Positions 1 to 64,000 of a stretch of 64,000 bases of DNA are shown one piece after another. This stretch comes from Fibrisoma limi BUZ 3 (GTDB lineage Bacteria > Bacteroidota > Bacteroidia > Cytophagales > Spirosomataceae), in contig NZ_CAIT01000006.1 of assembly GCF_000296815.2 (NCBI RefSeq), forward strand, positions 62,001 to 126,000, read 5' to 3'. Made by a program: the position numbers and the translations under genes. Position 1 is the stretch's first letter, and every line of letters begins with the position of its first letter. The notes beneath the pieces were generated by a model, which was given only the letters and a program-made list of their open reading frames with translations, was not told the DNA's origin and made no database searches.

Positions 1-1
1 A

Positions 2-2563
2 ACCGCCGATGGAACGCTTTGGATGGGCATGTTCAACAACGGACTCTGGGCTTATGACCTACGTACTCGCCGAACGCAACACTATCAGGCCAGCAACCAA
101 CGGGGTAGCCTGTCTGAAAACCACATTCTGACGTTGTTCGAAGATTCGAAGAAGCGGCTCTGGATTGGCACGAATGGGGGAGGGCTGAATCAATTTGACC
201 CTAAAACCGGCCGGTTTATCGTCTACACAACGGAGCACGGTCTGGCTAACAATACGGTTAAAGGTATTCTGGAAGACGACCATGGTAACCTGTGGATGGC
301 AACCAACGACGGCCTTTCCAAACTGGAAATCAATCGGCGGCAGTTTACTACGTATACGGTGCACGACGGCCTGCCGAGCCGTGAATTTCTGGTTGGGGCC
401 TGCTACAAAAGCCCCGACGGCCATATGTATTTTGGAACGATGGATGGCCTGGCCTACTTTCACCCGGACAGTATTGAGTCCAGCCGCGAAGCACTGCCCA
501 TTTACCTGACGGGCCTGCGGCTGTTTAATCGACCCGTTACGGTGGGGGTGGCCGATTCGCCACTTCAACGACCCGTAGTGGAAACGGATGTGCTGACGTT
601 GCGACATGACCAGTCGGTTTTCACCATCGATTTCCTGGCGTTGAACCTACAGAATGCGCCCAACCTGCAATACGCCTACCGAATCGATGCGTTTGACCCG
701 GACTGGAACTACGTGGGCACGCAACGCTCCGCTACCTACACCAATCTGGATCCCGGCGAGTACGTTTTCAGGGTGAAAGCGGCTAATGGAGCCGGCCCCT
801 GGACCGAGGCTACCACAACGTTGACAATCCGGATTTTGCCGCCCTGGTATCGGACCTGGTGGGCATATACCCTGTATGCGCTGATCCTATTCGCGACCTT
901 GTTGGCCTGGCGTCGGCTCATAAAAATCAGGGAGCGGTTTCGCAGTGATCTGCGGCTAAAAACCCTGGAAGCTGAAACCATGCGGGAGGTCGACCGGGTA
1001 AAAACCAGTTTCTTTACCAACATATCGCATGAATTTCGAACGCCATTAACGCTGATCATCAGTCCGCTGGAGAAACTGCTCACCGATCCGGCTCCGGAAG
1101 ATTCCAGAACCCTTCGCCAGCAGCACGGCCTTATGCATCGCAACGCCCAGCGGCTCCTGCGGCTCATCAACCAACTGCTCGATCTGGCCAAGCTTGAAGC
1201 TGGCCATCTGCAACCGGGCTACAGCCGTAACACCTTGCCCGATTTTATGAGCCGGCTTGTTGCATCGTTTGACTTTACGGCCCAGCAACACGCCATCGAT
1301 CTGACGTTTACCGCCGACTTCCCGAACGTACCGGTCTGGTATGACCCCGACCTGCTTGAAAAAACGCTGTCGAACCTGATTTCCAACGCACTGAAATTTA
1401 CGCCTGATGGGGGACAGGTTTCTGTTACGTTGCATGAACCGGAGCCGACTCTGGCGCGAATTACAGTGCAGGATTCGGGTATAGGTATGAGTCCTGATCA
1501 CCTTACTCATATTTTCGATCGATTCTATCAGGTTGATGATAAGTCGCAGAGCAAGACCGTCGGGACGGGCATTGGCCTGGCGTTGACAAAAGAACTGATT
1601 GAACTGGTAGGAGGGGCGATCGAGGTAGAAAGCGAGCCAGGACGAGGTAGTACGTTCGTCATTACATTGCCGGTCGGTGAGCCGAAACAGGGGGCAACGC
1701 GCGTACCGTCTGGTAATCAACTAAGTTTGCCAAAGGACGCTATACTGACTCAGGAAATTACGAGAACGGGCTCCCCACCGGCAATCAGTATCCGGCGCGA
1801 CCTGCTGCTAATTGTTGAAGATAACGACGAACTTCGGTCCTACATGTCGGAACTGTTTGCCACTCAATACGAGGTACTGGAAGCTGTTGATGGGCAGGAT
1901 GGCTGGGAGAAAGCTCAGACAACAAACCCTGCGCTGATTATCAGTGATCTGATGATGCCCCGGCTGAACGGAATCGAGTTATGTCGTTTGGTGAAAAGCC
2001 ATAACCAGACCAGCCACATTCCTTTTATTCTGCTGACGGCCCGGCAGAACACGGACAGTCAGCTCGATGGCTATGGAGCCGGGGCAGATGACTACGTTAG
2101 CAAACCGTTTAACGCGCACCTGCTCCAAAGTCGCGTCCAGAATCTGCTACGTACCCGCGAGAAATTGCGGGAACGTTTTAGCCGCGTGATCACCGTACAA
2201 CCCTCAGAACTCACTGTTACGTCGGCTGATGATCAGTTCCTGACGAAGGCCTTGCAAGTTATCGAACAGCAACTGGCCAACCCTGATTTCGGTATTAACG
2301 AACTGATCGACGCGATGAACATGAGCGAAACGCTGCTGTATCGGAAGCTGAAATCCCTGACCGGCTTGTCGGGAAACGAGTTCATCCGGTCGATTCGGCT
2401 CAAGCGGGCGGCTCAGTGGTTACAGAGCGAAGCCGATCTGACCGTTTCGGAAGTAGCCTATCGCGTTGGTTTCCGTGATCCGGCGTATTTCACCCGCTGT
2501 TTTACCAAAGAGTTCGGTCGTAGTCCTAAACAGTTTGCGGCTGCTTCTGCCTCTTCCGTTTAA
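2..2563 (+). CDS. Hybrid two-component system (HTCS) sensor/regulator, 5' truncated
   Basis: The frame is open from base 2, so the true start lies upstream of the window. Numbering from the Met at base 23, it shows Reg_prop beta-propeller blades (LWIGTNGGG near residue 46, LWMATNDG near 90), a Y_Y_Y domain (about 200-270) and one membrane helix (about 275-295). These are followed by a HisKA domain with phospho-acceptor H336 in ISHEFRTPLT, an HATPase domain (NLISNALKFT, DSGIGM), a receiver with acceptor D642 (ISDLMMP) and a C-terminal AraC-type HTH (about 740-840). This is the one-protein HTCS design of Bacteroidota: a periplasmic propeller senses a ligand, often a glycan breakdown product, and the cytoplasmic AraC domain controls nearby genes. 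Its ligand and targets cannot be read here. It converges on the next gene, and the two stop codons overlap in the TTAA at 2560-2563. Confidence 0.93.
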   Translation, partial: TADGTLWMGMFNNGLWAYDLRTRRTQHYQASNQRGSLSENHILTLFEDSKKRLWIGTNGGGLNQFDPKTGRFIVYTTEHGLANNTVKGILEDDHGNLWMATNDGLSKLEINRRQFTTYTVHDGLPSREFLVGACYKSPDGHMYFGTMDGLAYFHPDSIESSREALPIYLTGLRLFNRPVTVGVADSPLQRPVVETDVLTLRHDQSVFTIDFLALNLQNAPNLQYAYRIDAFDPDWNYVGTQRSATYTNLDPGEYVFRVKAANGAGPWTEATTTLTIRILPPWYRTWWAYTLYALILFATLLAWRRLIKIRERFRSDLRLKTLEAETMREVDRVKTSFFTNISHEFRTPLTLIISPLEKLLTDPAPEDSRTLRQQHGLMHRNAQRLLRLINQLLDLAKLEAGHLQPGYSRNTLPDFMSRLVASFDFTAQQHAIDLTFTADFPNVPVWYDPDLLEKTLSNLISNALKFTPDGGQVSVTLHEPEPTLARITVQDSGIGMSPDHLTHIFDRFYQVDDKSQSKTVGTGIGLALTKELIELVGGAIEVESEPGRGSTFVITLPVGEPKQGATRVPSGNQLSLPKDAILTQEITRTGSPPAISIRRDLLLIVEDNDELRSYMSELFATQYEVLEAVDGQDGWEKAQTTNPALIISDLMMPRLNGIELCRLVKSHNQTSHIPFILLTARQNTDSQLDGYGAGADDYVSKPFNAHLLQSRVQNLLRTREKLRERFSRVITVQPSELTVTSADDQFLTKALQVIEQQLANPDFGINELIDAMNMSETLLYRKLKSLTGLSGNEFIRSIRLKRAAQWLQSEADLTVSEVAYRVGFRDPAYFTRCFTKEFGRSPKQFAAASASSV

Positions 2564-2997
2564 GCGCAGGCACTATAAGGAGACGGCTGGTTGTAACGCC
2601 TGAGTACGTCGAGGATGCGAATGCGGTTATATCGTTGCAAAAATATTGGATAGATATTAACGGTGAGATTAAGCCACGTTAAGAACACCCAGTCAACGAG
2701 GGTCAGTGGCTTGTTGATAAGAACAGCCAAAAGTACAAAACCGATAGCACCGCCGACATGCCGCCACTCGTAACGTCGGGTCTGTCGTTCATACTCATAC
2801 AACACCTGAAAGCGGCCCTGTTCACCAATAACGATCTGTTTGCTAGCCCGCCATTGTCTAACTAAATCACCAGTGGTGGGAACGTATCGCTTAAAGATTC
2901 TCATACCGATAAACTCATAGATTATCCGCTGCCCAACTAGCTCAAACCGTCTGGGCTTTAGATACCGACAGGCCAAAAATTGACCAATAGCAGCCAT
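2560..2997 (-). CDS. Small membrane protein resembling CrtO-type (glycosyl-diaponeurosporenoate) acyltransferases
   Basis: About 145 residues. The frame is open back to 3078, but that longer start would run through the terminator at 3030-3059, so the Met at 2997 (MAAIGQF) is preferred. There are one or two hydrophobic segments (about 85-125), and the C-terminal motif PIFLQRYNRIRILDVLRR resembles the IIIVQRYNRPRL-type ending of the staphylococcal carotenoid acyltransferase CrtO family; the central aromatic and basic region is also similar. In that family the enzyme attaches a fatty acyl chain to a glycosylated carotenoid at the membrane. No carotenoid genes are adjacent (a desaturase-like flavoprotein lies far away at 59.3 kb), so the substrate may be another glycolipid. 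The resemblance is from memory and modest. Confidence 0.5.
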   Translation of the reverse strand: MAAIGQFLACRYLKPRRFELVGQRIIYEFIGMRIFKRYVPTTGDLVRQWRASKQIVIGEQGRFQVLYEYERQTRRYEWRHVGGAIGFVLLAVLINKPLTLVDWVFLTWLNLTVNIYPIFLQRYNRIRILDVLRRYNQPSPYSACA

Positions 2998-3029
2998 AGA
3001 AGGGGTGTGAGGTTCAGGGGTGGTTAAGA

Positions 3030-3059
3030 CCAAAAAGCCCTCGCAGAGAGGGCTTTTGG
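3030..3059 (-). terminator. Rho-independent terminator after the WecA-like gene
   Basis: A GC-rich hairpin whose arms are CCAAAAAGCCCTC and its near-complement GAGGGCTTTTGG, with a short loop. It lies about 20 bases beyond the stop of the minus-strand gene at 3081. Its presence argues against the longer start of the following small gene. Confidence 0.75.
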
Positions 3060-3080
3060 TAATGGAAACCGATAGCAATT

Positions 3081-4289
3081 CTACAGGTAATCGATGATTC
3101 GGCGGCCACCGATCACCGTCTGGAATTCCCGGCGCATAACAGCCATGCGACGGCGGGGGTGCGTACTGATGTAGATAACCCGCATTTTCAGCAGGAAGCT
3201 CGACAGCATGTACAGCATGAAAAGGACACCCAGGATCATCAGTGATTCAGTATTGGAAATGTTGCGGTGCAGCGCAAAGAATAGAATTGTATTCAACAGC
3301 GACGTACCGCACAGCACTGCCGTAGCCGCAATGTGCGACAGGCCGTTGTCCAGCAGGATATGGTGCATATGGTTCCGGTCGGCTGAGAAAGGCGAACGAC
3401 CCGCCAGAATCCTGACAAGGAAGACCCGAAGCGTATCAAAAATCGGTACGATCAGGATCACAATGGCGATGATGGGCGCATTGAAGAACGACGTCGGATC
3501 GAAGCGATACGACGCATTCAACGCAACAAACCGCACAGCAAAGAACGACAGCATGAAGCCGATGATCAGCGAGCCGGTATTGCCCATAAAGATCTTGCTC
3601 GTCTTCGAAAAGTTGAACCGCAGAAAACCAATCAGGGCACCCGCCAGCGTGAAGGCCAGGCAGGCCATGGCAAAGTGATTAGTCAGCAAAAACCACGCGC
3701 CGAACGTAGCGCTGGCAATGGTAGCAATGCCCCCGGCCAGCCCATCAATGCCATCAATGAGGTTCATGGCATTGGTTACGGCAATGAAAATGAAGCAGGT
3801 CAGGAGTACGCTGATCAGGTCTTCAACATGGTGAAAGCCCAGAATGCCGTACAGGTAATCGACTTTGAGGTCACCGAAAAAGATCAGAATCAGGGCAGGC
3901 AGCACCTGAAACAGAATCTTTTTATTAGGGTCGATGCCAACAAGATCATCTTTAATACCAATGAAAAACAGGATCGTCATGCCGACAATTGACAGATTCG
4001 TCCGGTATACGTCGGTCTGGTCAATGCTCGGACGCAGGAAGTAGGCAATCAGTACGGCTGCAAAAATAGCAATACCGCCGAAGGTCGGTGTGGGTACTTT
4101 ATGAGCCCGCCGGTCGCCCGGCTTTTCCATCAGCGACTTCAGTTCAGAAATCTTGATGACTACCGGTATGGATACGACCGCAACAAAACAGGCGACCAGA
4201 AACGAGAGTATGCATTGGTACAAGCCCAGCATAAAGAGGTCGTCTTCGAGTTTATGTTGCAAAAAGGCAATCAGTAAATTGAAGTTCAT
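3081..4289 (-). CDS. WecA/TagO-like undecaprenyl-phosphate sugar-1-phosphate transferase
   Basis: 402 residues, polytopic (about 10-11 membrane helices), of the MraY/WecA (glycosyltransferase 4 PNPT) family. These enzymes move a sugar-1-phosphate, typically GlcNAc-1-P, from a UDP-sugar to undecaprenyl phosphate at the inner membrane. Family motifs are clear: KPGDRRAHKVPTPTFGGIAI near the N-terminus, GIKDDLVGIDP, the catalytic NLIDGIDGLAGG, FMGNTGSLIIGF, and a WecA-type histidine motif in DRNHMHHILL, which MraY lacks. The start is ATG. It is the only initiating enzyme seen in the locus, so it probably primes the lipid carrier for the glycosyltransferases upstream on the same strand. It is separated from the GT2 gene at 4423 by 133 bases. 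Confidence 0.9.
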   Translation of the reverse strand: MNFNLLIAFLQHKLEDDLFMLGLYQCILSFLVACFVAVVSIPVVIKISELKSLMEKPGDRRAHKVPTPTFGGIAIFAAVLIAYFLRPSIDQTDVYRTNLSIVGMTILFFIGIKDDLVGIDPNKKILFQVLPALILIFFGDLKVDYLYGILGFHHVEDLISVLLTCFIFIAVTNAMNLIDGIDGLAGGIATIASATFGAWFLLTNHFAMACLAFTLAGALIGFLRFNFSKTSKIFMGNTGSLIIGFMLSFFAVRFVALNASYRFDPTSFFNAPIIAIVILIVPIFDTLRVFLVRILAGRSPFSADRNHMHHILLDNGLSHIAATAVLCGTSLLNTILFFALHRNISNTESLMILGVLFMLYMLSSFLLKMRVIYISTHPRRRMAVMRREFQTVIGGRRIIDYL

Positions 4290-4422
4290 ATAATTTGCTG
4301 TCTTGGCTACTTAAACGTTGCGGTAGGTCTATCGTTGGAATAAAAGCTTGTAAAAATCCAATCTTTCTCTAGAAACACAAGCGAAATCTGATTGACCGGT
4401 TTGGTGAATTTAAGTAGATTGA

Positions 4423-5187
4423 CTATGTAGGTATAGGTGGCTTACGCAGGTATTGGTTAATTTTGCGCAACGGTTTCAACCAGAGTGTAAAGAAATAAGG
4501 CTGTATTCCGTTCAATTTCCAGGCTAGTCGATCCTCCCGATTAGCCCGGAGCCGGTTGCCGAGGCTACTGTTACTGATACCTCCAGCACGCATGACAATC
4601 GTCACTTCGTCCATATACGCCAGTTTGAGCTTGTGCTTGTGAATGAACCGCAGCATCAGTTCATAATCGGCCGCGCTTTTCATGTCGAGCCGGAACAAGC
4701 CATACTGCTCATACGCCCAGCGTTTTGCGAAAAAAGACAGATGCCCTGGCATCCATCCCCACAGAAAATCGCCCTCCCGGTACCAGCCCGACCGCCAGTA
4801 GCGCTTCAACTGACTGGGGTCATCGCGGTCAACGTACAGCATGTCGCCATACACGCCATCGCTTCCGGTTCGCTTAAACGTCGCGACCATGTTCTCGATG
4901 ACACGGTTATGGTGGTAAAAATCGTCGGCGTTCAGCAGACCCACCACCTCGCCGGTAGCCAGCCGAATTCCTTTGTTCATCGCGTCGTACAACCCTTTGT
5001 CGGATTCGGAAACGAATTTGGCAACCCGCGATCCGTACGACCGCACAATGTCGACGGTGCCATCCGTCGACTGTCCGTCAACGATAATGTATTCAATGTC
5101 GGGATGCGTTTGGCCCAGCACCGATTCGATGCAGTCCCGAATGTGTTCAGCGCCGTTGAAGACGACCGTAATGATGGATACTTTCAC
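4423..5187 (-). CDS. Family 2 glycosyltransferase
   Basis: 254 residues with a GT-A fold of the WcaA-like GT2 type: MKVSIITVVFNGAEHI at the N-terminus, nucleotide-binding VDGQSTDGT, and the metal-binding LLNADDF (a DXD variant, ADD). SESDKGLYDAMNKGI and GWMPGHLSFF are typical of colanic acid or capsule GT2 enzymes that use PGHLSFF-type acceptor loops. The protein is cytoplasmic or membrane-associated and transfers one sugar to the lipid-linked glycan; donor and acceptor cannot be read. The start is GTG at 5187; no better in-frame ATG precedes the fold. Confidence 0.9.
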   Translation of the reverse strand: MKVSIITVVFNGAEHIRDCIESVLGQTHPDIEYIIVDGQSTDGTVDIVRSYGSRVAKFVSESDKGLYDAMNKGIRLATGEVVGLLNADDFYHHNRVIENMVATFKRTGSDGVYGDMLYVDRDDPSQLKRYWRSGWYREGDFLWGWMPGHLSFFAKRWAYEQYGLFRLDMKSAADYELMLRFIHKHKLKLAYMDEVTIVMRAGGISNSSLGNRLRANREDRLAWKLNGIQPYFFTLWLKPLRKINQYLRKPPIPT

Positions 5188-5281
5188 GTACGTTGATAAA
5201 ACAGCCGTCGCCTGTTATTCGAATGAGTTTTTACATTCTCATCGCTTAACAACAAAAATTTCGGCTGATACCTGGTTCAGT

Positions 5282-5851
5282 TCATATTGTTCTAATCTCG
5301 CGTCTGCGGACCCATACCGCCGGGTTGCCCTGGTAAATTCCGTAGGCTTCCAGCGGGCGGGTTGCTACCGATCCCACTGCCAGCACCGCGTGCGAATGGC
5401 ACCGGATGCCCGGACACACCACCGATTGTGCACCGATCCAGACGCCCTCGTCGAGCGTAATGGGACGGGTTGTCAGGTCGAACGTCGGTAGCCGGTAATC
5501 GTGGTTGCCGGTGAGCAGCATCGCTCCCTGCGACAGGCAGACATTATCGCCGATGGTTATCTGGCTGAGGTTATCAATCCAGACCTTCTCACCAATCCAG
5601 ACGTAATTCCCGACCTCAAGTAACCAGGGATACTTAATATTTACCGCCGGCTTAATCATTACGCCTTTGCCAACCTTAGCCCCGAACAACCGCAGGATGA
5701 ACACCTTAATGGCTACCGGAATCGGTAAATAGTTGTTTAGAAAAACCGTGTTGGTCAAAAACCAGAGCAGCACTTTCCAGCGTGGTCCGGGATTGTACCA
5801 ACTGTTGTTAAAGCGCGACAGGTCGGTCCGGCCGACCGCTGTTCCCGCCAT
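5282..5851 (-). CDS. WcaF-like hexapeptide-repeat O-acetyltransferase
   Basis: About 189 residues. The left-handed beta-helix region (about 70-175) carries hexapeptide repeats such as VGNYVWIGEKVWIDNL and IGDNVCLSQGAML. GNHDYRLPTFDL and DEGVWIGAQSVVCPGI are hallmark WcaF/NodL-type sequences with the catalytic His in GNHDY. The family acetylates a sugar of an exopolysaccharide from acetyl-CoA. The frame is open to 5953, but the Met at 5851 (MAGTAVGRTDLSRFNN) has an AGGAG six bases upstream and gives the normal family N-terminus (TDLSRFNNSWYNPG). It overlaps the 3' end of the GT2 gene upstream by 44 bases, implying translational coupling. Confidence 0.85.
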   Translation of the reverse strand: MAGTAVGRTDLSRFNNSWYNPGPRWKVLLWFLTNTVFLNNYLPIPVAIKVFILRLFGAKVGKGVMIKPAVNIKYPWLLEVGNYVWIGEKVWIDNLSQITIGDNVCLSQGAMLLTGNHDYRLPTFDLTTRPITLDEGVWIGAQSVVCPGIRCHSHAVLAVGSVATRPLEAYGIYQGNPAVWVRRREIRTI

Positions 5852-6788
5852 CGACGGCTCCTGAGGCAGCGGCTCGTTCCCGGCTGGGACGAAGGTCTTT
5901 GCCATATTCTGTTTGAAAAAAATCAATGATTGCCTGCTTGTCGCGCCCGGCATGAAAGTACACCTCCATCAGCTTGGCGTCGACCAGGAAACGGTACCAC
6001 AAGCCCTGCAAAAAGTGCCAGACCAGCCCTTTTTGCCCATCCAGAAACCCTAGCCGAACAATGTATCGATATAAAAAATACAAAAATGGTCGGGTGAACA
6101 ACGGCAGCGACGCGTATTGTATTTTGAAGAAACGGGTACGTTGCTCCTGCGAGCCGAACAGCTTGGGTTCAACGCGTTCCGTATCATCAAAATTATACTT
6201 GATATTCAACAGATCAATTACTTCGCGGATGGCATAATTGTTATGTTTTTGTGTCCACCACGTTAAGTTGTTAAGGTTGTGATCAACCAGATCGTGCTGA
6301 AAGTTAATGGGTTGCCCTTTTACGAGTTTGATGTGCTCGTCCATCCAGGTCTCCTCGCAAATCCCCTGATCCCGGCGCCAGAGCCGCATCAGCCAGATCG
6401 GGTAGTACGTTCCGTGTTTGATCCAGCGGTTGAAAAAAAGCACCCGGCGCTTCACGTACACGCCCGATACGTGGTCGGGCAGGGTGGGCAGCCGTCGGTT
6501 TATTTCTTGAGCCAGTTCCGGCAGCACGTATTCGTCGGCGTCCATACGCATCAGCCAGCTGGTTTTAAACGGCGTATGCGTAATGCCAAAATTGAACTGC
6601 GTAGCGTAATTGACCCAGGGATTCTGTACCACAACGGCCCCCAATGAACGGGCAATCTCAACGGTTCGGTCCGTGGAAAAAGAGTCAACAATGAAAATCT
6701 TGTCCGTAAAGGGGTGCAGACTTTGCACACACCGGGCAATGTGTTTTTCTTCGTTGTACGTCAGAATAATGACTGATACGTCGGTCAT
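5808..6788 (-). CDS. Family 2 glycosyltransferase (WaaE/KdtX-like)
   Basis: 326 residues with an N-terminal GT-A domain: MTDVSVIILTYNEEKHIARC, IVDSFSTDRT, and the metal-binding MRMDADEY. GVYVKRRVLFFNRWIKHG and YPIWLMRLWRR are typical of the WaaE-like GT2 subgroup seen in Bacteroidota polysaccharide loci. A C-terminal hydrophobic patch (about 240-270, RPFLYFLYRYIVRLGFLDG) probably associates with the membrane. The last 25 residues (arginine-, alanine- and glycine-rich) are low-complexity and overlap the start of the acetyltransferase gene. It is the first gene of a minus-strand group whose upstream region (6789-6922) is divergent with the esterase gene. Confidence 0.9.
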   Translation of the reverse strand: MTDVSVIILTYNEEKHIARCVQSLHPFTDKIFIVDSFSTDRTVEIARSLGAVVVQNPWVNYATQFNFGITHTPFKTSWLMRMDADEYVLPELAQEINRRLPTLPDHVSGVYVKRRVLFFNRWIKHGTYYPIWLMRLWRRDQGICEETWMDEHIKLVKGQPINFQHDLVDHNLNNLTWWTQKHNNYAIREVIDLLNIKYNFDDTERVEPKLFGSQEQRTRFFKIQYASLPLFTRPFLYFLYRYIVRLGFLDGQKGLVWHFLQGLWYRFLVDAKLMEVYFHAGRDKQAIIDFFQTEYGKDLRPSRERAAASGAVDGGNSGRPDRPVAL

Positions 6789-6818
6789 GCCCTGTTAACT
6801 ACGTTTCCCGAATTGCTT

Positions 6819-6826
6819 TATATTTG
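6819..6826 (+). promoter_or_regulatory. Possible Bacteroidota -7 promoter element
   Basis: TATATTTG matches the Bacteroidota -7 consensus TAnnTTTG and sits about 97 bases before the ATG at 6923. A good TTG at the expected -33 distance is not evident, so support is partial. Confidence 0.35.
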
Positions 6827-6922
6827 CTTAGTTGTCACCAGAACGCAGTTAGGCAACGGGAAACACTGCACGTCTTGATATTTACTGCAATACTATTACT
6901 TTTTTTATACGAACGAAAGCCA

Positions 6923-8920
6923 ATGAAGCTACTTTACGCAAGTGTCTTATTGTTTTTATTCAATTTTCCAGCGAAAGGCCAGGTAACGTTCGAGAACTTG
7001 CCCAAAGACCTGCAGCTCTATCCACGCAACGCGGCCAATCAGGCCGAGGTGATCGTAAACGGAAAAGTAACCGCTACGGGCTTTCAGAAAATTGGAATGC
7101 AGGTATTCCGGGAGGGTGCGCTGTCTGCCGTGGTAAGCCAGACGCTGTCGCCAACAGCCACCAACGTTGACTTCCGGCTGCCGACCACCATCAAGGCCGA
7201 GCGGGCGCAGTATGGGTTCAAAGTATTTTTGTACAAAGGCACCGATTCGACGCTGGTGGCCGAGCGGAACCGGGTTGTGTGTGGGGATGTGATCCTGCTG
7301 CACGGTCAGTCGAATGCCCTGGCGCTGGCGGGGCTGGATGAGGCTTATAGCTTTAATTTTGATGATACGTATCTGCGGAACTGTACCTATCCCTACGGTT
7401 CGCTGAATATTCCGGGCGAGATGATGTGGTACTCTGCCAAAAATCCGTACGCCAGTGTGGGTGGTTTTGGTCTTACGCTGCAAAAGCTGATCCTGGATAC
7501 CTACGGCATTCCGACCTGCATCATCAGCGAAGCCATTGGCGGCACGGGCATCGACGTACTGACGTTCCGCAACCCGGCCAATCACGCTGATCTTCAAACG
7601 GCCTATGGGCGGCTATTGTACCGGGCGCGTTGGGCCGGAGCGGAGAAACAGATTAAAGCTATCATCTGGAAGCAGGGCGAAAACGAAGCCGGGAATAAGC
7701 CAGACAATTACCCCGCCCTGTTTAAAACGTTCTACGATCAGCTTCGCGAGGATTACAACGATGCTAAAATTTACGTCGGGCAGATCAACATCCTGGCCGA
7801 TCGGGTCGATGCTGCGGCCGGGCTCCGGGATTTTCAGCGCCGGACGGGTCAATTGTTCAGGAACGTAGAAGCGGTGGCGACTGTCGGCACCATGAACATG
7901 GGAAACGACGGCATTCATTTCGGCGTAAAAGGGCATCAGCAACTGGCATTTGAGCAGTTCCGTCTGCTGGCGAGGGATGTGTATGGATCGGCAGACACGG
8001 CACAGGTCAGCTCGCCGGACATCAAAAAGGTGTTTTACAACGCCCGGAAAGATTCCATCACGCTGGTTTTCAATGAAGGTATGCAGATGATCTGGCCGCA
8101 GGATACGGCGTTTTATAACTTCGCGACCAAAACGAAGGTCTACAGCCGCAGCCTGAAGGATTACGTGTATCTGGACGGGAAAGCCGGCGACGTAACGGGC
8201 GGTGTTGCCTCCGGAAATCGGATACTCATAGGCCTAAAACAACCTTCGTCGGCCAAAGCCATTCGGTACCTGCCGGCTTACTTCTCGGATCAGTATTCAA
8301 ACTTTTACGACGGCCCAACGCTACGAAACACGCGGGGTATGCGGGCACTGACGTTCGATAATGTAGCCATTGCCGACCTGATTTCGGCTGTGTCGACGCT
8401 GGCTGCCAAACCCATTTCTGAAAAGCAGATCCAGCTCAACTGGACGGCCCCGGCTGGGGCACAGCGGATTGTGCTGGAGCGCTCCAACGGATCACCAAAT
8501 TCGTTTACAACCATCGCTACCCTGAGCGGGACAACGGCTACCTACGCCGATGCGAACCTGCCTGATCCGCTGGGAACGTACTACTACCGGCTGCGGGCGT
8601 TCAGCGACGTATCGGAATCGCCTTACAGCAACGTAATCAGCGCGCGGCCGCTGGTGCTTGGTGTAGAACCGATTGCGCCGGTGGTACGACTGTATCCCAA
8701 CCCGCTGGCTGCCGACCGGACGCTCCGGATTGAAGCTGACCAGACAACGTTTACCAGCCTGACTATCCGCGACGAACTGGGCCGGGCGGTAAAGGTCTGG
8801 AACGGTCGGGTGGCCAACTCGCTGACTGTCAGTCTTGATGAGCTGGAGGCTGGCTTCTATATCGCCGATTTGCAAACCAGCGATCAGCGGACGCTTCGCC
8901 GGAAGGTAGTGGTTCGATAA
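6923..8920 (+). CDS. Secreted SASA-type carbohydrate esterase with type IX secretion tail
   Basis: About 665 residues. The Met at 6923 begins a clear signal peptide (MKLLYASVLLFLFNFPAKGQ); the frame is open further upstream but that part reads as leader DNA. An SGNH/SASA (sialate O-acetylesterase-like) domain follows: GDVILLHGQSN with nucleophile Ser130, WKQGENEA, and the catalytic D329-x-x-H332 in NDGIHF. A fibronectin-III-like stretch (about 505-575) precedes a C-terminal Por-secretion domain (LYPNPLAADRTLRIEA to the terminal VVVR), so the protein is probably exported through T9SS to the surface. The family removes O-acetyl groups from sugars. Within a polysaccharide locus, trimming of the organism's own O-acetylated glycan is a plausible role (inference). 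It opens a three-gene plus-strand island. Confidence 0.85.
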   Translation: MKLLYASVLLFLFNFPAKGQVTFENLPKDLQLYPRNAANQAEVIVNGKVTATGFQKIGMQVFREGALSAVVSQTLSPTATNVDFRLPTTIKAERAQYGFKVFLYKGTDSTLVAERNRVVCGDVILLHGQSNALALAGLDEAYSFNFDDTYLRNCTYPYGSLNIPGEMMWYSAKNPYASVGGFGLTLQKLILDTYGIPTCIISEAIGGTGIDVLTFRNPANHADLQTAYGRLLYRARWAGAEKQIKAIIWKQGENEAGNKPDNYPALFKTFYDQLREDYNDAKIYVGQINILADRVDAAAGLRDFQRRTGQLFRNVEAVATVGTMNMGNDGIHFGVKGHQQLAFEQFRLLARDVYGSADTAQVSSPDIKKVFYNARKDSITLVFNEGMQMIWPQDTAFYNFATKTKVYSRSLKDYVYLDGKAGDVTGGVASGNRILIGLKQPSSAKAIRYLPAYFSDQYSNFYDGPTLRNTRGMRALTFDNVAIADLISAVSTLAAKPISEKQIQLNWTAPAGAQRIVLERSNGSPNSFTTIATLSGTTATYADANLPDPLGTYYYRLRAFSDVSESPYSNVISARPLVLGVEPIAPVVRLYPNPLAADRTLRIEADQTTFTSLTIRDELGRAVKVWNGRVANSLTVSLDELEAGFYIADLQTSDQRTLRRKVVVR

Positions 8921-8988
8921 GAAACAAGGCTTGGCATTGCGCAGGACTTTGTAATTTTACGGCGCAACCAGTCTCATCTACCACGTTT

Positions 8989-9753
8989 ATGCGTTTGGTC
9001 ATCTTAACCCAGGACGATCCGTTTTACCTCGCTCGCAACATTGACTATTTTCTTAAAAAACTGCCACCCTATGCTGAAGTCGTGGCTACGGTCGTGTTCG
9101 ACGTATCGCCTTTCGGCAAGCGAGAGAGCTTCACGGATAAAATGAAGAAGACCTACGAGATCTTTGGGTTACCCTTCTTCATTCGGTACGGATTCAAGTA
9201 CCTTCGCTCAAAACTGGACAGTCGCAACAACGTGCGCAAAGTGCTGGCCGACCGGGGCATTCCGTTCATTGAGATTGAAGGCAACATCAACAAAGACGAA
9301 AATCTGGAGAAGATTCGGTCGTATAAACCCGATCTGCTCGTATCCATCGCAGGTAATCAGATCTTCAAACGCAAACTACTCGACGTAGCAACTCACGGCT
9401 GCGTTAACCTCCATACGGCCCTGCTGCCGAAGTACCGTGGGTTGATGCCGTCGTTCTGGGTGCTGAAAAACGGCGAAACGCATACTGGCGTGTCCGTCTT
9501 TTTTGTAGACGAAGGCATCGACAGTGGCCCGATTTTGGTGCAGAAGAAAGTAGAAATCGGAAACCGCTCGCAGGAGCAGTTGATCAAAGACACGAAGCTG
9601 ATCGGTATGGACGCGATCATTGAATCGATCGAGAAAATTCATTCGGGTAACTACGAACTGATCGCGAATGATGCGTCGCAGATGACTTATTTCTCATTCC
9701 CGACCCGCGAGGATGTTAGAGCGTTTCAGGCGGCCGGAAAACGGTTTTATTAG
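8989..9753 (+). CDS. Formyltransferase-family protein (methionyl-tRNA formyltransferase-like fold)
   Basis: 254 residues. The Formyl_trans_N fold is recognised from DLLVSIAGNQIF and the catalytic triad N140/H142/D178 in NLHTALLPKYRG and VDEGIDSGPIL. It lacks the C-terminal anticodon-recognition domain expected of a true methionyl-tRNA formyltransferase. It more closely matches short formyltransferases that act on amino sugars or other small amines using N10-formyl-tetrahydrofolate. With a DegT-type aminotransferase in the same locus (25647-26750), formylation of a nucleotide-linked amino sugar is the likely job (inference). It lies 68 bases after the esterase gene. Confidence 0.8.
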   Translation: MRLVILTQDDPFYLARNIDYFLKKLPPYAEVVATVVFDVSPFGKRESFTDKMKKTYEIFGLPFFIRYGFKYLRSKLDSRNNVRKVLADRGIPFIEIEGNINKDENLEKIRSYKPDLLVSIAGNQIFKRKLLDVATHGCVNLHTALLPKYRGLMPSFWVLKNGETHTGVSVFFVDEGIDSGPILVQKKVEIGNRSQEQLIKDTKLIGMDAIIESIEKIHSGNYELIANDASQMTYFSFPTREDVRAFQAAGKRFY

Positions 9754-9836
9754 TCCGCCGGGAAGATAGCAGATCAGCGAAAGCTGGCCTGGTTCAAATA
9801 TGGCTTTCTAGCTGACTAACTGTCCAACTTACCAAC

Positions 9837-10688
9837 ATGAATATTCTCACGTTCGACATAGAAGAGTGGTTTCATATCCTGGATAACGCGTCGACGCGTA
9901 CTGAAGCCGAATGGAGCCGGTACGAAACGCGGATCCACGCCAATATGGACCGGATTTTTCAACTCCTGGACGAGACCAACTGCCGGGCTACGTTCTTCTG
10001 CCTGGGTTGGGTGGCCGACAAGCATCCCGATGTGATCCGGCGGATCGACGCGGCCGGATATGAGATTGCTACGCACTCCTATGCGCATCAACTGGCATAC
10101 GAGCAGACGCCACACGAGTTTCAGGCGGACCTGGAGCGATCAATCAAACACCTGCAGGACATCACCGGCAAAAAAGTGCGTTCATACCGCGCCCCGGGTT
10201 TTTCGGTGAAAGAATTTAACCGCTGGGTGTTTCCAATTCTGATCGAACAGGGCATTGAGATTGACTGTTCCGTGTTTTCAGCCCCCCGCGCTCACGGGGG
10301 CGACGCAACCCTGGGCGTTGTTAAACCCAGTTATCTGAACGTGAAAGGTGAGTTACTGAAGGAGTTTCCAATCAACACGGCCAGCGTACTGGGGCAGCAT
10401 TTTATCTTCTCGGGGGGCGGGTATTTTCGATTACTGCCCTACGGAGCCATTCGTCAGTTCATGCGCCAGTCGGACTACGTCATGACGTATTTTCACCCCC
10501 GTGATTTCGACGCAGAGCAACCCATGATCCCGGGCCTGAGCCGGGTCCGGCAATTCAAGTCGTACTACGGTCTGAAAGGGTGCTGGCCCAAACTGCGGCA
10601 GTTATTGACTGAATTCAAGTTCGTGGACGTTGCCGAAGCCGAAAAGCAGATTGACTGGTCGACTGTCCGGACCCGTACCATTGCGTAG
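9837..10688 (+). CDS. Polysaccharide deacetylase, DUF3473/XrtA-associated type
   Basis: 283 residues with a NodB-type deacetylase domain: motif 1 TFDIEEWFH, CRATFFCLGWVADKHPDV, motif 2 THSYAHQLAY (metal-binding histidines), motif 3 YRAPGFSV, and the late YFHPRDFD histidine. The FSGGGYFRLLPY and YVMTYFHPRDFD region is the DUF3473 extension found in deacetylases of exopolysaccharide loci. The reaction is metal-dependent removal of N- or O-acetyl groups from a glycan. No signal peptide is seen, so it probably acts on a cytoplasmic lipid-linked intermediate. It is the last gene of the plus-strand island and converges on the GT4 gene, leaving 7 bases between stop codons. Confidence 0.88.
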   Translation: MNILTFDIEEWFHILDNASTRTEAEWSRYETRIHANMDRIFQLLDETNCRATFFCLGWVADKHPDVIRRIDAAGYEIATHSYAHQLAYEQTPHEFQADLERSIKHLQDITGKKVRSYRAPGFSVKEFNRWVFPILIEQGIEIDCSVFSAPRAHGGDATLGVVKPSYLNVKGELLKEFPINTASVLGQHFIFSGGGYFRLLPYGAIRQFMRQSDYVMTYFHPRDFDAEQPMIPGLSRVRQFKSYYGLKGCWPKLRQLLTEFKFVDVAEAEKQIDWSTVRTRTIA

Positions 10689-10695
10689 GACCTAC

Positions 10696-11847
10696 TTACG
10701 GTTTCCTGACAACTTTCGTGTACTCGTCGAGTAGTCGTTTGGCTACTACGTCGATGTCGTACTGCGCCCGGAGCAGGGCTGTTGCATTCTGGCTAATCCG
10801 CTGGCGCAGCGCGTCGTCGGCGAGTATCCGTTCCAGACCGGCCCGAACGCCGTCGGGGGTTAACTCAACTAACTGGGCAGCCTCGTGCTGACGGATGGCT
10901 TCGCCAAAACCGACCCGGTCCGACACGAGGGTAGGGGTTCCCGCAGCCATCGCTTCGAGTACGGCCATCGAGAAACCTTCCGAATAAGACGGTAATGTAA
11001 ATAGGTCGGCATCGGCGAGGGCTGCTTTTTTATCGTCACCGGTCAGCATACCAACCAGCCGCATGGAATCTCCCAGTTTATGCTGTTCAATGAACTGGCG
11101 GGTGGCTTCGCCATACCCATCATCGGAGCCGGCCAGGGCCAGTACGGTATCGGGGTGTTGGCGCACGTAATCCCGGAAAGCGGGTAAGAGCAGGTCAAGC
11201 CCCTTCTTGCTGTTCAGCCGGCTCATGAATAGGACTAGTTTGCGATCGGCAGGCAACCCAAACTTTGACCGGAACAGACCTTTCGGGGGGAGCTGCGCAA
11301 AGTCACTCATCTTTACCCCGTTCGGAATAATCACTACGTTCGGGTGCTGAAAGCCAAAATAACGAAGCAGATCCTGCTGCTCATCGGTGTTGTTGATATG
11401 GACTACGTCGGCCCGGCATAGGAACGCTTTCTGCGCTAATCCGTCGATGAGCTTCTTTTTCCACTGGTTATGCGCATAGACCCAGCGATCGAGAACGCCG
11501 TGGATGGTGACCACCTTGGCCACTTGCTTATCCACCATAAACGGAGCCAACGTACCGAAATGCCATAGACCGTGGCAATGAATGACATCGTATTCATGAA
11601 CGTGTTTGCGGAGGTAGTCAAACAGTTCGCCCGAGACCTCCCGAAAGAAACGACTGATGACCGGGGTTCGCTGGCACAAAATCAGGCGGGCACCTTCGGG
11701 CACGGGGTATGGTTTTTCGCCGGGTGAGTAGGGACTCAGAATATCAACCGAATGGCCGTAGCGGAGGACAACCTGGGTATGATCGAAGATAATCTTAGGT
11801 GGGCCCCCGGCTTCCCAGGTGTAGGCGCAGATGTTCAGAATTCGCAT
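10696..11847 (-). CDS. Family 4 glycosyltransferase
   Basis: 383 residues with a GT-B fold. The N-terminal half has MRILNICAYTWEAGGPPKII and the HGLWHFGTLAPF type acceptor region. The C-terminal half has PADRKLVLFMSRLNSKKGLDLL and the family-4 EX7E motif in SYSEGFSMAVLEAMAAGTP. It is a retaining transferase working in the cytoplasm on a nucleotide-sugar donor. It forms a tight minus-strand group with the genes at 11862 and 13043 (14-base gap upstream). Confidence 0.92.
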   Translation of the reverse strand: MRILNICAYTWEAGGPPKIIFDHTQVVLRYGHSVDILSPYSPGEKPYPVPEGARLILCQRTPVISRFFREVSGELFDYLRKHVHEYDVIHCHGLWHFGTLAPFMVDKQVAKVVTIHGVLDRWVYAHNQWKKKLIDGLAQKAFLCRADVVHINNTDEQQDLLRYFGFQHPNVVIIPNGVKMSDFAQLPPKGLFRSKFGLPADRKLVLFMSRLNSKKGLDLLLPAFRDYVRQHPDTVLALAGSDDGYGEATRQFIEQHKLGDSMRLVGMLTGDDKKAALADADLFTLPSYSEGFSMAVLEAMAAGTPTLVSDRVGFGEAIRQHEAAQLVELTPDGVRAGLERILADDALRQRISQNATALLRAQYDIDVVAKRLLDEYTKVVRKP

Positions 11848-11861
11848 GAGCCGCGAAATAA

Positions 11862-13046
11862 TCAGGTGCGTACCGTTTTTACAAATCCATCGAGCATTTC
11901 CCGGGCAACGGCCTCGGGGGCGTAGGGGGCGATTGTCCGCCGGGCCGCTTCGCCCATTCGCGTTTCACTGACCGTTCCATTCATGAAATCGACGAGCGCG
12001 TGCGTTAGCTCATCGGGCTGATCGGGGTTAAATACCAGGCCGTTCTGCCCATGGTGTACTAAATCCCGTACGCAGCCGCATCGGTCGGATACCAGCACGG
12101 GCAGGCCGCACACCATCGCTTCGTTAACAACCAGTCCCCACGGCTCCGACCGGCTCGGCAGCACCAGTACGTTGGCCAGGGCCAGCACCTCCGGTACCTG
12201 ATACCAGGGGCGACCCGGGAGAAGGGTGACAAAATTAGCCAGTCCCAATGCGTCGATCTGTTGCCCGAGTACGTCACGTTCAGGGCCGTCGCCGAGCAAT
12301 ATCAGTCCCCAGGCTCCCGCCCGAAACGATTGCCGCTGAGCATCAGCGAAGGCGGTAAGCAAGGCGGGTAGGTTCTTAAAGCCAATTAGTCGCCCAACGA
12401 AGATAAAGTTATTGGGTCGCAGCCCCAGGGCTTTCTGTTGAGCAGTTCGTTGGGGGAGGGCTCGTTCATACTCAGTCAGCAGCGCGTTGTTATCCACCGC
12501 GTTTTTCCGGACGAGGACGCGTTCCGGAGAAACCCCGAGACCGATGAGGTAGTCGGCCGACTGGCTACCGAAGCAGAAGAAGCCGTCGCACTGGCCAATG
12601 ATCCAGCGTTTCAGTCGTTCTTTCCACCCTCCGCGCTGATGGTCAGCGGCCGTGCTTTCGTTCTGCATCACCACCCGGATACCGCGTCGTTTAGCCCAGA
12701 GCATGAGAGCCAACTGGGCCGGATCGTAATACCCCGTCAGGTTGATGACATCGGGGCGGTAGGCCTTAGCTTCCCGCAGCAGGGCCTGCGTCCGTTCCAG
12801 CACACTCACGTCTTCCAGAAAGCGGTCGAACAGGAGCGTATAGGTGTATGCGTACGTAGGGGCCGAGGGCTGACCGGGCGAGGTGCCGGCAGCGGTTTCC
12901 AGGCCAGCCCGGGAGCGCTCATTGCGGGCAATTTGCAGCACCCGGAGATCGGCGCCGGGTTGGGCATCGACCAGCCGCTGCAGGGCCTGAAAGACACTGG
13001 ATTTATAATGTGCCCAGAGAATGTTGTGAACGATCAGGATTTTCAT
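11862..13046 (-). CDS. Family 4 glycosyltransferase
   Basis: 394 residues with a GT-B fold: N-terminal MKILIVHNILWAHYKSSVFQ; C-terminal NNFIFVGRLIGFKNLPALL and the EX7E motif region PSRSEPWGLVVNEAMVCGLP. GCVRDLVHHGQNGLVFNP is typical of the nucleotide-binding half. It overlaps the upstream Wzy-like gene by four bases (start ATG at 13046, stop of the neighbour at 13043-13045), which suggests coupled translation. Sugar specificity cannot be read. Confidence 0.92.
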   Translation of the reverse strand: MKILIVHNILWAHYKSSVFQALQRLVDAQPGADLRVLQIARNERSRAGLETAAGTSPGQPSAPTYAYTYTLLFDRFLEDVSVLERTQALLREAKAYRPDVINLTGYYDPAQLALMLWAKRRGIRVVMQNESTAADHQRGGWKERLKRWIIGQCDGFFCFGSQSADYLIGLGVSPERVLVRKNAVDNNALLTEYERALPQRTAQQKALGLRPNNFIFVGRLIGFKNLPALLTAFADAQRQSFRAGAWGLILLGDGPERDVLGQQIDALGLANFVTLLPGRPWYQVPEVLALANVLVLPSRSEPWGLVVNEAMVCGLPVLVSDRCGCVRDLVHHGQNGLVFNPDQPDELTHALVDFMNGTVSETRMGEAARRTIAPYAPEAVAREMLDGFVKTVRT

Positions 13047-14425
13047 CGGGTCGGCTGCCCGTTGGCGACTACCTGGTATTGCTCTTCATTGAGCAGGTGC
13101 GGTCGGTCGGACAGATAGGCCGGAAATAAGTGTTCAACGCCCATAAATCGAATCATCATGGCCAATGGGAACCAGAAGGATATCTCATACGGTCGGCCGT
13201 TGGTGAACAACTGTACCATCAGCAGCGTATAGAAATAGGCCAGGAACGTATTGAGTGGGTTGGGATTCGTTCGCATGACCCGAACCGAATGATACACCGC
13301 TATGGCATTCAATCCGCCGAACAGAATAAAGCCCAGAATGCCCTGATTCGTCAGCGCTTCGACCACCGGAATATCGAGGTACAGGTACTTGTATCCGTAG
13401 CCCAGGATCAGCTTGTACTGGTGCCCGACGAGTACGTTATTGAGGAACGTAGCACTCACGGATCGGTTGGCCGCTGAACCATCCAGAACGGCTTTATAAT
13501 CCGCTCCTTTGGCTTTCATGCCTAATATGGCATATACGTTCTCCATGTTCCGTTCAATAAACGCCACGACATAGCCGTACAGAATGGCGTAGGCGTCGTA
13601 ATACTTGCGGAAGAAGAACATGAGCCCGATAATACCCAGGCAGATGGTAATGATGGGTATGGGTTTCAGTAATCCTTTGACCATTGTTCGGATTTGCGCG
13701 GGCCGGACATTGAACGACAGGAAGAATACAATGGCTATAATCAACGCCACAACGCTCGAACGGGTCTGCGTCAGAATCAGGATGGCCAGACTGAAAACGC
13801 CGGAAAAGAAACAGAACAGCCGAATCAGGAAGTTGGTCTGGGGGCGAACCATCCAGATCGCGCAGGCAATAATGCTCATGAAGGCGTTGCGCGAAAACGC
13901 GTGGGGATTGCCGGAGGCTTCGTCGCCCTCACCCAATACGATGGTTGCCCGCATCCCGATTACCCAGTTCGGGTTCGTCAGCAGGGCATACACCAGCGCT
14001 AAATTTGATACAAGCGTAAACAGAATCACAACCGGGACGAAGACCCGGATGATGTCGTTGGGGATGTTGATGAGCAGAAACAGGAAAATGATCACGTAGG
14101 CGAAGTAGATCATATCCTTCGTAAAGTCCGTAACCTGCGGGTACGGATTGAACAGATACATGTAGGCAATGCAGAACAGCAGGAACGAAATGCCCATCCA
14201 GAACATGGTGATGTTGGGCCGGTATAGCCGACGCAGCACCGTGAAGGGTACCATCAGCACCAGCCCCATCGCCAGGGCCACAGCCGTAAACATGGTACTA
14301 CCTGGGGCTAATCGCAACTCATCACGAAAGAAAAAGATTAGCGGGTAACCATCCAGCAGAATGCAGATACCCAGCACCATTCGCATGTAGTCGAGTGTCT
14401 GCAAAAAATATAGGAATTTCCTCAT
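13043..14425 (-). CDS. Wzy/O-antigen ligase-like polytopic membrane protein
   Basis: 460 residues with about 11-12 hydrophobic helices and a large soluble loop (about 270-345, including the AANRSVSATFLNNVLVGH region) ahead of the last helices, the usual layout of Wzy polymerases and O-antigen ligases. Features such as ILTQTRSSVVALII and GYGYKYLYLDIPVVEALTNQGILG match the Wzy_C/O-antigen-ligase superfamily pattern (R-rich cytosolic edge, then H/G-containing periplasmic loop and a NQGILG helix start). It would join lipid-linked repeat units or transfer a finished chain in the periplasm. Polymerase and ligase cannot be told apart from sequence alone. Confidence 0.8.
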   Translation of the reverse strand: MRKFLYFLQTLDYMRMVLGICILLDGYPLIFFFRDELRLAPGSTMFTAVALAMGLVLMVPFTVLRRLYRPNITMFWMGISFLLFCIAYMYLFNPYPQVTDFTKDMIYFAYVIIFLFLLINIPNDIIRVFVPVVILFTLVSNLALVYALLTNPNWVIGMRATIVLGEGDEASGNPHAFSRNAFMSIIACAIWMVRPQTNFLIRLFCFFSGVFSLAILILTQTRSSVVALIIAIVFFLSFNVRPAQIRTMVKGLLKPIPIITICLGIIGLMFFFRKYYDAYAILYGYVVAFIERNMENVYAILGMKAKGADYKAVLDGSAANRSVSATFLNNVLVGHQYKLILGYGYKYLYLDIPVVEALTNQGILGFILFGGLNAIAVYHSVRVMRTNPNPLNTFLAYFYTLLMVQLFTNGRPYEISFWFPLAMMIRFMGVEHLFPAYLSDRPHLLNEEQYQVVANGQPTR

Positions 14426-14554
14426 GAATCAGTTCGTTTCCAAACGCTGGCTATATAACGAATGAGTTTGTACTTTTCGTAGAAAAGATGCCTGCAAAAA
14501 TACGCTTTATGTCGGTAAAACCAAGATAGCGCCGACTGAACTGAGCCTACGACC

Positions 14555-15568
14555 TCAGCGGATCACCGGCAGGGGTACCTTCTCGACAAAATTCGTAACC
14601 GCCCGCAGCGACTGCACGGTTATTCGTCGCCAGCCGCGTATTATCATCGGTTCGGGCCGCTGACCGAACGCGGGTCGGATGCCCGAAAAGCGGGCTACAT
14701 CCGATCCTGACACCTGCCGTTGATAGTCGGTCAACAGGCTTTGTACGTCGGGGCGGTTGGCCAACCGCAGGCGGGTCTGGTACGGAAACAGCCCGTCGTC
14801 CGGGTTACTCAGTCCCTTGAAATTAACGAAGAAAAGAGGCTGACCTTCTGTAGGTTGAGCCAGATCATTAACCAGCCAGTGGTCGCTCTGCCGGGCAAGC
14901 TGCCGTTGCGGCAGATTCCAGACCGCTACGTGCCACGATGGGTTTTTGACAACCGATACGCCCCGGAAGAACACCGGTACGTGCATGAGCCAGATCTGAT
15001 CGAGGCACGAACCGTTGCAAAAGTCGATGTGAGCGCGGTCGGTAGCCCGATCCTGCCACCAGGTGAGCAGCCGGTCGGTTTCCGGTGAGCGCCTGAACGC
15101 CAGAAAATCACCGCTGTAGAGACCTACGTTCTGGAAGTATTTCTCGTCGGGCTGAAAAGCATCGGCCGGCGCCCGGGTGATGTGCGGAGTAAGCAGCGTA
15201 TTAGCCTGCTCCAACCGGTCTGTAACTGCCGTTAGCGGCTGATAGAACCAGCAGTTTGGGTCTGCATACACCACTACGTCGTCCGGATGCTGGGCCATAG
15301 CGGCCTGAATCAGGTGAGGTTTGCAGGCAGCCGCGAACTCGGTGGGGGTGTACATGGCCGATAACACCGAGAGCCGTTCGGCCGGTAATACGTCCGTTAT
15401 GGACAGAACCGGATGGGGAATGACTACATCGGTGGGAAGCCGGGATGGATCGTCGGCCAGGCCGATCAGAAACGCATTGGCGGGTGCATCGGGGTGATAC
15501 TGACGGAAACTGGCCCCCAGTGCCAATGCCTGGGGTAACTGGCGGATTGTACAGACGGTTATTAACAC
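14555..15568 (-). CDS. GT8-like glycosyltransferase with altered DXD motif
   Basis: 337 residues, paralogous to the gene at 18496-19479: both begin with a TVCTIRQLPQALALGAS or TICSVNYLAQARTLGDS-type strand and share the VGLYSGDFLAFRR/TGVFNLGFIGLRN, FCNGSCLDQIW/LCNGLFVDQHW and VAVWNLPQRQL/VAYWNMHERQL blocks. These belong to the GT-A fold, GT8-like group. The metal-binding motif is DPN (D103-P-N105, in VVYADPNCWF) where the paralogue has DPD, so metal dependence or activity may differ. The start codon is GTG. The sugar is unknown. Confidence 0.8.
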   Translation of the reverse strand: MLITVCTIRQLPQALALGASFRQYHPDAPANAFLIGLADDPSRLPTDVVIPHPVLSITDVLPAERLSVLSAMYTPTEFAAACKPHLIQAAMAQHPDDVVVYADPNCWFYQPLTAVTDRLEQANTLLTPHITRAPADAFQPDEKYFQNVGLYSGDFLAFRRSPETDRLLTWWQDRATDRAHIDFCNGSCLDQIWLMHVPVFFRGVSVVKNPSWHVAVWNLPQRQLARQSDHWLVNDLAQPTEGQPLFFVNFKGLSNPDDGLFPYQTRLRLANRPDVQSLLTDYQRQVSGSDVARFSGIRPAFGQRPEPMIIRGWRRITVQSLRAVTNFVEKVPLPVIR

Positions 15569-15586
15569 GGTAGCTGCAAAACTAAC

Positions 15587-16609
15587 TCATTCGAGTATAT
15601 CACCCAAAACCGCCAGATAAGGCGCATACCAGTTTGCGGCTGCGTCGGCGTATCGGTTGTAGTTTCCCTGGCGCAGGCTACGTAGCACCGGATGTACCCG
15701 ATTGAAGCGGTTCGTGGGCAGCGAACTCCGCATGGTAAAGTGACTCAGCCGCCTACGTAGTAACTCCATTCCCGGGGCATCGGGCGCAACCCGTTCGGTC
15801 AGGAGCCGATTGATCGTAGCCAATTGGCTTTGCTTCTTTTGCAGCGGAGCCAGTTTGAGCTCGCGCTGGCGTAAAAAACGATCGCGTAGCCGAATGCGCT
15901 TGCCGGGTTTCGACTGACGAATGCCTACCTGCTGGCGAACATGCGTACGATAGAGTTGCAATGGCTGATCAATGAACTGGATGGCGTTATAGGCGGCACC
16001 CATCAGACCAATCCAGCCGTCGTAGATATAGCCGGGAATTTCGCTGGGTATGGGCAGGACTTTCTCCAGAAATGGCCGTCGAATCACCGTAGCGCAGCCC
16101 ATGACACGATTGCCGTCGAGCATAACCTCCATCATTTCGCCCTCCGACCATCGGGTTTGTGCTTCGGTGTCGAAGCGGACCCAGTTCCAGAACCGCTGCT
16201 GACGTTCCTTCAGGTCTTCATCCGTTACCCAGGCATCGCAGAAAGCAAGTTGGGCATCCGGATGCTGGTTGATATAGGCTTCCATGGTGCCGATTTTTTC
16301 GGGAAACCAGTAGTCGTCCTGATCGCAGATGAAAATCAGGTCGCCCGAACACAGGGAAAGAACTTTCTCGAAGTTCTTGTTGAAACCCAGTTGTTTAGGA
16401 TTTATGGAAATCCGTACTGGAAAAGGAGCCTCGGCCGCCAGTTGATGGAGGAGATCAATCGTTCCATCGGTAGAGCAGTCGTCGCTGACAATGACCTCAT
16501 CGGGCAGGCGTGTCTGGTCAACCAGACTTTGCCATTGAGCCGGCAGGTAGGCCGCCCCATTGTAGGTACATAGTGCAACGGATATAGTCTGTCGATCTTT
16601 GATAGTCAT
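15587..16609 (-). CDS. Family 2 glycosyltransferase (rhamnosyltransferase-like)
   Basis: About 340 residues. The ATG at 16609 (MTIKDRQTISVALCTYNGAA) is chosen because the longer frame would overlap the upstream gene. It has GT2 hallmarks: VIVSDDCSTDGTID, the RISINPKQLGFNKNFEKVL loop and LIFICDQDDYW with the DXD-like QDD. The CDQDDYWFPEKIG pattern is common in transferases annotated as rhamnosyl- or alpha-L-glycosyltransferases, but the donor is not certain. The C-terminus is basic (KPGKRIRLRDRFLRQRELK) and probably peripheral to the membrane. It starts eight bases after the stop of the DUF5672 gene. Confidence 0.9.
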   Translation of the reverse strand: MTIKDRQTISVALCTYNGAAYLPAQWQSLVDQTRLPDEVIVSDDCSTDGTIDLLHQLAAEAPFPVRISINPKQLGFNKNFEKVLSLCSGDLIFICDQDDYWFPEKIGTMEAYINQHPDAQLAFCDAWVTDEDLKERQQRFWNWVRFDTEAQTRWSEGEMMEVMLDGNRVMGCATVIRRPFLEKVLPIPSEIPGYIYDGWIGLMGAAYNAIQFIDQPLQLYRTHVRQQVGIRQSKPGKRIRLRDRFLRQRELKLAPLQKKQSQLATINRLLTERVAPDAPGMELLRRRLSHFTMRSSLPTNRFNRVHPVLRSLRQGNYNRYADAAANWYAPYLAVLGDILE

Positions 16610-16617
16610 GCGTTTGC

Positions 16618-17445
16618 TTAAATCTGGTACCCATAACGGGCAAAAATTGGTCGCCAGTAGTCTGTGCCGTGAATATCCCAGGCGTGGCAACCGAACGGCA
16701 GCTTGCCCTGGTTATACTGTTCGACGGCCCGCTGCGGATAAAACTCAACGGCAAAACGAAGCGCCGTCCGGTAGTCTGGAATACGCAGCAGGGGTAGATA
16801 CCGATTGACTTCAATTCCCCAGAATACATCTTCATTATACTGATGAGCGCTGATTTGCTGGTAGCGCTCAATCTTCCGCCGGAAAAAACGTAGCCACCGC
16901 AGCATGGACGGAACCCGCCGAAGCGACAGACCGCCGTTGCCCACGCTGTTCAGACTGACGATCTCACGGGGTGTCACACCATCGGGCTTTTTAAGGTCCA
17001 GTAGTGTTGCCACTTTCTTCTTAACCGAAAACCAGGCTTCGTCGCGCCAGTCCGTGAAATCACGGTCGCGCAGCCACGGAGCCCCAATATAGTCGTAACC
17101 GAGCGCGCACCAGTCGGCCAATTCGTCCTGGAACACAAAGGCATCCAGTTGATGAATCAGAATGTACTCGAAATCAGCGAATGCCTGGTAGAATTCTGCT
17201 GACAGCATCAGTTGGTTATATGCTTGAATATCAATGAAATAGCTGTCGTTAAATCGACGGGCCTGCAAAAATGGGTATAAATCCTGGTAATACGAAGTGT
17301 CGAGGGATTGCGGAGCGGCTAAAACAATGGTAAACTTATTTAAAATCCGTATGCACTGCGTCAGAGCGATGCGCTCGTGGTCGGTAAGGGTAGGTTTATA
17401 GACGGGAATTACAACACTGACGTTTACAGAAGCCGTAGCCTTCAT
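16618..17445 (-). CDS. DUF5672 family protein (probable glycosyltransferase-related)
   Basis: About 275 residues. The ATG at 17445 overlaps the upstream stop codon as ATGA (stop at 17442-17444). DUF5672 signature blocks are present: YILIHQLDAFVF, LGYDYIGAPW, VGNGGLSLRR, NEDVFWG and the terminal KLPFGCHAW. Such proteins recur in bacterial polysaccharide and glycan loci and fungal homologues exist. The DAFVF/GAPW arrangement looks like a GT-A-type nucleotide-sugar site, but no activity is established to my knowledge. Tight spacing with the GT9 gene and the GT2 gene places it in the same operon and pathway. Confidence 0.85.
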   Translation of the reverse strand: MKATASVNVSVVIPVYKPTLTDHERIALTQCIRILNKFTIVLAAPQSLDTSYYQDLYPFLQARRFNDSYFIDIQAYNQLMLSAEFYQAFADFEYILIHQLDAFVFQDELADWCALGYDYIGAPWLRDRDFTDWRDEAWFSVKKKVATLLDLKKPDGVTPREIVSLNSVGNGGLSLRRVPSMLRWLRFFRRKIERYQQISAHQYNEDVFWGIEVNRYLPLLRIPDYRTALRFAVEFYPQRAVEQYNQGKLPFGCHAWDIHGTDYWRPIFARYGYQI

Positions 17446-18491
17446 ACAAGTTTGGGTTGGCCCAGCCGTTGCTGCACGGCTCGCTGCACCCAACTGTAGG
17501 GCAATTCAGCGCAGGGGTGATCAAAATTATTCAAAATACTTACACCCTCTCCTCGCTTGTACCGACCCGAATAGGGCAGGTAATTGACAAAGTCGAACAG
17601 CCGACCGAGGAGGATGACGCCGTCGGTACCGACGGCGTTGGCCATGTGAGCCGGACCACTGTCAATGCCGATGAACAGATGCGCACGTCGGATCACCTCG
17701 GCCGTTTCGAGTAGGCTGAGCTGCCCGCAAAAACTGCGAAACCGGGGGTGTTCGATGGTGACAACCGGATTGATACCGACTTCCACCACGGGGTAGGGAT
17801 GCGTATCGAGCAGCCATTGTACCAACTGATGCCAGTTACCAGCGGGCCAGTCGCGCGGGGCATAGCTGGATTGGCAGTGAATGACAATGGGGCCACTACC
17901 ATCCGGAGCCATCGGAACCGGGAGCGTATCGACCCGCTGACGTACCGACTCGGGAATGTACATCTTCGGGTCGTCGGTCATGGGCGGCAATCCGGCTACC
18001 TGCGAAAAGGAATACAGCAGATCCCCGCGATCGTAGTAATTGTCAAAATGCATACCGATCCGTTCGGCATTTGGGTTAACAGGATCATCCGGGCAGTACT
18101 TACACTTCCGGTGGGAGAGGTGCAGATTGTAGATGTGGTCGAAAACGCCCGAATGAATCAGTTGTTCGCGGTGGCCGGGGCACAGTTCAATCAAATAACC
18201 GTCCAGGTCCGGATGATGCGCTACTAACTCGACGTATGGACGACGAACAAACCAGATAATGTGTCCGTCGGGGTGACGGCGTCTAACCTCACGGGCCACC
18301 GGCTCACAGGCGATGATGTCGCCCATCTGCTCCGATAGAATGATGGCTACCAATGGGCGTTTGCCCAGTTTTAGTTTCAGTTTTCGTAAGCGAAGTAAAT
18401 CCAGCGTCGCCCACCAGTATCGGTCGATAAGATGACCGTATTTGCTGTGGCGATGGATCCATATTTCTTTAGTTCGGTGCCATGTTGGCAT
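17442..18491 (-). CDS. Family 9 glycosyltransferase (heptosyltransferase-like)
   Basis: 349 residues with a GT-B fold. The Walker-like start RPLVAIILSEQMGDIIACEPVAREVRRRHP and the C-terminal FIGIDSGPAHMANAVGT motif are diagnostic of GT9 (ADP-heptose:LPS heptosyltransferase family). A CKYCPDDP stretch in the middle has paired cysteines. In Bacteroidota surface-glycan loci GT9 enzymes often use other donors, so a heptose donor should not be assumed, although a GmhA-like isomerase is present 22 kb away. The gene overlaps the next start by four bases and lies 4 bases after the GT8-like gene upstream. Confidence 0.9.
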   Translation of the reverse strand: MPTWHRTKEIWIHRHSKYGHLIDRYWWATLDLLRLRKLKLKLGKRPLVAIILSEQMGDIIACEPVAREVRRRHPDGHIIWFVRRPYVELVAHHPDLDGYLIELCPGHREQLIHSGVFDHIYNLHLSHRKCKYCPDDPVNPNAERIGMHFDNYYDRGDLLYSFSQVAGLPPMTDDPKMYIPESVRQRVDTLPVPMAPDGSGPIVIHCQSSYAPRDWPAGNWHQLVQWLLDTHPYPVVEVGINPVVTIEHPRFRSFCGQLSLLETAEVIRRAHLFIGIDSGPAHMANAVGTDGVILLGRLFDFVNYLPYSGRYKRGEGVSILNNFDHPCAELPYSWVQRAVQQRLGQPKLV

Positions 18492-18495
18492 AACG

Positions 18496-19479
18496 CTACG
18501 TGGCTAAGAGTTCAATTACTTTGTTAAACGGTGCATTGACCGCTTTCCGCACCCGCCGATACCGCAATACCCTGGGCGGTTTAATGTAGATGCAGGGGTA
18601 GTGACGGTACTGATCGTTGTGGTTCGCCAGGAGCCGGCTGCGGTACAGATCAAACAACGGCCAGGCATCGGGCCGGTCTGTAAACGTGTAGCGGGTCTGG
18701 TATTTCGATACGTCGTCCGGCTTGTATGGACTGTATCCGCTATAATGAAAAAATTGTACCGGATCGGTTCCATTTACCAGCCATTGACCCTCGGCATCCT
18801 GCGATAACTGCCGTTCGTGCATGTTCCAGTAGGCAACGTTGTAACCAAGATGATGTTCAATCAGTACGTTGTCATAATACACCGGGGCAAAGTTCACCCA
18901 GTGCTGGTCGACGAACAACCCATTGCATAAATCGAGCCGACATTCATAAACGAGCCGCTGTTTCCACCATTCAACAAAGTGCCGGGCGCTGGGATCGTTC
19001 CGCAGACCGATAAAGCCCAGGTTGAACACACCCGTGTTGAGGTGGTGCTGTTCGTTCGGGCGCTCCCAGTCGGGGGTGGGCGAACAGGTGTGCGGTGTCA
19101 GTACGAGGCTGTAGGTCGACAAATCCCGCTTGAGCTTGTCGAGCGGCTGAAACACGATGATGTCGGGGTCAAAGTAGATGACTTCCGTAACGTCCGGGTA
19201 GTGTTTATAAAAATAGTCGATGTAAAACGGCTTAACGGCCGTGTTCAGCTCGGTAATGTCGTAGCGTTTCCCCATGCCCTCAAAATCCGGAATCTCGATC
19301 TGGTCTACCTCCAGCATCTCGTAGCCGGGCGCGAGCGAGTCGGGCAGGTTGGCCACACTGAGCTTGTCGACCAGACCGATTACGTACCGGAAGTCGGGAT
19401 TGGTTTGCCGTAACGAATCGCCCAGCGTGCGGGCCTGGGCCAGGTAATTAACTGAACAAATGGTAAATGCCAGTGTCAT
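18496..19479 (-). CDS. GT8-like glycosyltransferase
   Basis: 327 residues, with a GT-A fold and an intact metal-binding DPD (D104-P-D106 in VIYFDPDIIVFQPL). Other blocks are LNTGVFNLGFIGLRN, LCNGLFVDQHWVNF and FFHYSGYSP, which fit the GT8-like group that uses nucleotide sugars with Mn2+. It is paralogous to the gene at 14555 but retains the DXD. The C-terminus (PCIYIKPPRVLRYRRVRK) is basic. It sits directly upstream of the GT9 gene (4-base gap) and 43 bases after the acyltransferase, on the same strand. Confidence 0.85.
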   Translation of the reverse strand: MTLAFTICSVNYLAQARTLGDSLRQTNPDFRYVIGLVDKLSVANLPDSLAPGYEMLEVDQIEIPDFEGMGKRYDITELNTAVKPFYIDYFYKHYPDVTEVIYFDPDIIVFQPLDKLKRDLSTYSLVLTPHTCSPTPDWERPNEQHHLNTGVFNLGFIGLRNDPSARHFVEWWKQRLVYECRLDLCNGLFVDQHWVNFAPVYYDNVLIEHHLGYNVAYWNMHERQLSQDAEGQWLVNGTDPVQFFHYSGYSPYKPDDVSKYQTRYTFTDRPDAWPLFDLYRSRLLANHNDQYRHYPCIYIKPPRVLRYRRVRKAVNAPFNKVIELLAT

Positions 19480-19522
19480 GCGTACTGTAAAGAATGGGCT
19501 GCTGATCGGTGGGATGGATCAG

Positions 19523-20671
19523 CTACTTGTCATTGTAAGAGAAATAACGCTTTAAACCGTTGATGGGTTTCTCAAAGGCATACCACGATACCGATGCGAG
19601 CGCAATCAGCACGGCCAGACTGAACAGCCGGTGCGACCAGTAACCCAGCGTAGGATGAATACCAAACCGCCCGGCAATACGTAGCAAAAACGGCACCAGG
19701 TACCCCGGAACCAGCATGTGGAACACATAGATGCCGTAGCTGATGCGGCCAACATATTGGAGGGCGCCGTTGTCGAGCACCCGACCGGTGATACCCCGAA
19801 TACCCAGGCTGGCGTTGGCGACCACGTACAGCGACAGTACCGAAATCAGCAGCCGCTGGAACAGGACCACCAGTACATCGTCGCCGGGCAGCAACAACAG
19901 ACAGGCAAAGCCCACCAGGGCCAGAACGGCCGCCAGCGACAGTCGCTTCAGAAACGTACCAGCCTGCTCCGGCTCTTCGGTGATAACATGAGCCCAGAGA
20001 GCTCCTAAGCCAAAGGCATCGAGGCTGGCTGGCATTAATACCCCGTCGAGGTCACCCCGCAGGTAGCCGATGCCCCGCGATACAACCCCGATGACGATAA
20101 GGCCGATAATGGCCGTGCGGGTTGATGAACGGGGTGTCAGAAATACGATCCAGGGCCAGATCAGGTATAATTGTTCCTCAACGCCCAGCGTCCAGAAAGG
20201 AGACAGCAGGTCGGACCAGTTACCGGTCTGATGCAGCAGGATGTTGTAGCCGTAGAGGTAATAATAGAGTGGGTATTCGTCGATGTCCGACGCCTGTGGC
20301 AGGGCGATCAGCACGAACGTAATGACCAGGTAATACAAAGGAAAAATTCGCAGCGCCCGCCGGACAAAGAAGTTGCGGTACGTGTCGCTAAGTTGCGCCG
20401 ATCCCGCCAGAATGCGGTTGCGGTTTTGCAGCAGAATCCGGCTGATCAGAAAACCACTGATGACAAAAAAAATCATCACGCCAATGGTACCGTTGGGCAG
20501 GCGGTTGATGCCTTCGCCGGTGGGAAACCAGTGGTATACGACCACCAGCATGACGGCCAGCGTTCGTAGGGCATCCAACTGGGGCATGTGCGTCAGCCGC
20601 GACAGGTCAGTGCGGGGCTGCGCTGATCCGGCCGGGCCAGACACCACCGTGAGGATATTCCGCTTAGGCAT
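19523..20671 (-). CDS. OafA/YrhL-type acyltransferase (acyltransferase family 3)
   Basis: 382 residues with about ten membrane helices. The family-defining N-terminus is clear: HMPQLDALRTLAVMLVVVYHW with the catalytic His in VYHW, followed by GVMIFFVISGFLISRILL. RNFFVRRALRIFPLYYLV and SPFWTLGVEEQLYLIWPWIVF also match acyltransferase 3 proteins such as OafA, which O-acetylate surface polysaccharides across the inner membrane. The likely substrate is the glycan made by this locus. It overlaps the 3' end of the upstream GT4 gene by eight bases. Confidence 0.92.
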   Translation of the reverse strand: MPKRNILTVVSGPAGSAQPRTDLSRLTHMPQLDALRTLAVMLVVVYHWFPTGEGINRLPNGTIGVMIFFVISGFLISRILLQNRNRILAGSAQLSDTYRNFFVRRALRIFPLYYLVITFVLIALPQASDIDEYPLYYYLYGYNILLHQTGNWSDLLSPFWTLGVEEQLYLIWPWIVFLTPRSSTRTAIIGLIVIGVVSRGIGYLRGDLDGVLMPASLDAFGLGALWAHVITEEPEQAGTFLKRLSLAAVLALVGFACLLLLPGDDVLVVLFQRLLISVLSLYVVANASLGIRGITGRVLDNGALQYVGRISYGIYVFHMLVPGYLVPFLLRIAGRFGIHPTLGYWSHRLFSLAVLIALASVSWYAFEKPINGLKRYFSYNDK

Positions 20672-21863
20672 GCGAAGAATTGGTCAGTTGCGCAAACAAA
20701 GTTAGCAGGGTTTCGACACTTTGGCGGGCCGGATGCCGTTCCTGTATCTTCTGATTCAGCCGCCGGCCGAGCGTACGGCGTAATTCCGGCTGTTCGATCA
20801 GTTCTACAACCCGGCTGCTCATGGCATCGAGGTCGAGGTAGGGAACAACAAATCCGCCATCGGTTTCAACCAGTTCGGGCGAGCCGCCGGCTTTGTCGAA
20901 GCACACAACCGGCAAATTGCACAAACCCGCTTCGAGTACGACGAGTGGGTAGGGGTCTTCCCGCGAACACAACACAAACACGTCGAACTGGCTCATGTAC
21001 CGGAGCACTTCGGGGGTTTGTGGCACCAGATGAACGCGGTCTTCCAGCTCCGCTTTCTGAATGTCCAGCACCAGGTCGTCGCGAAGCGTGCCAGGCTGCA
21101 TTCCTACCCAGACAAAATGCACATCCTGGGCCGACATCCGCCCCGTGACTATTTTAGCCATCGAAACAAACAAATCGTTGCCTTTTCGCCACTCGGCGTT
21201 GCCGCAGCCGCCAATAACAACCGCGTTTTCGCCGATGCCGAGTGACTCAAGAACGCCCGGCTGCTGCTGAGCGTCCTGCACGTTTCGAATCAGAGCGGGC
21301 GTATCAATCAGGGTGAATAACGTAATGCGGGCTGGATCGAAGCCGTGTTCCTGCTCGTAGTAGCGGGCGGTAGCCCGCGATACGGCCAGCAGGTGGGTCG
21401 TGCGATTCAGCAGATAGGCTAATTCCTCGGGCTGGGTATAAATGCGCACCGAGAGCGGCAGCTCATGCACGAACGTAACAACGGGCACATCGGGCGATAT
21501 AGGCAAGTGGCTCAGCCAGCGGCCACTCGTTACGGTGTTGACCAGCACCAGATCGATTGAGTCGAGGGCTAATTCTGTCCGGAGGGTTTGCTGATGCTGC
21601 TCCAGTTTCTGCTGATACGCCTGCTGCCAGAGTCCTAATTTGCCCAGGAGCTTGTCGGCAACGCCACCCACCACGTGGGGGTCGGGTTCCGGCCAGAGCA
21701 CTACCGGACAGACCTGCTGGTATTCGTCCAGCAACGCGCCCCCGGCTCCCAGCAGCAACCGCATCTGAATGCCTTCCTGTTTCAGCAGGCGCATGAGCTG
21801 GAGCAGCACCAGTTGAGCGCCTGCGCGGTTGGCATCGTGGCCAATGAGGAGAATGGTTTTCAA
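20664..21863 (-). CDS. Family 4 glycosyltransferase
   Basis: 399 residues with a GT-B fold: KTILLIGHDANRAGAQLVLL at the N-terminus, VVIGGCGNAEWRKGNDLFV at the domain boundary, and the EX7E motif in CSREDPYPLVVLEAGLCNLP. The only start that keeps the N-terminal strand intact is TTG at 21863; no in-frame ATG lies upstream because a purine/pyrimidine inverted repeat directly precedes it. Translation may therefore be weak or depend on that structure. It overlaps the acyltransferase gene by eight bases. Confidence 0.88.
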   Translation of the reverse strand: MKTILLIGHDANRAGAQLVLLQLMRLLKQEGIQMRLLLGAGGALLDEYQQVCPVVLWPEPDPHVVGGVADKLLGKLGLWQQAYQQKLEQHQQTLRTELALDSIDLVLVNTVTSGRWLSHLPISPDVPVVTFVHELPLSVRIYTQPEELAYLLNRTTHLLAVSRATARYYEQEHGFDPARITLFTLIDTPALIRNVQDAQQQPGVLESLGIGENAVVIGGCGNAEWRKGNDLFVSMAKIVTGRMSAQDVHFVWVGMQPGTLRDDLVLDIQKAELEDRVHLVPQTPEVLRYMSQFDVFVLCSREDPYPLVVLEAGLCNLPVVCFDKAGGSPELVETDGGFVVPYLDLDAMSSRVVELIEQPELRRTLGRRLNQKIQERHPARQSVETLLTLFAQLTNSSHA

Positions 21864-21864
21864 A

Positions 21865-21952
21865 GGAGTAAAGGAGAAGAGGAAGGAAAGGAGGAAAGGA
21901 ACGAGGAGAGCGCAAATACCTTTCTCCTTTCCTCCCCTCCTCCTTTCTCCCC
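21865..21952. repeat. Long imperfect purine/pyrimidine inverted repeat
   Basis: The left arm (about 21865-21899) is almost pure purine on the plus strand, with GGA/AAGG units; the right arm (21919-21952) is its imperfect complement, separated by about 20 bases. The arms are roughly 34 nt and mostly complementary. It lies between the PglD-like gene and the TTG start of the GT4 gene and could act as a terminator or attenuator. Confidence 0.7.
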
Positions 21953-21956
21953 TTAG

Positions 21957-22610
21957 TTAATACGTTTCGTGACTGGGCTTGGGGAGTTTCTTGGCTGGAT
22001 TGCCAATGTAAACACCCCATTCTTCCGTGTCTTTGTAAATAGCCGACGCCATGCCTACCAACGTGCCGGTGGCTACATGCAAATAATCCCGAATTGTACT
22101 ATTAACACCAAAAAAGCAATACGGTTCAATCACGCAGTGACCTGACATGACCACGTGCGATGTGAAGAAAACGTGGTCCTTGATCTGGCCGTGGTGACCG
22201 ATATGGTTGCCACTCCAGAGCACTACGTTATTGCCGATGGTTGTAAACGGCTGGATGGTATTATCTTCCAGAATAAAGCAGTTTTCGCCGATCTGGTTGC
22301 CGAAGGTCGTTGCTTTGGAGCTGATGTATGAAATAAATTCATAGCCTTTAGCTTTGGCCTCGAGGTAGATTCGCTCCCGGTTCTTGTTCATGCCCCGGCC
22401 TGTCATCGGCGCGAAAAACTTAAATTCCTGCGGAGGATACAGCGTTTCGACCTCTTCAAACGCCACCACGGGCAATCCGCGGAATTCGGTTTCTTTCAGG
22501 TAATCACGGGTGAGCGTGAAAGCCACCACCTCGTGTTCTGAGTCGTGGGTAAGGTAGAAATGCGCTAATTCGGCCGTATCCATCACGCCGAAAATGACCA
22601 CTTTTGCCAT
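21957..22610 (-). CDS. PglD/NeuD-like sugar acyltransferase
   Basis: About 217 residues starting at MAKVVIFGVMDTAELAHFYL (22610); the longer open frame has no family resemblance. It has an N-terminal Rossmann-like PglD_N half (about 1-75) and a hexapeptide-repeat half (about 95-200, e.g. IGENCFILEDNTIQPFTTIG and GHCVIEPYCFFGVN). Such enzymes N- or O-acetylate UDP- or dTDP-amino sugars with acetyl-CoA. The active-site His is probably in GNHIGHHGQI. Together with the WbqC protein and the DegT aminotransferase upstream, an acylated amino-sugar pathway is likely (inference). Confidence 0.85.
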   Translation of the reverse strand: MAKVVIFGVMDTAELAHFYLTHDSEHEVVAFTLTRDYLKETEFRGLPVVAFEEVETLYPPQEFKFFAPMTGRGMNKNRERIYLEAKAKGYEFISYISSKATTFGNQIGENCFILEDNTIQPFTTIGNNVVLWSGNHIGHHGQIKDHVFFTSHVVMSGHCVIEPYCFFGVNSTIRDYLHVATGTLVGMASAIYKDTEEWGVYIGNPAKKLPKPSHETY

Positions 22611-22630
22611 ATTGGTAATGAGTGAAAGAG

Positions 22631-22700
22631 TTAATGAGCGAACGAGTGAAAATCTCACGAATCTAATCGCGCTTTCACTCGTCCACTCGTTCGCAATTAA
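22631..22700. repeat. Inverted repeat between the WbqC and PglD-like genes
   Basis: GCGAACGAGTG (in 22631-22648) and its exact complement CACTCGTTCGC (22684-22694) flank about 35 bases; outer TTAAT/ATTAA bases extend the arms. The right arm includes the WbqC stop codon (22697-22699). Extra GAGTGAAA copies surround it. It could form a hairpin in the mRNA. Confidence 0.65.
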
Positions 22701-23404
22701 ATCAGATCATATTCGTCAAGCATTGTCCGGACGCTGGCCGGATCGTTGAACATCAGAATGTCCAGAATAGATAACCAGGGAATAAAATCGGCTTGATTCC
22801 GGTTGAACTGCGGATAGTCAACGCGTCGGGCTTTGATAAAGAATAACTCAATACCAGCCTCCGCAAACGTAGGCTTGTCGTACAGTTCCATGCCCCCGAT
22901 CGGGTTAATATACCGGGTGGCGTTTTCCTGCCGACAAATATCAAGTATCCGTTCCTGTGCCTTCAGATGCGTATTATCGTACGTCGTTGAGGTTGGTACC
23001 AGCGTTGTCGATAGACCGATGTACTGATTTAGCTCCACCAGGCTATTGTGAATCAGCCCGGCAATGGAATCGGTGTCAAAGTTGATGATTTTTTCAGTGA
23101 TGGGCAGTACCGTTCCGTAATAGGGGGCTTTTCGGTACCCTTGTTCAATGGTCTTCAGGAGTTTGCTGCGCCATTTAGGATCGTCGGCCAGTTTGACCTC
23201 TTTGATTCGCTTGTTCTGGCTGGCATCCTTCAGCGGTACGGTAAACAAATATTCCTGGCCATTGATCAGCAGTTTGTTCCGGTTAATCCACCCCCGGTTA
23301 ATGAACGATACGTCGTCGTAGAGCACAAACGTATCGACAGCTTTCATCAACTGCATATACCCGACGTAGGGCAGGAAGTAAGGTTGCATGATAGCGAGCG
23401 TCAT
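22697..23404 (-). CDS. WbqC-like family protein
   Basis: 235 residues, recognised by the N-terminal block MTLAIMQPYFLPYVGYMQL, then FVLYDDVSFINRGWINRN, PKWRSKLLKTI and a PIGGMELYDK stretch near residue 168. The family occurs beside sugar aminotransferases and acyltransferases in O-antigen loci; its biochemical role is not settled, though linking an amino acid or other acyl group to an amino sugar has been suggested. It lies between the GT39-like and PglD-like genes, both on the same strand. The start is ATG. Confidence 0.88.
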   Translation of the reverse strand: MTLAIMQPYFLPYVGYMQLMKAVDTFVLYDDVSFINRGWINRNKLLINGQEYLFTVPLKDASQNKRIKEVKLADDPKWRSKLLKTIEQGYRKAPYYGTVLPITEKIINFDTDSIAGLIHNSLVELNQYIGLSTTLVPTSTTYDNTHLKAQERILDICRQENATRYINPIGGMELYDKPTFAEAGIELFFIKARRVDYPQFNRNQADFIPWLSILDILMFNDPASVRTMLDEYDLI

Positions 23405-23419
23405 GGCGGAACGAGGGGG

Positions 23420-23487
23420 TAAGGGTCAACGTTTAAGGGCCAATGTGTTAAGCTTGGCATGGAGAGCCACCTGACCGTTGACCCTTA
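23420..23487. repeat. Inverted repeat with GGTCAACGTTTA core
   Basis: TAAGGGTCAACG (23420-23431) and its exact complement CGTTGACCCTTA (23476-23487) flank 44 bases between the GT39-like gene and the WbqC gene. The core GGTCAACGTTTA recurs in the hairpin at 59276-59311, so it looks like a dispersed repeat as well as a possible terminator. Confidence 0.7.
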
Positions 23488-23511
23488 AACTGTGAACATG
23501 AAACGTTAAAC

Positions 23512-25566
23512 TTATTTCAGTTTGCGTAAGTAATAATCTTCGCCCGGCACGATCAGGTCTTTCATGGTCGTGTCGGTACCTAACCGCAGATCGCCGGGGC
23601 GCGGTTTGATTACACTCTTATCAAAAAACAGATAATCAGCCTCTTTCGGAATAGGGCGTAGGCCCTGCTCGAACGGATTAATAGGAATCAGCCGACGCGA
23701 TAGCTCCGGACCATAAAGCGGATATTCATAATCGTCGTTGATAGTACCCAGCGCTACGGTGGCTTTGGCCGGTACCAGTTCGTCGAAACGTTTGTAGGGC
23801 TGGTAAATATCGGGGCGGCCGAGGGTCATCTGCCGGATACGGTCGGAGTTGAACGCCGACGGGTACGTAATACCTGTAGGTCCTGTCCACTCGAACGGCA
23901 ACGCCCGGATGTTTAGAAAGACGCAGAGCAGGGCGGACAAACACCCCAGTCCTGCGATCAGGCCAACGTAAGCCTTCCAGGCCGGTCGGCCGGGTTTATC
24001 AACGGCAATGGCTGGTTTCAGGAATAATAATGCCAGGAACGTCACCCCAAACAGACCGGTTTCAATAAAGTAGCGGCCTTTAAACGGGTCGTAAGGAGCC
24101 GAGTAGGAGAGGGCGGCAAAGTGGAGCGCAAGCGCCAGACCCAGGTAAACATGAGGTGTTGAACGAATAATACCCGTAAGGACCAGGATTACCAGCGGGA
24201 AAATCAGACCAAAACCGAAAACGCCCCAGTACGGGTTGGCATTGTAGAACACGAACCGCCGATCAAACGCAAAGGGCACAATCGAAAAGTCGGTTTCCTC
24301 GTCGAGTCGCAGGCGAAGCTTGTCTTCCAGCACCACTGCCGGGACGCGCATGAGGTGATTGAGCTCAGCCCCAGCTTCGAGATTCCGGATGCCATCGAGG
24401 TTGAAATGGTCATAAGCGTAACGTACTACGTTTCGGCTTCCCTGCTCCAGCAGATTACCCAGCGAACCGGCCCGCTCCACCGACTGGTGGCGAAGAGCGG
24501 TTGGCGGACCAATCGGATGGCCAAACACTTCAATGTTCTTCAGGTAACCCGTCGGCAGCATCCAGAGGCAAATGCCCACAAAAATAGCTGCGGCCAGCCG
24601 AACTGTGCGGGCGACCGTTGTTTTCCAGGATGGGGCCAGAAATACCGTGTACAGCATGATGACGAACACCGAGGGCTGCAACAGAGCAAAGGTGATCTTA
24701 TGGCCGAAGGCAATGCCGTATACCATACCGGCTAGCCACAGGTAGCGGTTGTCTCGGGTTTGGCGGAACGTGAAGAGCATGTACAGCAGCACGCTCAGGT
24801 AGGCCGTCAGCACAATGTCAGTCTCGGTTGTGATGGCCTGCATCAGAAAGTCCGGCAGCAGGGCGTAGGCCAGCGCACAGAGAAAACTGGCCGATAGCCG
24901 GTTGCCGATACGTTGCACGATACCGAAAACGGATATGAGGGCGGTCCAGTAGCTCAGGTGGTGAATGAACTTGAAGGCATTCTCGAATCGGCCCGTCATC
25001 AGAAACGAATAGATCTGGAGCGTGCAGACGCTCTTCGGATACGTATCCATGTTCCAGTTCGTTCCGCCGAAGTGCCGCATCGTACCCCGCTGGATGTACT
25101 GCATCACCCTGTTGAGGTGACCTGTCATGCTGTCCCACTCGTTCGGGACAGTAAACAGGACGAGCAGCAGGTTTGTCACGGCGATGATCGCCAACGTACC
25201 GAACAGGGCAGAAAAGAGAAGCTTCGGAAACGTAGGAAGCGTTCCGAACCAGTCGCGGAAGGTCTGCCGGCGCTGGCCGATCAACTGACTTACCGAAAAG
25301 ACAGCCGGCTGATCCGTGACGGGTTTAGCCCAGCGTAACGCCCAGCCAATTACGGTTGCGGTGAGAAAAACGGAACCCGCCCAGACGAGCGTGTTGGCGG
25401 TCAGATACAGCGCTGAAAGAACGAAGCCGGTCAGGACAACGCTGCCGACACCCAGCAAAAACGAGACTAAATACCACTCGGTCAGCGACGGACGGCTGAT
25501 GCGCGTCGCGAGCCAACCCACATACACTAGAAATCCAAGAAGCGCAATCAGATACAAGACGGTCAT
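23512..25566 (-). CDS. GT39-like polytopic membrane glycosyltransferase
   Basis: About 684 residues with roughly 12-14 membrane helices and a C-terminal soluble tail (about 580-684). The ATG at 25566 (MTVLYLIALLGFLVYVGW) is chosen over the TTG at 25575. An early periplasmic loop with VPNEWDSMTGHLNRVMQYIQ carries the acidic WDSMTGH motif, the position of the catalytic Asp in lipid-phosphate-sugar-dependent GT-C enzymes (PMT/ArnT/GT39 type). A long loop (TALRHQSVERAGS) follows later. Such proteins transfer a sugar from a polyprenyl-phosphate donor on the periplasmic side, often adding a side branch. No homologue with known specificity is recognised. Confidence 0.75.
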   Translation of the reverse strand: MTVLYLIALLGFLVYVGWLATRISRPSLTEWYLVSFLLGVGSVVLTGFVLSALYLTANTLVWAGSVFLTATVIGWALRWAKPVTDQPAVFSVSQLIGQRRQTFRDWFGTLPTFPKLLFSALFGTLAIIAVTNLLLVLFTVPNEWDSMTGHLNRVMQYIQRGTMRHFGGTNWNMDTYPKSVCTLQIYSFLMTGRFENAFKFIHHLSYWTALISVFGIVQRIGNRLSASFLCALAYALLPDFLMQAITTETDIVLTAYLSVLLYMLFTFRQTRDNRYLWLAGMVYGIAFGHKITFALLQPSVFVIMLYTVFLAPSWKTTVARTVRLAAAIFVGICLWMLPTGYLKNIEVFGHPIGPPTALRHQSVERAGSLGNLLEQGSRNVVRYAYDHFNLDGIRNLEAGAELNHLMRVPAVVLEDKLRLRLDEETDFSIVPFAFDRRFVFYNANPYWGVFGFGLIFPLVILVLTGIIRSTPHVYLGLALALHFAALSYSAPYDPFKGRYFIETGLFGVTFLALLFLKPAIAVDKPGRPAWKAYVGLIAGLGCLSALLCVFLNIRALPFEWTGPTGITYPSAFNSDRIRQMTLGRPDIYQPYKRFDELVPAKATVALGTINDDYEYPLYGPELSRRLIPINPFEQGLRPIPKEADYLFFDKSVIKPRPGDLRLGTDTTMKDLIVPGEDYYLRKLK

Positions 25567-25603
25567 ACAGAACAATCGAATGATGAAAAGCGAACAAAGT
25601 ACC

Positions 25604-25638
25604 GAATGCCGGGGCTAGGAGCCCGGAGTGGCCATTCA
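25604..25638 (-). terminator. Imperfect hairpin after the aminotransferase gene
   Basis: CCGGGGCT (within 25609-25616) pairs with AGCCCGG (25620-25626), and outer GAATG/CATTC bases extend the stem. It lies 9-43 bases beyond the aminotransferase stop. No T-run follows, so terminator function is uncertain. Confidence 0.4.
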
Positions 25639-25646
25639 GGGCTGGA

Positions 25647-26750
25647 TCACTGTTCAATACTCGCTACGTTGGCCGATACAGTTTCGTTAACGATCTGGCA
25701 GATACGGTCTACATCCGATTCCGGCAGATCCGGGTAAAGCGGCAGTGCCAGAACGCGCAGGGCAATATCTTCCGATACAGGGCAGGGTTGTGCCAGATGC
25801 GCCACAAACGGCAGCGTATTCAGCGACGGATAAAAATAGCGCCGGGGCAGAATTTCATTGCGTTTCAATGCGTCAACAACCTGCAGCAGCTTCGCTTCCG
25901 ATTCAAAGACGACCGGGTAATAGGCGTAGTTGTAGTCAACGCCCGGGGTTAGAGTCGGGCGGGTTATGTTCTCGAAGTCGAGTCGCGTATCGTACCAGCT
26001 AAATACCTGTTTGCGGGCGGCAATTAAACTGGGCACTTTGGGCAGGTTGCATAAGCCCATGGCCGCGTGGAACTCCGAGTTTTTGGCGTTGATGCCGATG
26101 CTGTAATAATCGTCGTTGCGATGCCCGAAGGAACGGTAGAAATGAAGTTTCTGCGCCATTTCGTCGCTATCGGTCACAATGCAGCCACCCTCGACGGTAT
26201 GAAACACCTTCGTCGCGTGGAAGCTGCACGTACTCAGATCGCCGTAGCTCAGAATAGAGCGGCCATTGTACGTAGCCCCGAACGTGTGAGCCGCGTCGTA
26301 GATAACCTTGAGACCGTATTTATCCGCAATGGCCTGAATCTGTTCAACGCGGCAGGCATTGCCATACACGTGCGTAGCCATGATAGCCTGCGTGTTCTCG
26401 GTAATCAGCGGCTCAATTTTATCGGGGTCGATGCAGTAATCATCCGGCCGGATGTCAGCGAAAACAGGCGTACAGCCTTCCCACAAAATGGCGTTGGTCG
26501 TAGCCACGTAGGAAAAGGGCGTCGTGATGACTTCCTTGGTAATATCCAGCGCCTTGAGGGCCATCTGGAGCACAACGGTGCCGTTGGTGCAGAATTTCAG
26601 GTGACGGACGCCCAGATACTCTTTTAGCTGACTTTCCAGCTCACGTAGTAGTGGGCCGTCGTTGGTCAGGTGTACCCGTTCCCAGATGCCCTCCAGGTAA
26701 CGGTTGTATTCCTCAAGATCCGGCAGGTATGATTTTGTGACGTTGATCAT
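25647..26750 (-). CDS. DegT/DnrJ/EryC1/StrS-family sugar aminotransferase
   Basis: 367 residues, PLP-dependent. The Schiff-base lysine is K181 in SFHATKVFHTVEGG, the pyridine-nitrogen Asp is D152 in VIYDAAHTFGA, and TTPFSYVATTNAILWEG and RNDDYYSIGINAKNSEFHA are family blocks for nucleotide-sugar aminotransferases. It converts a keto sugar nucleotide (for example a dTDP-4-keto or 3-keto-6-deoxyhexose) to the amino sugar using glutamate. The acyltransferase, WbqC protein and formyltransferase in the same locus may act next. Position of amination cannot be decided; VioA- and FdtB-like roles are both possible. The start is ATG. Confidence 0.92.
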   Translation of the reverse strand: MINVTKSYLPDLEEYNRYLEGIWERVHLTNDGPLLRELESQLKEYLGVRHLKFCTNGTVVLQMALKALDITKEVITTPFSYVATTNAILWEGCTPVFADIRPDDYCIDPDKIEPLITENTQAIMATHVYGNACRVEQIQAIADKYGLKVIYDAAHTFGATYNGRSILSYGDLSTCSFHATKVFHTVEGGCIVTDSDEMAQKLHFYRSFGHRNDDYYSIGINAKNSEFHAAMGLCNLPKVPSLIAARKQVFSWYDTRLDFENITRPTLTPGVDYNYAYYPVVFESEAKLLQVVDALKRNEILPRRYFYPSLNTLPFVAHLAQPCPVSEDIALRVLALPLYPDLPESDVDRICQIVNETVSANVASIEQ

Positions 26751-26767
26751 AATCAGTTTACGGTTAA

Positions 26768-26808
26768 CGGTTTACAGTTTTAAGTCCTTCAACCGAAAAC
26801 TGCAACCG
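26768..26808. repeat. Imperfect inverted repeat between ABC-ATPase and aminotransferase genes
   Basis: CGGTTTACAGTTTT (26768-26781) and AAAACTGCAACCG (26796-26808) are complementary apart from one unpaired base, with a 14-base loop. It lies just after the Wzt-like stop site on the reverse side, i.e. between the Wzt-like gene and the aminotransferase start. A hairpin or dispersed repeat is possible. Confidence 0.5.
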
Positions 26809-26814
26809 ATGACC

Positions 26815-28074
26815 TTATTTTGCTGGTACTTCTTCCAGGGCTTCCATCTCAAACCGGAACTGCGGCCGAACGTAACCCGGCCACTTTCCGTACCAGGCCA
26901 CCCCTTCGCGGTAATCTTCGACGTCGAAGGTAAGCCCTTCTTCCAGTTGGAACAAAGGCGTAACGGTGTCCTTAACGACCATCACCGAGATGGTGTACGA
27001 CCCGTCGTTCAGGAAATAGCCCGGAATCAGGCATTCGCCCGCAATCAACCCTTTACCGTAGGGCAGGGATTGCGTACCGACGTTGAAAATGCACTCGCCC
27101 GTCAGCGAGTTCAGGTGCAGGCTCAGGTTCAGGTTGGCCCGCTCCATCATGTTCCAGAACTCGAACCGCACCCGCATGGGCGTCCGGACGTCGATATGCG
27201 TTGTGTTATCAGGGTATTCGGGGATAAGCTCGATCCGACGGATACGTACCAGATCATTGCCGGGGGCCTCTTCGGGCGTATCCCACTGGCGAGCCAGTCG
27301 GGTTTTTGAAACCTTACTCAGGTAGGATTGAATAACCTGGTTGGTTTCGCCCTGCTCGACCAGTCGGCCTTTCTCGAAAAACAGCGTTTTGTTGCAGAGG
27401 GCCTGTACGGCTGTCAGGTTATGGCTGACGAACAGGATAGTCCGGCCGCTCGTCGATACGTCGCGCATCTTACCCAGACTCTTTTTCTGAAACTCGGCGT
27501 CGCCCACGGCCAGAACTTCGTCCACAATCATAATTTCGGGATCAAGGTGGGCCGCAATGGCAAAACCCAGCCGCACGTACATACCCGATGAATACCGCTT
27601 TACGGGCGTGTCCAGAAACTTCTCAACCCCGGCAAAGGCAACAATTTCGTCGAAGTGCTTCCGGATTTCGCTCCGGGTCATACCCAGCAGCGAGCCGTTG
27701 AGGTAAATATTTTCGCGGCCGGTCAGTTCGGGGTGGAAGCCCGTTCCAACTTCAAGTAGGCTGGCTACGCGGCCCCGGATGCGAACGGAACCGGTGGTCG
27801 GCTCAATGATTTTACTCAGAATTTTCAACAGGGTGGATTTACCGGCACCATTGTGTCCCACGATACCCACCCGATCGCCCTGCTCGATGGTGAAACTAAC
27901 ATCGCGCAGGGCCCAGAACTCCTCCCGCGTCAAACCTGACTCTACCTGTTTTCCCCGCCCAAACCACTGCCGGAAGTTTTCGGCCACCACATCGCGCAGG
28001 GTATTGACGCCCTTGCCGCGCTGGTGGTCAATGATGTACTGTTTGCTAATATTCTCGACGGTAATGACAGACAT
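26815..28074 (-). CDS. Wzt-type polysaccharide ABC transporter ATP-binding protein
   Basis: 419 residues. The ABC ATPase half (about 1-245) has Walker A GHNGAGKSTLLK, the signature YSSGMYVRLGFA and Walker B IMIVDEVLAVGD, then the switch His in LFVSHNL. After residue 250 there is a Wzt C-terminal carbohydrate-binding-like beta-sandwich (RIRRIELIPEYPD, VRFEFWNMMERANLNLSLHL, IPGYFLNDGSYTISVMV), typical of exporters that recognise the glycan end. With the permease at 28127 it forms an ABC-2 exporter moving the lipid-linked chain to the periplasm. It has 52 bases between it and the permease upstream. Confidence 0.95.
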   Translation of the reverse strand: MSVITVENISKQYIIDHQRGKGVNTLRDVVAENFRQWFGRGKQVESGLTREEFWALRDVSFTIEQGDRVGIVGHNGAGKSTLLKILSKIIEPTTGSVRIRGRVASLLEVGTGFHPELTGRENIYLNGSLLGMTRSEIRKHFDEIVAFAGVEKFLDTPVKRYSSGMYVRLGFAIAAHLDPEIMIVDEVLAVGDAEFQKKSLGKMRDVSTSGRTILFVSHNLTAVQALCNKTLFFEKGRLVEQGETNQVIQSYLSKVSKTRLARQWDTPEEAPGNDLVRIRRIELIPEYPDNTTHIDVRTPMRVRFEFWNMMERANLNLSLHLNSLTGECIFNVGTQSLPYGKGLIAGECLIPGYFLNDGSYTISVMVVKDTVTPLFQLEEGLTFDVEDYREGVAWYGKWPGYVRPQFRFEMEALEEVPAK

Positions 28075-28126
28075 GGTGACTGCTGGTGAGTTGGTCAGTC
28101 GATCAACTGATTAACGGACCGACTGG

Positions 28127-28957
28127 TTAAATGTCATCAACAAAGGTATTCTCGCGCTTCCGGAAAAAATAGACCGAGGCTGCCAGACAGACCGCAACCA
28201 TCAGCACGGATACTAAGATACTTTGCGGGTTGAAAAACGCCTTCTCGCCGAGTAAGGCCCAGCGGAAGCCGTCAATAATACCAACCAGCGGATTCAGAAT
28301 GTAAAATTTATAAAACCATTTATCGGCTACGATCCGGCTGCTGTAGGCAATCGGGCAGACGTAAAAACCGACCTGCACCAGAAATGGGATCAACTGGCCA
28401 ATATCCCGGAATCGTACGTTGATTACCGCAAAAAATAAGCCGAACGCAAACGATGCCAGCAGGGCCAGCAGCATAAACACCGGCAGGAACAGAATGTGCC
28501 AGTCGGGCACGAACCGGTACCAGGCCGCAATCAGAATAAATAACCCGAGTGACACCAAAAAGTCTAAAAAACTAACGGCCACCGCGCTGAGGGGCATGAT
28601 GAGCCGCGGGAAATACACCTTTGTGACGAGGTTGGCGTTCAGGGTCACACTGTTGCTGACCTGCGTGAAGGCATTAGCAAAAAACGTCCAGACCGTAATA
28701 CCCGCCAGGACCATCAGTGGATACGGTATCCCTGGTTCGGCTGGTAGTTTGGCAATGACGCTGAAGACCAGCACCATAATGAGCATGGTTGTCAGCGGAC
28801 GAATGACACTCCAGGCTGTGCCGAGGGCCGTCTGTTTGTACCGGACGGAGATGTCGCGCATGGACAGGATGAACAACAGCTCACGGTTCCGCCACAGATC
28901 GCGCCAGTAATGCCGCTCAGCGCGACCAGGTTGAATAACTACTTCGTGTGTTTTCAT
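28127..28957 (-). CDS. Wzm-type polysaccharide ABC-2 transporter permease
   Basis: About 276 residues with six membrane helices after a cytoplasmic amphipathic N-terminus (HYWRDLWRNRELLFILSMRD). LFILSMRDISVRYKQTALGTAW and VINVRFRDIGQL are diagnostic of O-antigen and teichoic-acid exporter permeases. The ATG at 28957 is preferred to the TTG at 28963. It pairs with the ATP-binding protein at 26815 and lies 42 bases after the Wzz-like gene upstream. Confidence 0.95.
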   Translation of the reverse strand: MKTHEVVIQPGRAERHYWRDLWRNRELLFILSMRDISVRYKQTALGTAWSVIRPLTTMLIMVLVFSVIAKLPAEPGIPYPLMVLAGITVWTFFANAFTQVSNSVTLNANLVTKVYFPRLIMPLSAVAVSFLDFLVSLGLFILIAAWYRFVPDWHILFLPVFMLLALLASFAFGLFFAVINVRFRDIGQLIPFLVQVGFYVCPIAYSSRIVADKWFYKFYILNPLVGIIDGFRWALLGEKAFFNPQSILVSVLMVAVCLAASVYFFRKRENTFVDDI

Positions 28958-28999
28958 TAACAAAAGTCAGGCAGGATAGCCTGGTAGTGACCTTTCGGC

Positions 29000-30106
29000 T
29001 TATTCTTCCCGCATGATGGAGCGGAAGGTCTCGCGCAAAAATACAACGATTACGCTTAGCAACAGACCCAGGGCAACGCCGATCTGAAACCCAACGGGGG
29101 TGATGATTTCTTTGTACAGCGGAAACGCCACCGGCTCGATAATGGTGAAGAGCGGAGCTTCCCGGATCATGGAAAGCCGCATGTTCTCGGCACTTTGCAA
29201 CGCCTGGTAGTACAGCGTGGTCAGGAAGGTCGAGTTTCGGCTCAGCTTGGTTTCCTGAATACGGCCCTCTGCAACCACTACCTGCTGGTTCTGGTCAATG
29301 TATTTGGCCAGTCTGTTTTCAGTTCCGGTGAGTAGCCGATACAACGAGTCGGCCCGGTTTGTGAGCAGTTCCGACATTTCCTTGGTTTTCTTGGTCTGCT
29401 TCTCCCGATAGTCCTGCTCAATAGTTTTCAGGTGGTTGTCAACGAAGGCGGCTGCCAATTGCTCATCCTGCATACTGCCCCGCAGTTCCATAAACGACGA
29501 CTTCCGCTCGGGCTGCGTTACGTTAAATTCCGTATCGATACGGCCGTAGATCTGGGCCATTGCAATGGCTTCCTGCTTGGTGTATTCCTTCGGCGTTTTG
29601 GCCCGGGGAAACGAGAAAGCCCGCAGTGTATCGCTTTTTTCCCACTCTTCATCCCGGATGCCGCTGTGCTGGATATAGTAGTTGACCAGCAGGGTATCCT
29701 TGCCGTTGATGTTGACGGTTTTCATCAGCGTCTTTTCAACGACCGGCCGCGATTTGGCGTAAATCAGGAAGTTGTCACCCACGAAGATGCTCGCATCCGG
29801 GGCGGCCTGGCTCAGACCAAACGCGCTGGCCAGTTGCCCCAGTTCACCAAAGGCGCTTGAGGGACTACCCCCCCCCAGGTTAAACTTCATCGTAGCGGTA
29901 TAGACCGGCTTCTTTTCGTGCGTAATGTCGTAGATGAAGCCAATGGCGGCTCCAATGCCCGTCAGAATGACCAGCAGCAGCCAGTTACGTCGAAAGACGT
30001 TCTTGAGCTGATAGACACGTAGCACAACTGCCTTGGGCGAAATCTGATCGGGAGGCAGTGGCCGCGTTACCAGATTGGTTGTATCCGTTGATGAGTTGGC
30101 ATTCAT
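29000..30106 (-). CDS. Wzz/GumC-like chain-length determinant (no kinase domain)
   Basis: 368 residues with two membrane helices: one near residue 40 (WLLLVILTGIGAAIGFIYDI) and one near the C-terminus (about 338-358, GFQIGVALGLLLSVIVVFL). Between them is a periplasmic region with a coiled coil (EQDYREKQTKKTKEMSELLTN). A PxxP-like stretch before the second helix (FPLYKEIITP) matches the Wzz proline-rich motif. It ends soon after the second helix, so it lacks the C-terminal tyrosine-kinase domain of many GumC/Wzc proteins. It probably sets glycan length and contacts the SLBB channel encoded just upstream (19-base gap). Confidence 0.9.
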   Translation of the reverse strand: MNANSSTDTTNLVTRPLPPDQISPKAVVLRVYQLKNVFRRNWLLLVILTGIGAAIGFIYDITHEKKPVYTATMKFNLGGGSPSSAFGELGQLASAFGLSQAAPDASIFVGDNFLIYAKSRPVVEKTLMKTVNINGKDTLLVNYYIQHSGIRDEEWEKSDTLRAFSFPRAKTPKEYTKQEAIAMAQIYGRIDTEFNVTQPERKSSFMELRGSMQDEQLAAAFVDNHLKTIEQDYREKQTKKTKEMSELLTNRADSLYRLLTGTENRLAKYIDQNQQVVVAEGRIQETKLSRNSTFLTTLYYQALQSAENMRLSMIREAPLFTIIEPVAFPLYKEIITPVGFQIGVALGLLLSVIVVFLRETFRSIMREE

Positions 30107-30124
30107 ACAGTTTCTTTCTTCAGG

Positions 30125-32791
30125 TTAGTTGGCAACCCGGGTCAGGGCGATGACCAGGCCAATTACAGAAAGGAGCGACGAAATCGTACCCGCCGTTGAA
30201 CTCAGGATCTGCTGTGGCGTTAACGGCGTAGAGGTCTGTTTCGGTACAATTACTTCTGAACCGGGCTCCACACGCGGATAGATGTTGAAGAACATAAACT
30301 TCCGGGTGCGGTCTACCGAGCCATTGGCGTACACAACAAACGATTTCCGGCGCTGTGATTTTGAGGTAAAGCCACCCGCCTGGCTGATGTAATCCTGGAA
30401 GGTTTGGCCGCCCCGGTACTTCACTGTTGTCGGCATCAGGACTTCGCCCTGAACACGTACCGTTTCCAGTAATTTCGGGATGCGCAGCAGGTCACCTTCC
30501 TGCACCAGAATGTCCTCCGACGAACCTGGCTTCTCCAGAATTTTCCGGAGATTAATGCCAATCGATTCTTCCTGATCGGGAGCAAGCGCTTCGGTTTCAA
30601 CCACCGCTTTACTACCAGCCGCATCCGAAATATCAGTAACCGACTGATTCCGGCGGGCAATCTCGTCGGCGCTCAGTTTGACGCGCCGGATCAGCGTAGC
30701 ACCGGCCGGATACGCCTGGGGCGTCAAGCCACCGGCCAGCCCAATCAGATCCGAAATCTTCTGGTCTTTACTGCGAATCGGATATTCACCCGGAACAATC
30801 ACCTCACCTTCAACCCGAGCGTACGTCTGAATCAGGTAATTCGGCGACCGGCGAACGATAATCTGGTCGAACGGCTCCAGCACAAACTTGTTGTCATCGC
30901 TGCTCATTGACAGATCCCGGTTTACGTTGAAGCGGTAAATATCGGCAATCTGGGCTGATGCAGACCGGGGATCAACGTCTTTTTTCCGGCGTACCACTTC
31001 CACCTGCGAAGCCGCTGCCGACTCCTTCAGGCCACCTACACGAAGCAGCGCGTCGTTAAGCGTCATGTTCGCCATATACTGAATGCCTTCGTTCGGGATG
31101 TTTACCTCACCCTGCACGGAGATGTTAGCCTGTTCTGCCAGATCGAACTTCGACGTAATGATCACCTGGTCTTCCCGCTGGAGCGGAACGTCCGGCTGAT
31201 TGCCATTCAGGATGTCGGCCAGATTGACCGTAATGTTTTCGATCGCGAGGTCTTCGCGCGTCCGGATGATATTGATCCGGCCTACAAACGCGTCTCCTCT
31301 CAGCCCTTCGGCATTCTGAATGAGTTGTTTCAGCGTTTTGTTCTGATCGAGCGAATACTGACCCGGGCGGAAAACGGCCCCTTCGATAGTGATCTGGTTT
31401 TCGAAGCGATCCAGCAACTGCTCGACCGTTACGAGGTCGCCGTCCTGCATATCAAACTGAGCGAACTGATCGGATGTTACGTCAATCACCTTACGCTCGC
31501 GGTCGGTCAGACGCGTCACCTTGATCCGGCCTTTATAGGCGTTGGCCGCAAAGCCGCCGGCGTAGTACAGCAGCCGATCGAGGGATTCTTCCGGCAGCAG
31601 TTCGAAAATGTTGTTCCGTTTAACTGTTCCCGTGATTTCGACCCGCGATACAAACGTCCCGAACCGGATCACGTCGTTGTCGCGTAGGGGCACATCGTTA
31701 CGTTGCGTACCGGTCAGCAGGTAATCGTACAAATCCAGCGTTGCTACTACCTTGTTGTTGCGGATAAGCTGGACTTTACGGAACGAGCCCAGTTCGTTCG
31801 GACCACCGGCCTGATAGATGGCATTCATCACCGTCGACAGCGACGACAGCGTATAGGTTCCTGGCCGGACCGCTTCGCCCAGGACCGATACCCGGATGCT
31901 GCGGATGTTGCCCAGCGTAACCTCCAGGAATGTATTGGCCGCTCCGTAGGACGACGATCGTAGACCCACGTACCGCTTAGCTAACCGGCCGGTGATGCGG
32001 GCTTTGGCCTGTTCGATGGTCAGGCCGGCCACGTAAACGGGGCCAATACCCGTAGCCTGCCCGAAGTAGACATTACCTTCCGGCGAAACGGTCTGGCTGA
32101 AATCCGTTTCCGAATAGCCATACATTTGGATATTGAGCTGATCGCCGGGCCCGACGATGTAGTTGCGGGGGGTCGCAATGTTCAGATTCGGCTGAAACGT
32201 TTGCTCCAGGTTCGGGTCGTTGAACAGGCTGTAGCCAAAAAGTTTTTGGCGCGTTTCCTCACGTTCTCTCCGGCGGGCCGCTTCGTAGCCGTCTTCCAGG
32301 GCCTCCTGCGTTGTGGTTGGTTGTTGATTTAGTGAGTCGGACAACACTTCGCCCGTCTGGCTGGTTTGGCCATTGGCGGCCTGCCGACCGTTGCCGGGCT
32401 GATTTACCGGTCCGTTCACCTGCCGGCCAGATTGCTGATTTATGCCCGGGGCCTGACTACTACGTCCGTTTGGCTGCGTTGTATTATTCAGGGTACCGTT
32501 GGTACGGTTGCCCGGTACATTGACATTATTTGGTACGGTGACCGGTCCCCGACCGGGTACATTGACGGTTGAGCCCGGTTGCAGCGTACCTGTTCCGCCT
32601 CGCGATGGAATAGAGCCGGGCTGTGTAGTGACCCCTCCGGGCATGGTTGGCGTGATCTGAGCGCGAACCGACAGGCTGCCGGTCATCAGCAAAAAAGCGA
32701 GCAGCCAATAGCTGAGTCGGCGGTTAGACAAAAAAAATGCGGAAGTTGAAGAATTTAGCCTGAAGTTGTGGTTAATTCGGGATTTTTGCAT
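30125..32791 (-). CDS. Large SLBB-domain polysaccharide export protein (Wza-like)
   Basis: About 888 residues. The Met at 32791 precedes a signal peptide (hydrophobic SYWLLAFLLMTGSLSVRAQ) and is chosen over the start at 32872; the longer frame adds 27 residues with no signal. Next comes a low-complexity N/Q/G/T-rich stretch (about 30-165), then a poly-export domain (NYIVGPGDQLNIQMYG), then several SLBB repeats (e.g. IRSIRVSVLGEAVRPGTYTL, ITIEGAVFRPGQYSLDQN, ISVQGEVNIPNEGIQYM, YARVEGEVIVPGEYPI, VRVQGEVLMPTTVKY). It ends with a hydrophobic helix (SLLSVIGLVIALTRV). No lipoprotein Cys is seen. It is longer than E. coli Wza (379 aa), as usual in Bacteroidota. It probably forms the outer-membrane exit for the glycan and is the first gene of the run. 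Confidence 0.92.
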   Translation of the reverse strand: MQKSRINHNFRLNSSTSAFFLSNRRLSYWLLAFLLMTGSLSVRAQITPTMPGGVTTQPGSIPSRGGTGTLQPGSTVNVPGRGPVTVPNNVNVPGNRTNGTLNNTTQPNGRSSQAPGINQQSGRQVNGPVNQPGNGRQAANGQTSQTGEVLSDSLNQQPTTTQEALEDGYEAARRREREETRQKLFGYSLFNDPNLEQTFQPNLNIATPRNYIVGPGDQLNIQMYGYSETDFSQTVSPEGNVYFGQATGIGPVYVAGLTIEQAKARITGRLAKRYVGLRSSSYGAANTFLEVTLGNIRSIRVSVLGEAVRPGTYTLSSLSTVMNAIYQAGGPNELGSFRKVQLIRNNKVVATLDLYDYLLTGTQRNDVPLRDNDVIRFGTFVSRVEITGTVKRNNIFELLPEESLDRLLYYAGGFAANAYKGRIKVTRLTDRERKVIDVTSDQFAQFDMQDGDLVTVEQLLDRFENQITIEGAVFRPGQYSLDQNKTLKQLIQNAEGLRGDAFVGRINIIRTREDLAIENITVNLADILNGNQPDVPLQREDQVIITSKFDLAEQANISVQGEVNIPNEGIQYMANMTLNDALLRVGGLKESAAASQVEVVRRKKDVDPRSASAQIADIYRFNVNRDLSMSSDDNKFVLEPFDQIIVRRSPNYLIQTYARVEGEVIVPGEYPIRSKDQKISDLIGLAGGLTPQAYPAGATLIRRVKLSADEIARRNQSVTDISDAAGSKAVVETEALAPDQEESIGINLRKILEKPGSSEDILVQEGDLLRIPKLLETVRVQGEVLMPTTVKYRGGQTFQDYISQAGGFTSKSQRRKSFVVYANGSVDRTRKFMFFNIYPRVEPGSEVIVPKQTSTPLTPQQILSSTAGTISSLLSVIGLVIALTRVAN

Positions 32792-32944
32792 ATTTTTAAG
32801 ATGTCGAAACCCCCTGGCTAACCAACGTTGAGGGTTTGTATGTAACGACACAAACGTGGCCATAGTACGCATGGCGGTTCAGTCGGCAAAATAAGTGAAC
32901 TTTTTTTGTTTTATCAGCAAGTTTCCTATTCAGCGGAAGGTTTT

Positions 32945-33003
32945 CATACGCTTATTCGTATGCGTATAATTTTTCTAATGTCTGGAATTGACAAATATTG
33001 TCA
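32945..33003. promoter_or_regulatory. Two short inverted repeats in the divergent region before parE
   Basis: CATACG-CTTATT-CGTATG (32945-32962) and TGACAA-ATA-TTGTCA (32989-33003) both have the size of dimeric repressor sites. They lie in the 252-base gap between the divergent SLBB export gene and parE, 41-99 bases before the parE ATG. The regulator is unknown. Confidence 0.4.
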
Positions 33004-33043
33004 CCTACCGATGGTTTAGGACATTTTCACGTTAAAACCCTTT

Positions 33044-34936
33044 ATGGCAGATTCGATAAATCAGAACGTACAGTACAACGAAGACAGTATTCGATCCCTT
33101 GATTGGCGCGAGCATATTCGCCTGCGGCCTGGTATGTACATTGGTAAACTCGGCGACGGCTCGGCCGCCGACGATGGTATCTACGTGCTGCTGAAAGAAA
33201 CCATTGATAACTGCATCGACGAGCACGTAATGGGCTTCGGCAAAACCATTGAGGTGCGCGTGACCGATCACCGCGTGGAGGTGCGTGACTATGGCCGGGG
33301 TATTCCTCTGGGGAAAGTTGTCGAGGTAGTATCGAAAATTAATACCGGCGGTAAATACGATTCAGGAGCTTTTCAGAAGTCGGTTGGGCTCAATGGGGTC
33401 GGTACGAAAGCCGTAAACGCCCTGTCGACGTACTTCCGGGTGCAATCGTTCCGCGATGGCCGGACCGTCTGGGCCGAGTTTGAGCGGGGTGAACTCAAGC
33501 ATAAAGGTGAGGATGCTACCTCCGAGCGGAACGGGACGCTCATCATTTTCGAGCCGGACGATACGGTTTTCAAGCATTTTCATTTCATTCCCCAGTTTCT
33601 GGAAAAAATGATCTGGAATTACTGCTACCTGAATGCCGGCCTGACCATCGTTTTCAACAAGCAGAAATATATTTCGCAGAACGGCCTGCTCGATCTCCTG
33701 CGCAACAATACGGACGAGGATGCGCTGCGCTATCCAATCATTCACCTAAAAGGGCATGATATTGAGATCGCCCTTTCGCACGGTAATGCCTACGGCGAAG
33801 AATATTATTCGTTCGTTAACGGTCAGAATACAACCCAGCACGGTACGCACCTCAATGCGCTGAAGGAAGCGCTTGTGGAGACCGTGCGGAAACACTTTGA
33901 CAAGAACTACGAAACCACCGACATCCGGGCCAGTATCATTGCGGCTATCAGTATCCGGGTGCAGGAACCGGTGTTTGAATCGCAGACCAAGACCAAGCTG
34001 GGTTCCATCAATATGTCGCCTGAGCCGAACGCGCAGTCCGTTAACTCCTTTGTTAAGGACTTTGTAAAAGAGCGCCTGGACGACTACCTGCATATGAACC
34101 CGGCCGTAAAGGATGCACTGAAGAAACGGATCGAGCAGTCGGAGCGGGAACGTAAGGAACTGGCGGGTATTAAAAAACTGGCGAACGAACGCGCCAAGAA
34201 GGCCAGCCTGCATAATAAAAAATTGCGCGACTGCCGGGTTCATCTGCCCGACGTCAAAGCCGACGATCGATACCAGACGACTCTGTTCATTACGGAAGGA
34301 GATTCGGCCAGCGGCTCCATCACCAAGTCGCGGAACGTACAGTTGCAGGCGGTGTTCAGCCTCCGTGGAAAACCCCTGAACTGCTTTGGACTTACCAAGA
34401 AGGTGGTGTACGAGAACGAAGAGTTCAACCTGCTGCAGCACGCCCTCGATATCGAAGACGGCCTGGATGGACTGCGCTACAACCGTATCGTGATTGCTAC
34501 CGACGCCGATGTCGATGGTATGCACATCCGGTTGCTGATGCTGACCTTCTTCCTGCAATTCTTCCCCGATCTGGTCCGGAATGGTCACCTGTATATCCTC
34601 GAAACCCCTCTGTTCCGCGTACGTAACCCCAAGAATCATAAAGAAACGACGTACTGCTATTCGGAAGAGGAAAAACAGAAGGCCATCGATAAACTGACCA
34701 AAGGCGGCAAGAAAGTGGAGATTACCCGCTTTAAAGGATTGGGTGAGATTTCGCCGGAGGAGTTTGGTCTGTTTATCGGCGAGAACATGCGGCTGGAACC
34801 CGTTATTATGGAGAAAGAAACCTCCGTTCCGAAGCTGCTGAGTTACTACATGGGCAAAAATACGCCCGATCGCCAGCGGTTCATCATCGATAACCTGCGG
34901 ATTGAGAAGGACGTAGAAGAAGCTGCGCTGGTATAA
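33044..34936 (+). CDS. parE: DNA topoisomerase IV subunit B
   Basis: 630 residues, with the type IIA topoisomerase B layout: GHKL ATPase ([39 protein letters not shown]), transducer domain with the ATP-contacting QTKTKLG lysine loop, and a TOPRIM domain with E418 in [11 protein letters not shown] and [10 protein letters not shown]. The C-terminal block [15 protein letters not shown] is also conserved. The length and lack of the long E. coli-type GyrB insertion fit ParE of Bacteroidota. With ParC it decatenates daughter chromosomes. parC is not in the window on either side. The start is ATG at 33044. Confidence 0.9.
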
Positions 34937-34960
34937 CCTCTGATTAATTCTGAAACATCA

Positions 34961-35002
34961 AAAACGCCAACGGCCGACAGTGATGTCGGCCGTTGGCGTT
35001 TT
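34961..35002. terminator. Bidirectional terminator between parE and the FAS1 gene
   Basis: Perfect 19-bp arms (AAAACGCCAACGGCCGACA and complement) with a 4-base loop, ending in A- and T-runs on the two sides. It lies between convergent genes, so it can serve both strands. Confidence 0.9.
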
Positions 35003-35028
35003 CAGTTGCTTGTCCGGATAGTCGGTGG

Positions 35029-36123
35029 TTACTTCGGTAACAACACGCGGTCAATGACGTGAACGACCCCGTTGGTTGTTACCTGGTCGGCCTGTGTTAC
35101 GTTGGCCGCGTTGGTACCATTACCTTTCCCAAGGATGGACACTTTTCCGTCGGCGTTCGTGATTCGGATACTACCACCCTGCGCCGTTACGAGTTCTGCA
35201 CCATTAGGCAAGGTCTGAGCAAAAGCCCGGGTAGTCAGTACGTGGTAGTTCAGCACATCGGCCAGCGCTTTAGGATCGGCCGCCCGAATGGCTGCTTCGT
35301 CGGCATAGCCAGCAGCCCGGAAGGCAGCATTAGTCGGTGCAAACACCGTAAAGCCATTTTCCGGATTGCTCGTGAGGGTATTCTGAACACCCGCCCGTTC
35401 GATGGCTGCCACCAGGAACGAGAGTTCCTGATTGCCCTTGGCGAGATCAACCACCGTTACCGTCGGTGGCATCAAGACGCGGTTGATAATATGAATGGCC
35501 GCGTTGGTGGCTGGAATGTCGGGCTGCGTGATCTGGGCGTTATTAACCGAAACAACACCTGCCTGTGTCTTATAGACCACCACCCTGGCGTTAGGCAACA
35601 GCGTCTGATACGACGTATTGACCGCGGTTGGGAATGCTGACTTGTCAATCCGCGATCCGATCACATGGTATTGCAGAATCCGTTTCAGATCGGCCGGCTG
35701 AGCTGCGTTTATAGCCGCTACGTTAGCGAAACCGGCTGCCCGGAAGGCATCATCCGATGGAGCAAATACCGTTAGCAGGCCCTGGCTGAGGTCTGCTCCC
35801 AGGCCAGCGCGGTTGATCGCGGCTGCTAAAAATGTAAGGTTTGCGTTGCCGTTTACCGTGGCTGTCAGCGATGTTACAACTACACCCGGAGTGGTGGCGG
35901 TTGTCGATGAACCGGGTGTTGTAGCAGTTGTCGACGAGCCAGGCGTCGTGGCTGTGGTTGAGGAGCCGGGCGTGCTTGTCGACGAGCCGGGATTGGTCGT
36001 ACCTGTTGTTGGAGGTAAGGGGTCTGGGGTTGTTTCCTGGCAACCGACCAGAATTAGACCAGAGAAAAGGAACAGGGCGATCAGTAATTTAAGTGATTCG
36101 CTGATGATGATTGTCTTTTTCAT
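35029..36123 (-). CDS. FAS1 (fasciclin) domain lipoprotein, two FAS1 repeats
   Basis: About 364 residues. The Met at 36123 begins a lipoprotein signal ending in the lipobox LILVGC, so the mature protein is membrane-anchored. A Thr/Ser/Pro linker follows (PGSSTTATT units, about 40-75). Two FAS1 domains come next (about 80-215 and 220-360), each with H1/H2 motifs: LTVFAPSDDAFRAAG and LKRILQYHVIGSRID, then FTVFAPTNAAFRAAGY and LADVLNYHVLTTRAF, and each ends with VHVIDRVLLP-type sequence. FAS1 proteins mediate adhesion or matrix contact; the ligand is unknown. The linker is encoded by a 27-bp tandem repeat. Confidence 0.92.
   Translation of the reverse strand: MKKTIIISESLKLLIALFLFSGLILVGCQETTPDPLPPTTGTTNPGSSTSTPGSSTTATTPGSSTTATTPGSSTTATTPGVVVTSLTATVNGNANLTFLAAAINRAGLGADLSQGLLTVFAPSDDAFRAAGFANVAAINAAQPADLKRILQYHVIGSRIDKSAFPTAVNTSYQTLLPNARVVVYKTQAGVVSVNNAQITQPDIPATNAAIHIINRVLMPPTVTVVDLAKGNQELSFLVAAIERAGVQNTLTSNPENGFTVFAPTNAAFRAAGYADEAAIRAADPKALADVLNYHVLTTRAFAQTLPNGAELVTAQGGSIRITNADGKVSILGKGNGTNAANVTQADQVTTNGVVHVIDRVLLPK
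35888..35989. repeat. 27-bp tandem repeat in the FAS1 lipoprotein linker
   Basis: Three 27-bp units (35888-35914, 35915-35941, 35942-35968) and a 21-bp partial unit encode PGSSTTATT-type nonapeptides on the minus strand. Unit length is a multiple of three, so copy-number change would keep the frame. Confidence 0.75.
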
Positions 36124-36315
36124 ACGTTGATATTGGGTTAAATGAATACTCACTACCTGGATGAGACATCCGTGACGGAGCAACTGAATCAATTTCACGG
36201 TAAAACGTCATATATCTTGACTTGTTGCCCGGTTGAGAAATTGTATGGCTGGAAGTAACTACCACGATACCGTATAAAAAACGGGCTATTGACAGTGTAG
36301 GGCGGAGAGAACCGT

Positions 36316-36323
36316 TATTTTTG
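36316..36323 (+). promoter_or_regulatory. Possible Bacteroidota -7 promoter element for pheA
   Basis: TATTTTTG matches TAnnTTTG and lies 53 bases before the pheA GTG start. A TTG at 36289-36291 is a candidate -33 element, but the 24-base spacing is longer than the usual 19-21. Confidence 0.4.
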
Positions 36324-36376
36324 CCGCTGAAAAAAATAGTACAAAAAATTATTTAACTGCCGACACCGGACGTCCC

Positions 36377-37456
36377 GTGAATGTAACCCTTGAATCACTC
36401 CGTAACGACATAGATTCCCTCGATGATCAACTGTTGACGCTCCTCAACCGACGCATGGAACTGGTGCGGCAGGTGGGTGACCTTAAGCGCTCCAGCAACG
36501 CAATCATCTACCGTCCTGAGCGCGAAAAGCAGATCCTCGACCGGTTGCATCAGCAGAACAACGGATTGCTGAACCGGTCGGCGATCGAGGCTATTTTCCT
36601 GGAAATATTCGCCGTTTCGCGGAATCTGGAACTACCCGAGCGAGTGGCGTTTCTAGGGCCGGAAGGCAGTTTTACGCACCAGGCCGCCGAGAGCCGGTTC
36701 GGAGCGATGAGCGCCTACATGGCCCTGCCGACGATTCGGTCGGTGTTTGAAGGAGTGGAAACCGGTCGCGTACGCTTTGGGGTGGTGCCGATCGAAAACA
36801 ACCAGGAAGGTGTCGTGAATGAAACGATTGATCTCCTGCTGGAAAAAGACCTGCGGATCGCGGCTGAGGCTCAGATTCCGGTGCATTTTACGTTTGCCAC
36901 CCAAACCGAAAACCTGCGCGACATCACGCACATCTACTCCAAAGACATTGCGTTCCGGCAGTGCAGTAAGTTTCTGAGCGATTCGTTCGATGGTTTGCAG
37001 GCCGAACTGGTGCCGGTCGAATCAACATCGAAGGCGGCTAAGCTGGCGGCTCAGCAACCCCGTACGGCGGCTATCTGCTCGCACATTGCGGCCAAACTGT
37101 TCGATGTGCCGGTGCTATTCGACAATATCGAAGACAGCGACCTGAACCGGACCCGTTTTCTAATCCTGGCCAAGGATTTTACTAACCAGCCGAGCGGCAA
37201 CGACAAAACGACGCTGATTGCCCGCCTGCCCAACACGGAATCGCCGGGGGTACTGGCCGAATTCCTTCAGGAGTTCAACGCCCGCCGTATTAATCTCACC
37301 AAGATTGAAAGCCGCCCACTACGTGAAGGCGCTACGTTCCGCTACTGGTTTCTGCTCGAATGTGAAGGACACGCCGACGAGCCTGCGCTGAAAGATATTC
37401 TGAACCTGTACCGGGGGGATGTAAAATCGGTGGGGAGCTACGTGCGAGTAGCGTAA
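36377..37456 (+). CDS. pheA: Bifunctional chorismate mutase/prephenate dehydratase
   Basis: 359 residues. The N-terminal AroQ chorismate mutase helix bundle (about 1-85) has SLRNDIDSLDDQLLTLLNRR and VGDLKR. Prephenate dehydratase follows (about 90-270) with VAFLGPEGSFTHQAA, GVVPIENNQEGVV and the NRTRFLIL block containing the catalytic Thr-Arg-Phe. The C-terminal ACT domain (about 278-355) carries the ESRP motif that binds phenylalanine for feedback control. It converts chorismate via prephenate to phenylpyruvate in Phe synthesis. The start is GTG at 36377; the nearby ATG at 36381 is out of frame. Confidence 0.93.
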   Translation: MNVTLESLRNDIDSLDDQLLTLLNRRMELVRQVGDLKRSSNAIIYRPEREKQILDRLHQQNNGLLNRSAIEAIFLEIFAVSRNLELPERVAFLGPEGSFTHQAAESRFGAMSAYMALPTIRSVFEGVETGRVRFGVVPIENNQEGVVNETIDLLLEKDLRIAAEAQIPVHFTFATQTENLRDITHIYSKDIAFRQCSKFLSDSFDGLQAELVPVESTSKAAKLAAQQPRTAAICSHIAAKLFDVPVLFDNIEDSDLNRTRFLILAKDFTNQPSGNDKTTLIARLPNTESPGVLAEFLQEFNARRINLTKIESRPLREGATFRYWFLLECEGHADEPALKDILNLYRGDVKSVGSYVRVA

Positions 37457-37784
37457 AGAGCAGCCTTTCCCTGAATTGATTTTGTGCGTACACAGATCGT
37501 GGGCGAACAGGCTACAGTAACAGTACATATAAATCGAACTCTCACAGGCCCGGCGATGACCGGGCCTGTTGCTTTCTGCTGACTCAAGTAGAAACTTCCT
37601 CAACCCAGCCTGTTTCCCGGCTCAGGAGCCGATTCGACTAACCTGTGTAAGAGTTTAAGCGGTAAGCCGATTGACCGATTGCTCAAAACCCGATCACCTG
37701 AATCAAATAGATCAGGTGGCTGTTGGTACGGGTTCTAAATTTATTGATGTGGGAAAACGAATCACAGAATCAAATTTTTTCAGC
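37457..37784. other. Intergenic stretch between pheA and the TIG/NHL gene
   Basis: It contains the pheA terminator (37544-37575), a short CGGCTC-AG-GAGCCG hairpin near 37618-37631, and a CACCTGA/TCAGGTG inverted repeat around 37694-37718. No credible gene: the frame leading into the TIG gene is open from 37671 but lacks any recognisable sequence before the lipoprotein signal. Confidence 0.5.
37544..37575 (+). terminator. Terminator of pheA
   Basis: ACAGGCCCGG pairs with CCGGGCCTGT across a 6-base loop, followed by a T-rich tail. Confidence 0.85.
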
Positions 37785-39263
37785 ATGAAGAAGTGGCTAT
37801 TCATGGGTTTGCTGCTTTGGATGGGTGGTAGCTGTAAAAAGGAAGAAGCTCCTCAACCATTCAGCATCGACGGGTTTGATCCTAAACTAGGTACGGCAAA
37901 CACGGTAGTAACCATTCAGGGCGTAGGCTTTGCCACTACGCCAGCCGAAAATGTGGTAAAGTTTGGCGGAGTAGCGGCTACGGTACAAACGGCTGGTCAG
38001 TCGCAGCTAGTCGTTGTGGTGCCGGTTGGGGCCAAAACGGGAAAAATAACCGTGGAAACCGGCGGGCGAATCGCCACCTCGGCCGACGATTTTGTGGTGC
38101 CGGTTGGCCCCGTTCCCGTTACAATCAAGCCGTTGTCGGCGCAGGAAGGGGATGAAGTGGTTATTACGGGCTACAACCTCAACAACAACCCCAGCGTAAG
38201 TTTCAACGGTGTGAAAGCCACCCAGGTGAATAGTCAGAGCAACTCGCAGTTGACCGTAACGGTTCCCGACGGCGCTACGACCGGCAAGATTACCCTGGAG
38301 GCTAATGGCGTAACAAATACATCCCCACAGGATTTTACGGTTGTTGTGCCGACTGAAGCAAAAGCCCTTGTAACGAAGCTGGCGGGCATTCCTGCTTACC
38401 CGACGGCCGGGGCCGATGGTGTGCGGATGACACTGGCAACGGATAACAAAGCCCTGTACATTACCGGGCCGGGGCAAAATACCGTATATAAAATGGACTT
38501 AACTACGCTCGGCGTGGCTCCCTTTCAGTCAGTACCTGGTCGGCCATTAGGGATAGCGGCCTATTCCGATGTTATGTTGGTGAGTGATCGGGACGGTTAT
38601 TTTTACACGTATCGATTCGGGAATTTTACCAAAACCAGTAATGGTAATTTTCCAAATACGGCCTACACGGTCCGGCCAAATCTTTCGGGTGGCTTTATTG
38701 CCGCGTCGTTTACCAATGAACTGTCCAACGTAACCTGGAGTACCGCCGGCGGCAATACGGCGTCAAGCTACACCAGTTCTATCCTAAACAGCCAGTTGAA
38801 AGGCATTCCGAATGATGCCAATACCATGCTGGCTTCGAATGGTAAAAGCATGTTTGTTTTCGCCAACCAGACCCTGTGGAAACTGAACGGGAATTCGCTC
38901 CAGCAGGTTGCCGGATCGCCGGGGCAGGTTGGGTATCAGGATGGCAAAGGAGCGAGCGCCCGCTTTCAGGACGGTGGCTATGCCCGAGGGAACGCAATCG
39001 CGGCCGATGGCGACGACAATGTCTACGTGGCTGATTATGGGTGTGGCTGCATTCGGAAAATTGATAAAGAAGGGAACGTAACGACCGTGGCCGGCAATAA
39101 AAACGCATCCAACCGGGTTGGCCGTGGGCACCGGATGCGATTTCGATTTGATAGCTGGGATATGGTGATAAGCCCCGATGGCATATTGTATGTCATTGCT
39201 ACCAACGACGTATCGAGCCAGACGCTGCGTAACGCAGTTTACAAAGTGACTTTTGATAAATGA
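37785..39263 (+). CDS. IPT/TIG-domain lipoprotein with NHL-like repeats
   Basis: About 492 residues. The ATG at 37785 starts a lipoprotein signal (MKKWLFMGLLLWMGGSC, lipobox Cys17); the longer frame upstream reads as leader. Two IPT/TIG immunoglobulin-like domains follow (about 25-105 and 110-190, with GTANTVVTIQGVGFA, VVVPVGAKTGKITVETGG and VTVPDGATTGKITLEANG). A six-bladed NHL-type propeller region comes next (NGKSMFVFANQTLWKLNG, GNAIAADGDDNVYVADYGCGCIRKID, VTTVAGNK). It is probably a surface or periplasmic binding protein of the kind linked to glycan use, but no SusC/SusD pair is nearby. Confidence 0.85.
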   Translation: MKKWLFMGLLLWMGGSCKKEEAPQPFSIDGFDPKLGTANTVVTIQGVGFATTPAENVVKFGGVAATVQTAGQSQLVVVVPVGAKTGKITVETGGRIATSADDFVVPVGPVPVTIKPLSAQEGDEVVITGYNLNNNPSVSFNGVKATQVNSQSNSQLTVTVPDGATTGKITLEANGVTNTSPQDFTVVVPTEAKALVTKLAGIPAYPTAGADGVRMTLATDNKALYITGPGQNTVYKMDLTTLGVAPFQSVPGRPLGIAAYSDVMLVSDRDGYFYTYRFGNFTKTSNGNFPNTAYTVRPNLSGGFIAASFTNELSNVTWSTAGGNTASSYTSSILNSQLKGIPNDANTMLASNGKSMFVFANQTLWKLNGNSLQQVAGSPGQVGYQDGKGASARFQDGGYARGNAIAADGDDNVYVADYGCGCIRKIDKEGNVTTVAGNKNASNRVGRGHRMRFRFDSWDMVISPDGILYVIATNDVSSQTLRNAVYKVTFDK

Positions 39264-39279
39264 AACAGGATACTTTAAG

Positions 39280-39316
39280 AAAACTTGGCGTTTGTGAATG
39301 AAAACGCCAGGTTTTT
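39280..39316 (+). terminator. Terminator of the TIG/NHL gene
   Basis: AAAACTTGGCGTTT pairs with AAAACGCCAGGTTTT (one bulged base) and ends in a T-run. Its position rules out an upstream start for the following gene. Confidence 0.8.
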
Positions 39317-39407
39317 AGCACTCGATAAAACTACTCGTTTGCATTCGGGGTTAATTTGCTCGGAAGTATATGATTCGTCGTATGGGCGAATCCCCTTCAT
39401 TCGCAGC

Positions 39408-40115
39408 ATGGAAGCAAACGAAAAGCTCGATAAGATCGTCGAGGCCCGAATGAAACTCAAGCGTCGCTTCGAGGAAAAAATGGCCCAGACCCCCTCCGTA
39501 GCCGACGGTAGTGATGGCCAATCAAAGCCCCGCGGTTCAGGTCCAACCAACCGTCACGGTATGCCAACAGTTCCGGTCGGGCAGACCGTCACGACGAAGT
39601 GGCCTGTACTGGACCTTGGCTACCAGCCGAACATCCCCCTCGACAAGTGGCAGCTCAACATCGACGGAGAGGTCAACAATCCGATTCGGTTGAAGTGGCA
39701 GGATTTCATGGATTTACCGCAGGTGGAAGATACCAGCGATTTCCACTGCGTCACGACCTGGTCGCGGCTGAATATTCCCTGGGTGGGGGTGCGATTCATG
39801 GACCTCGCGGCTCTGGTCGATCCGAAAGAAACCGCTACGCACGTAATGTGCTACGGCTACGATGGCTATGCAACCAATGTATCGCTGGAAGAAGCCCTCA
39901 AGCCGGATGTGCTGCTGGTTCATACGGCCGATGGACAGCCCTTGCCCCGCGAACACGGTGGCCCCGTCCGGATGATTACGCCCCAGCTTTACGCCTGGAA
40001 GGGTTCCAAGTGGATTAAGCGGATTGAGTTCCTGCCTAAAAATCAGTTCGGCTTCTGGGAAGAACGTGGCTACTCAAACACCGCCTACCCCTGGCGCAAT
40101 GATCGGTATAGTTGA
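39408..40115 (+). CDS. Cytosolic sulfite-oxidase-like molybdopterin oxidoreductase
   Basis: About 235 residues from ATG 39408 (MEANEKLDKIVEARMKLKRR). The molybdopterin domain of the sulfite oxidase family is complete: WQLNIDGEVNNPIRLKWQDFMDLPQVE, the molybdenum-ligand cysteine C114 in SDFHCVTTWSRLNIPWVG, and GGPVRMITPQLYAWKGSKWIK near the end, then NQFGFWEERGYSN. There is no TAT signal, unlike periplasmic MsrP/YedY, and no dimerisation domain, so it resembles the short cytosolic COG2041 proteins (YuiH-like) whose substrates are unknown. No partner membrane subunit or molybdenum cofactor genes are adjacent. Confidence 0.87.
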   Translation: MEANEKLDKIVEARMKLKRRFEEKMAQTPSVADGSDGQSKPRGSGPTNRHGMPTVPVGQTVTTKWPVLDLGYQPNIPLDKWQLNIDGEVNNPIRLKWQDFMDLPQVEDTSDFHCVTTWSRLNIPWVGVRFMDLAALVDPKETATHVMCYGYDGYATNVSLEEALKPDVLLVHTADGQPLPREHGGPVRMITPQLYAWKGSKWIKRIEFLPKNQFGFWEERGYSNTAYPWRNDRYS

Positions 40116-40193
40116 TAGGGGAGGAAGGGGAAGAAATGGAGAAAAGGAACAAAGGGGAAAAAGGTATAACATCACGACTGACCGTTTCCAATG

Positions 40194-40303
40194 GAGCAGT
40201 TGGTCTGATGAGAGAGCAGTAGGTCTGACGGCACGTCTGACCGGTTTAACACTATTCTTTGTACACCTGCCGGTCAGACGTGCCGTCAGCCCTACTGCTC
40301 CAT
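40194..40303. repeat. Dispersed palindromic element (31-bp arms)
   Basis: The left arm 40214-40244 and right arm 40270-40300 are inverted copies of each other at 30 of 31 positions, around a 25-base loop. The core of each arm contains GGTCTGACGGCACGTCTGAC. A partial direct copy of the arm start (GAGCAGTTGGTCTGA) lies just before at 40194-40208. The right arm contains the last two codons and the TAG stop of the SIS gene. A 17-base piece (CGGTCAGACGTGCCGTC) is identical at 63978-63994. A purine-rich tract (40119-40165) precedes it. Confidence 0.88.
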
Positions 40304-40849
40304 AAAACTATAACACAGCATGTGGCAGATGGTCATGTGTGCGTCTTCAACGCGACCGTAGTGTTCAGAATCGATAACGATGACTTCCTGAGCAAGATCC
40401 GCTAACCGGCCGCGCTTTGCCCCAACCAGCCCAATGGTTGTGAGTCCATGCTCATTAGCCCATTGCACCGCTTTGACCAGATTAGGGGAGTTGCCGCTTA
40501 CGCTCATGGTCAATACAAGGTCGCCGGGACGCGCGTAGTTCTGGAGCTGGCCGACGAATACGTCTTCATAAGCATAATCGTTACCCAAAGCAGTTAGCCA
40601 CGATACGTTGTCGTTGAGCGACAGGCATCGAAATCGCTTACCAAGCTTGTCGGAAGCGCCTTTGCCGAGGTCGGTAATGAAGTGCGACGCGTTGGCCGCG
40701 CTGCCGCCGTTGCCAAAAACAAACAGTTGCCGGTCTTCTTCCCAGCATTGTTTCATCAAGTTGGTGATACGTTCAACTTTATCGAGCGGAATGGACGCAT
40801 AGGCGGCCTGTTGCTGGTCGAGGTAGGCCTGGAAGTAAGGTGTAGTCAT
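40292..40849 (-). CDS. GmhA-like SIS-domain sugar isomerase
   Basis: 185 residues, one SIS domain with the GmhA pattern: LFVFGNGGSAANASHFITDLGKGA, LSLNDNVSWLTALGNDYAYEDVF, and VLTMSVSGNSPNLVKAVQWAN; HMTICHMLCYS closes the fold. GmhA converts sedoheptulose 7-phosphate to D-glycero-manno-heptose 7-phosphate, the first step to nucleotide heptoses. The length and motifs agree, but other SIS phosphosugar isomerases are close relatives. It is the last gene of a minus-strand group with a ROK kinase (73 bases upstream). The final codons lie in a palindromic repeat arm. Confidence 0.85.
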   Translation of the reverse strand: MTTPYFQAYLDQQQAAYASIPLDKVERITNLMKQCWEEDRQLFVFGNGGSAANASHFITDLGKGASDKLGKRFRCLSLNDNVSWLTALGNDYAYEDVFVGQLQNYARPGDLVLTMSVSGNSPNLVKAVQWANEHGLTTIGLVGAKRGRLADLAQEVIVIDSEHYGRVEDAHMTICHMLCYSFMEQ

Positions 40850-40857
40850 TTTTTTAA

Positions 40858-40892
40858 CGCAAAGACGCTAAGTAGGCGCAAAGTTCGCAAAG
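40858..40892. repeat. Short CGCAAAG repeat cluster
   Basis: CGCAAAG occurs three times in 35 bases (40858, 40877, 40886) in the gap between the SIS and ROK genes. Similar CGCAAAG clusters are common noncoding repeats in several bacterial phyla. Confidence 0.6.
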
Positions 40893-40922
40893 TTTTCTTA
40901 GTGATTTTAGGGTCTTTGTGGT

Positions 40923-41855
40923 TTAAGACACGAGAGCCAGTGCGCCGATGGGCACGGCATCTTCGCCGAGTTTAGCCAGCAGCACAATGGGCGGTTGAAA
41001 CGCTTTCATGACAAAACGCGGCAGTGCCTGCCGAACGGCCGCCCGGAGGGGTTCGCCGATCAGCGAGAGGCCACCACCCAGCACAATGACGTCGGGATGG
41101 AACAGGTGCACGACGTGTGATAGTCCCAGCGCGATCACGGAACCGATCTGTTCGATCAACATCCGGGCAACCGGGTCGCTCTGTTCATAAGCCGGGTGCA
41201 GAAATTTGGCTTCGCCGGTTGTGATGCCGTTGGAATGCGCTTCGGTAACTAGCTGTTTCAGAACAGAGTCGTTGGGCAACTGAGGCAGTAATTGACGAAT
41301 CTGCTGATCGACCGCCCAACCCGAGCAGGTCTGCTCGATGGTCTGCCCGTTGGCACCCGACTCATCCGGTGGAACCAGCCAGAGGTGACCAATCTCCGCT
41401 TCGCCAGGTGTAGTACCGTGGTATAACTGGCCATCAATAACCATTCCCCCGCCAACGCCACTGCCCAGCGTAACGTAGAACACGTGCCGAAAACCCGTAG
41501 CAACACCATGTCGAGCCTCACCCAGAGCCGCTACGTTGGCATCGTTCTCCATCCGAATTGATTGAGCGCCGGTGCGTTCCCGTAACCAGTTGGCCAGTTC
41601 AAAACCAGCCCAACCTTGTATCTGGTGCGAGGTCGCAATACGTCCCGTTTGCCAGTCGACGGGGCCTCCAAATCCGATGCCGATGGCCTGGGGCGGTTCC
41701 GGTAGTTGCTGAATAGTTTGGTCAATGTGCGTCAGAATGCCCTCGGCTCCCTGAGCCGGATCGACCGCGTAGCGGTACCGTTGGTGGATACGACCATCGC
41801 TCTCGCCCGTTACAAGCTGGAGTTTGGTCCCACCGATTTCAATGCCAAGATTCAT
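40923..41855 (-). CDS. ROK-family sugar kinase without the usual zinc motif
   Basis: 310 residues with an actin-like ATPase fold: phosphate-1 motif GIEIGGTKLQLVTG, GIGFGGPVDWQTG, the substrate and catalytic region MENDANVAALGEARHG, TLGSGVGGGMVIDGQLYHG and GEAEIGHLWLVPP. Most ROK kinases then have a CXCGXXGCXE zinc site; here that stretch is TIEQTCSGWAVDQQ with a single Cys, so zinc is probably not bound. Likely reaction: ATP-dependent phosphorylation of a hexose or similar sugar. Paired with the SIS isomerase downstream it may feed the same sugar phosphate (inference). Confidence 0.88.
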   Translation of the reverse strand: MNLGIEIGGTKLQLVTGESDGRIHQRYRYAVDPAQGAEGILTHIDQTIQQLPEPPQAIGIGFGGPVDWQTGRIATSHQIQGWAGFELANWLRERTGAQSIRMENDANVAALGEARHGVATGFRHVFYVTLGSGVGGGMVIDGQLYHGTTPGEAEIGHLWLVPPDESGANGQTIEQTCSGWAVDQQIRQLLPQLPNDSVLKQLVTEAHSNGITTGEAKFLHPAYEQSDPVARMLIEQIGSVIALGLSHVVHLFHPDVIVLGGGLSLIGEPLRAAVRQALPRFVMKAFQPPIVLLAKLGEDAVPIGALALVS

Positions 41856-41925
41856 GGTACTGGGTTAAGCGTTTCCGGTCTGATAAGGTGACCTGCTGCT
41901 CTAAAAAGCGATTTTATAAAAAACC

Positions 41926-43560
41926 TTACCGACGGGCCGCGCCTTTCGGCATGGTGGCCCGGCCAAGGTAAATTTCGTCGCCTTTCAGCGATAGAGTTGC
42001 GTAAAAGTTGTACCCATTCTGTACGTACCGCAGCATGACCTGGCTCGTCTGGTTTGGGCGTGCGTAAGGCTTGGTAGCTGCTACCAGAATCTGGTTGCCG
42101 TTGACAATCGCCCGCACGAAGGGCAGGTCGCGGGTTTTTAACTGACTGGCGTTGTACTTAAGCCACGTTTGCCCACCATCAAATGAAAGTTCGGTCTGCT
42201 CGTTAAGGTACGTTTCCCGGCCGTTGAACAGATCCCCGTGGTGGTTGAATAACCGCCATAGGCCGTGTATATAATGCTCGTAGCAAGCGTAGTTCCGGTC
42301 GTTGGCCAGCCCTTTCAATGCCGGATCGTTGGGCGATGGCTGATCTGGAACCAGGTCCTTGTGGTCGTCCCAGAACAGCACGCCATACGCGCCCGTAAAC
42401 CAGTAGAAAATGCCCATACCCTCCGCTACGGCCGGTGGGGCGGGATGTTCAGCCTTGCCGCTGTTGGGGTAGTCGGCGTTCTGCGTATTGAACAGCCAGT
42501 GCCACGCAATGCGCGGTTTAGGGGATAGCCGCCGGTTCACTTCCTGCTCGGCCAGCAGCGACGCCAGCCAATGCCGGTCGCCATCGCCGGTATGCCGGGC
42601 TGAATAGTCAAAATCGGGGTAGAGGTAGTAGGCGCCCGGCATCTGAAAATCAACGTAATCGGCGTACGACTTACCAACGATGTCGTCGGGCATACCCCGA
42701 CGACGGCTGGTAGCCGTGTGTTTGGCGGGGGTATTCCAGAGCCAGTCGGGTTTGGCCAGGTAGTGGTCGGCGCGGGAGTTGCCGAAACTGTTGTGTGGAA
42801 CGGGGGCAATAGAACCTACTTGGGTCTGCGGGCTTACGTTCTCTTTGATCGTTTTGATCATGAACGTGTACAGATTGGCCTGTTCCTGCTGGTTGCCGTA
42901 GCTCGTCCCTTCGTTTTCGATGTCGAGAAAAATCTTGCCGAACGTACTTTTCAGACTACCCGGCGGGCAATCGCCGAAGGCCACGCAGCCGCCACCCAAC
43001 TCCGCCGACGCATTGAACAACGTAGTACGCATGGTGCGGGCGTTGGCCGGGGGGCGATAAATAACCGAACTAGCCTGTTCGCTGTTGCGGGCCCAGCCCA
43101 GTTCGAACGGCGCGTTTGCAAAGTAGTCCTGGTATAAGATAAGCGAACGCTGGCTTTGTTTCAACGTACTTTTCCAGCCCGCAGCCGGAAAACCATCGGT
43201 CCAGATTTCGACGCCCGGTACCATGCGGGTCTGCTCCACGGCCGAGAACCCCCGGCGAAAAATCTTGTCGCGGTTCTGCTGGACGTGCAGGTTTCGGCCG
43301 GCTCCGCAGAACGTAATGGTTTTAGTAGTAGGCAACGTAAAGTCACCGACTATGTCGATGTTATAATAGCCTTTGCGGTTGGCCGGCGTTGGCGTGAAGC
43401 GGGCGCGTGGGGTAGGGGTGAGTGTAGTTGGCTGAGGCAGCGTTCCTTCCAGCCGCACAGCAACGGGATCAGGGAGGACGTACCGGTGGTTATACCAAAC
43501 CCCCAGTCCCGTGAATCCAGCAAGGAAAAATAAGGCGATGATTTTCATAGAGCGATTCAT
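41926..43560 (-). CDS. Exported protein of unknown function, possible TIM-barrel hydrolase
   Basis: 544 residues (or 540 from the Met at 43548). An N-terminal hydrophobic segment (MKIIALFFLAGFTGLGVW) acts as a signal or anchor, followed by a Pro/Thr-rich linker (TTLTPTPRARFTPTP). I do not recognise a family. The middle has alternating strand-like blocks with acidic ends: IFLDIENEGTSYGN, VDFQMPGAYYLYPDFDY, PRIAWHWLFN, FYWFTGAYGVLFWDDH. This layout resembles glycoside-hydrolase-type barrels with Asp/Glu at strand ends. The C-terminal 90 residues look like a beta-sandwich (ELSFDGGQTWLKYN, VMLRYVQNGYNFYATL). It lies 70 bases upstream of the ROK kinase on the same strand, so a role in sugar release ahead of kinase and isomerase is conceivable. 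Confidence 0.75.
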   Translation of the reverse strand: MNRSMKIIALFFLAGFTGLGVWYNHRYVLPDPVAVRLEGTLPQPTTLTPTPRARFTPTPANRKGYYNIDIVGDFTLPTTKTITFCGAGRNLHVQQNRDKIFRRGFSAVEQTRMVPGVEIWTDGFPAAGWKSTLKQSQRSLILYQDYFANAPFELGWARNSEQASSVIYRPPANARTMRTTLFNASAELGGGCVAFGDCPPGSLKSTFGKIFLDIENEGTSYGNQQEQANLYTFMIKTIKENVSPQTQVGSIAPVPHNSFGNSRADHYLAKPDWLWNTPAKHTATSRRRGMPDDIVGKSYADYVDFQMPGAYYLYPDFDYSARHTGDGDRHWLASLLAEQEVNRRLSPKPRIAWHWLFNTQNADYPNSGKAEHPAPPAVAEGMGIFYWFTGAYGVLFWDDHKDLVPDQPSPNDPALKGLANDRNYACYEHYIHGLWRLFNHHGDLFNGRETYLNEQTELSFDGGQTWLKYNASQLKTRDLPFVRAIVNGNQILVAATKPYARPNQTSQVMLRYVQNGYNFYATLSLKGDEIYLGRATMPKGAARR

Positions 43561-43599
43561 GGGGGTAGGTGGGCGAGTGATAAAACATAGGCAGGCAGC

Positions 43600-43650
43600 G
43601 GTGAATTAGTGTAGTGTCAGATTCTTAACCTGACACTACACTAATTCACC
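43600..43650. repeat. Perfect 21-bp-arm hairpin between aguB and the unknown gene
   Basis: The left arm at 43600-43620 and the right arm at 43630-43650 are exact inverted copies around a 9-base loop. It contains AT-rich TTAGTGTAGTG sequence and no T-run follows, so it differs from the terminators in this window. It lies 37 bases after the aguB stop (minus strand). Confidence 0.9.
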
Positions 43651-43686
43651 GTTACTCCCCAGCTGATCACAAAAAGGTCAATTCAG

Positions 43687-44559
43687 TTATTCGTCTATGT
43701 ACCGTTTTGTAATCGGCTGGTACGAATCAATGCGCCGGTCGCGGAAATACGGCCAGGTAGTACGGTATTTGTCCGACAGCGCCAGATCGACTTCCTGTAC
43801 GTGAACCACTTCCTGATCATGCGGGGCCAGGTACAGCAGCGACCCGAACGGATTCGACACAAACGACCCGCCCCAGAATTTCTGCTCAGCCTCCTGCCCA
43901 ACGCGGTTGACGGCCACGACGTGTACACCGTTGGCAATGGCATGGCTGCGCTGGATAGTTTGCCAGGCGTTGTATTGCTCCTCGTTCTGCCTGGGGTCCG
44001 GTTCCTGGGTGTCCCAGCCGATGGCAGTAGGATAAAACAGGATTTCGGCACCCATCAGGGCCGTAATGCGGGCCGCTTCCGGATACCACTGGTCCCAGCA
44101 GATCAACACGCCGATGCGGGCAAACTTGGTATCGAACACCCGGTAACCCGTATCGCCGGGGGTAAAGTAAAACTTTTCGTAGTAGCCCGGATCGTCGGGG
44201 ATGTGCATCTTCCGGTACTTGCCGAGGTACGTACCGTCGGCATCCAGTACGGCCGTCGTGTTGTGGTAAAGCCCCTGCGCCCGCTTCTCGAACAGCGATG
44301 CAATAATGACTACACCAAGCTCACGGGCAACATCGCTCAGGCGGTCGGTGGTTGGGCCGGGAATCGGCTCCGCCAGGCTGAAATTATGGTGATCCTCCAC
44401 ATCGCAGAAATACAGCGACCGGAACAGTTCCTGCAAACAAACGATCTGAGCGCCTTGGCGGGCGGCTTGGCGGATGCCATCAATGGCCTTTTGCAGGTTG
44501 GCCTCTACGTCGTCTGTGCAAGCCATCTGCACTAAACCAATGTTAACGTTCTTTGTCAT
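43687..44559 (-). CDS. aguB: N-carbamoylputrescine amidase
   Basis: 290 residues of the carbon-nitrogen hydrolase (nitrilase) superfamily with the catalytic triad E44 (CLQELFRSLYF), K117 (YRKMHIPDD) and C154 (VLICWDQWYP). FRSLYFCDVEDHHNF, HIPDDPGYYEKFYFTPGD and GGSFVSNPFG are the specific blocks of AguB. The reaction is hydrolysis of N-carbamoylputrescine to putrescine, CO2 and ammonia, in agmatine-derived polyamine synthesis. The usual partner agmatine deiminase (aguA) is not in the window. The start is ATG. Confidence 0.88.
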   Translation of the reverse strand: MTKNVNIGLVQMACTDDVEANLQKAIDGIRQAARQGAQIVCLQELFRSLYFCDVEDHHNFSLAEPIPGPTTDRLSDVARELGVVIIASLFEKRAQGLYHNTTAVLDADGTYLGKYRKMHIPDDPGYYEKFYFTPGDTGYRVFDTKFARIGVLICWDQWYPEAARITALMGAEILFYPTAIGWDTQEPDPRQNEEQYNAWQTIQRSHAIANGVHVVAVNRVGQEAEQKFWGGSFVSNPFGSLLYLAPHDQEVVHVQEVDLALSDKYRTTWPYFRDRRIDSYQPITKRYIDE

Positions 44560-44935
44560 TAGCGTAGCCAGGACCAGCAGGTCCGGGCGTTGAGAATTAG
44601 ACGAGGTTAAACCGAAAGTGAGCGTCGGCGACGCAAAAGTAGTTTCTTTAGTCGCAATCGACGGTTAAGAAAACAAAACTCTTACCACGCGGGTTCGGGC
44701 GAATTGATATTTGGAACACCAAGCCTGGGCTGAGAAAGTCGCTTCGTTGTTATGCACCCAACCAGTATGGCTGTTGATGGCTTTACAATCTGGTTATCTA
44801 ACAACGCACTGTTAATTTACCCTTTGCATGAGGTTTGACAGTCTAACTGCATTTTCATGTTTGGGAAGAAATTAGCCGTCATAATCAGGCGTATTCTGTC
44901 AACCGTAGCCTGCTGTAGCTAAAATTCTGCTCCAT
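44560..44935. other. Intergenic stretch with no recognisable gene
   Basis: 376 bases upstream of aguB. No frame of useful length, tRNA, or clear hairpin is seen. By eye the right half is lower in GC than the neighbouring genes, and it continues into the small membrane protein gene. Confidence 0.4.
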
Positions 44936-45139
44936 TTACTGTTTCAGCCAGTCTCTGAAACTAGTAGGGTGTACTGACAGCCAACTGTGATAAAAGGCTA
45001 ACAAAATATAAAGTAATGTTCCTGTTAACAGAATTGATACTTTGCCTGTCACGTTGGTGGCTCCCCAATAAATAATGCCTGTAATTGGAGTCACGGCAAT
45101 CATTGCCAAAACAAGGAGGAATTTTAAAAGCGCAACCAT
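44936..45139 (-). CDS. Small membrane protein, unknown
   Basis: 67 residues from the Met at 45139 (MVALLKFLLVLAMIAVT); the frame is open to 45196 but the added part is basic and non-conserved looking. There are two hydrophobic segments (about 3-22 and 33-50), with a polar C-terminus (SVHPTSFRDWLKQ). I do not recognise a family. The composition is AT-rich compared with neighbours. It may be a real short gene or chance; no ribosome-binding site decides it. It lies in a sparsely coding stretch. Confidence 0.4.
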   Translation of the reverse strand: MVALLKFLLVLAMIAVTPITGIIYWGATNVTGKVSILLTGTLLYILLAFYHSWLSVHPTSFRDWLKQ

Positions 45140-45276
45140 TCGAATCTGTTTATGTCGTAACGTGTAAAAAAGCACACAAGCGTTTCGATGAAGCATCGGT
45201 AATCATTATCGAATTTACCAGGAACCCTCGCGGACCTAACCAGCATCGTCGAAGCCGGGGCGACGTACACAAACAA

Positions 45277-45310
45277 CAACAGCCCGACGGGTCGACCCGT
45301 CGGGCTGTTG
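45277..45310 (-). terminator. Terminator of the DUF3299-like gene
   Basis: A perfect 17-bp-arm palindrome (CAACAGCCCGACGGGTC and complement), T-rich on the far side when read on the minus strand. It is 18 bases beyond the stop at 45328. Confidence 0.85.
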
Positions 45311-45327
45311 CCTAAAAACTAGGTAAC

Positions 45328-45807
45328 TTACTGTTCTACAAGCTCCGCGTCGGCGAGGATGTAGTTCAGCTCGTAGATATTGTCGGCGTTCAGTTTCAAC
45401 GTACCGCGGAACGTCCGGCGTTCGTCGGTCTTGAACTTCTTACCTGATTTCTTGAATTTCAGCGATACGACGGATTCCGGACCGGCACCTCCGCAGAAGA
45501 AACAGGCGCTGTACGGGAAAGCCGACAGCACATACAGATTCGACTCCAGATCGACCGGCAAAACGTACCCGGTTAGCTCAACCGCCTTGCCATTCAGCTT
45601 CTGAATAGTCGGGCCAAACGTAGGGTACAACATGTACACGGATTCCTCGGCGTACCATTTTTTCTTAAACGTAACATCGCGCAGGGCTTCCCACGAGAGT
45701 TTTACCGGTTCGGCTGTCGGCACGCTGACTGCCTTGACTGGTTCAATCGGACGAAAGGCCGGGGCGACTACACCCACGCAAAGCAGGAGAATAAGCAATC
45801 GTTTCAT
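45328..45807 (-). CDS. DUF3299-like exported protein with CxxC
   Basis: About 159 residues from the Met at 45807 (MKRLLILLLCVGVVAPAF, signal peptide). The body matches the DUF3299 pattern: WEALRDVTF, LNGKAVELTGYVLPVD, then FPYSACFFCGGAGPESVV. Related proteins have one Cys followed by a proline run at this site; this one has C102 and C105 in a CxxC arrangement followed by GG. A periplasmic location is likely. The biochemical role of the family is unknown to me; metal or redox binding is possible. It is a single gene with its own terminator. Confidence 0.75.
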   Translation of the reverse strand: MKRLLILLLCVGVVAPAFRPIEPVKAVSVPTAEPVKLSWEALRDVTFKKKWYAEESVYMLYPTFGPTIQKLNGKAVELTGYVLPVDLESNLYVLSAFPYSACFFCGGAGPESVVSLKFKKSGKKFKTDERRTFRGTLKLNADNIYELNYILADAELVEQ

Positions 45808-45892
45808 GGCGTTGGGCACTTGGCTATAAAAACAGGGTAAAACTACAAAAATTATTAACTTTACTGAACGATCGATACACTAATAGATCAAC

Positions 45893-47476
45893 GTGTCAGA
45901 CGGTTTCAGCAATAACAACAAAAATCACCAAGTCATTCCCGTTCGCTTTACGCGTTTGTACGTAACGATACTGGTTACGCTGGCCGTGTTGCTGACTATC
46001 GGGCAGGGTGTGACGCAATGGCGGCTTAATACCGTTCAGGACAAGATCTGGATTACGCGTTATGCCGCGTTGCAACGGCACCAAAGCCAGCAGATTGTCA
46101 AGCAGGCGTTGCAGATCGAGGACCCCAATGAACAGGCTAACTTCGCGGCCAACGTGGCTGAACTACACCAAGTTTTCGCTACGTTCGAACGGTACCATCT
46201 GGAAGGGCGCGAAGGCCGTGTGTCGGATCAGAACGTAACGATTGAACTGCCGGATCGCATCCGGGAGATGTACCTCGCCATTCGGCCGGAGTTTGAAGCC
46301 ATTCAATCCAGCGCCCGGCGCATGATGCGGCTGCAGCGGTTCGAGGAGGCCAGTCAGCCCGACGTGCAGGCCAGTCTGCAACTGATGCTGGCCAACGAAA
46401 AACCATTTCTGGAGGAAATGGACGCTATCGTGCGTGAGTATAATGCTCAGGTGCGGAACGAACTCTCCTCAATGCAGACCATTGAAGCTTATCTTTATCT
46501 GTTTACTGTTCTTGTGCTCGTCGGCATCGGTTTACTGATTATCCGGCCGGCTGCCCGAAAACTTCGGCAAACCCTCGCGCAACTGATCGCGGCCGAAGCC
46601 CGTACGACAGCCGCTAACAAGAAGCTCATCAGCGTTAACAAGTCGCTGAAAGAAACCCGACAGAAGCTGTTTGAGGCTACCAAGCAGCAGTATCAGCAGG
46701 AAATTAATGAACAGAAAGTACGTACATCGTACCTGGTTGCCGGACAGGAGGAAGAACGAAAACGCCTGTCGCGCGAACTGCACGACGGATTGGGGCAGAT
46801 GCTGACGGCGATCAAACTGCAAATTGAGGGACTGGAGGCCGGACTGGCCCGCAATGCCGCCCAGCCGGCTGCGAACGGTACGGTGCCCTACGCCAAGAAC
46901 CTCAGCACGCTCAAGAACCTCATTACGCAGACCATTCAGGAAACCCGGACCATTTCCAATAACCTGATGCCGACAGTCCTGAGCGATTTCGGGGTTATTC
47001 CAGCCTTAAAAATGCTGGCCGAGAATGACCGTAGTGAGGCCATCGATGTAACGTTCGAAACGAACCTGACACCCGACATGCCCCGGCTGAATAAAGACCT
47101 GGAAATTATGCTGTATCGTGTGACCCAGGAGGCCGTCAGCAACGCTGTCCGTCATGCACAGCCATCGCACGTTCATATCGGACTGTTCGAGAAAGACAGC
47201 TATCTGCATCTGATCGTTACGGACGATGGCCGAGGGTTCAAACCCGGTAGTAAATTACAGCGTCAGAAGGAGGCCGAAGAGTTGAATAGCGTTCGTTCAC
47301 AGACCATTGCCTCTCACGAATCAAACAGACGAGTTTCGCAAGGGTTACACAATATGCAGGAGCGGGCCAAGCTCCTCAATGGTAAATTCAAAATTAGTTC
47401 AGTGCCTGGAAAAGGCACAAAAGTTCAGGTTAGCATTCCCTATAATACTCAACCCATTCATCATGACACCTACTAA
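45893..47476 (+). CDS. NarL-family sensor histidine kinase with PilJ-type sensor
   Basis: 527 residues starting at GTG 45893. It has TM1 (about 22-42), a periplasmic helical sensor region (about 45-195, resembling the type IV pili methyl-accepting chemotaxis/PilJ N-terminal domain), TM2 (about 200-222) and a coiled coil (about 225-280). Next is a HisKA_3 domain with H297 in RLSRELHDGLGQML, and an HATPase domain (VTQEAVSNAVRHAQPS, VTDDGRGFKPG). HisKA_3 kinases pair with LuxR/NarL-type regulators, and its stop overlaps the next start by 14 bases, so the two proteins are a dedicated pair. The signal sensed is unknown. Confidence 0.92.
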   Translation: MSDGFSNNNKNHQVIPVRFTRLYVTILVTLAVLLTIGQGVTQWRLNTVQDKIWITRYAALQRHQSQQIVKQALQIEDPNEQANFAANVAELHQVFATFERYHLEGREGRVSDQNVTIELPDRIREMYLAIRPEFEAIQSSARRMMRLQRFEEASQPDVQASLQLMLANEKPFLEEMDAIVREYNAQVRNELSSMQTIEAYLYLFTVLVLVGIGLLIIRPAARKLRQTLAQLIAAEARTTAANKKLISVNKSLKETRQKLFEATKQQYQQEINEQKVRTSYLVAGQEEERKRLSRELHDGLGQMLTAIKLQIEGLEAGLARNAAQPAANGTVPYAKNLSTLKNLITQTIQETRTISNNLMPTVLSDFGVIPALKMLAENDRSEAIDVTFETNLTPDMPRLNKDLEIMLYRVTQEAVSNAVRHAQPSHVHIGLFEKDSYLHLIVTDDGRGFKPGSKLQRQKEAEELNSVRSQTIASHESNRRVSQGLHNMQERAKLLNGKFKISSVPGKGTKVQVSIPYNTQPIHHDTY

Positions 47477-48119
47477 ATTGATGCTGGTGGACGATCACTC
47501 AATCGTTCGCGACGGAATTCGGCTGCTGCTGGAACAGGCCGAAGGACTGGAAATTGTCGATGAAGCCAACGACGGCGAAGAAGCACTGGAAAAACTGAAG
47601 GTGCAGCGGCCCGATGTGGTACTGATGGACATTTCCTTGCCGGGCATGTCGGGCATTCAGACCACGCAGGTTATCTCGCGGCTTTACAAGGGTGTTCGGG
47701 TGCTGATGCTGTCGATGCACAACAATGAGGATTATATCCTGCGGTCGGTCGAAGCGGGGGCTTATGGTTATATCCTGAAAGATTCGTCGTCGGACGAGAT
47801 GGTGAAGGCCATCCGGACCATTGCCTCAGGCGAGAAGTACTACAGCTCACCCGTGGCCACAATCATCCTCAACGGCTACATGCAGCAGTTGAAGAAAGGT
47901 GAAAAGCATGGCCGGGCGCAGCGTCAGTCGCGCCTGTCGAAGAAGGAAAAAGAGATTCTGCAATTCCTGGTCGAGGGCATGAGCAGCCGCGAAATTGCCG
48001 AAAAACTACAACTCAGCGTCCGGACGGTCGATAACCACCGCGCAAACATGATGCGTCGGCTACAGGTCCGCAATGCGGCCGAATTAGTCCGGATGGCTGT
48101 TGAGGATAAATTGATTTGA
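47463..48119 (+). CDS. NarL/LuxR-type response regulator
   Basis: 218 residues from ATG 47463 (MTPTKLMLVDDHSIVRDG). The receiver domain (about 1-125) has acidic D10/D11, phospho-acceptor D56 in VVLMDISLPGMSG and the conserved K in YILKDSSSDE. The C-terminal LuxR HTH (about 152-213) shows RLSKKEKEILQFLVEGMSSREIAEKL and VRTVDNHRANMMRRL. The start lies inside the kinase gene (14-base overlap), indicating coupled translation. Targets are unknown; no nearby site is obvious. Confidence 0.95.
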   Translation: MTPTKLMLVDDHSIVRDGIRLLLEQAEGLEIVDEANDGEEALEKLKVQRPDVVLMDISLPGMSGIQTTQVISRLYKGVRVLMLSMHNNEDYILRSVEAGAYGYILKDSSSDEMVKAIRTIASGEKYYSSPVATIILNGYMQQLKKGEKHGRAQRQSRLSKKEKEILQFLVEGMSSREIAEKLQLSVRTVDNHRANMMRRLQVRNAAELVRMAVEDKLI

Positions 48120-48150
48120 AACTTTCAAAATCCTGCTTACGTTTGCCCAT

Positions 48151-48175
48151 AAAAACCGGTCTACAGCCGGTTTTT
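48151..48175 (+). terminator. Terminator after the response regulator
   Basis: AAAAACCGG pairs with CCGGTTTTT across a 7-base loop, 32 bases after the stop. Confidence 0.85.
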
Positions 48176-48233
48176 CCATTTTAAATTAACTACATAAAAT
48201 AGATAGGTTTTATAAATTTAAACGCCTTCAACT

Positions 48234-48869
48234 ATGTCACTTCGCTTAGGAGACATCGCCCCCGATTTTGAGGCCGACACCACCCAGGGCCATCTTCGTT
48301 TTCACGAATGGCTGGGTGATTCATGGGGTATGCTGTTTTCACACCCCGCCGATTTTACGCCTGTCTGCACGACTGAACTCGGTCGTACGGCGCTGTTGAA
48401 AGATGAGTTTGGCAAGCGTAACGTAAAAGTGATTGCGGTGTCGGTCGACGATCTGGATTCGCATAACCGCTGGACACCGGATATCAAGGACGTAACGGGC
48501 TCGGAAGTGAACTTCCCGATCATTGCCGATGCCGACCGGAACGTAGCTACGTTGTACGACATGATTCACCCAAACGCCAGCGAGAAGTCTACGGTGCGGT
48601 CGGTGTTCGTGATTGGACCTGACAAGAAAATAAAACTGACACTGACGTACCCCGCTTCTACCGGTCGGAATTTCAACGAGTTGCTGCGGGTAATCGATTC
48701 GCTGCAACTGACGGCCAACTACCAGGTGGCTACCCCGGCCGACTGGGAAGAGGGGCAGGACGTAATCGTAACGCCGGCCGTTTCGAACGACCAACTCGAA
48801 GAGAAGTTTCCAAAAGGGGTTACGTTTGTGAAGCCGTATCTGCGGGTAACGCCCCAGCCGAATAAGTAA
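48234..48869 (+). CDS. 1-Cys peroxiredoxin (Prx6-like)
   Basis: 211 residues. The peroxidatic cysteine is C45 in HPADFTPVCTTELGR, and no other cysteine is present, which defines the 1-Cys type. IAVSVDDLDSHNRW, FPIIADADRNVA and the C-terminal Prx6 extension (EEGQDVIVTPAVSN, FPKGVTFVKPYLR) fit Prx6-like enzymes. It reduces hydrogen peroxide and organic hydroperoxides with an external thiol. It is cytoplasmic and monocistronic with terminators on both sides. Confidence 0.93.
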   Translation: MSLRLGDIAPDFEADTTQGHLRFHEWLGDSWGMLFSHPADFTPVCTTELGRTALLKDEFGKRNVKVIAVSVDDLDSHNRWTPDIKDVTGSEVNFPIIADADRNVATLYDMIHPNASEKSTVRSVFVIGPDKKIKLTLTYPASTGRNFNELLRVIDSLQLTANYQVATPADWEEGQDVIVTPAVSNDQLEEKFPKGVTFVKPYLRVTPQPNK

Positions 48870-48883
48870 CCGATTTCACCCGT

Positions 48884-48944
48884 AAAAAGCGGTCGTTGCA
48901 GGGGCGGCCAATTCGTTGGCTGACCAGTGCAGCGACCGCTTTGT
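48884..48944 (+). terminator. Terminator after the peroxiredoxin gene
   Basis: AAAGCGGTCGTTGCA pairs with TGCAGCGACCGCTTT (one mismatch), enclosing a smaller GGCCAA/TTGGCT hairpin; a T-containing tail follows. Confidence 0.75.
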
Positions 48945-49028
48945 TTAAAACCATAAGCTCTAATCTCTGAACACAACGCCGGTTTCTAAGTTAGAAAAGC
49001 GTTGGATAACCAAAACTTACAGAGCGTT

Positions 49029-49274
49029 ATGGCAAAAAGTAAAAATTTCAATCCCGAGCACCAAGAAGGCCCGGTAGCCGAGGCTATTGAAAACCAAACC
49101 GCCAAGTTGCCGTCTGACCTGTTCCTGTGGTCAGCACTGGGTTCTATGGCCGTTTCCCTGTTCCTGCAGGCGCAGGGGGACCGTGAGCGAAGCCTGTTCG
49201 TAGGCCAGTGGGCCGCTCCGTTTTTGATTTTGGGTCTGTATAACAAACTGGTGAAGCTGGAAGGTAATGATTAA
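49029..49274 (+). CDS. Small conserved-looking membrane protein, unknown
   Basis: About 81 residues (or 90 from 49002). A polar N-terminus (MAKSKNFNPEHQEGPVAEAIE) precedes two short hydrophobic stretches (about 30-43, LPSDLFLWSALGSMAVSLF, and about 57-70, GQWAAPFLILGLYNKLV). I do not recognise a family. Upstream and downstream terminators and a convincing start make it a likely real gene. Its function is unknown. Confidence 0.65.
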   Translation: MAKSKNFNPEHQEGPVAEAIENQTAKLPSDLFLWSALGSMAVSLFLQAQGDRERSLFVGQWAAPFLILGLYNKLVKLEGND

Positions 49275-49295
49275 GAGGCCACAGCTTTTCAATAT

Positions 49296-49328
49296 CACAA
49301 AACCCTCGCCCGCAGCGAGGGTTTTGTG
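49296..49328 (+). terminator. Terminator after the small membrane protein gene
   Basis: CACAAAACCCTCGC pairs with GCGAGGGTTTTGTG across a 5-base loop. Confidence 0.88.
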
Positions 49329-49363
49329 CTTATTTTTGGTCTGCCAAGTTGCATCCTTATTGA

Positions 49364-50143
49364 ATGAAAAGTCGCGTTCTGTTCAACATTATTATCAGTC
49401 GTTATGGCTTGTGGATTGCCGGACTGCTGTGCTTGATTGGCGTATGGCTAGTTTTTCGGCCGGCACGTATCATTGAAGAGGATAAGGACTGGCGCTACGT
49501 TAAATCGTTCGGTATCCGGTTGCCGATGCGGTATGGCGTGCATGGCATCGACGTATCGCGGCACAACAGCCAGATCAACTGGAAGCGGGTTCGACAAATG
49601 GAAGCCGAGGGCGTTCGGCTGCAGTTTGTGTTCATAAAGGCTACTGAAGGGGCAACGCTCACAGATCGGCACTTTGTTAAAAACTGGCGCGAAGCCGGGA
49701 AGTCGGGGCTGCGCCGGGGCGCTTATCATTTTTATCATCCTACGCGCGACCCACAGAAACAGGCAAACAACTTCATCAAACGCGTCGATCTCGAAGCGGG
49801 GGATTTTGCGCCGGTGCTGGATTTTGAAGTCATCAATGGGCAGCCAAAAGACAAAGTTATTGATGGGCTGCGGCTGTGGCTCGAACTCGTAGAAGACCAT
49901 TACAACGTTCGGCCGATCATTTATACCAATGGCAATCTCTACCGGAACTACATCAAAGGCAACCTGGACGATTATCCGCTCTGGATCGCTGATTACTCCA
50001 ATACACACCTCCGCGATTACAACCCCGACAAGTTGTATCTGTGGCAACACAACCAAAGTGGCTGGGTGCAGGGCATTCGTGGCCGGGTAGACTTCAACGT
50101 GTTCGTGATGGAACCCGAACGGATGAATGAAATCTGTCTCTAA
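49364..50143 (+). CDS. Membrane-anchored GH25 lysozyme
   Basis: 259 residues. A membrane anchor (about 13-32, YGLWIAGLLCLIGVWLVF) is followed by a GH25 domain (about 55-250): GIDVSRHNSQINWKRV with the first catalytic-region Asp, FVFIKATEGAT, GAYHFYHPTRDPQKQANNF, the catalytic pair in APVLDFEV, and PLWIADYS. GH25 enzymes hydrolyse the beta-1,4 bond of peptidoglycan between MurNAc and GlcNAc. The anchor puts it in the periplasm, so cell-wall remodelling is the likely role. Its stop is the last base before a decayed gene. Confidence 0.92.
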   Translation: MKSRVLFNIIISRYGLWIAGLLCLIGVWLVFRPARIIEEDKDWRYVKSFGIRLPMRYGVHGIDVSRHNSQINWKRVRQMEAEGVRLQFVFIKATEGATLTDRHFVKNWREAGKSGLRRGAYHFYHPTRDPQKQANNFIKRVDLEAGDFAPVLDFEVINGQPKDKVIDGLRLWLELVEDHYNVRPIIYTNGNLYRNYIKGNLDDYPLWIADYSNTHLRDYNPDKLYLWQHNQSGWVQGIRGRVDFNVFVMEPERMNEICL

Positions 50144-50526
50144 GGGAATCCACCCGTAGCGGGCCGCCCGCGCCGATACGTCTTTCATGTTGTCGTAGAG
50201 CATTTCTTCGGTTTCGGGCCACATCAGGAACATATCGCAGTAGCGGGCGCAAACGTCCCGGGCTCAATACGACGTACCACCGAAATAGAGGAAAGGGCCG
50301 CCGTTCTGCTGATAGCATTTCACCGGCGTTGCCGGGAGCGATATCCTGCCGTAAATCGGACTGTTGTGCTCAATGCGGTCACTGGTCCAGACCTGTTTCA
50401 GCATATCGATGGCTTCGGCGCAGCACTGGTAACGTAAACTGACTTCCTCAGATAGCCGGGTAAGTCGAAATTAATGATGTTGATGGTTAATCGTCCCTGC
50501 AGCATGTGGTCGAGCGACGCCAGTGC
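50144..50526 (-). pseudogene. Decayed LLM-class flavin-dependent monooxygenase fragment
   Basis: Translating the minus strand gives a bacterial-luciferase-like (SsuD-type) middle segment in pieces. ASLDHMLQGRLTIN lies near 50518, then a frame change occurs near 50458. Next come EAIDMLKQVWTSDRIEHNSP, TPVKCYQQNGGPFLYFGG, an in-frame stop (TCA at 50264-50266 on the plus strand), and ARDVCARYCDMFLMWPE, ending in VSARAARYG. These match the conserved core of FMNH2-dependent alkanesulfonate monooxygenase-like proteins, but the N- and C-terminal parts are missing. At least one frameshift and one stop make it non-functional. It abuts the GH25 stop codon. Confidence 0.8.
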
Positions 50527-50648
50527 TCAATTTGGTCGAAAGCGCGTGGAAAGGTAAAACCGTACTGATTGTACTCAACAGCCAGGGACAAGTCGTTGAA
50601 CACTGTGCCCTGAACTACGATTACGTGAGCGGTCAGCCGTATTACTGA
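50523..50648 (+). pseudogene. 3' remnant of an unidentified gene
   Basis: A plus-strand frame of 41 codons (from GTG 50523 to the stop TGA at 50646-50648) reads as a plausible protein end: VLNLVESAWKGKTVLIVLNS, then QGQVVEHCALNYDYVSG and a final PYY. It has no upstream part; it begins where the flavin-monooxygenase fragment ends, so two decayed genes appear joined. The family is not recognised. Confidence 0.4.
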
Positions 50649-50694
50649 CGAGGGCTTTAAACAACGACAGGTGGCTCCACAACCATGTGACGGC

Positions 50695-51372
50695 TCAATC
50701 TTGCATGGGCGAATGACTCATCGTGACGCCCTCTGTCCAGTTCACAAAATCGTCAACGCTCGTAAACAGTTCGTTGGGTTGCAAAGCTCTCAGTTGGTTA
50801 ACGTCGGCTGTTCTGGCCCAGGCTGCCGCTACAAACGGGATGCCCACTTCACGGGATGCCAGGATGTCGCTCGGTGCATCGCCTACGTACCAGACGTTCT
50901 CTTTGGGCAGGTCAGACCACTGGCTCAGGATGGCTTTGATTCCGTCAACTTTTCGGGGGCCATGCACCCAGCCCGTTTCAACGTACTCGAAATAAGAAGC
51001 AAGCCGAAATTGCTGTAAAGAAATACGGGTGCTGTGTTCACCTTTTCCCGTTACCAGGCCCAGTCTTACCCGGCGCTTCTGCAAGGTTTCGAGCAGTTGG
51101 GTAATGCCCGGAAAGGGTTGTGAACACATTCCGTGCAGGCTCTCGTAGAAGCGAAGGTAGCTAGTTATTCCCTGGTCAACATAGTCAGGAATCAAAGCCC
51201 GGATGGTACCCTCTTCCGACGGCCCGAACGTAGCAATAATCTCCTCATCGGTCAGTTGCCGGTTGGCTAGTGGCTCAATAGATTGCCGGAAGGCCTGAAT
51301 ACAGAGGGGCAACGTATCGGCCAGCGTACCATCCAGGTCCAACAGGAACGCAGCCGCAAATGGGTTTTTCAT
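50695..51372 (-). CDS. HAD-superfamily phosphatase (phosphoglycolate phosphatase-like)
   Basis: 225 residues: HAD motif I LLDLDGTLADTLPL, helical cap (about 17-85), motif II VTGKGEHS, motif III lysine in GPRKVDGIKAIL, and motif IV YVGDAPSDILASREVG. It matches the Gph/PpaX-like subgroup that dephosphorylates small sugar phosphates. The substrate is undetermined. It is a single gene next to the decayed region, starting with ATG. Confidence 0.88.
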   Translation of the reverse strand: MKNPFAAAFLLDLDGTLADTLPLCIQAFRQSIEPLANRQLTDEEIIATFGPSEEGTIRALIPDYVDQGITSYLRFYESLHGMCSQPFPGITQLLETLQKRRVRLGLVTGKGEHSTRISLQQFRLASYFEYVETGWVHGPRKVDGIKAILSQWSDLPKENVWYVGDAPSDILASREVGIPFVAAAWARTADVNQLRALQPNELFTSVDDFVNWTEGVTMSHSPMQD

Positions 51373-51469
51373 AACCGTACTATTTCCCCAGAACAGGCCA
51401 GATTACGGGGTGAATTCAACGCCGTTATTAGCCTTCTCTGGTGTTAGATTGACCAACCAGCAGAAAGCC

Positions 51470-53149
51470 CTACTTAACCTCCTTCCTCTTCCCGAATTTC
51501 GTTCCGAAGAAGTCGCCTTCGTTCCAGACGGGACGCTGGTCGGCCTGGGCGGTCAGATAACCAATCAGAAACTGTAACTGCACGTGTTTGGCCGCTGCGT
51601 TGTAGTCGAACGGCTGGTCGATCTCGTCCTGGGGCGAGTGGTAGATGGTCGCCCGCCAGTCGAGGTTGAGCTTCGTACCGTCGAGCTGGGGATTACCCGT
51701 TTGGGAGCCACTTTTGACATAAATCGCCGGGATACCCTGTCGCACAAAGCTAAAGTGGTCGCTGCGCATAAACACGGCCTGTTCCGGAATCGGGTCGTCG
51801 GCAATCTGAACACCCACAAAGTTCGCAGCCGCCTGAACCTCCCGGATCATGCTTGAATGTTGGGCGCCATAGGGTACGATGTCGAGCAGCGGATGGAAAA
51901 AGAACGGCATGTCCAGACACAGATTCGCAACAATTTTGTCCTGCGGAATCGTGGGGTTGCTGGCAAAGTAGTCAGAGCCGAGCAGCCCCATTTCTTCGCC
52001 CGTTACGCCAACGAAGATAATGGACCGACGGGGGGCTTTAGGCAACGACGCAAACAGCCGGGCTGCTTCGAGGTTGATCGCTACACCGGAAGCATTGTCG
52101 TGGGCACCATTGTAAATGGAATCACCTTTGACAGGTCGGCCAACGCCGAGGTGATCGAGGTGTGAGACGTACACAACGTACTCGTTTTTCAACGCCGGGT
52201 CACTGCCGGGCAGCACACCCATTACGTTCTCGCCAATCAGGTCGTCGTTCAGCTCGGTCTGTGTCCGAATACGCACCGAACTGTTGAGCGGAAACCCCTG
52301 CGGCATACTCCGGTGGGCAACAGCCATGGCCTCCTCAAACGATTTGGCGGTGCCGGTAAAAAGCGACCGGGCCGTGGAATCGCTCAGAACAGCCGCTGCT
52401 TTCAGGTCGGGGAACGTGCGCTGGGCCTGTCCCTGCTTGTCGACCCACCGATAAACGGCCTGCCGGGCACGTGGGCCGGCCATTTCGATCCGCATCCGGA
52501 TGTCGGTCGGCAGGCTGAACATCAGCACACCTACAGCCCCATGCGCAACCGCCATCTCCTGCTTGGCCGATGAGTAATAAGCCCGCTGGTTGGATGGGAA
52601 AACGGTGGGTGCCCCGTTGAAGCAGGCCACAATTTTTCCTTTCACGTCCACTTTGGCGTAGTCATCGTAGCCGAGTTCGGGGGCGGAAATGCCAAAACCC
52701 ACGAACACAATCGGCGCTTCTACTTCGCTCGTGGGCGCATTGAAATTCGGGCTGAGGATAAAGTTACGGCCATACACCAGCGGGAACTGGCGTCCATCCC
52801 GGACGAGGGCCATCGAACTCCCTGATTCCTTAACTTGTCCCTTCCGCAGTGGAACCGCCTGCCGGTACGTTCCTTTCTCGCCAATAGGTTGAAAGTTAAG
52901 CTTCCGAAACTGTTCTTCGACGTACTGAGCCGCCATCTCATAACCAGGTGTACCGGGCTTGCGGCCCCGCAGCTTATCGTCGGCCAGGTACCTCATGTGC
53001 GCCTGAATCGCTTCAGGGCGAACCGATTGGGCCACTTTCTGAGCCTCAGTGGGTAGGGTAGTGGGCGTAGTCTGCGCGAGCACACCAGACCAGCTCAGGC
53101 CGCAGGTGAGTAATAAAGCGAGTTGTTTAGTCGGGAAGCAGAAAGACAT
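51470..53149 (-). CDS. Secreted M28-family metallopeptidase with PA domain
   Basis: About 559 residues from the Met at 53149 (signal peptide MSFCFPTKQLALLLTCGLSWS, cleaved after VLAQ); the longer frame would cross the terminator at 53223. A PA-like insert (about 140-280) precedes the M28 zinc domain: the ligands are in YVSHLDHLGVG, NGAHDNASGVAINLEAA (Asp) and GVTGEEMGLLGSDYF (Glu pair), then LDMPFFFHP and the late MRSDHFSF histidine. Members are aminopeptidases of glutamate-carboxypeptidase/Y or BSAP type. It is probably periplasmic or secreted and helps digest peptides. Confidence 0.92.
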   Translation of the reverse strand: MSFCFPTKQLALLLTCGLSWSGVLAQTTPTTLPTEAQKVAQSVRPEAIQAHMRYLADDKLRGRKPGTPGYEMAAQYVEEQFRKLNFQPIGEKGTYRQAVPLRKGQVKESGSSMALVRDGRQFPLVYGRNFILSPNFNAPTSEVEAPIVFVGFGISAPELGYDDYAKVDVKGKIVACFNGAPTVFPSNQRAYYSSAKQEMAVAHGAVGVLMFSLPTDIRMRIEMAGPRARQAVYRWVDKQGQAQRTFPDLKAAAVLSDSTARSLFTGTAKSFEEAMAVAHRSMPQGFPLNSSVRIRTQTELNDDLIGENVMGVLPGSDPALKNEYVVYVSHLDHLGVGRPVKGDSIYNGAHDNASGVAINLEAARLFASLPKAPRRSIIFVGVTGEEMGLLGSDYFASNPTIPQDKIVANLCLDMPFFFHPLLDIVPYGAQHSSMIREVQAAANFVGVQIADDPIPEQAVFMRSDHFSFVRQGIPAIYVKSGSQTGNPQLDGTKLNLDWRATIYHSPQDEIDQPFDYNAAAKHVQLQFLIGYLTAQADQRPVWNEGDFFGTKFGKRKEVK

Positions 53150-53222
53150 TCGGCAGGGTGGTCTTACTTTTGGAAATCTTAAAAGTACAAAATACCTGTC
53201 GAAAGTGATAAGCGACAAACGA

Positions 53223-53266
53223 AAACCTGCCCTACGGTTCCAGTCTTCAGAACACAGGGCAGGTTT
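53223..53266 (-). terminator. Terminator after the PhoD-like gene
   Basis: AAACCTGCCCT pairs with AGGGCAGGTTT across about 22 bases; it lies 27 bases beyond the stop at 53294. Confidence 0.7.
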
Positions 53267-53293
53267 GGAATGGAGCTTCAATGATGGGAACGA

Positions 53294-54316
53294 TTAGAAC
53301 GTAACCGGCTGTGTCAGGTACGTCGCCTGGTTGTCGCCGTTGATACGGATGGTTGCCGTCAGCGGTTTCTTGTTCCAGTCAAGTGTAATCAGGCCGTAGT
53401 TTAGCTGGGTCACCATGTCGCCTACACGGTGGCGATTGGGTTCTTCGTGCGGCTTGGATACGTGCGTCAGACCGCTGCTGGTGATGTCGTAGAGGTCATA
53501 GCCCAGGCCGGGTACAGTTTCCTTTGAAATTTCGGCCATGTGCCGGTCACCGCTGATCAGCATCGCCCCCCTGGGTTTTGTTTTGGCGAGCAGGTCCATC
53601 AATCGTTGGCGGGCAGTCGGGAAGTTGCCCCACTTCTCGTAGGGGTGTTCTTCCGGAATGATCTGAATGCCACAGCCGATAATGTGAACGTCGGCATCGG
53701 AATTGGTCAATTGCTGCTCCAGCCAGTTCCACTGGGATTCGCCCAGGATATCGCCGGACGGGTCTGGTACGTTGACCTTGCCGTCTTTTTTGAGCGGATC
53801 ACGGAAGTAGCGGCCATCCAGCAGAATCACCTTTACGCGCTGGCCTTTAGGCCCGTAAACGTGCGATGAGTAGCCGCCCTCCTGCGTGCGGAGCGGGCTA
53901 CCGGCTGGAACGTCCAGAAAGTCGAGCATCAACTGCTGGCTTTCCTTGCGACGGGGGTATTCTTTGCCACCGTCGTTGACGCCGTAGTCGTGGTCGTCCC
54001 ACACACCGATGATTGAGGCCGATTGCCGTAGCTGCTGGTAAACCGGGTTGGCTTTCTGGCGGTCATACTTGGCCTTTAGGGTATCCATACTTTCTGAATC
54101 GCCGTAGATGTTATCGCCGAGCCAGATCCAGACATCCGGTTTCTGCGCGACAATATCATCCCACAGCGGTTGAGGGCGTTTCTGGTCGCTGCATGAGCCG
54201 AAAGCGATGGTGGTGATGGGCTTTTGTGATTGGGAAGCGGTCGTTTTGGGCTTCGACGACTGGCAACCGGCCAGCAGGACGCAGCTCAGCAGACTGAGTG
54301 TTACTATGTTTTTCAT
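53294..54316 (-). CDS. PhoD-like alkaline phosphatase, lipoprotein
   Basis: About 340 residues from ATG 54316, a lipoprotein signal with lipobox LLAGC (MKNIVTLSLLSCVLLAGC). Metallophosphatase motifs: IAFGSCSDQKRP, DVWIWLGDNIYGDS, VWDDHDYGVNDGG, and LISGDRHMAEIS. This is the PhoD/alkaline phosphatase D (GH-like metallophosphoesterase) family, Ca/Fe-dependent phosphodiesterases and monoesterases. It is probably periplasmic and scavenges phosphate. Upstream frame to 54403 crosses a terminator and is excluded. Confidence 0.9.
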   Translation of the reverse strand: MKNIVTLSLLSCVLLAGCQSSKPKTTASQSQKPITTIAFGSCSDQKRPQPLWDDIVAQKPDVWIWLGDNIYGDSESMDTLKAKYDRQKANPVYQQLRQSASIIGVWDDHDYGVNDGGKEYPRRKESQQLMLDFLDVPAGSPLRTQEGGYSSHVYGPKGQRVKVILLDGRYFRDPLKKDGKVNVPDPSGDILGESQWNWLEQQLTNSDADVHIIGCGIQIIPEEHPYEKWGNFPTARQRLMDLLAKTKPRGAMLISGDRHMAEISKETVPGLGYDLYDITSSGLTHVSKPHEEPNRHRVGDMVTQLNYGLITLDWNKKPLTATIRINGDNQATYLTQPVTF

Positions 54317-54352
54317 CGGTACGAAAGGAGTATTCATCCGGCAAAAGTAAAA

Positions 54353-54378
54353 AAGCCGACCCGCAAACGGGTCGGCTT
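54353..54378 (-). terminator. Terminator after the baeRF gene
   Basis: AAGCCGACCCG pairs with CGGGTCGGCTT over a 4-base loop and is followed on the minus strand by a T-run. It is 107 bases beyond the stop at 54485. Confidence 0.85.
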
Positions 54379-54484
54379 CATGATTTGGTAATAAACAGGG
54401 CATTGATGAAATAACCGGTAGAAAAGTAGCACCGTTGTCAGAAACGACCCGAAATAACCAGCGCCCGGTGTACCCACGATTCGG

Positions 54485-55660
54485 TTAAAACCGATACAGG
54501 CCAGCTAAACGGATTGGCTCCCCATTTTTGACCATATCGACATCGTCGAGGATATGAACCTCTCCCCCGTGCCGAAGGGTTAGTAAGGCAACTTTATCGA
54601 ACAGGGCTTCATCGCCGGGTTGTCGGCGGTCGTGCAGGGTAGTTGCCAGGGTATATTCATCAAAACGACCCCAGGCCTGAACGTGCCTTTGGAGGAACAG
54701 GACCTCAATGCGCCCCATAACGGCCGCTTCAAGCAGGGAACGTAAATCTTTAGAGGCCAAGTTTGAGCCACTGGCGTTCGCAAACTCAGCCAGACGACGA
54801 TCCCTTATCTCGCTGAAGTAGCCAGTTAGCAGCTTGTTGGCCATCGGGTGCAGGTTGGTTGGATGCATGTGTTCAAAATTGCCAGTCAGTCCATCCTGGC
54901 ATAAGCGAGAATACGTATTAACCTGCCGGTAGATAGGATGGTAGTAGTTGACACCCGCCAGTACAAGGGGGACATTTTCCGTTCCCAATTGCTGAACGAC
55001 GGCTTCGTTGATGAGCCGGAAGAAATCAGCGAGCAAATGGTCCTTTTCTTTATTATCTTCATCATCACTACGGTATATCGCTGCGGCATGACGGCTATTC
55101 CCCCTGGCTCGTGTGCGTCCCTGAAGCTCTGCTTCAAAATCGTAGTAGCTGGTCACCGCTTCCAGGCCAGACGGGAACTCCAGATTCATACCCATGTGAA
55201 TTATTGAATACTGATCAGCTTTATGCAGCGTAACGCCGTTTTTTGTGATCAATAGCAGGTAATAATGGCGAGGGGGCTGCGTGAAGGGCAACAGGGGGTT
55301 GATACAGAACCCCATACCGATCTCATGGAAATTGCGGAACGGAATAGGACTATGAAAATACGTGAAATAGTCATGGCTTCGGAAAATAGCCAGCCCTTGT
55401 GTCTGATAGCGCCAAAAAATCCAGTCGTTGAGCAGGGCGTCTACAGGACGTAATAAATCATCAATATCATTACTCCGTAGTCCTTCTGTCTGAAGTTTCA
55501 AGCGGATGTCCTGAACATGGTTCTTGAGCAATAGCTTGTCCATACGTTCATTGACTTCCAGACCATACTCATGGGTAGGCAGGTAGATAGACAGGCAGTG
55601 ATCAGCCCGGCGTTCTGTGAGGTCAATAAGTACGTCTTTGTTTAATTCCAGCGTGTTCAT
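54485..55660 (-). CDS. Bacterial archaeo-eukaryotic release-factor-like (baeRF) protein
   Basis: 391 residues. The opening LTERRADHCLSIYLPTHEYG and the order of three eRF1-like parts match the baeRF families: an N-terminal domain (about 1-130, DWIFWRYQTQGLAIFRS), a middle domain (about 130-280, containing HYYLLLITKNGVTLHKAD and the loop region RTRARGNSRHAA), and an L7Ae-like C-terminal domain (about 290-391, LRSLLEAAVMGRIEVLFLQ). No GGQ tripeptide is seen in the loop where eRF1 carries it. Homologues are inferred to act in ribosome rescue or translation quality control, but function is unproven. It lies alone on its own transcript. Confidence 0.8.
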   Translation of the reverse strand: MNTLELNKDVLIDLTERRADHCLSIYLPTHEYGLEVNERMDKLLLKNHVQDIRLKLQTEGLRSNDIDDLLRPVDALLNDWIFWRYQTQGLAIFRSHDYFTYFHSPIPFRNFHEIGMGFCINPLLPFTQPPRHYYLLLITKNGVTLHKADQYSIIHMGMNLEFPSGLEAVTSYYDFEAELQGRTRARGNSRHAAAIYRSDDEDNKEKDHLLADFFRLINEAVVQQLGTENVPLVLAGVNYYHPIYRQVNTYSRLCQDGLTGNFEHMHPTNLHPMANKLLTGYFSEIRDRRLAEFANASGSNLASKDLRSLLEAAVMGRIEVLFLQRHVQAWGRFDEYTLATTLHDRRQPGDEALFDKVALLTLRHGGEVHILDDVDMVKNGEPIRLAGLYRF

Positions 55661-55876
55661 GATGTTCTGTTAGTGATTTCGGTAAGAGTTCTGGTGGCCG
55701 TCCGTACGGCAACTACCTACTAACTGAACTGCTCATAAGCTGCTGTCGTATTTATTAAAACTCTCTAATGGTTGTTTATCAGTGGGTTACGGGGCGAAGA
55801 ATAATTAAATTCTAAGGTTTGTCTTATTTTCTTTTAAGGAATAAGGGTAGTTGCTGGACAGAATTCACGTTAAAAA

Positions 55877-55910
55877 GAAACCCGACCTGATTGCAATCAG
55901 GTCGGGTTTC
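55877..55910 (-). terminator. Terminator of lemA
   Basis: Perfect 16-bp-arm palindrome (GAAACCCGACCTGATT and complement) with a 2-base centre, 18 bases beyond the lemA stop. Confidence 0.9.
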
Positions 55911-55927
55911 GACAGTTCGAGTAGTGT

Positions 55928-56656
55928 TTACTCACCAACCGGTTCATCAGGTTGGGTTGGTTCTGAATGGTTGCTGCCCACGGCTCCCTGCCGCCGTCGC
56001 TGTATCTCTTCCTTGCCTTTTTCAAGCAGTACGCGGCTGTTGGCTTCGAGTTTATTACCCATGACTCGCGTCGTCTGAGCCACCTGTGCACCGGCTCCGG
56101 CTAACTTTTGCCGAAGTAATGCTCCGTCGTCGGTGACAAAGTCTTTAAGGTTTTCAAGCTCGTCGGCATTTGATACATCAAAATAAGGGGCTTGCGGAAA
56201 GCCTAACGATGGGGCGATAAATACAAACGGAATGCTGTTACAGAAGGTGTTATAAATTCGAACACCCGCATTGTACTTCTCTCGCCGATCCTGCACTAAT
56301 GATTCGATCTTATGCAGATCGTCCATTAGGCGCATGTACGTCTGGTTCGCTTTAAGCTCAGGGTAGTTGCGGGAGAGATTATTCAGTTGGGTGATGGTGT
56401 TGTCGGCTCGCAAACTGGCTTGAGCCAAAGCTCCTAACGACTCGCCTTCAACAACCGCTATGTACGTTAGTTTTTCATGTTCGCCGTAGCTTCGGGCGAT
56501 ATCAATTAGCTTATTGACCAAATCAAGCCGTTTCTTGAGCGTAACGGTGATATTTGAATGGGCTTCTTTAACTGATTGAGCTAAGCTCTGTGCCTTGTTG
56601 TATTGAACAGCCAGATAACTGATGGCTGCGATAATGATAAGTATTAACCAGATCAT
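55928..56656 (-). CDS. lemA: LemA family protein
   Basis: 242 residues. An N-terminal membrane helix (MIWLILIIIAAISYLAVQYN) and a long helical LemA domain (about 22-185) with VKEAHSNITVTLKKRLDLVNKLIDIARSYGEHEK, LSRNYPELKANQTYMRLM and REKYNAGVRIYNTFCNSIP are diagnostic. A Q/R-rich tail ends the protein. LemA proteins are inner-membrane-anchored, facing the periplasm; their exact role is unresolved. Downstream is its terminator. Confidence 0.92.
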   Translation of the reverse strand: MIWLILIIIAAISYLAVQYNKAQSLAQSVKEAHSNITVTLKKRLDLVNKLIDIARSYGEHEKLTYIAVVEGESLGALAQASLRADNTITQLNNLSRNYPELKANQTYMRLMDDLHKIESLVQDRREKYNAGVRIYNTFCNSIPFVFIAPSLGFPQAPYFDVSNADELENLKDFVTDDGALLRQKLAGAGAQVAQTTRVMGNKLEANSRVLLEKGKEEIQRRRQGAVGSNHSEPTQPDEPVGE

Positions 56657-56729
56657 ATAAAGAATAGTTAAAGAGTGAAAAAGAACGGTATAGCCGTTAT
56701 TGTATGGTGTGAATTATGCACATATGTCG

Positions 56730-57800
56730 TTACTTCGTATTGTTCCGTAGCGAGAAGTCGTAGATCTTCAGCGACGAGGTGAATTCGCTGCCTTTGTTGT
56801 ATAGAAACGCGTACTCGCCGGCCGCTACATCCTGCTCGAAATAAACTTTGTAGAGTGTATTGCTGATCTTTTTGAACCGGAACGGGACGGCACCCGCACT
56901 GAAGCCGGATTCGCTCGTGTAGGCCGACTCCCGCCCGATTACCACCTCGCGGCCGCGCCCGCTCACCTTGGCCCGGATCAGCACAAAATCATTGGGACTG
57001 GCCACCCCGTCGAATACCGATTCGGCTACGTTGTTCATGTCTTTCCGGTTAACTCCGCTGAATACCAGATAAAAAACCGGCCGGTTATCCTCAATAACCA
57101 TGTTTGCCGACTTGTTGGCCAGACCCACGCGTGACGTCGTACCGGTGATGCCTCCGGTGTACTGATTAGCCACGGACTCGCCCACGCTGCCGGTTTTGGT
57201 CTGGTTTGTGGTTGTGGGCTCAAACTGAACGTACTGGGGTTTGGGCGTTTTGTATTCTTCGTAATAGATGCCGGGCTCGCCGAATCGGATCCGGGCCGGA
57301 ACGGGTAGTGTTTCTGGGTGCGGAGGGAGCGCACCGGCTATCAGGTTGGGGTTCATGCTTTGCTGTTGCGCCCGCTTCGGCACCATCATAACCTTCACCA
57401 GCTGGTCGGGCACCTTGGCCGTTTTCAGGGCAATAATGTCATCGGTCGACAAGTTGAAGCTGGTTTCACTATACTGAATCTTCTTCGTAATGATGTCGCG
57501 GGAAACCCCACCAGCGTACAGGTCAATGATGTCCTGGTTCCGGAGCGTGGGCAGGGGCGATGAAGCGAGCATCATTGCGTCCACGATCTGGTCGGGGACG
57601 GCAGCCTGTTTCAGTTCAATCAGCCCATTGGTCGACATGTTGAACCGGGAAGCACTGGCTTTGATTTTATCCAGAATCAGATCGCGGGCTACCTTGGCCC
57701 GAACGAGCGTGATGATGCTCTGGTTATTAATAACCTCCTGAGCTAAAGCTTGAAACGTAACAAGGGTCAGGCAAACAAGAAGGGTAAATGATCTGAACAT
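56730..57800 (-). CDS. Exported protein with duplicated 50-residue motif, unknown
   Basis: About 356 residues from the Met at 57800 (signal peptide MFRSFTLLVCLTLVTFQALA). Two tandem copies of a 50-residue motif follow at about 27-77 (SIITLVRAKVARDLILDKI, then ELKQAAVPDQIVDAMM) and 88-139 (DIIDLYAGGVSRDIITKKI, then LKTAKVPDQLVKVMM). A Pro/Thr-rich linker leads to a C-terminal domain (about 225-356) with strand-rich FYLVFSGVNRKDMNNVAE, VVIGRESAYTSES and YKVYFEQDVAAGEYAFLYN. I do not recognise the family with confidence. Location is periplasmic or surface. It is 74 bases upstream of lemA on the same strand. Confidence 0.75.
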   Translation of the reverse strand: MFRSFTLLVCLTLVTFQALAQEVINNQSIITLVRAKVARDLILDKIKASASRFNMSTNGLIELKQAAVPDQIVDAMMLASSPLPTLRNQDIIDLYAGGVSRDIITKKIQYSETSFNLSTDDIIALKTAKVPDQLVKVMMVPKRAQQQSMNPNLIAGALPPHPETLPVPARIRFGEPGIYYEEYKTPKPQYVQFEPTTTNQTKTGSVGESVANQYTGGITGTTSRVGLANKSANMVIEDNRPVFYLVFSGVNRKDMNNVAESVFDGVASPNDFVLIRAKVSGRGREVVIGRESAYTSESGFSAGAVPFRFKKISNTLYKVYFEQDVAAGEYAFLYNKGSEFTSSLKIYDFSLRNNTK

Positions 57801-57848
57801 AATGGTAGGATAGAAGTATATAGGCCGGGTCTCGGTGGGCCAAAAAAA

Positions 57849-57880
57849 GACTCGCACCAATCCATCGATTAATGCGAGTC
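57849..57880 (-). terminator. Terminator of the YeiH-like gene
   Basis: GACTCGCA (57849-57856) pairs with TGCGAGTC (57873-57880) around a 16-base loop, with T-rich sequence beyond on the minus strand. Confidence 0.8.
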
Positions 57881-57929
57881 CAGGTAAGAGAAGTAACAAA
57901 AGGTACTTGAAAATTTTGCGTACTCTCGT

Positions 57930-59219
57930 CTAACCAAACAAAAAGTACGCAATCACCAGCGTCACGCCGATGTTGAACGCCTGCGCGATCAGGAACGCGT
58001 AGAGCGGCTTGCGGCTGTTCTGGTTGATCAGGTCGGCAAAGTTGGTTTCCAGGCCGATGCTGGTGAAGGCCAGCGCAAACCATAGACCCTGCAGACTCTT
58101 CAGGCTACCTTTCACCGGCTCAATAGTCGATGGGCTGAGCACAAAGGAAAACAACAGCGACGCGCCGATGAACCCCAGGACGAATTTTGGGAAACGCTCC
58201 CAGATCACCCCTAAGGTCGGTTTTTCAATGCGTTCGCCACCGACGCCCGTAACCGTCTTGTGCGAGTAGGTCCAGTAAACGCTGATCGCAAAAGCCGCCA
58301 GGCCCAGCAAGACGTTCTGTGAAAACTTGACGATGGTGCTAATTTTGAGCGCTTCTTCACCCGCGAGACTGCCCGATGCTACTACCGCGCCCGTGGTGTC
58401 GATGGTGCCGCCGAGCCATGCACCGGTTACTGCGGGCGACAGGCCCATGGCCTGCGCTGCATAGGGCATGACCAGCATCATCGGAATGGCGGTAATGAGT
58501 ACCAGCGAAATGACGTACGAGAGTTTTTTGCTGTCACCCTGAATAGCCCCCGACGTAGCGATGGCGGCCGATACACCACAGATCGAAACGGCACTGGCCA
58601 GCATCATTGTCAGTTCGTCGTCTACTTTCAACTGCTTGCTGATCCAATAGGCAAAATACCAGACGGACAGCACGACCAGTAGGGCTTGCACCAGCCCCAA
58701 GGAGCCCGCTTTGAGGATGTCGCCGAAGATAACCGTGGTACCCAGAAGAACCAGACCGATTTTGACGAACAGTTCAGTCGAGAGCGACGCCCGCAGCCAG
58801 TCGGGAATTTTGACCAGATTGCCCACGATCAAGCCGATACTCAAGCTGAAGATAACCGCTTCGAGGTTGAGGTCTTTGAGGGTTTTGTTGCCCGCCAGCA
58901 GCAGCGCCAGCACCGTCAGGCCAAAAACAACCGGGAATCCCAGGAGCGTTGCCCGGACAGATTTACCGGTCAGGTAGGTCCCGGCCAGGGCGATGACGTA
59001 GGTAAAAGCAAACTGACCAGCAATGGCGGCTATGTTGCTGCCGGTAAAAACTTTACTGGTTAGATCACCGGCGTTGCCCCACCCAAAACTCGGCGTTGGA
59101 ATGACTAACCCCGCCAGCGAAAGCGCAATGATCAGCAGACCGAGGACAACCACGGTCCAATCTTCAGTAAGGTTGAGTTTATTTTTTTCGGTCGAAGCCG
59201 TTGGGGTTGATACGTTCAT
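57930..59219 (-). CDS. YeiH-type (UPF0324) putative transporter
   Basis: About 429 residues from ATG 59219 with about 10-11 membrane helices. UPF0324 blocks are present: SIGLIVGNLVKIPDWLR, LFVKIGLVLLGTTVIFG, MMLASAVSICGVSAAIATSG, GAWLGGTIDTTGAVVASG, and GLWFALAFTSIGLETNF. Members are reported as sulfate or sulfonate-related exporters in some bacteria, but substrate evidence is thin. No sulfur genes are nearby apart from the sulfite-oxidase-like protein 18 kb away. The alternative TTG start at 59234 is less likely. Confidence 0.88.
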   Translation of the reverse strand: MNVSTPTASTEKNKLNLTEDWTVVVLGLLIIALSLAGLVIPTPSFGWGNAGDLTSKVFTGSNIAAIAGQFAFTYVIALAGTYLTGKSVRATLLGFPVVFGLTVLALLLAGNKTLKDLNLEAVIFSLSIGLIVGNLVKIPDWLRASLSTELFVKIGLVLLGTTVIFGDILKAGSLGLVQALLVVLSVWYFAYWISKQLKVDDELTMMLASAVSICGVSAAIATSGAIQGDSKKLSYVISLVLITAIPMMLVMPYAAQAMGLSPAVTGAWLGGTIDTTGAVVASGSLAGEEALKISTIVKFSQNVLLGLAAFAISVYWTYSHKTVTGVGGERIEKPTLGVIWERFPKFVLGFIGASLLFSFVLSPSTIEPVKGSLKSLQGLWFALAFTSIGLETNFADLINQNSRKPLYAFLIAQAFNIGVTLVIAYFLFG

Positions 59220-59275
59220 AATGTATGTTTTCAAGTTTCAGGTTCAATGTTTCAATCGGGTGGTTCCAGGTTTTG

Positions 59276-59311
59276 AGGTCAACGTTTACTTCGAAACTAG
59301 GACGTTGACCT
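59276..59311 (-). repeat. Inverted repeat with GGTCAACGTTTA core
   Basis: AGGTCAACGT (59276-59285) and its exact complement ACGTTGACCT (59302-59311) flank 16 bases just beyond the flavoprotein stop at 59322. It may terminate that gene and shares GGTCAACGTTTA with the hairpin at 23420. Confidence 0.7.
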
Positions 59312-59321
59312 ATTTAAAAAA

Positions 59322-60779
59322 CTATTCTCCCGTTAATTCTACCGGTGTATTCTTGCCAAAACTGTCGCGCAGAACAACCCGGGCTGCGTGGTAGCCGCAT
59401 AATCCGTGAACGCCACCGCCGGGTGGCGTAGCCGAAGAACAGATAAAGATACCGGTGGCACCCGTACGGTAAGGCGTCAGGCTCAGCGTTGGACGGGTAA
59501 ATAACTGCCGGACGTCGATGATACCACCGTTGATGTCGCCCCCAACGTAGTTCGGATTCCAGGATTCGACCTGAGCCGTATTCATGGTGGCACGGGCCAG
59601 AATCCGGTCGCGAAAACCTGGCGCAAACCGTTCTACCTGTCGTTCAATGGCCTCAGTCATATCGACTGTTGAGCCGTTCGGTACGTGGCAGTAAGCCCAG
59701 GCTACTTGTTGGCCGGCAGGGGCTCGCGCCGGATCGAACAGGCTTTGCTGAGCCAGCAACACGTAGGGCTTTTCAGGATGTTTGCCGTCGTAGGTCTGCT
59801 GCTCGGCTTCGGTAATTTCTTCGAGGGTCCCGCCAAGGTGGATGGTACCCGCCTGCCGACATGCCGGGGCCGTAAACGGAATGGGGCCGTCGAGCGCCCA
59901 GTCGATCTTGAAGATACCGGGGCCGTAGCGATATTGCTCCAACTGCTTGCGGTACAGTGTCGGGAAACGATCCCCCACGATGGAGAGTAGTTGTTTCGGT
60001 GTCAGATCAAACACGACCACCCGCGATTTGGGTAAGTCGGTCATGGCCCGCACCGGCCGATTGGCTTCAAGGTGCCCGCCCAACGACTGGAAATATGACA
60101 CCAGCGCGTTGGTAATCTGCTGAGCACCGCCCCGGGGGATTGGCCAGCCCCGGTGGTGTCCTGCGGCCATAAGCACGAGTGCGATCGCTGCAGTAGTTAC
60201 GTTGGTCAATGGCTGAATGGAATGGGCAGCCATACCGGCTAAGAGTCCCCGGGCTTCGGTTGTGTTAAATCGCCTGGCCAGGAATGTAGCCGGTAGCACT
60301 GCGTCCAGGCCGAATCGTGCCATGTCCAGCGGGTGATTCGGAAAGCGCAGCGGCCCCAGCACATCAACGGCTAACGTTGGCCAGTGCTTAACCACTGGCT
60401 CGAGCAGTCGCCGATACGTTTGCTCATCGGCACCAAGGGTCCGGGCCGTATCATCCACCGAACCGAACAAGGCGGCCGCTTTTCCGTCCCGGTCGAATGG
60501 ATGAGCGGCTGCTACGGGTGGGTAGATGAACTCCAGACCGTGTTCGGCCAGAGGCAGGCTCTGGAAAAAAGGGGAACCGGCTGCCAGTGGATGAACCGCC
60601 GAACCAATGTCGTGTACGAAGCCGGGTAGGGTTAACTCAGCCGAACGAGCCCCGCCACCAAACGTAGATCGGGCTTCCAGCACCAGCACCGACAAACCAG
60701 CACGAGCCAGCACAATGGCCGCACTCAAACCGTTTGGCCCTGAACCTACTATTATGGCATCGTATTGCTGATTGGTCAC
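59322..60779 (-). CDS. Phytoene-desaturase-like FAD-dependent oxidoreductase
   Basis: 485 residues. The N-terminal Rossmann FAD site is [20 protein letters not shown] followed by [16 protein letters not shown]; the C-terminal FAD-contact block is [20 protein letters not shown]. The middle has the [20 protein letters not shown] pattern typical of the phytoene dehydrogenase-like COG1233 proteins. [17 protein letters not shown] is a normal family block. These enzymes oxidise polyenes or other lipid-like substrates; the true substrate is unknown, and no phytoene synthase is nearby. The start codon is GTG. It is close to the CrtO-like gene in function only by family, 57 kb away. Confidence 0.88.
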
Positions 60780-60881
60780 TAGCGTTTGGTTTATGAGTTT
60801 CTATTTACGGTTTGCTGTTGGTTGCTATCTGATGCATCCTCTCGGGGGTATCTACCGACAGCACGGAGACAGTGCCGTGGT

Positions 60882-62228
60882 TCAAGTGCTTCGAGGTTCA
60901 ACATGGGCCGATTGTTTAGGGGAAGAAACAGCTCCCCTCGGGGGCTTGATCCAGTACGTCAGACCGCCCACCAGCACGATGCCCAGACCAATCAGGCTTT
61001 CCGTCGGCTTGTCGGTGATAATGAAGGCAAGCACACATACACTGAACACGATATAGGCCCACTGTAACCACGGCCGTAGCGGACTGTGAAAATCGGTTGG
61101 TAGGCGTTTCGTGCGGAGTAGACTGGCTACGGCGAGCGTCCCCATGAGTTGCAACACGAACGACGTACACAGCAATACCTGCTCCAGTGTTCCGGAGAAA
61201 AGCAACACCAGCGTAATACCGGTTTGAAGCCAGATTGTCCGAACGGGAATCTGGTGTTTATTCTCGTGTTGAAAATAGTGCCACAGCGGAAAATCACGGG
61301 CCATGCGGCTCGTAACCCGAGCGCCCACCCAAACGTACGAACTCATGGTCGCAATGAGTTGGAGGGCAATCCCCGCGCTGACCCACCGACCCGCGCTTGC
61401 CCCGAAATAGCCGCCAAACGCTATCTCCGCGACGTTAGCTTGACCAGATAACGAACTTACCGATGTCAGTTTTAGAAAAACGATCTGTAGGCAGACGTAC
61501 AGGATCGTTACCACCAATGTGCCAAGCAACAGGGCTCTGGGTAGGTTTTTGCCGGGATGGCGAATCTCCGAAACGATATAAGCCGCTGCATTCCAGCCGG
61601 TGTAGGCATAAGTCACGTACAACAGCGAGACGGCAAAGGGCGTCGTCAGAATTTCGGACTGGTAGCTGCCATCGAACCGATACGCGCTGGTCGTCGAAGG
61701 GGCTACGTAGAAGCCGATAGCCAGCAGCACAAGCACGAAACCGATTTTGGCCAGGGTCGTTACGTTCTGAAACACGCTGCTGTGGCGCAGGCTGAACGAG
61801 TGAATCAGGCCAATGCCAAGGATGAGCGTTACGGTAAGCCAGCGCGTGTCGGTTAAACCGGGCCACGCCTGGCCAAAAGGTAGGAGGTATGACTCCATCG
61901 CTTTTCCGGCAATGGCAACCGGGGCCGCAAACCCGCCCACCAGCGACACCCAGGCCGACAGATAGCCCAGGAACGGGTGTAATCCCCGTGAAATGAAAAT
62001 ATAGTCGCCCCCTTTTTCGTCGGGGTAATGCGTGCCCAGTTCGGCCAGTGAAAAAGCGCCGATCAGGGCCAGGATGCCGCCCAGAACCCAGAGCAGAACA
62101 ATCGACCAGGTGTTTTGTATATCGGCCAGTTGAAAACCCAGACTGGTGAACACACCCGTCCCGACCATGTTGGCAATTACAAGGAAACAGGCCGTTAACC
62201 AGCCAATTTTATGCGTAGTTGTTGCCAT
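60882..62228 (-). CDS. APC-superfamily amino acid permease
   Basis: About 448 residues from the Met at 62228 (MATTTHKIGWLTACFLV) with 12 membrane helices. The first helix motif is IANMVGTGVFTSLGFQL (G-x-G break), then the helix VVLGGILALIGAFSLAELG region and YTGWNAAAYIVSEIRHPGKNLPRAL, a common APC block. It would import amino acids or related amines by proton or substrate exchange. Substrate is unknown. The longer frame to 62318 reaches into the neighbouring gene and is excluded. Confidence 0.9.
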   Translation of the reverse strand: MATTTHKIGWLTACFLVIANMVGTGVFTSLGFQLADIQNTWSIVLLWVLGGILALIGAFSLAELGTHYPDEKGGDYIFISRGLHPFLGYLSAWVSLVGGFAAPVAIAGKAMESYLLPFGQAWPGLTDTRWLTVTLILGIGLIHSFSLRHSSVFQNVTTLAKIGFVLVLLAIGFYVAPSTTSAYRFDGSYQSEILTTPFAVSLLYVTYAYTGWNAAAYIVSEIRHPGKNLPRALLLGTLVVTILYVCLQIVFLKLTSVSSLSGQANVAEIAFGGYFGASAGRWVSAGIALQLIATMSSYVWVGARVTSRMARDFPLWHYFQHENKHQIPVRTIWLQTGITLVLLFSGTLEQVLLCTSFVLQLMGTLAVASLLRTKRLPTDFHSPLRPWLQWAYIVFSVCVLAFIITDKPTESLIGLGIVLVGGLTYWIKPPRGAVSSPKQSAHVEPRST

Positions 62229-62314
62229 TGTCGTACTATATGAATCAGGCAGATGGTCTTTTGTACGAATATCGATCAATCTGAGCGGGACACAAAACAT
62301 GGCAGTTAATTCAA

Positions 62315-64000
62315 TCAATATGTCCCGGCCTGCAGCGTACTTTTCGATAGCGCATACTTTCGGTTGACGCGGTCAAGCACGACGTAGATAGAGTCCTTGC
62401 TTTCACTAATACCGCTCAGAATGACTCGTGAGCCGTCCGTGGTTCGGTAAGTCAGGATCATCCGGTTGCGCGCTACGTCCCGACGGAGTTCGGCTTTGAT
62501 TCCTTTTGTCCGGCGGGTAGAGCGGGCAATGGGGGCAATTTTACTGTCTTCGTCACCGATGTTGACCAACGCTTCCTTCGGTACCCATTGAGCCACGGCG
62601 GCTTTTGGTTTTGGCTTCTTTGTTTTAGCGTCATCAGGCTCCTCACCGCCATCGCCACGCGGGCCACCCGGCCGGTACTTGTCTTGCAGATACAACACCT
62701 GATTTTTGGGGTCGGCGTCGTAGTAGAAAACCCGCTGACCACCCGCTACGCCGGTCAGCTCAAACGTGCGGTTGAGGTCGCGCATGGGCGCGCCCCCGCC
62801 GTTGGAGAGATCGAGCGGTACGGCGCGGTTGGTTTTGAACGTCAGCGTCGACCAATTCTCAAACGTAGCTTCCTGCCAGCGAACGGAGTCTAATGGCGAG
62901 TAGGGGAGTACCTTGCCATTGAGCCGGAACTCCGTTACATTATAGTTGCCACGCAATTCGGGGACGCCTTTCTGAGCGGGCTGTTTGTACGGATCATAGC
63001 GAAAATTGACGTACTGCACCCAGAACAGCAGCACCAGGAAGACACCAATCGTGGCGGTTTTCAGACCAATCCGAACGTAACGCTGCCAACCCGTGAAGGT
63101 CGGGTAATAGTGGGACGGTACGGTAAAGCGCTCTTTGATGAGCAGGTTGTACAGACTCGGAATGTAGTTGATCAGCAGGAAAGCCGACAGCAGCACAAAG
63201 TACGAGCTGTAGCCATGAACGCCCCCGTCGTAGGCAAAATTGACGTAGACAATATCAGCCAGTGCCCCGAACAGCAAGATGGCTCCCCAGAACGTAGTTG
63301 CCCGAAAAAACAACAGGGCTCCCGCGGCTACTTCAACCACGTCCGTAAATACTTCGTACCAGGGGACAATGCCGATGGAAAGCCAATAGATCTTCTGGGC
63401 CGTGAGGTCGCCGAAGTTGGTGTTCAGTAACCCCAGCGATGGGTAGGGTAACTGCGTCGGCATCAACTTCGTGAAGCCGAAACCGATGATACCGATGCCC
63501 GCCCGGTAGCGTACGATCACCCGTAGCCAGTAGTACAGGAGCGGTCCGGCGTCCCAGTTGTAATGTAACGGCTCTGCTTTGCGTAAACGGGCAACTGCCG
63601 TCCAGATCAAGCCAGCCGCAATGGCGACCAAGAGCGTGATAATCCAGGGGGCGTAACCCAGCAACGTACTGCCGAAGAGTTTGTTGCCAAACAGCGTGAC
63701 ACCCGAATTAAAACGGGACAGGTCGTAGAGATCCCGGTAATGCAGATGCAGCCAGTCTAACGAAACGGCGTTTTTGTACCAATTTCCGTTGTTGGGCAGC
63801 GCCATGATGACGAAGTACACGAACGCAATCCGGAACAGAATCTTCTGCCCTGACGTCCACGGTCTTCGGGTCGTATCTCGGTCTGGCGTGACTCGGTCTG
63901 ACGTGACCCGGTCTGACGTGACCCGGTCTGACGTGACTCGGTCTGACGGTACGTCTGATCGGAGTGGTTTATTAGTGCGGTCAGACGTGCCGTCTGATCG
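62315..64000 (-). CDS. DoxX-like membrane protein, 5' end outside window, with VTSDR repeats
   Basis: The frame stays open to the window edge, so this is a partial gene (561 codons visible). A start could be the GTG at 63820 or ATG at 63805, but the hydrophobic segment ILFRIAFVYFVIMAL spans those and argues for an upstream start. Reading from the edge, the first ~50 residues are hydrophilic and contain VTSDR pentapeptides encoded by a 15-bp tandem repeat and a dispersed palindrome. About seven membrane helices follow (e.g. WIITLLVAIAAGLIWTAV, GIGIIGFGFTKLMP, VEVAAGALLFFRATTFWGA), resembling DoxX/COG-type quinone-associated membrane proteins. A soluble tail (about 350-560) is lysine- and proline-rich near DDAKTKKPKPKAA. 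Function is unknown. Confidence 0.75.
   Translation of the reverse strand, partial: RSDGTSDRTNKPLRSDVPSDRVTSDRVTSDRVTSDRVTPDRDTTRRPWTSGQKILFRIAFVYFVIMALPNNGNWYKNAVSLDWLHLHYRDLYDLSRFNSGVTLFGNKLFGSTLLGYAPWIITLLVAIAAGLIWTAVARLRKAEPLHYNWDAGPLLYYWLRVIVRYRAGIGIIGFGFTKLMPTQLPYPSLGLLNTNFGDLTAQKIYWLSIGIVPWYEVFTDVVEVAAGALLFFRATTFWGAILLFGALADIVYVNFAYDGGVHGYSSYFVLLSAFLLINYIPSLYNLLIKERFTVPSHYYPTFTGWQRYVRIGLKTATIGVFLVLLFWVQYVNFRYDPYKQPAQKGVPELRGNYNVTEFRLNGKVLPYSPLDSVRWQEATFENWSTLTFKTNRAVPLDLSNGGGAPMRDLNRTFELTGVAGGQRVFYYDADPKNQVLYLQDKYRPGGPRGDGGEEPDDAKTKKPKPKAAVAQWVPKEALVNIGDEDSKIAPIARSTRRTKGIKAELRRDVARNRMILTYRTTDGSRVILSGISESKDSIYVVLDRVNRKYALSKSTLQAGTY
63879..63953. repeat. 15-bp tandem repeat encoding VTSDR units
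   Basis: Five near-identical 15-bp units (CGGTCTGACGTGACC type) start at 63879, 63894, 63909, 63924 and 63939. The second, third and fourth differ at one base or none. They keep the reading frame of the minus-strand membrane protein. Confidence 0.9.
63939..64000. repeat. Dispersed palindromic element, second copy, cut by window end
   Basis: Two 23-bp arms (63939-63961 and 63978-64000) are inverted copies at about 19 of 23 positions around a 16-base spacer. The second arm shares CGGTCAGACGTGCCGTC with the element at 40214-40300. The element may continue beyond the window. Confidence 0.85.

Follow-up and report, generated by a model that had tools for sequence, protein, structure and literature searches.

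The repeat array at the window locus

The window, that is, the whole 64,000-nucleotide stretch analysed here, spans G000:C9:62001-126000 of the 7.63-Mb genome of Fibrisoma limi, a free-living bacterium; beyond its edge we followed the DNA on L009, an 11-kb stretch from 125000 onward. Close to that edge lies a minus-strand gene for a membrane protein, hereafter the window gene, and within its frame are a 15-bp tandem array and two units of an imperfect palindrome (Table 1). The frame runs uninterrupted from 64000 to 62315, and its product includes the stretch ...RSDVPSDRVTSDRVTSDRVTSDRVTPDR.... With 94% matches and a score of 123 in Tandem Repeats Finder, the period-15 array has the top score among the 26 tandem-repeat rows of the window. 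Palindromic units (up to 3 mismatches) occur four times in the window, compared with a mean of 0.00 in 100 shuffles. A sequence-only reading of this DNA had placed a tandem repeat and palindromes encoding VTSDR or VTPDR inside an open minus-strand frame, and we found the array, the units and the translation as it described them.

Table 1. Coordinates of the features at the window locus and of element copies in two other genes; positions without a prefix are those of the window.
Feature	Position	Strand	Details
Membrane-protein CDS	62315..64000, on past the window to ATG 64076 (L009:1076)	-	Called from open frame and homologues
15-bp tandem repeat	63877..63948	.	4.8 copies; minus-strand product VTSDR three times plus VTPDR
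21-bp imperfect palindrome unit	63940..63960	-	1 mismatch to consensus; gives SDVPSD in the gene frame
21-bp imperfect palindrome unit, inverted	63979..63999	+	3 mismatches; gives SDGTSD in the gene frame
Long hairpin from both palindrome units	63924..64000, on to about 64017	.	Folds and hairpin-type Rfam matches
Feature without any spanning frame with coding signal	40222..40292	.	
Insert in rnpA (RNase P protein)	L034:1415-1583 (G000:C5:532414-532582)		57 residues; four palindromic units plus spacers
Element in MutS-like ATPase	L148:3003-3069		Between two parts of the conserved ATPase domain

The hexamer coding score is below zero across the repeat. For 171 nt around it, the plus strand folded at -90.2 kcal/mol (z -6.73) and the coding strand at -61.1 kcal/mol (z -4.52). 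Searched against Rfam, the hairpin had six matches at E<=1 (five microRNA precursors and one snoRNA), all below their gathering scores, the best reaching 36.1 against 58 bits; we therefore dropped membership in any Rfam family and take the signal as that of a long hairpin. Elsewhere in the window, at 21862-21953, purine-rich short-period repeats resembling AAAGGAGG are followed by a pyrimidine-rich counterpart.

Start codon and N-terminal tail of the window gene

The true start had been expected outside the window, and extension of the contig past 64000 indeed led to an ATG at 64076, 76 bases beyond the edge, with no stop codon between 64000 and this ATG to break the frame. The in-frame ATG, GTG and TTG candidates are ATG 64076 and TTG 64031, then GTG 63820 and ATG 63805, the last two having been named by the sequence-only reading as starts that would speak against it. 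A homologous match to the window protein is present in 85 of 150 family genomes, and we compared N-termini at the 28 best-matching loci from other genera (L050-L077). In all 28 homologues a W-x4-K-x2-FR block comes after a tail whose length varies. In the F. limi protein this block lies upstream of GTG 63820, and between the repeat and the block there is no in-frame ATG, GTG or TTG codon; translation would therefore begin upstream of the repeat. Starts at GTG 63820 and ATG 63805, either of which would lose the block, were rejected on the strength of this homology.

ATG 64076 is thus likely to be the translation start, a call that leans on the conserved block and not on a shared N-terminal motif. 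The motif MSxIKTTSD...LQPTS is common to both Fibrisoma proteins, the orthologue of F. montanum beginning with MSSIKTTSD and that of F. limi with MSTIKTTSD. A shuffle test for an N-terminal motif of the family ahead of the repeat, for which 16 of the 28 homologues were picked by hand, gave a mixed result: the F. limi score was reached by 2 of 2000 shuffles, that of F. montanum by 595 of 2000. ATG 64076 sits 7 bases after the stop of a same-strand upstream paralogue, and this spacing is identical in both species. The upstream neighbour (L009:1084-2505) and the window gene are tandem paralogues of about 40% identity, both without a Pfam or NCBIfam match, and a similar neighbour gene is listed in many family genomes. 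Since the window protein itself matched no Pfam and no NCBIfam family at E<=1, the label 'DoxX-like' given to it earlier finds no support, and assignment to DoxX or another family of these collections was abandoned.

None of the 28 homologous tails read contains element peptides. The idea that a repeat was captured as an N-terminal extension is supported, with a refinement. The repeat does lie in the coding frame; a variable tail before the first membrane segment is, however, found throughout the family, and the repeat is therefore an insertion in the tail and not the tail's origin. One homologue from another genus (L051, from 1252) carries an unrelated 15-bp repeat, encoding AGPHQ, in the same N-terminal tail. 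That repeat has three exact copies on site and one 1-mismatch match elsewhere, compared with three control matches, so it is local to its gene, and we rejected the idea that this tail had repeatedly taken up dispersed repeats, in another genus too.

A dispersed palindromic element in Fibrisoma

The unit of the element, GGTCAGACGTNCCGTCAGACC, frequently forms a pair with its reverse complement, and in some cases arrays of the 15-bp derivative go with it. Allowing up to 3 mismatches, a search of the genome returned 91 matches, 45 forward and 46 reverse, in 90 places, one of which matches on both strands, whereas the reversed unit used as a control gave none genome-wide at the same threshold. The matches group into 46 clusters, of which 16 contain one match only, and neighbouring pairs of distinct units are in opposite orientation in 39 of 44 cases. 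By inspection, the 15-bp unit resembles the 21-bp unit minus 7 internal bases. This shorter unit need not be a coding adaptation, since arrays of it are also found at places, such as L042, L025:1956-2067 and L037, that are not spanned by any gene frame with coding signal.

The element has a narrow distribution. With at most 1 mismatch, the unit is present in 5 of 150 family genomes: the two Fibrisoma have 69 and 75 matches, and the remaining three genomes, all from a single further genus, have 3, 1 and 4. In the genome_contigs collection of 84,980 species, from whose list the F. limi genome itself may be missing, exact matches lie in 31 stretches, 24 from F. montanum and 7 from Emticicia, Cytophagales/Cytophagaceae and Chitinophagales records. 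A Cytophagales metagenome-assembled genome (L120:7670-7690) has a single exact unit that is read in frame as RSDGTSDP; the open frame around it comprises at least 798 codons and reaches the stretch edge. Three viral contigs (L171, L172, L173) have a 3-mismatch unit giving KSDGTSD in a long ORF, with some 630 residues downstream.

A short imperfect palindrome (20-40 bp) in many dispersed copies with alternating neighbours is the architecture of REP/BIME repeats. Y1_Tnp (PF01797) matched three times across the two Fibrisoma genomes, and no unit (up to 4 mismatches) lies within 6.2-6.5 kb around any of the three, for which reason we rejected a RAYT as the mover of the element; nor were palindromes flanking a tyrosine transposase gene, the REPtron trait, seen in these two genomes. 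When the consensus was compared by eye with the excerpted description of CGTC REPs (PMC3733652), it departed from their traits, which are a CGTC tag at the terminus, a stem of 8-9 bp, a loop of 4-5 nt and a CCA-like tail: in the Fibrisoma unit CGTC is internal, the 4+4 bp stem encloses an A-A mismatch, the loop has 3 nt, and there is no CCA tail. A MITE would have terminal inverted repeats together with a target-site duplication; inverted units are present. At L009:8601-8652, where F. montanum has no unit, flank alignment leaves 236 F. limi bases against 78 of F. montanum, and the site is not a clean empty one with a target duplication.

In-frame copies in other conserved genes

Seven of the 46 clusters, apart from that in the window gene, are in frame within genes that show homology to either side of the element. 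The genes encode RnpA, a MutS-like ATPase, MoeB/ThiF with rhodanese, a gamma-glutamylcyclotransferase-like protein (GGACT), GlpD, a GH13 oligo-1,6-glucosidase and an S15 peptidase, and in five of them (RnpA, MutS-like, MoeB, GGACT and GH13) the product is longer than its relatives. RnpA is the most conspicuous case: its open frames measure 192 and 188 aa in the two Fibrisoma, whereas 7 family members, aligned out of 17 further relatives that were found, have frames of 127-174 aa. An insert of the element type is absent from all 7, and the F. montanum version is rearranged. Two of the 7, the RnpA proteins of L176 and L178, have smaller, different inserts in the same loop, which indicates a permissive site. 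As phmmer found no PDB match for RnpA at E<=0.001, its insert is judged from Pfam and relatives.

For the MutS-like ATPase, homology to 5akb_A stops at 508 and restarts at 551, with the element at 520-542; F. montanum has a shorter, degenerate insert in the same place. The inserts in the MutS-like, MoeB/ThiF and GGACT proteins were seen in alignments with 5, 6 and 5 relatives, respectively, that belong to other genera. In GH13, query residues 432 and 479 correspond to the adjacent residues 431 and 432 of 5do8_B, and 29 of the 46 extra residues fall within the element cluster at 450-479. The best PDB relatives of GlpD and the S15 peptidase align across the unit with gaps of just one or two residues; here, then, the unit is in the gene without clear extra length in the F. 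limi protein. GlpD of F. montanum is 45 residues longer at the element site, with two further units.

Four further genes, for an oxoprolinase, an AraC-type regulator, an epimerase and NFACT, are probable in-frame cases. The oxoprolinase was rejected as a two-sided case on account of its PDB homology, which starts only at residue 189, past the element at 57-81; it is counted as probable from the F. montanum flanks and a second, unplaced Pfam stretch. PDB homology of the epimerase covers 11-225, upstream of the element at 248-255, the downstream stretch being weak, and that of NFACT lies only downstream of the element. Clusters L035, L040, L152 and L160 were left uncounted, as translation could begin downstream or the element is not spanned by a domain, and cluster L026 had no family match. 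An outer membrane efflux protein (L038:1683-1727), which has 15-bp units only and so stands outside the 46 clusters, has VTPDR, a pentapeptide also encoded in the window gene, three times between a start that by eye resembles a signal peptide and the mature domain.

The unit has no stop codon in five of its six frames. Among 32 units, four frames are used (by 12, 10, 7 and 3 units) and the fifth, VRRTVR, by none, in a count drawn from 12 F. limi genes, 4 of them merely probable, and 4 F. montanum genes, of which orthologues are not independent. VRRTVR is present in open frames of clusters uncounted as genic (L035, L160, L138). A biased use of frames, with VRRTVR avoided in genes, is suggestive at most. 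With copies in frame inside the window gene and other conserved genes, dispersed repeat pieces are probably translated into the cell's proteins.

Remodelling in the sister species

The genus comprises two genomes, and our comparison is one of two species, F. montanum being covered by 24 unit-holding stretches and a few others. Its orthologue of the window protein has 89% identity over residues 2-501. In the tail of the F. montanum gene the element is present as well, and related units spaced by 15 bp flank the palindrome on both sides. Between the species, the tail DNA aligns with gaps of 54 and 15 nt and the protein with gaps of 18 and 5 residues. Thus the arrangement and copy number of the repeat were altered with the frame kept, and the suggestion that copy number can change in frame is borne out for the two Fibrisoma compared.

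Of 45 F. limi clusters, 24 had both flanks matched among the F. montanum stretches, and at 22 of these 24 an F. montanum unit is on site, two F. limi clusters sharing one of the occupied sites. As the F. montanum stretches were picked for holding the unit, many sites are shared, while the count does not give the proportion of shared sites.

Origin of the in-frame copies

We consider it very probable that the repeat is part of a REP/BIME-like palindromic element that is restricted to one lineage, and that proteins tolerate this element in their tails, loops and linkers, where it is remodelled in frame. This interpretation builds on the dispersed, mostly alternating copies, the in-frame sites inside conserved genes, the lack of element peptides in the homologues of the window gene that were read, the extra length in five other proteins and the in-frame remodelling between two species. 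Units would survive in genes by being free of stops in five of six frames, by measuring 7 and 5 codons and by encoding hydrophilic peptides; frame-breaking insertions would be lost by selection, and arrays may change by slippage or recombination. The element peptide is probably a tolerated linker and not a new function.

Other explanations have to be weighed against such an element. The repeat might be an untranslated leader, translation starting at GTG 63820 or ATG 63805 and the upstream frame being open by chance. The hexamer score over the repeat is not coding-like, the test for an upstream motif was negative for F. montanum, a unit free of stops in five of six frames makes an open frame weak evidence, and excerpts of PMC3733652 note that many N-terminal intragenic REPs may be extragenic. 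Yet both codons follow a block found in every homologue read, no start codon separates repeat from block, and the alignment with F. montanum has gaps of 54 and 15 nt; a leader thus appears very improbable to us. Scarcely more credible is an adaptive insert, in which the element was co-opted and its charged tail or mRNA hairpin regulates the window protein or its translation. A stable mRNA hairpin is predicted between the start and the first membrane segment, and the site is occupied in both Fibrisoma species; against this stand the occurrence of the same peptides in unrelated proteins, the different repeat arrangements of the two species and the variability of the tail in the family.

An artefact of assembly or sequencing can practically be dismissed: repeats are prone to misassembly, but in the separate F. 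montanum genome several genes have, at corresponding sites, elements that are related yet different, and their frames are intact. A bolder proposal, which we regard as unlikely, is that the element has become adapted to genes, having been selected for readability in nearly every frame and for short hydrophilic linkers, and would be a continuing genome-wide source of in-frame insertions in the loops of core enzymes, RNase P and MutS-like proteins among them, some with acquired roles.

If the copies are, as we think, tolerated insertions of a REP/BIME-like element, they place an in-frame palindromic element in core proteins of a bacterium with a 7.6-Mb genome, whose sister species remodels the same sites in frame. 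Fibrisoma would then be a tractable system for studying how dispersed repeats turn into protein sequence and for asking how far core proteins such as RnpA tolerate inserts. It also raises the question of what copies the element without a visible dedicated transposase.

Comparison with known systems

Searching the openly licensed PMC literature by title and abstract start (Fibrisoma; palindromes of Spirosoma, Cytophagales and Bacteroidetes; intragenic REPs), we found no description of the Fibrisoma element. According to excerpts of PMC10969869 and PMC3733652, the best-documented in-frame palindromic elements are those of obligate intracellular Rickettsia, where, as in Fibrisoma, dispersed palindromes lie partly in frame within unrelated genes. 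F. limi has such copies inside conserved genes in 7 of 46 clusters, in the window gene and in the 4 probable genes. The likeness is one of description. The Fibrisoma host is a member of the Bacteroidota with a 7.6-Mb genome, and its element is a 21-bp unit in mosaic arrays, whereas Rickettsia palindromic elements measure about 150 bp.

Coding minisatellites (VNTR) share with the window array a 15-bp unit and an in-frame change of copy number between species; unlike them, and unlike the local repeat of L051, the Fibrisoma unit belongs to a dispersed family. PARCEL, as excerpted from PMC2996958, likewise consists of palindromic DNA repeats translated in variable copy number, but encodes an amphipathic motif of 25 residues in ORFs to which no function is assigned, whereas the Fibrisoma element contributes short hydrophilic stretches to conserved enzymes.

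Intragenic REP/BIME repeats of the GTAG and CGTC types, the latter reported in Bacteroidetes, are, in the excerpted account of PMC3733652, short palindromes, often in inverted pairs and mostly outside genes, some of them inside genes for DNA repair and RNA enzymes, and in all this they resemble the Fibrisoma element. The Fibrisoma unit differs in having no terminal GTAG, in having CGTC internally and not as a terminal tag, in its 15-bp tandem derivative and in that no unit was found near the Y1-type transposase genes. The best reading of these comparisons is that the Fibrisoma element may work like the palindromic elements of Rickettsia and the intragenic REPs, but in a large-genome member of the Bacteroidota.
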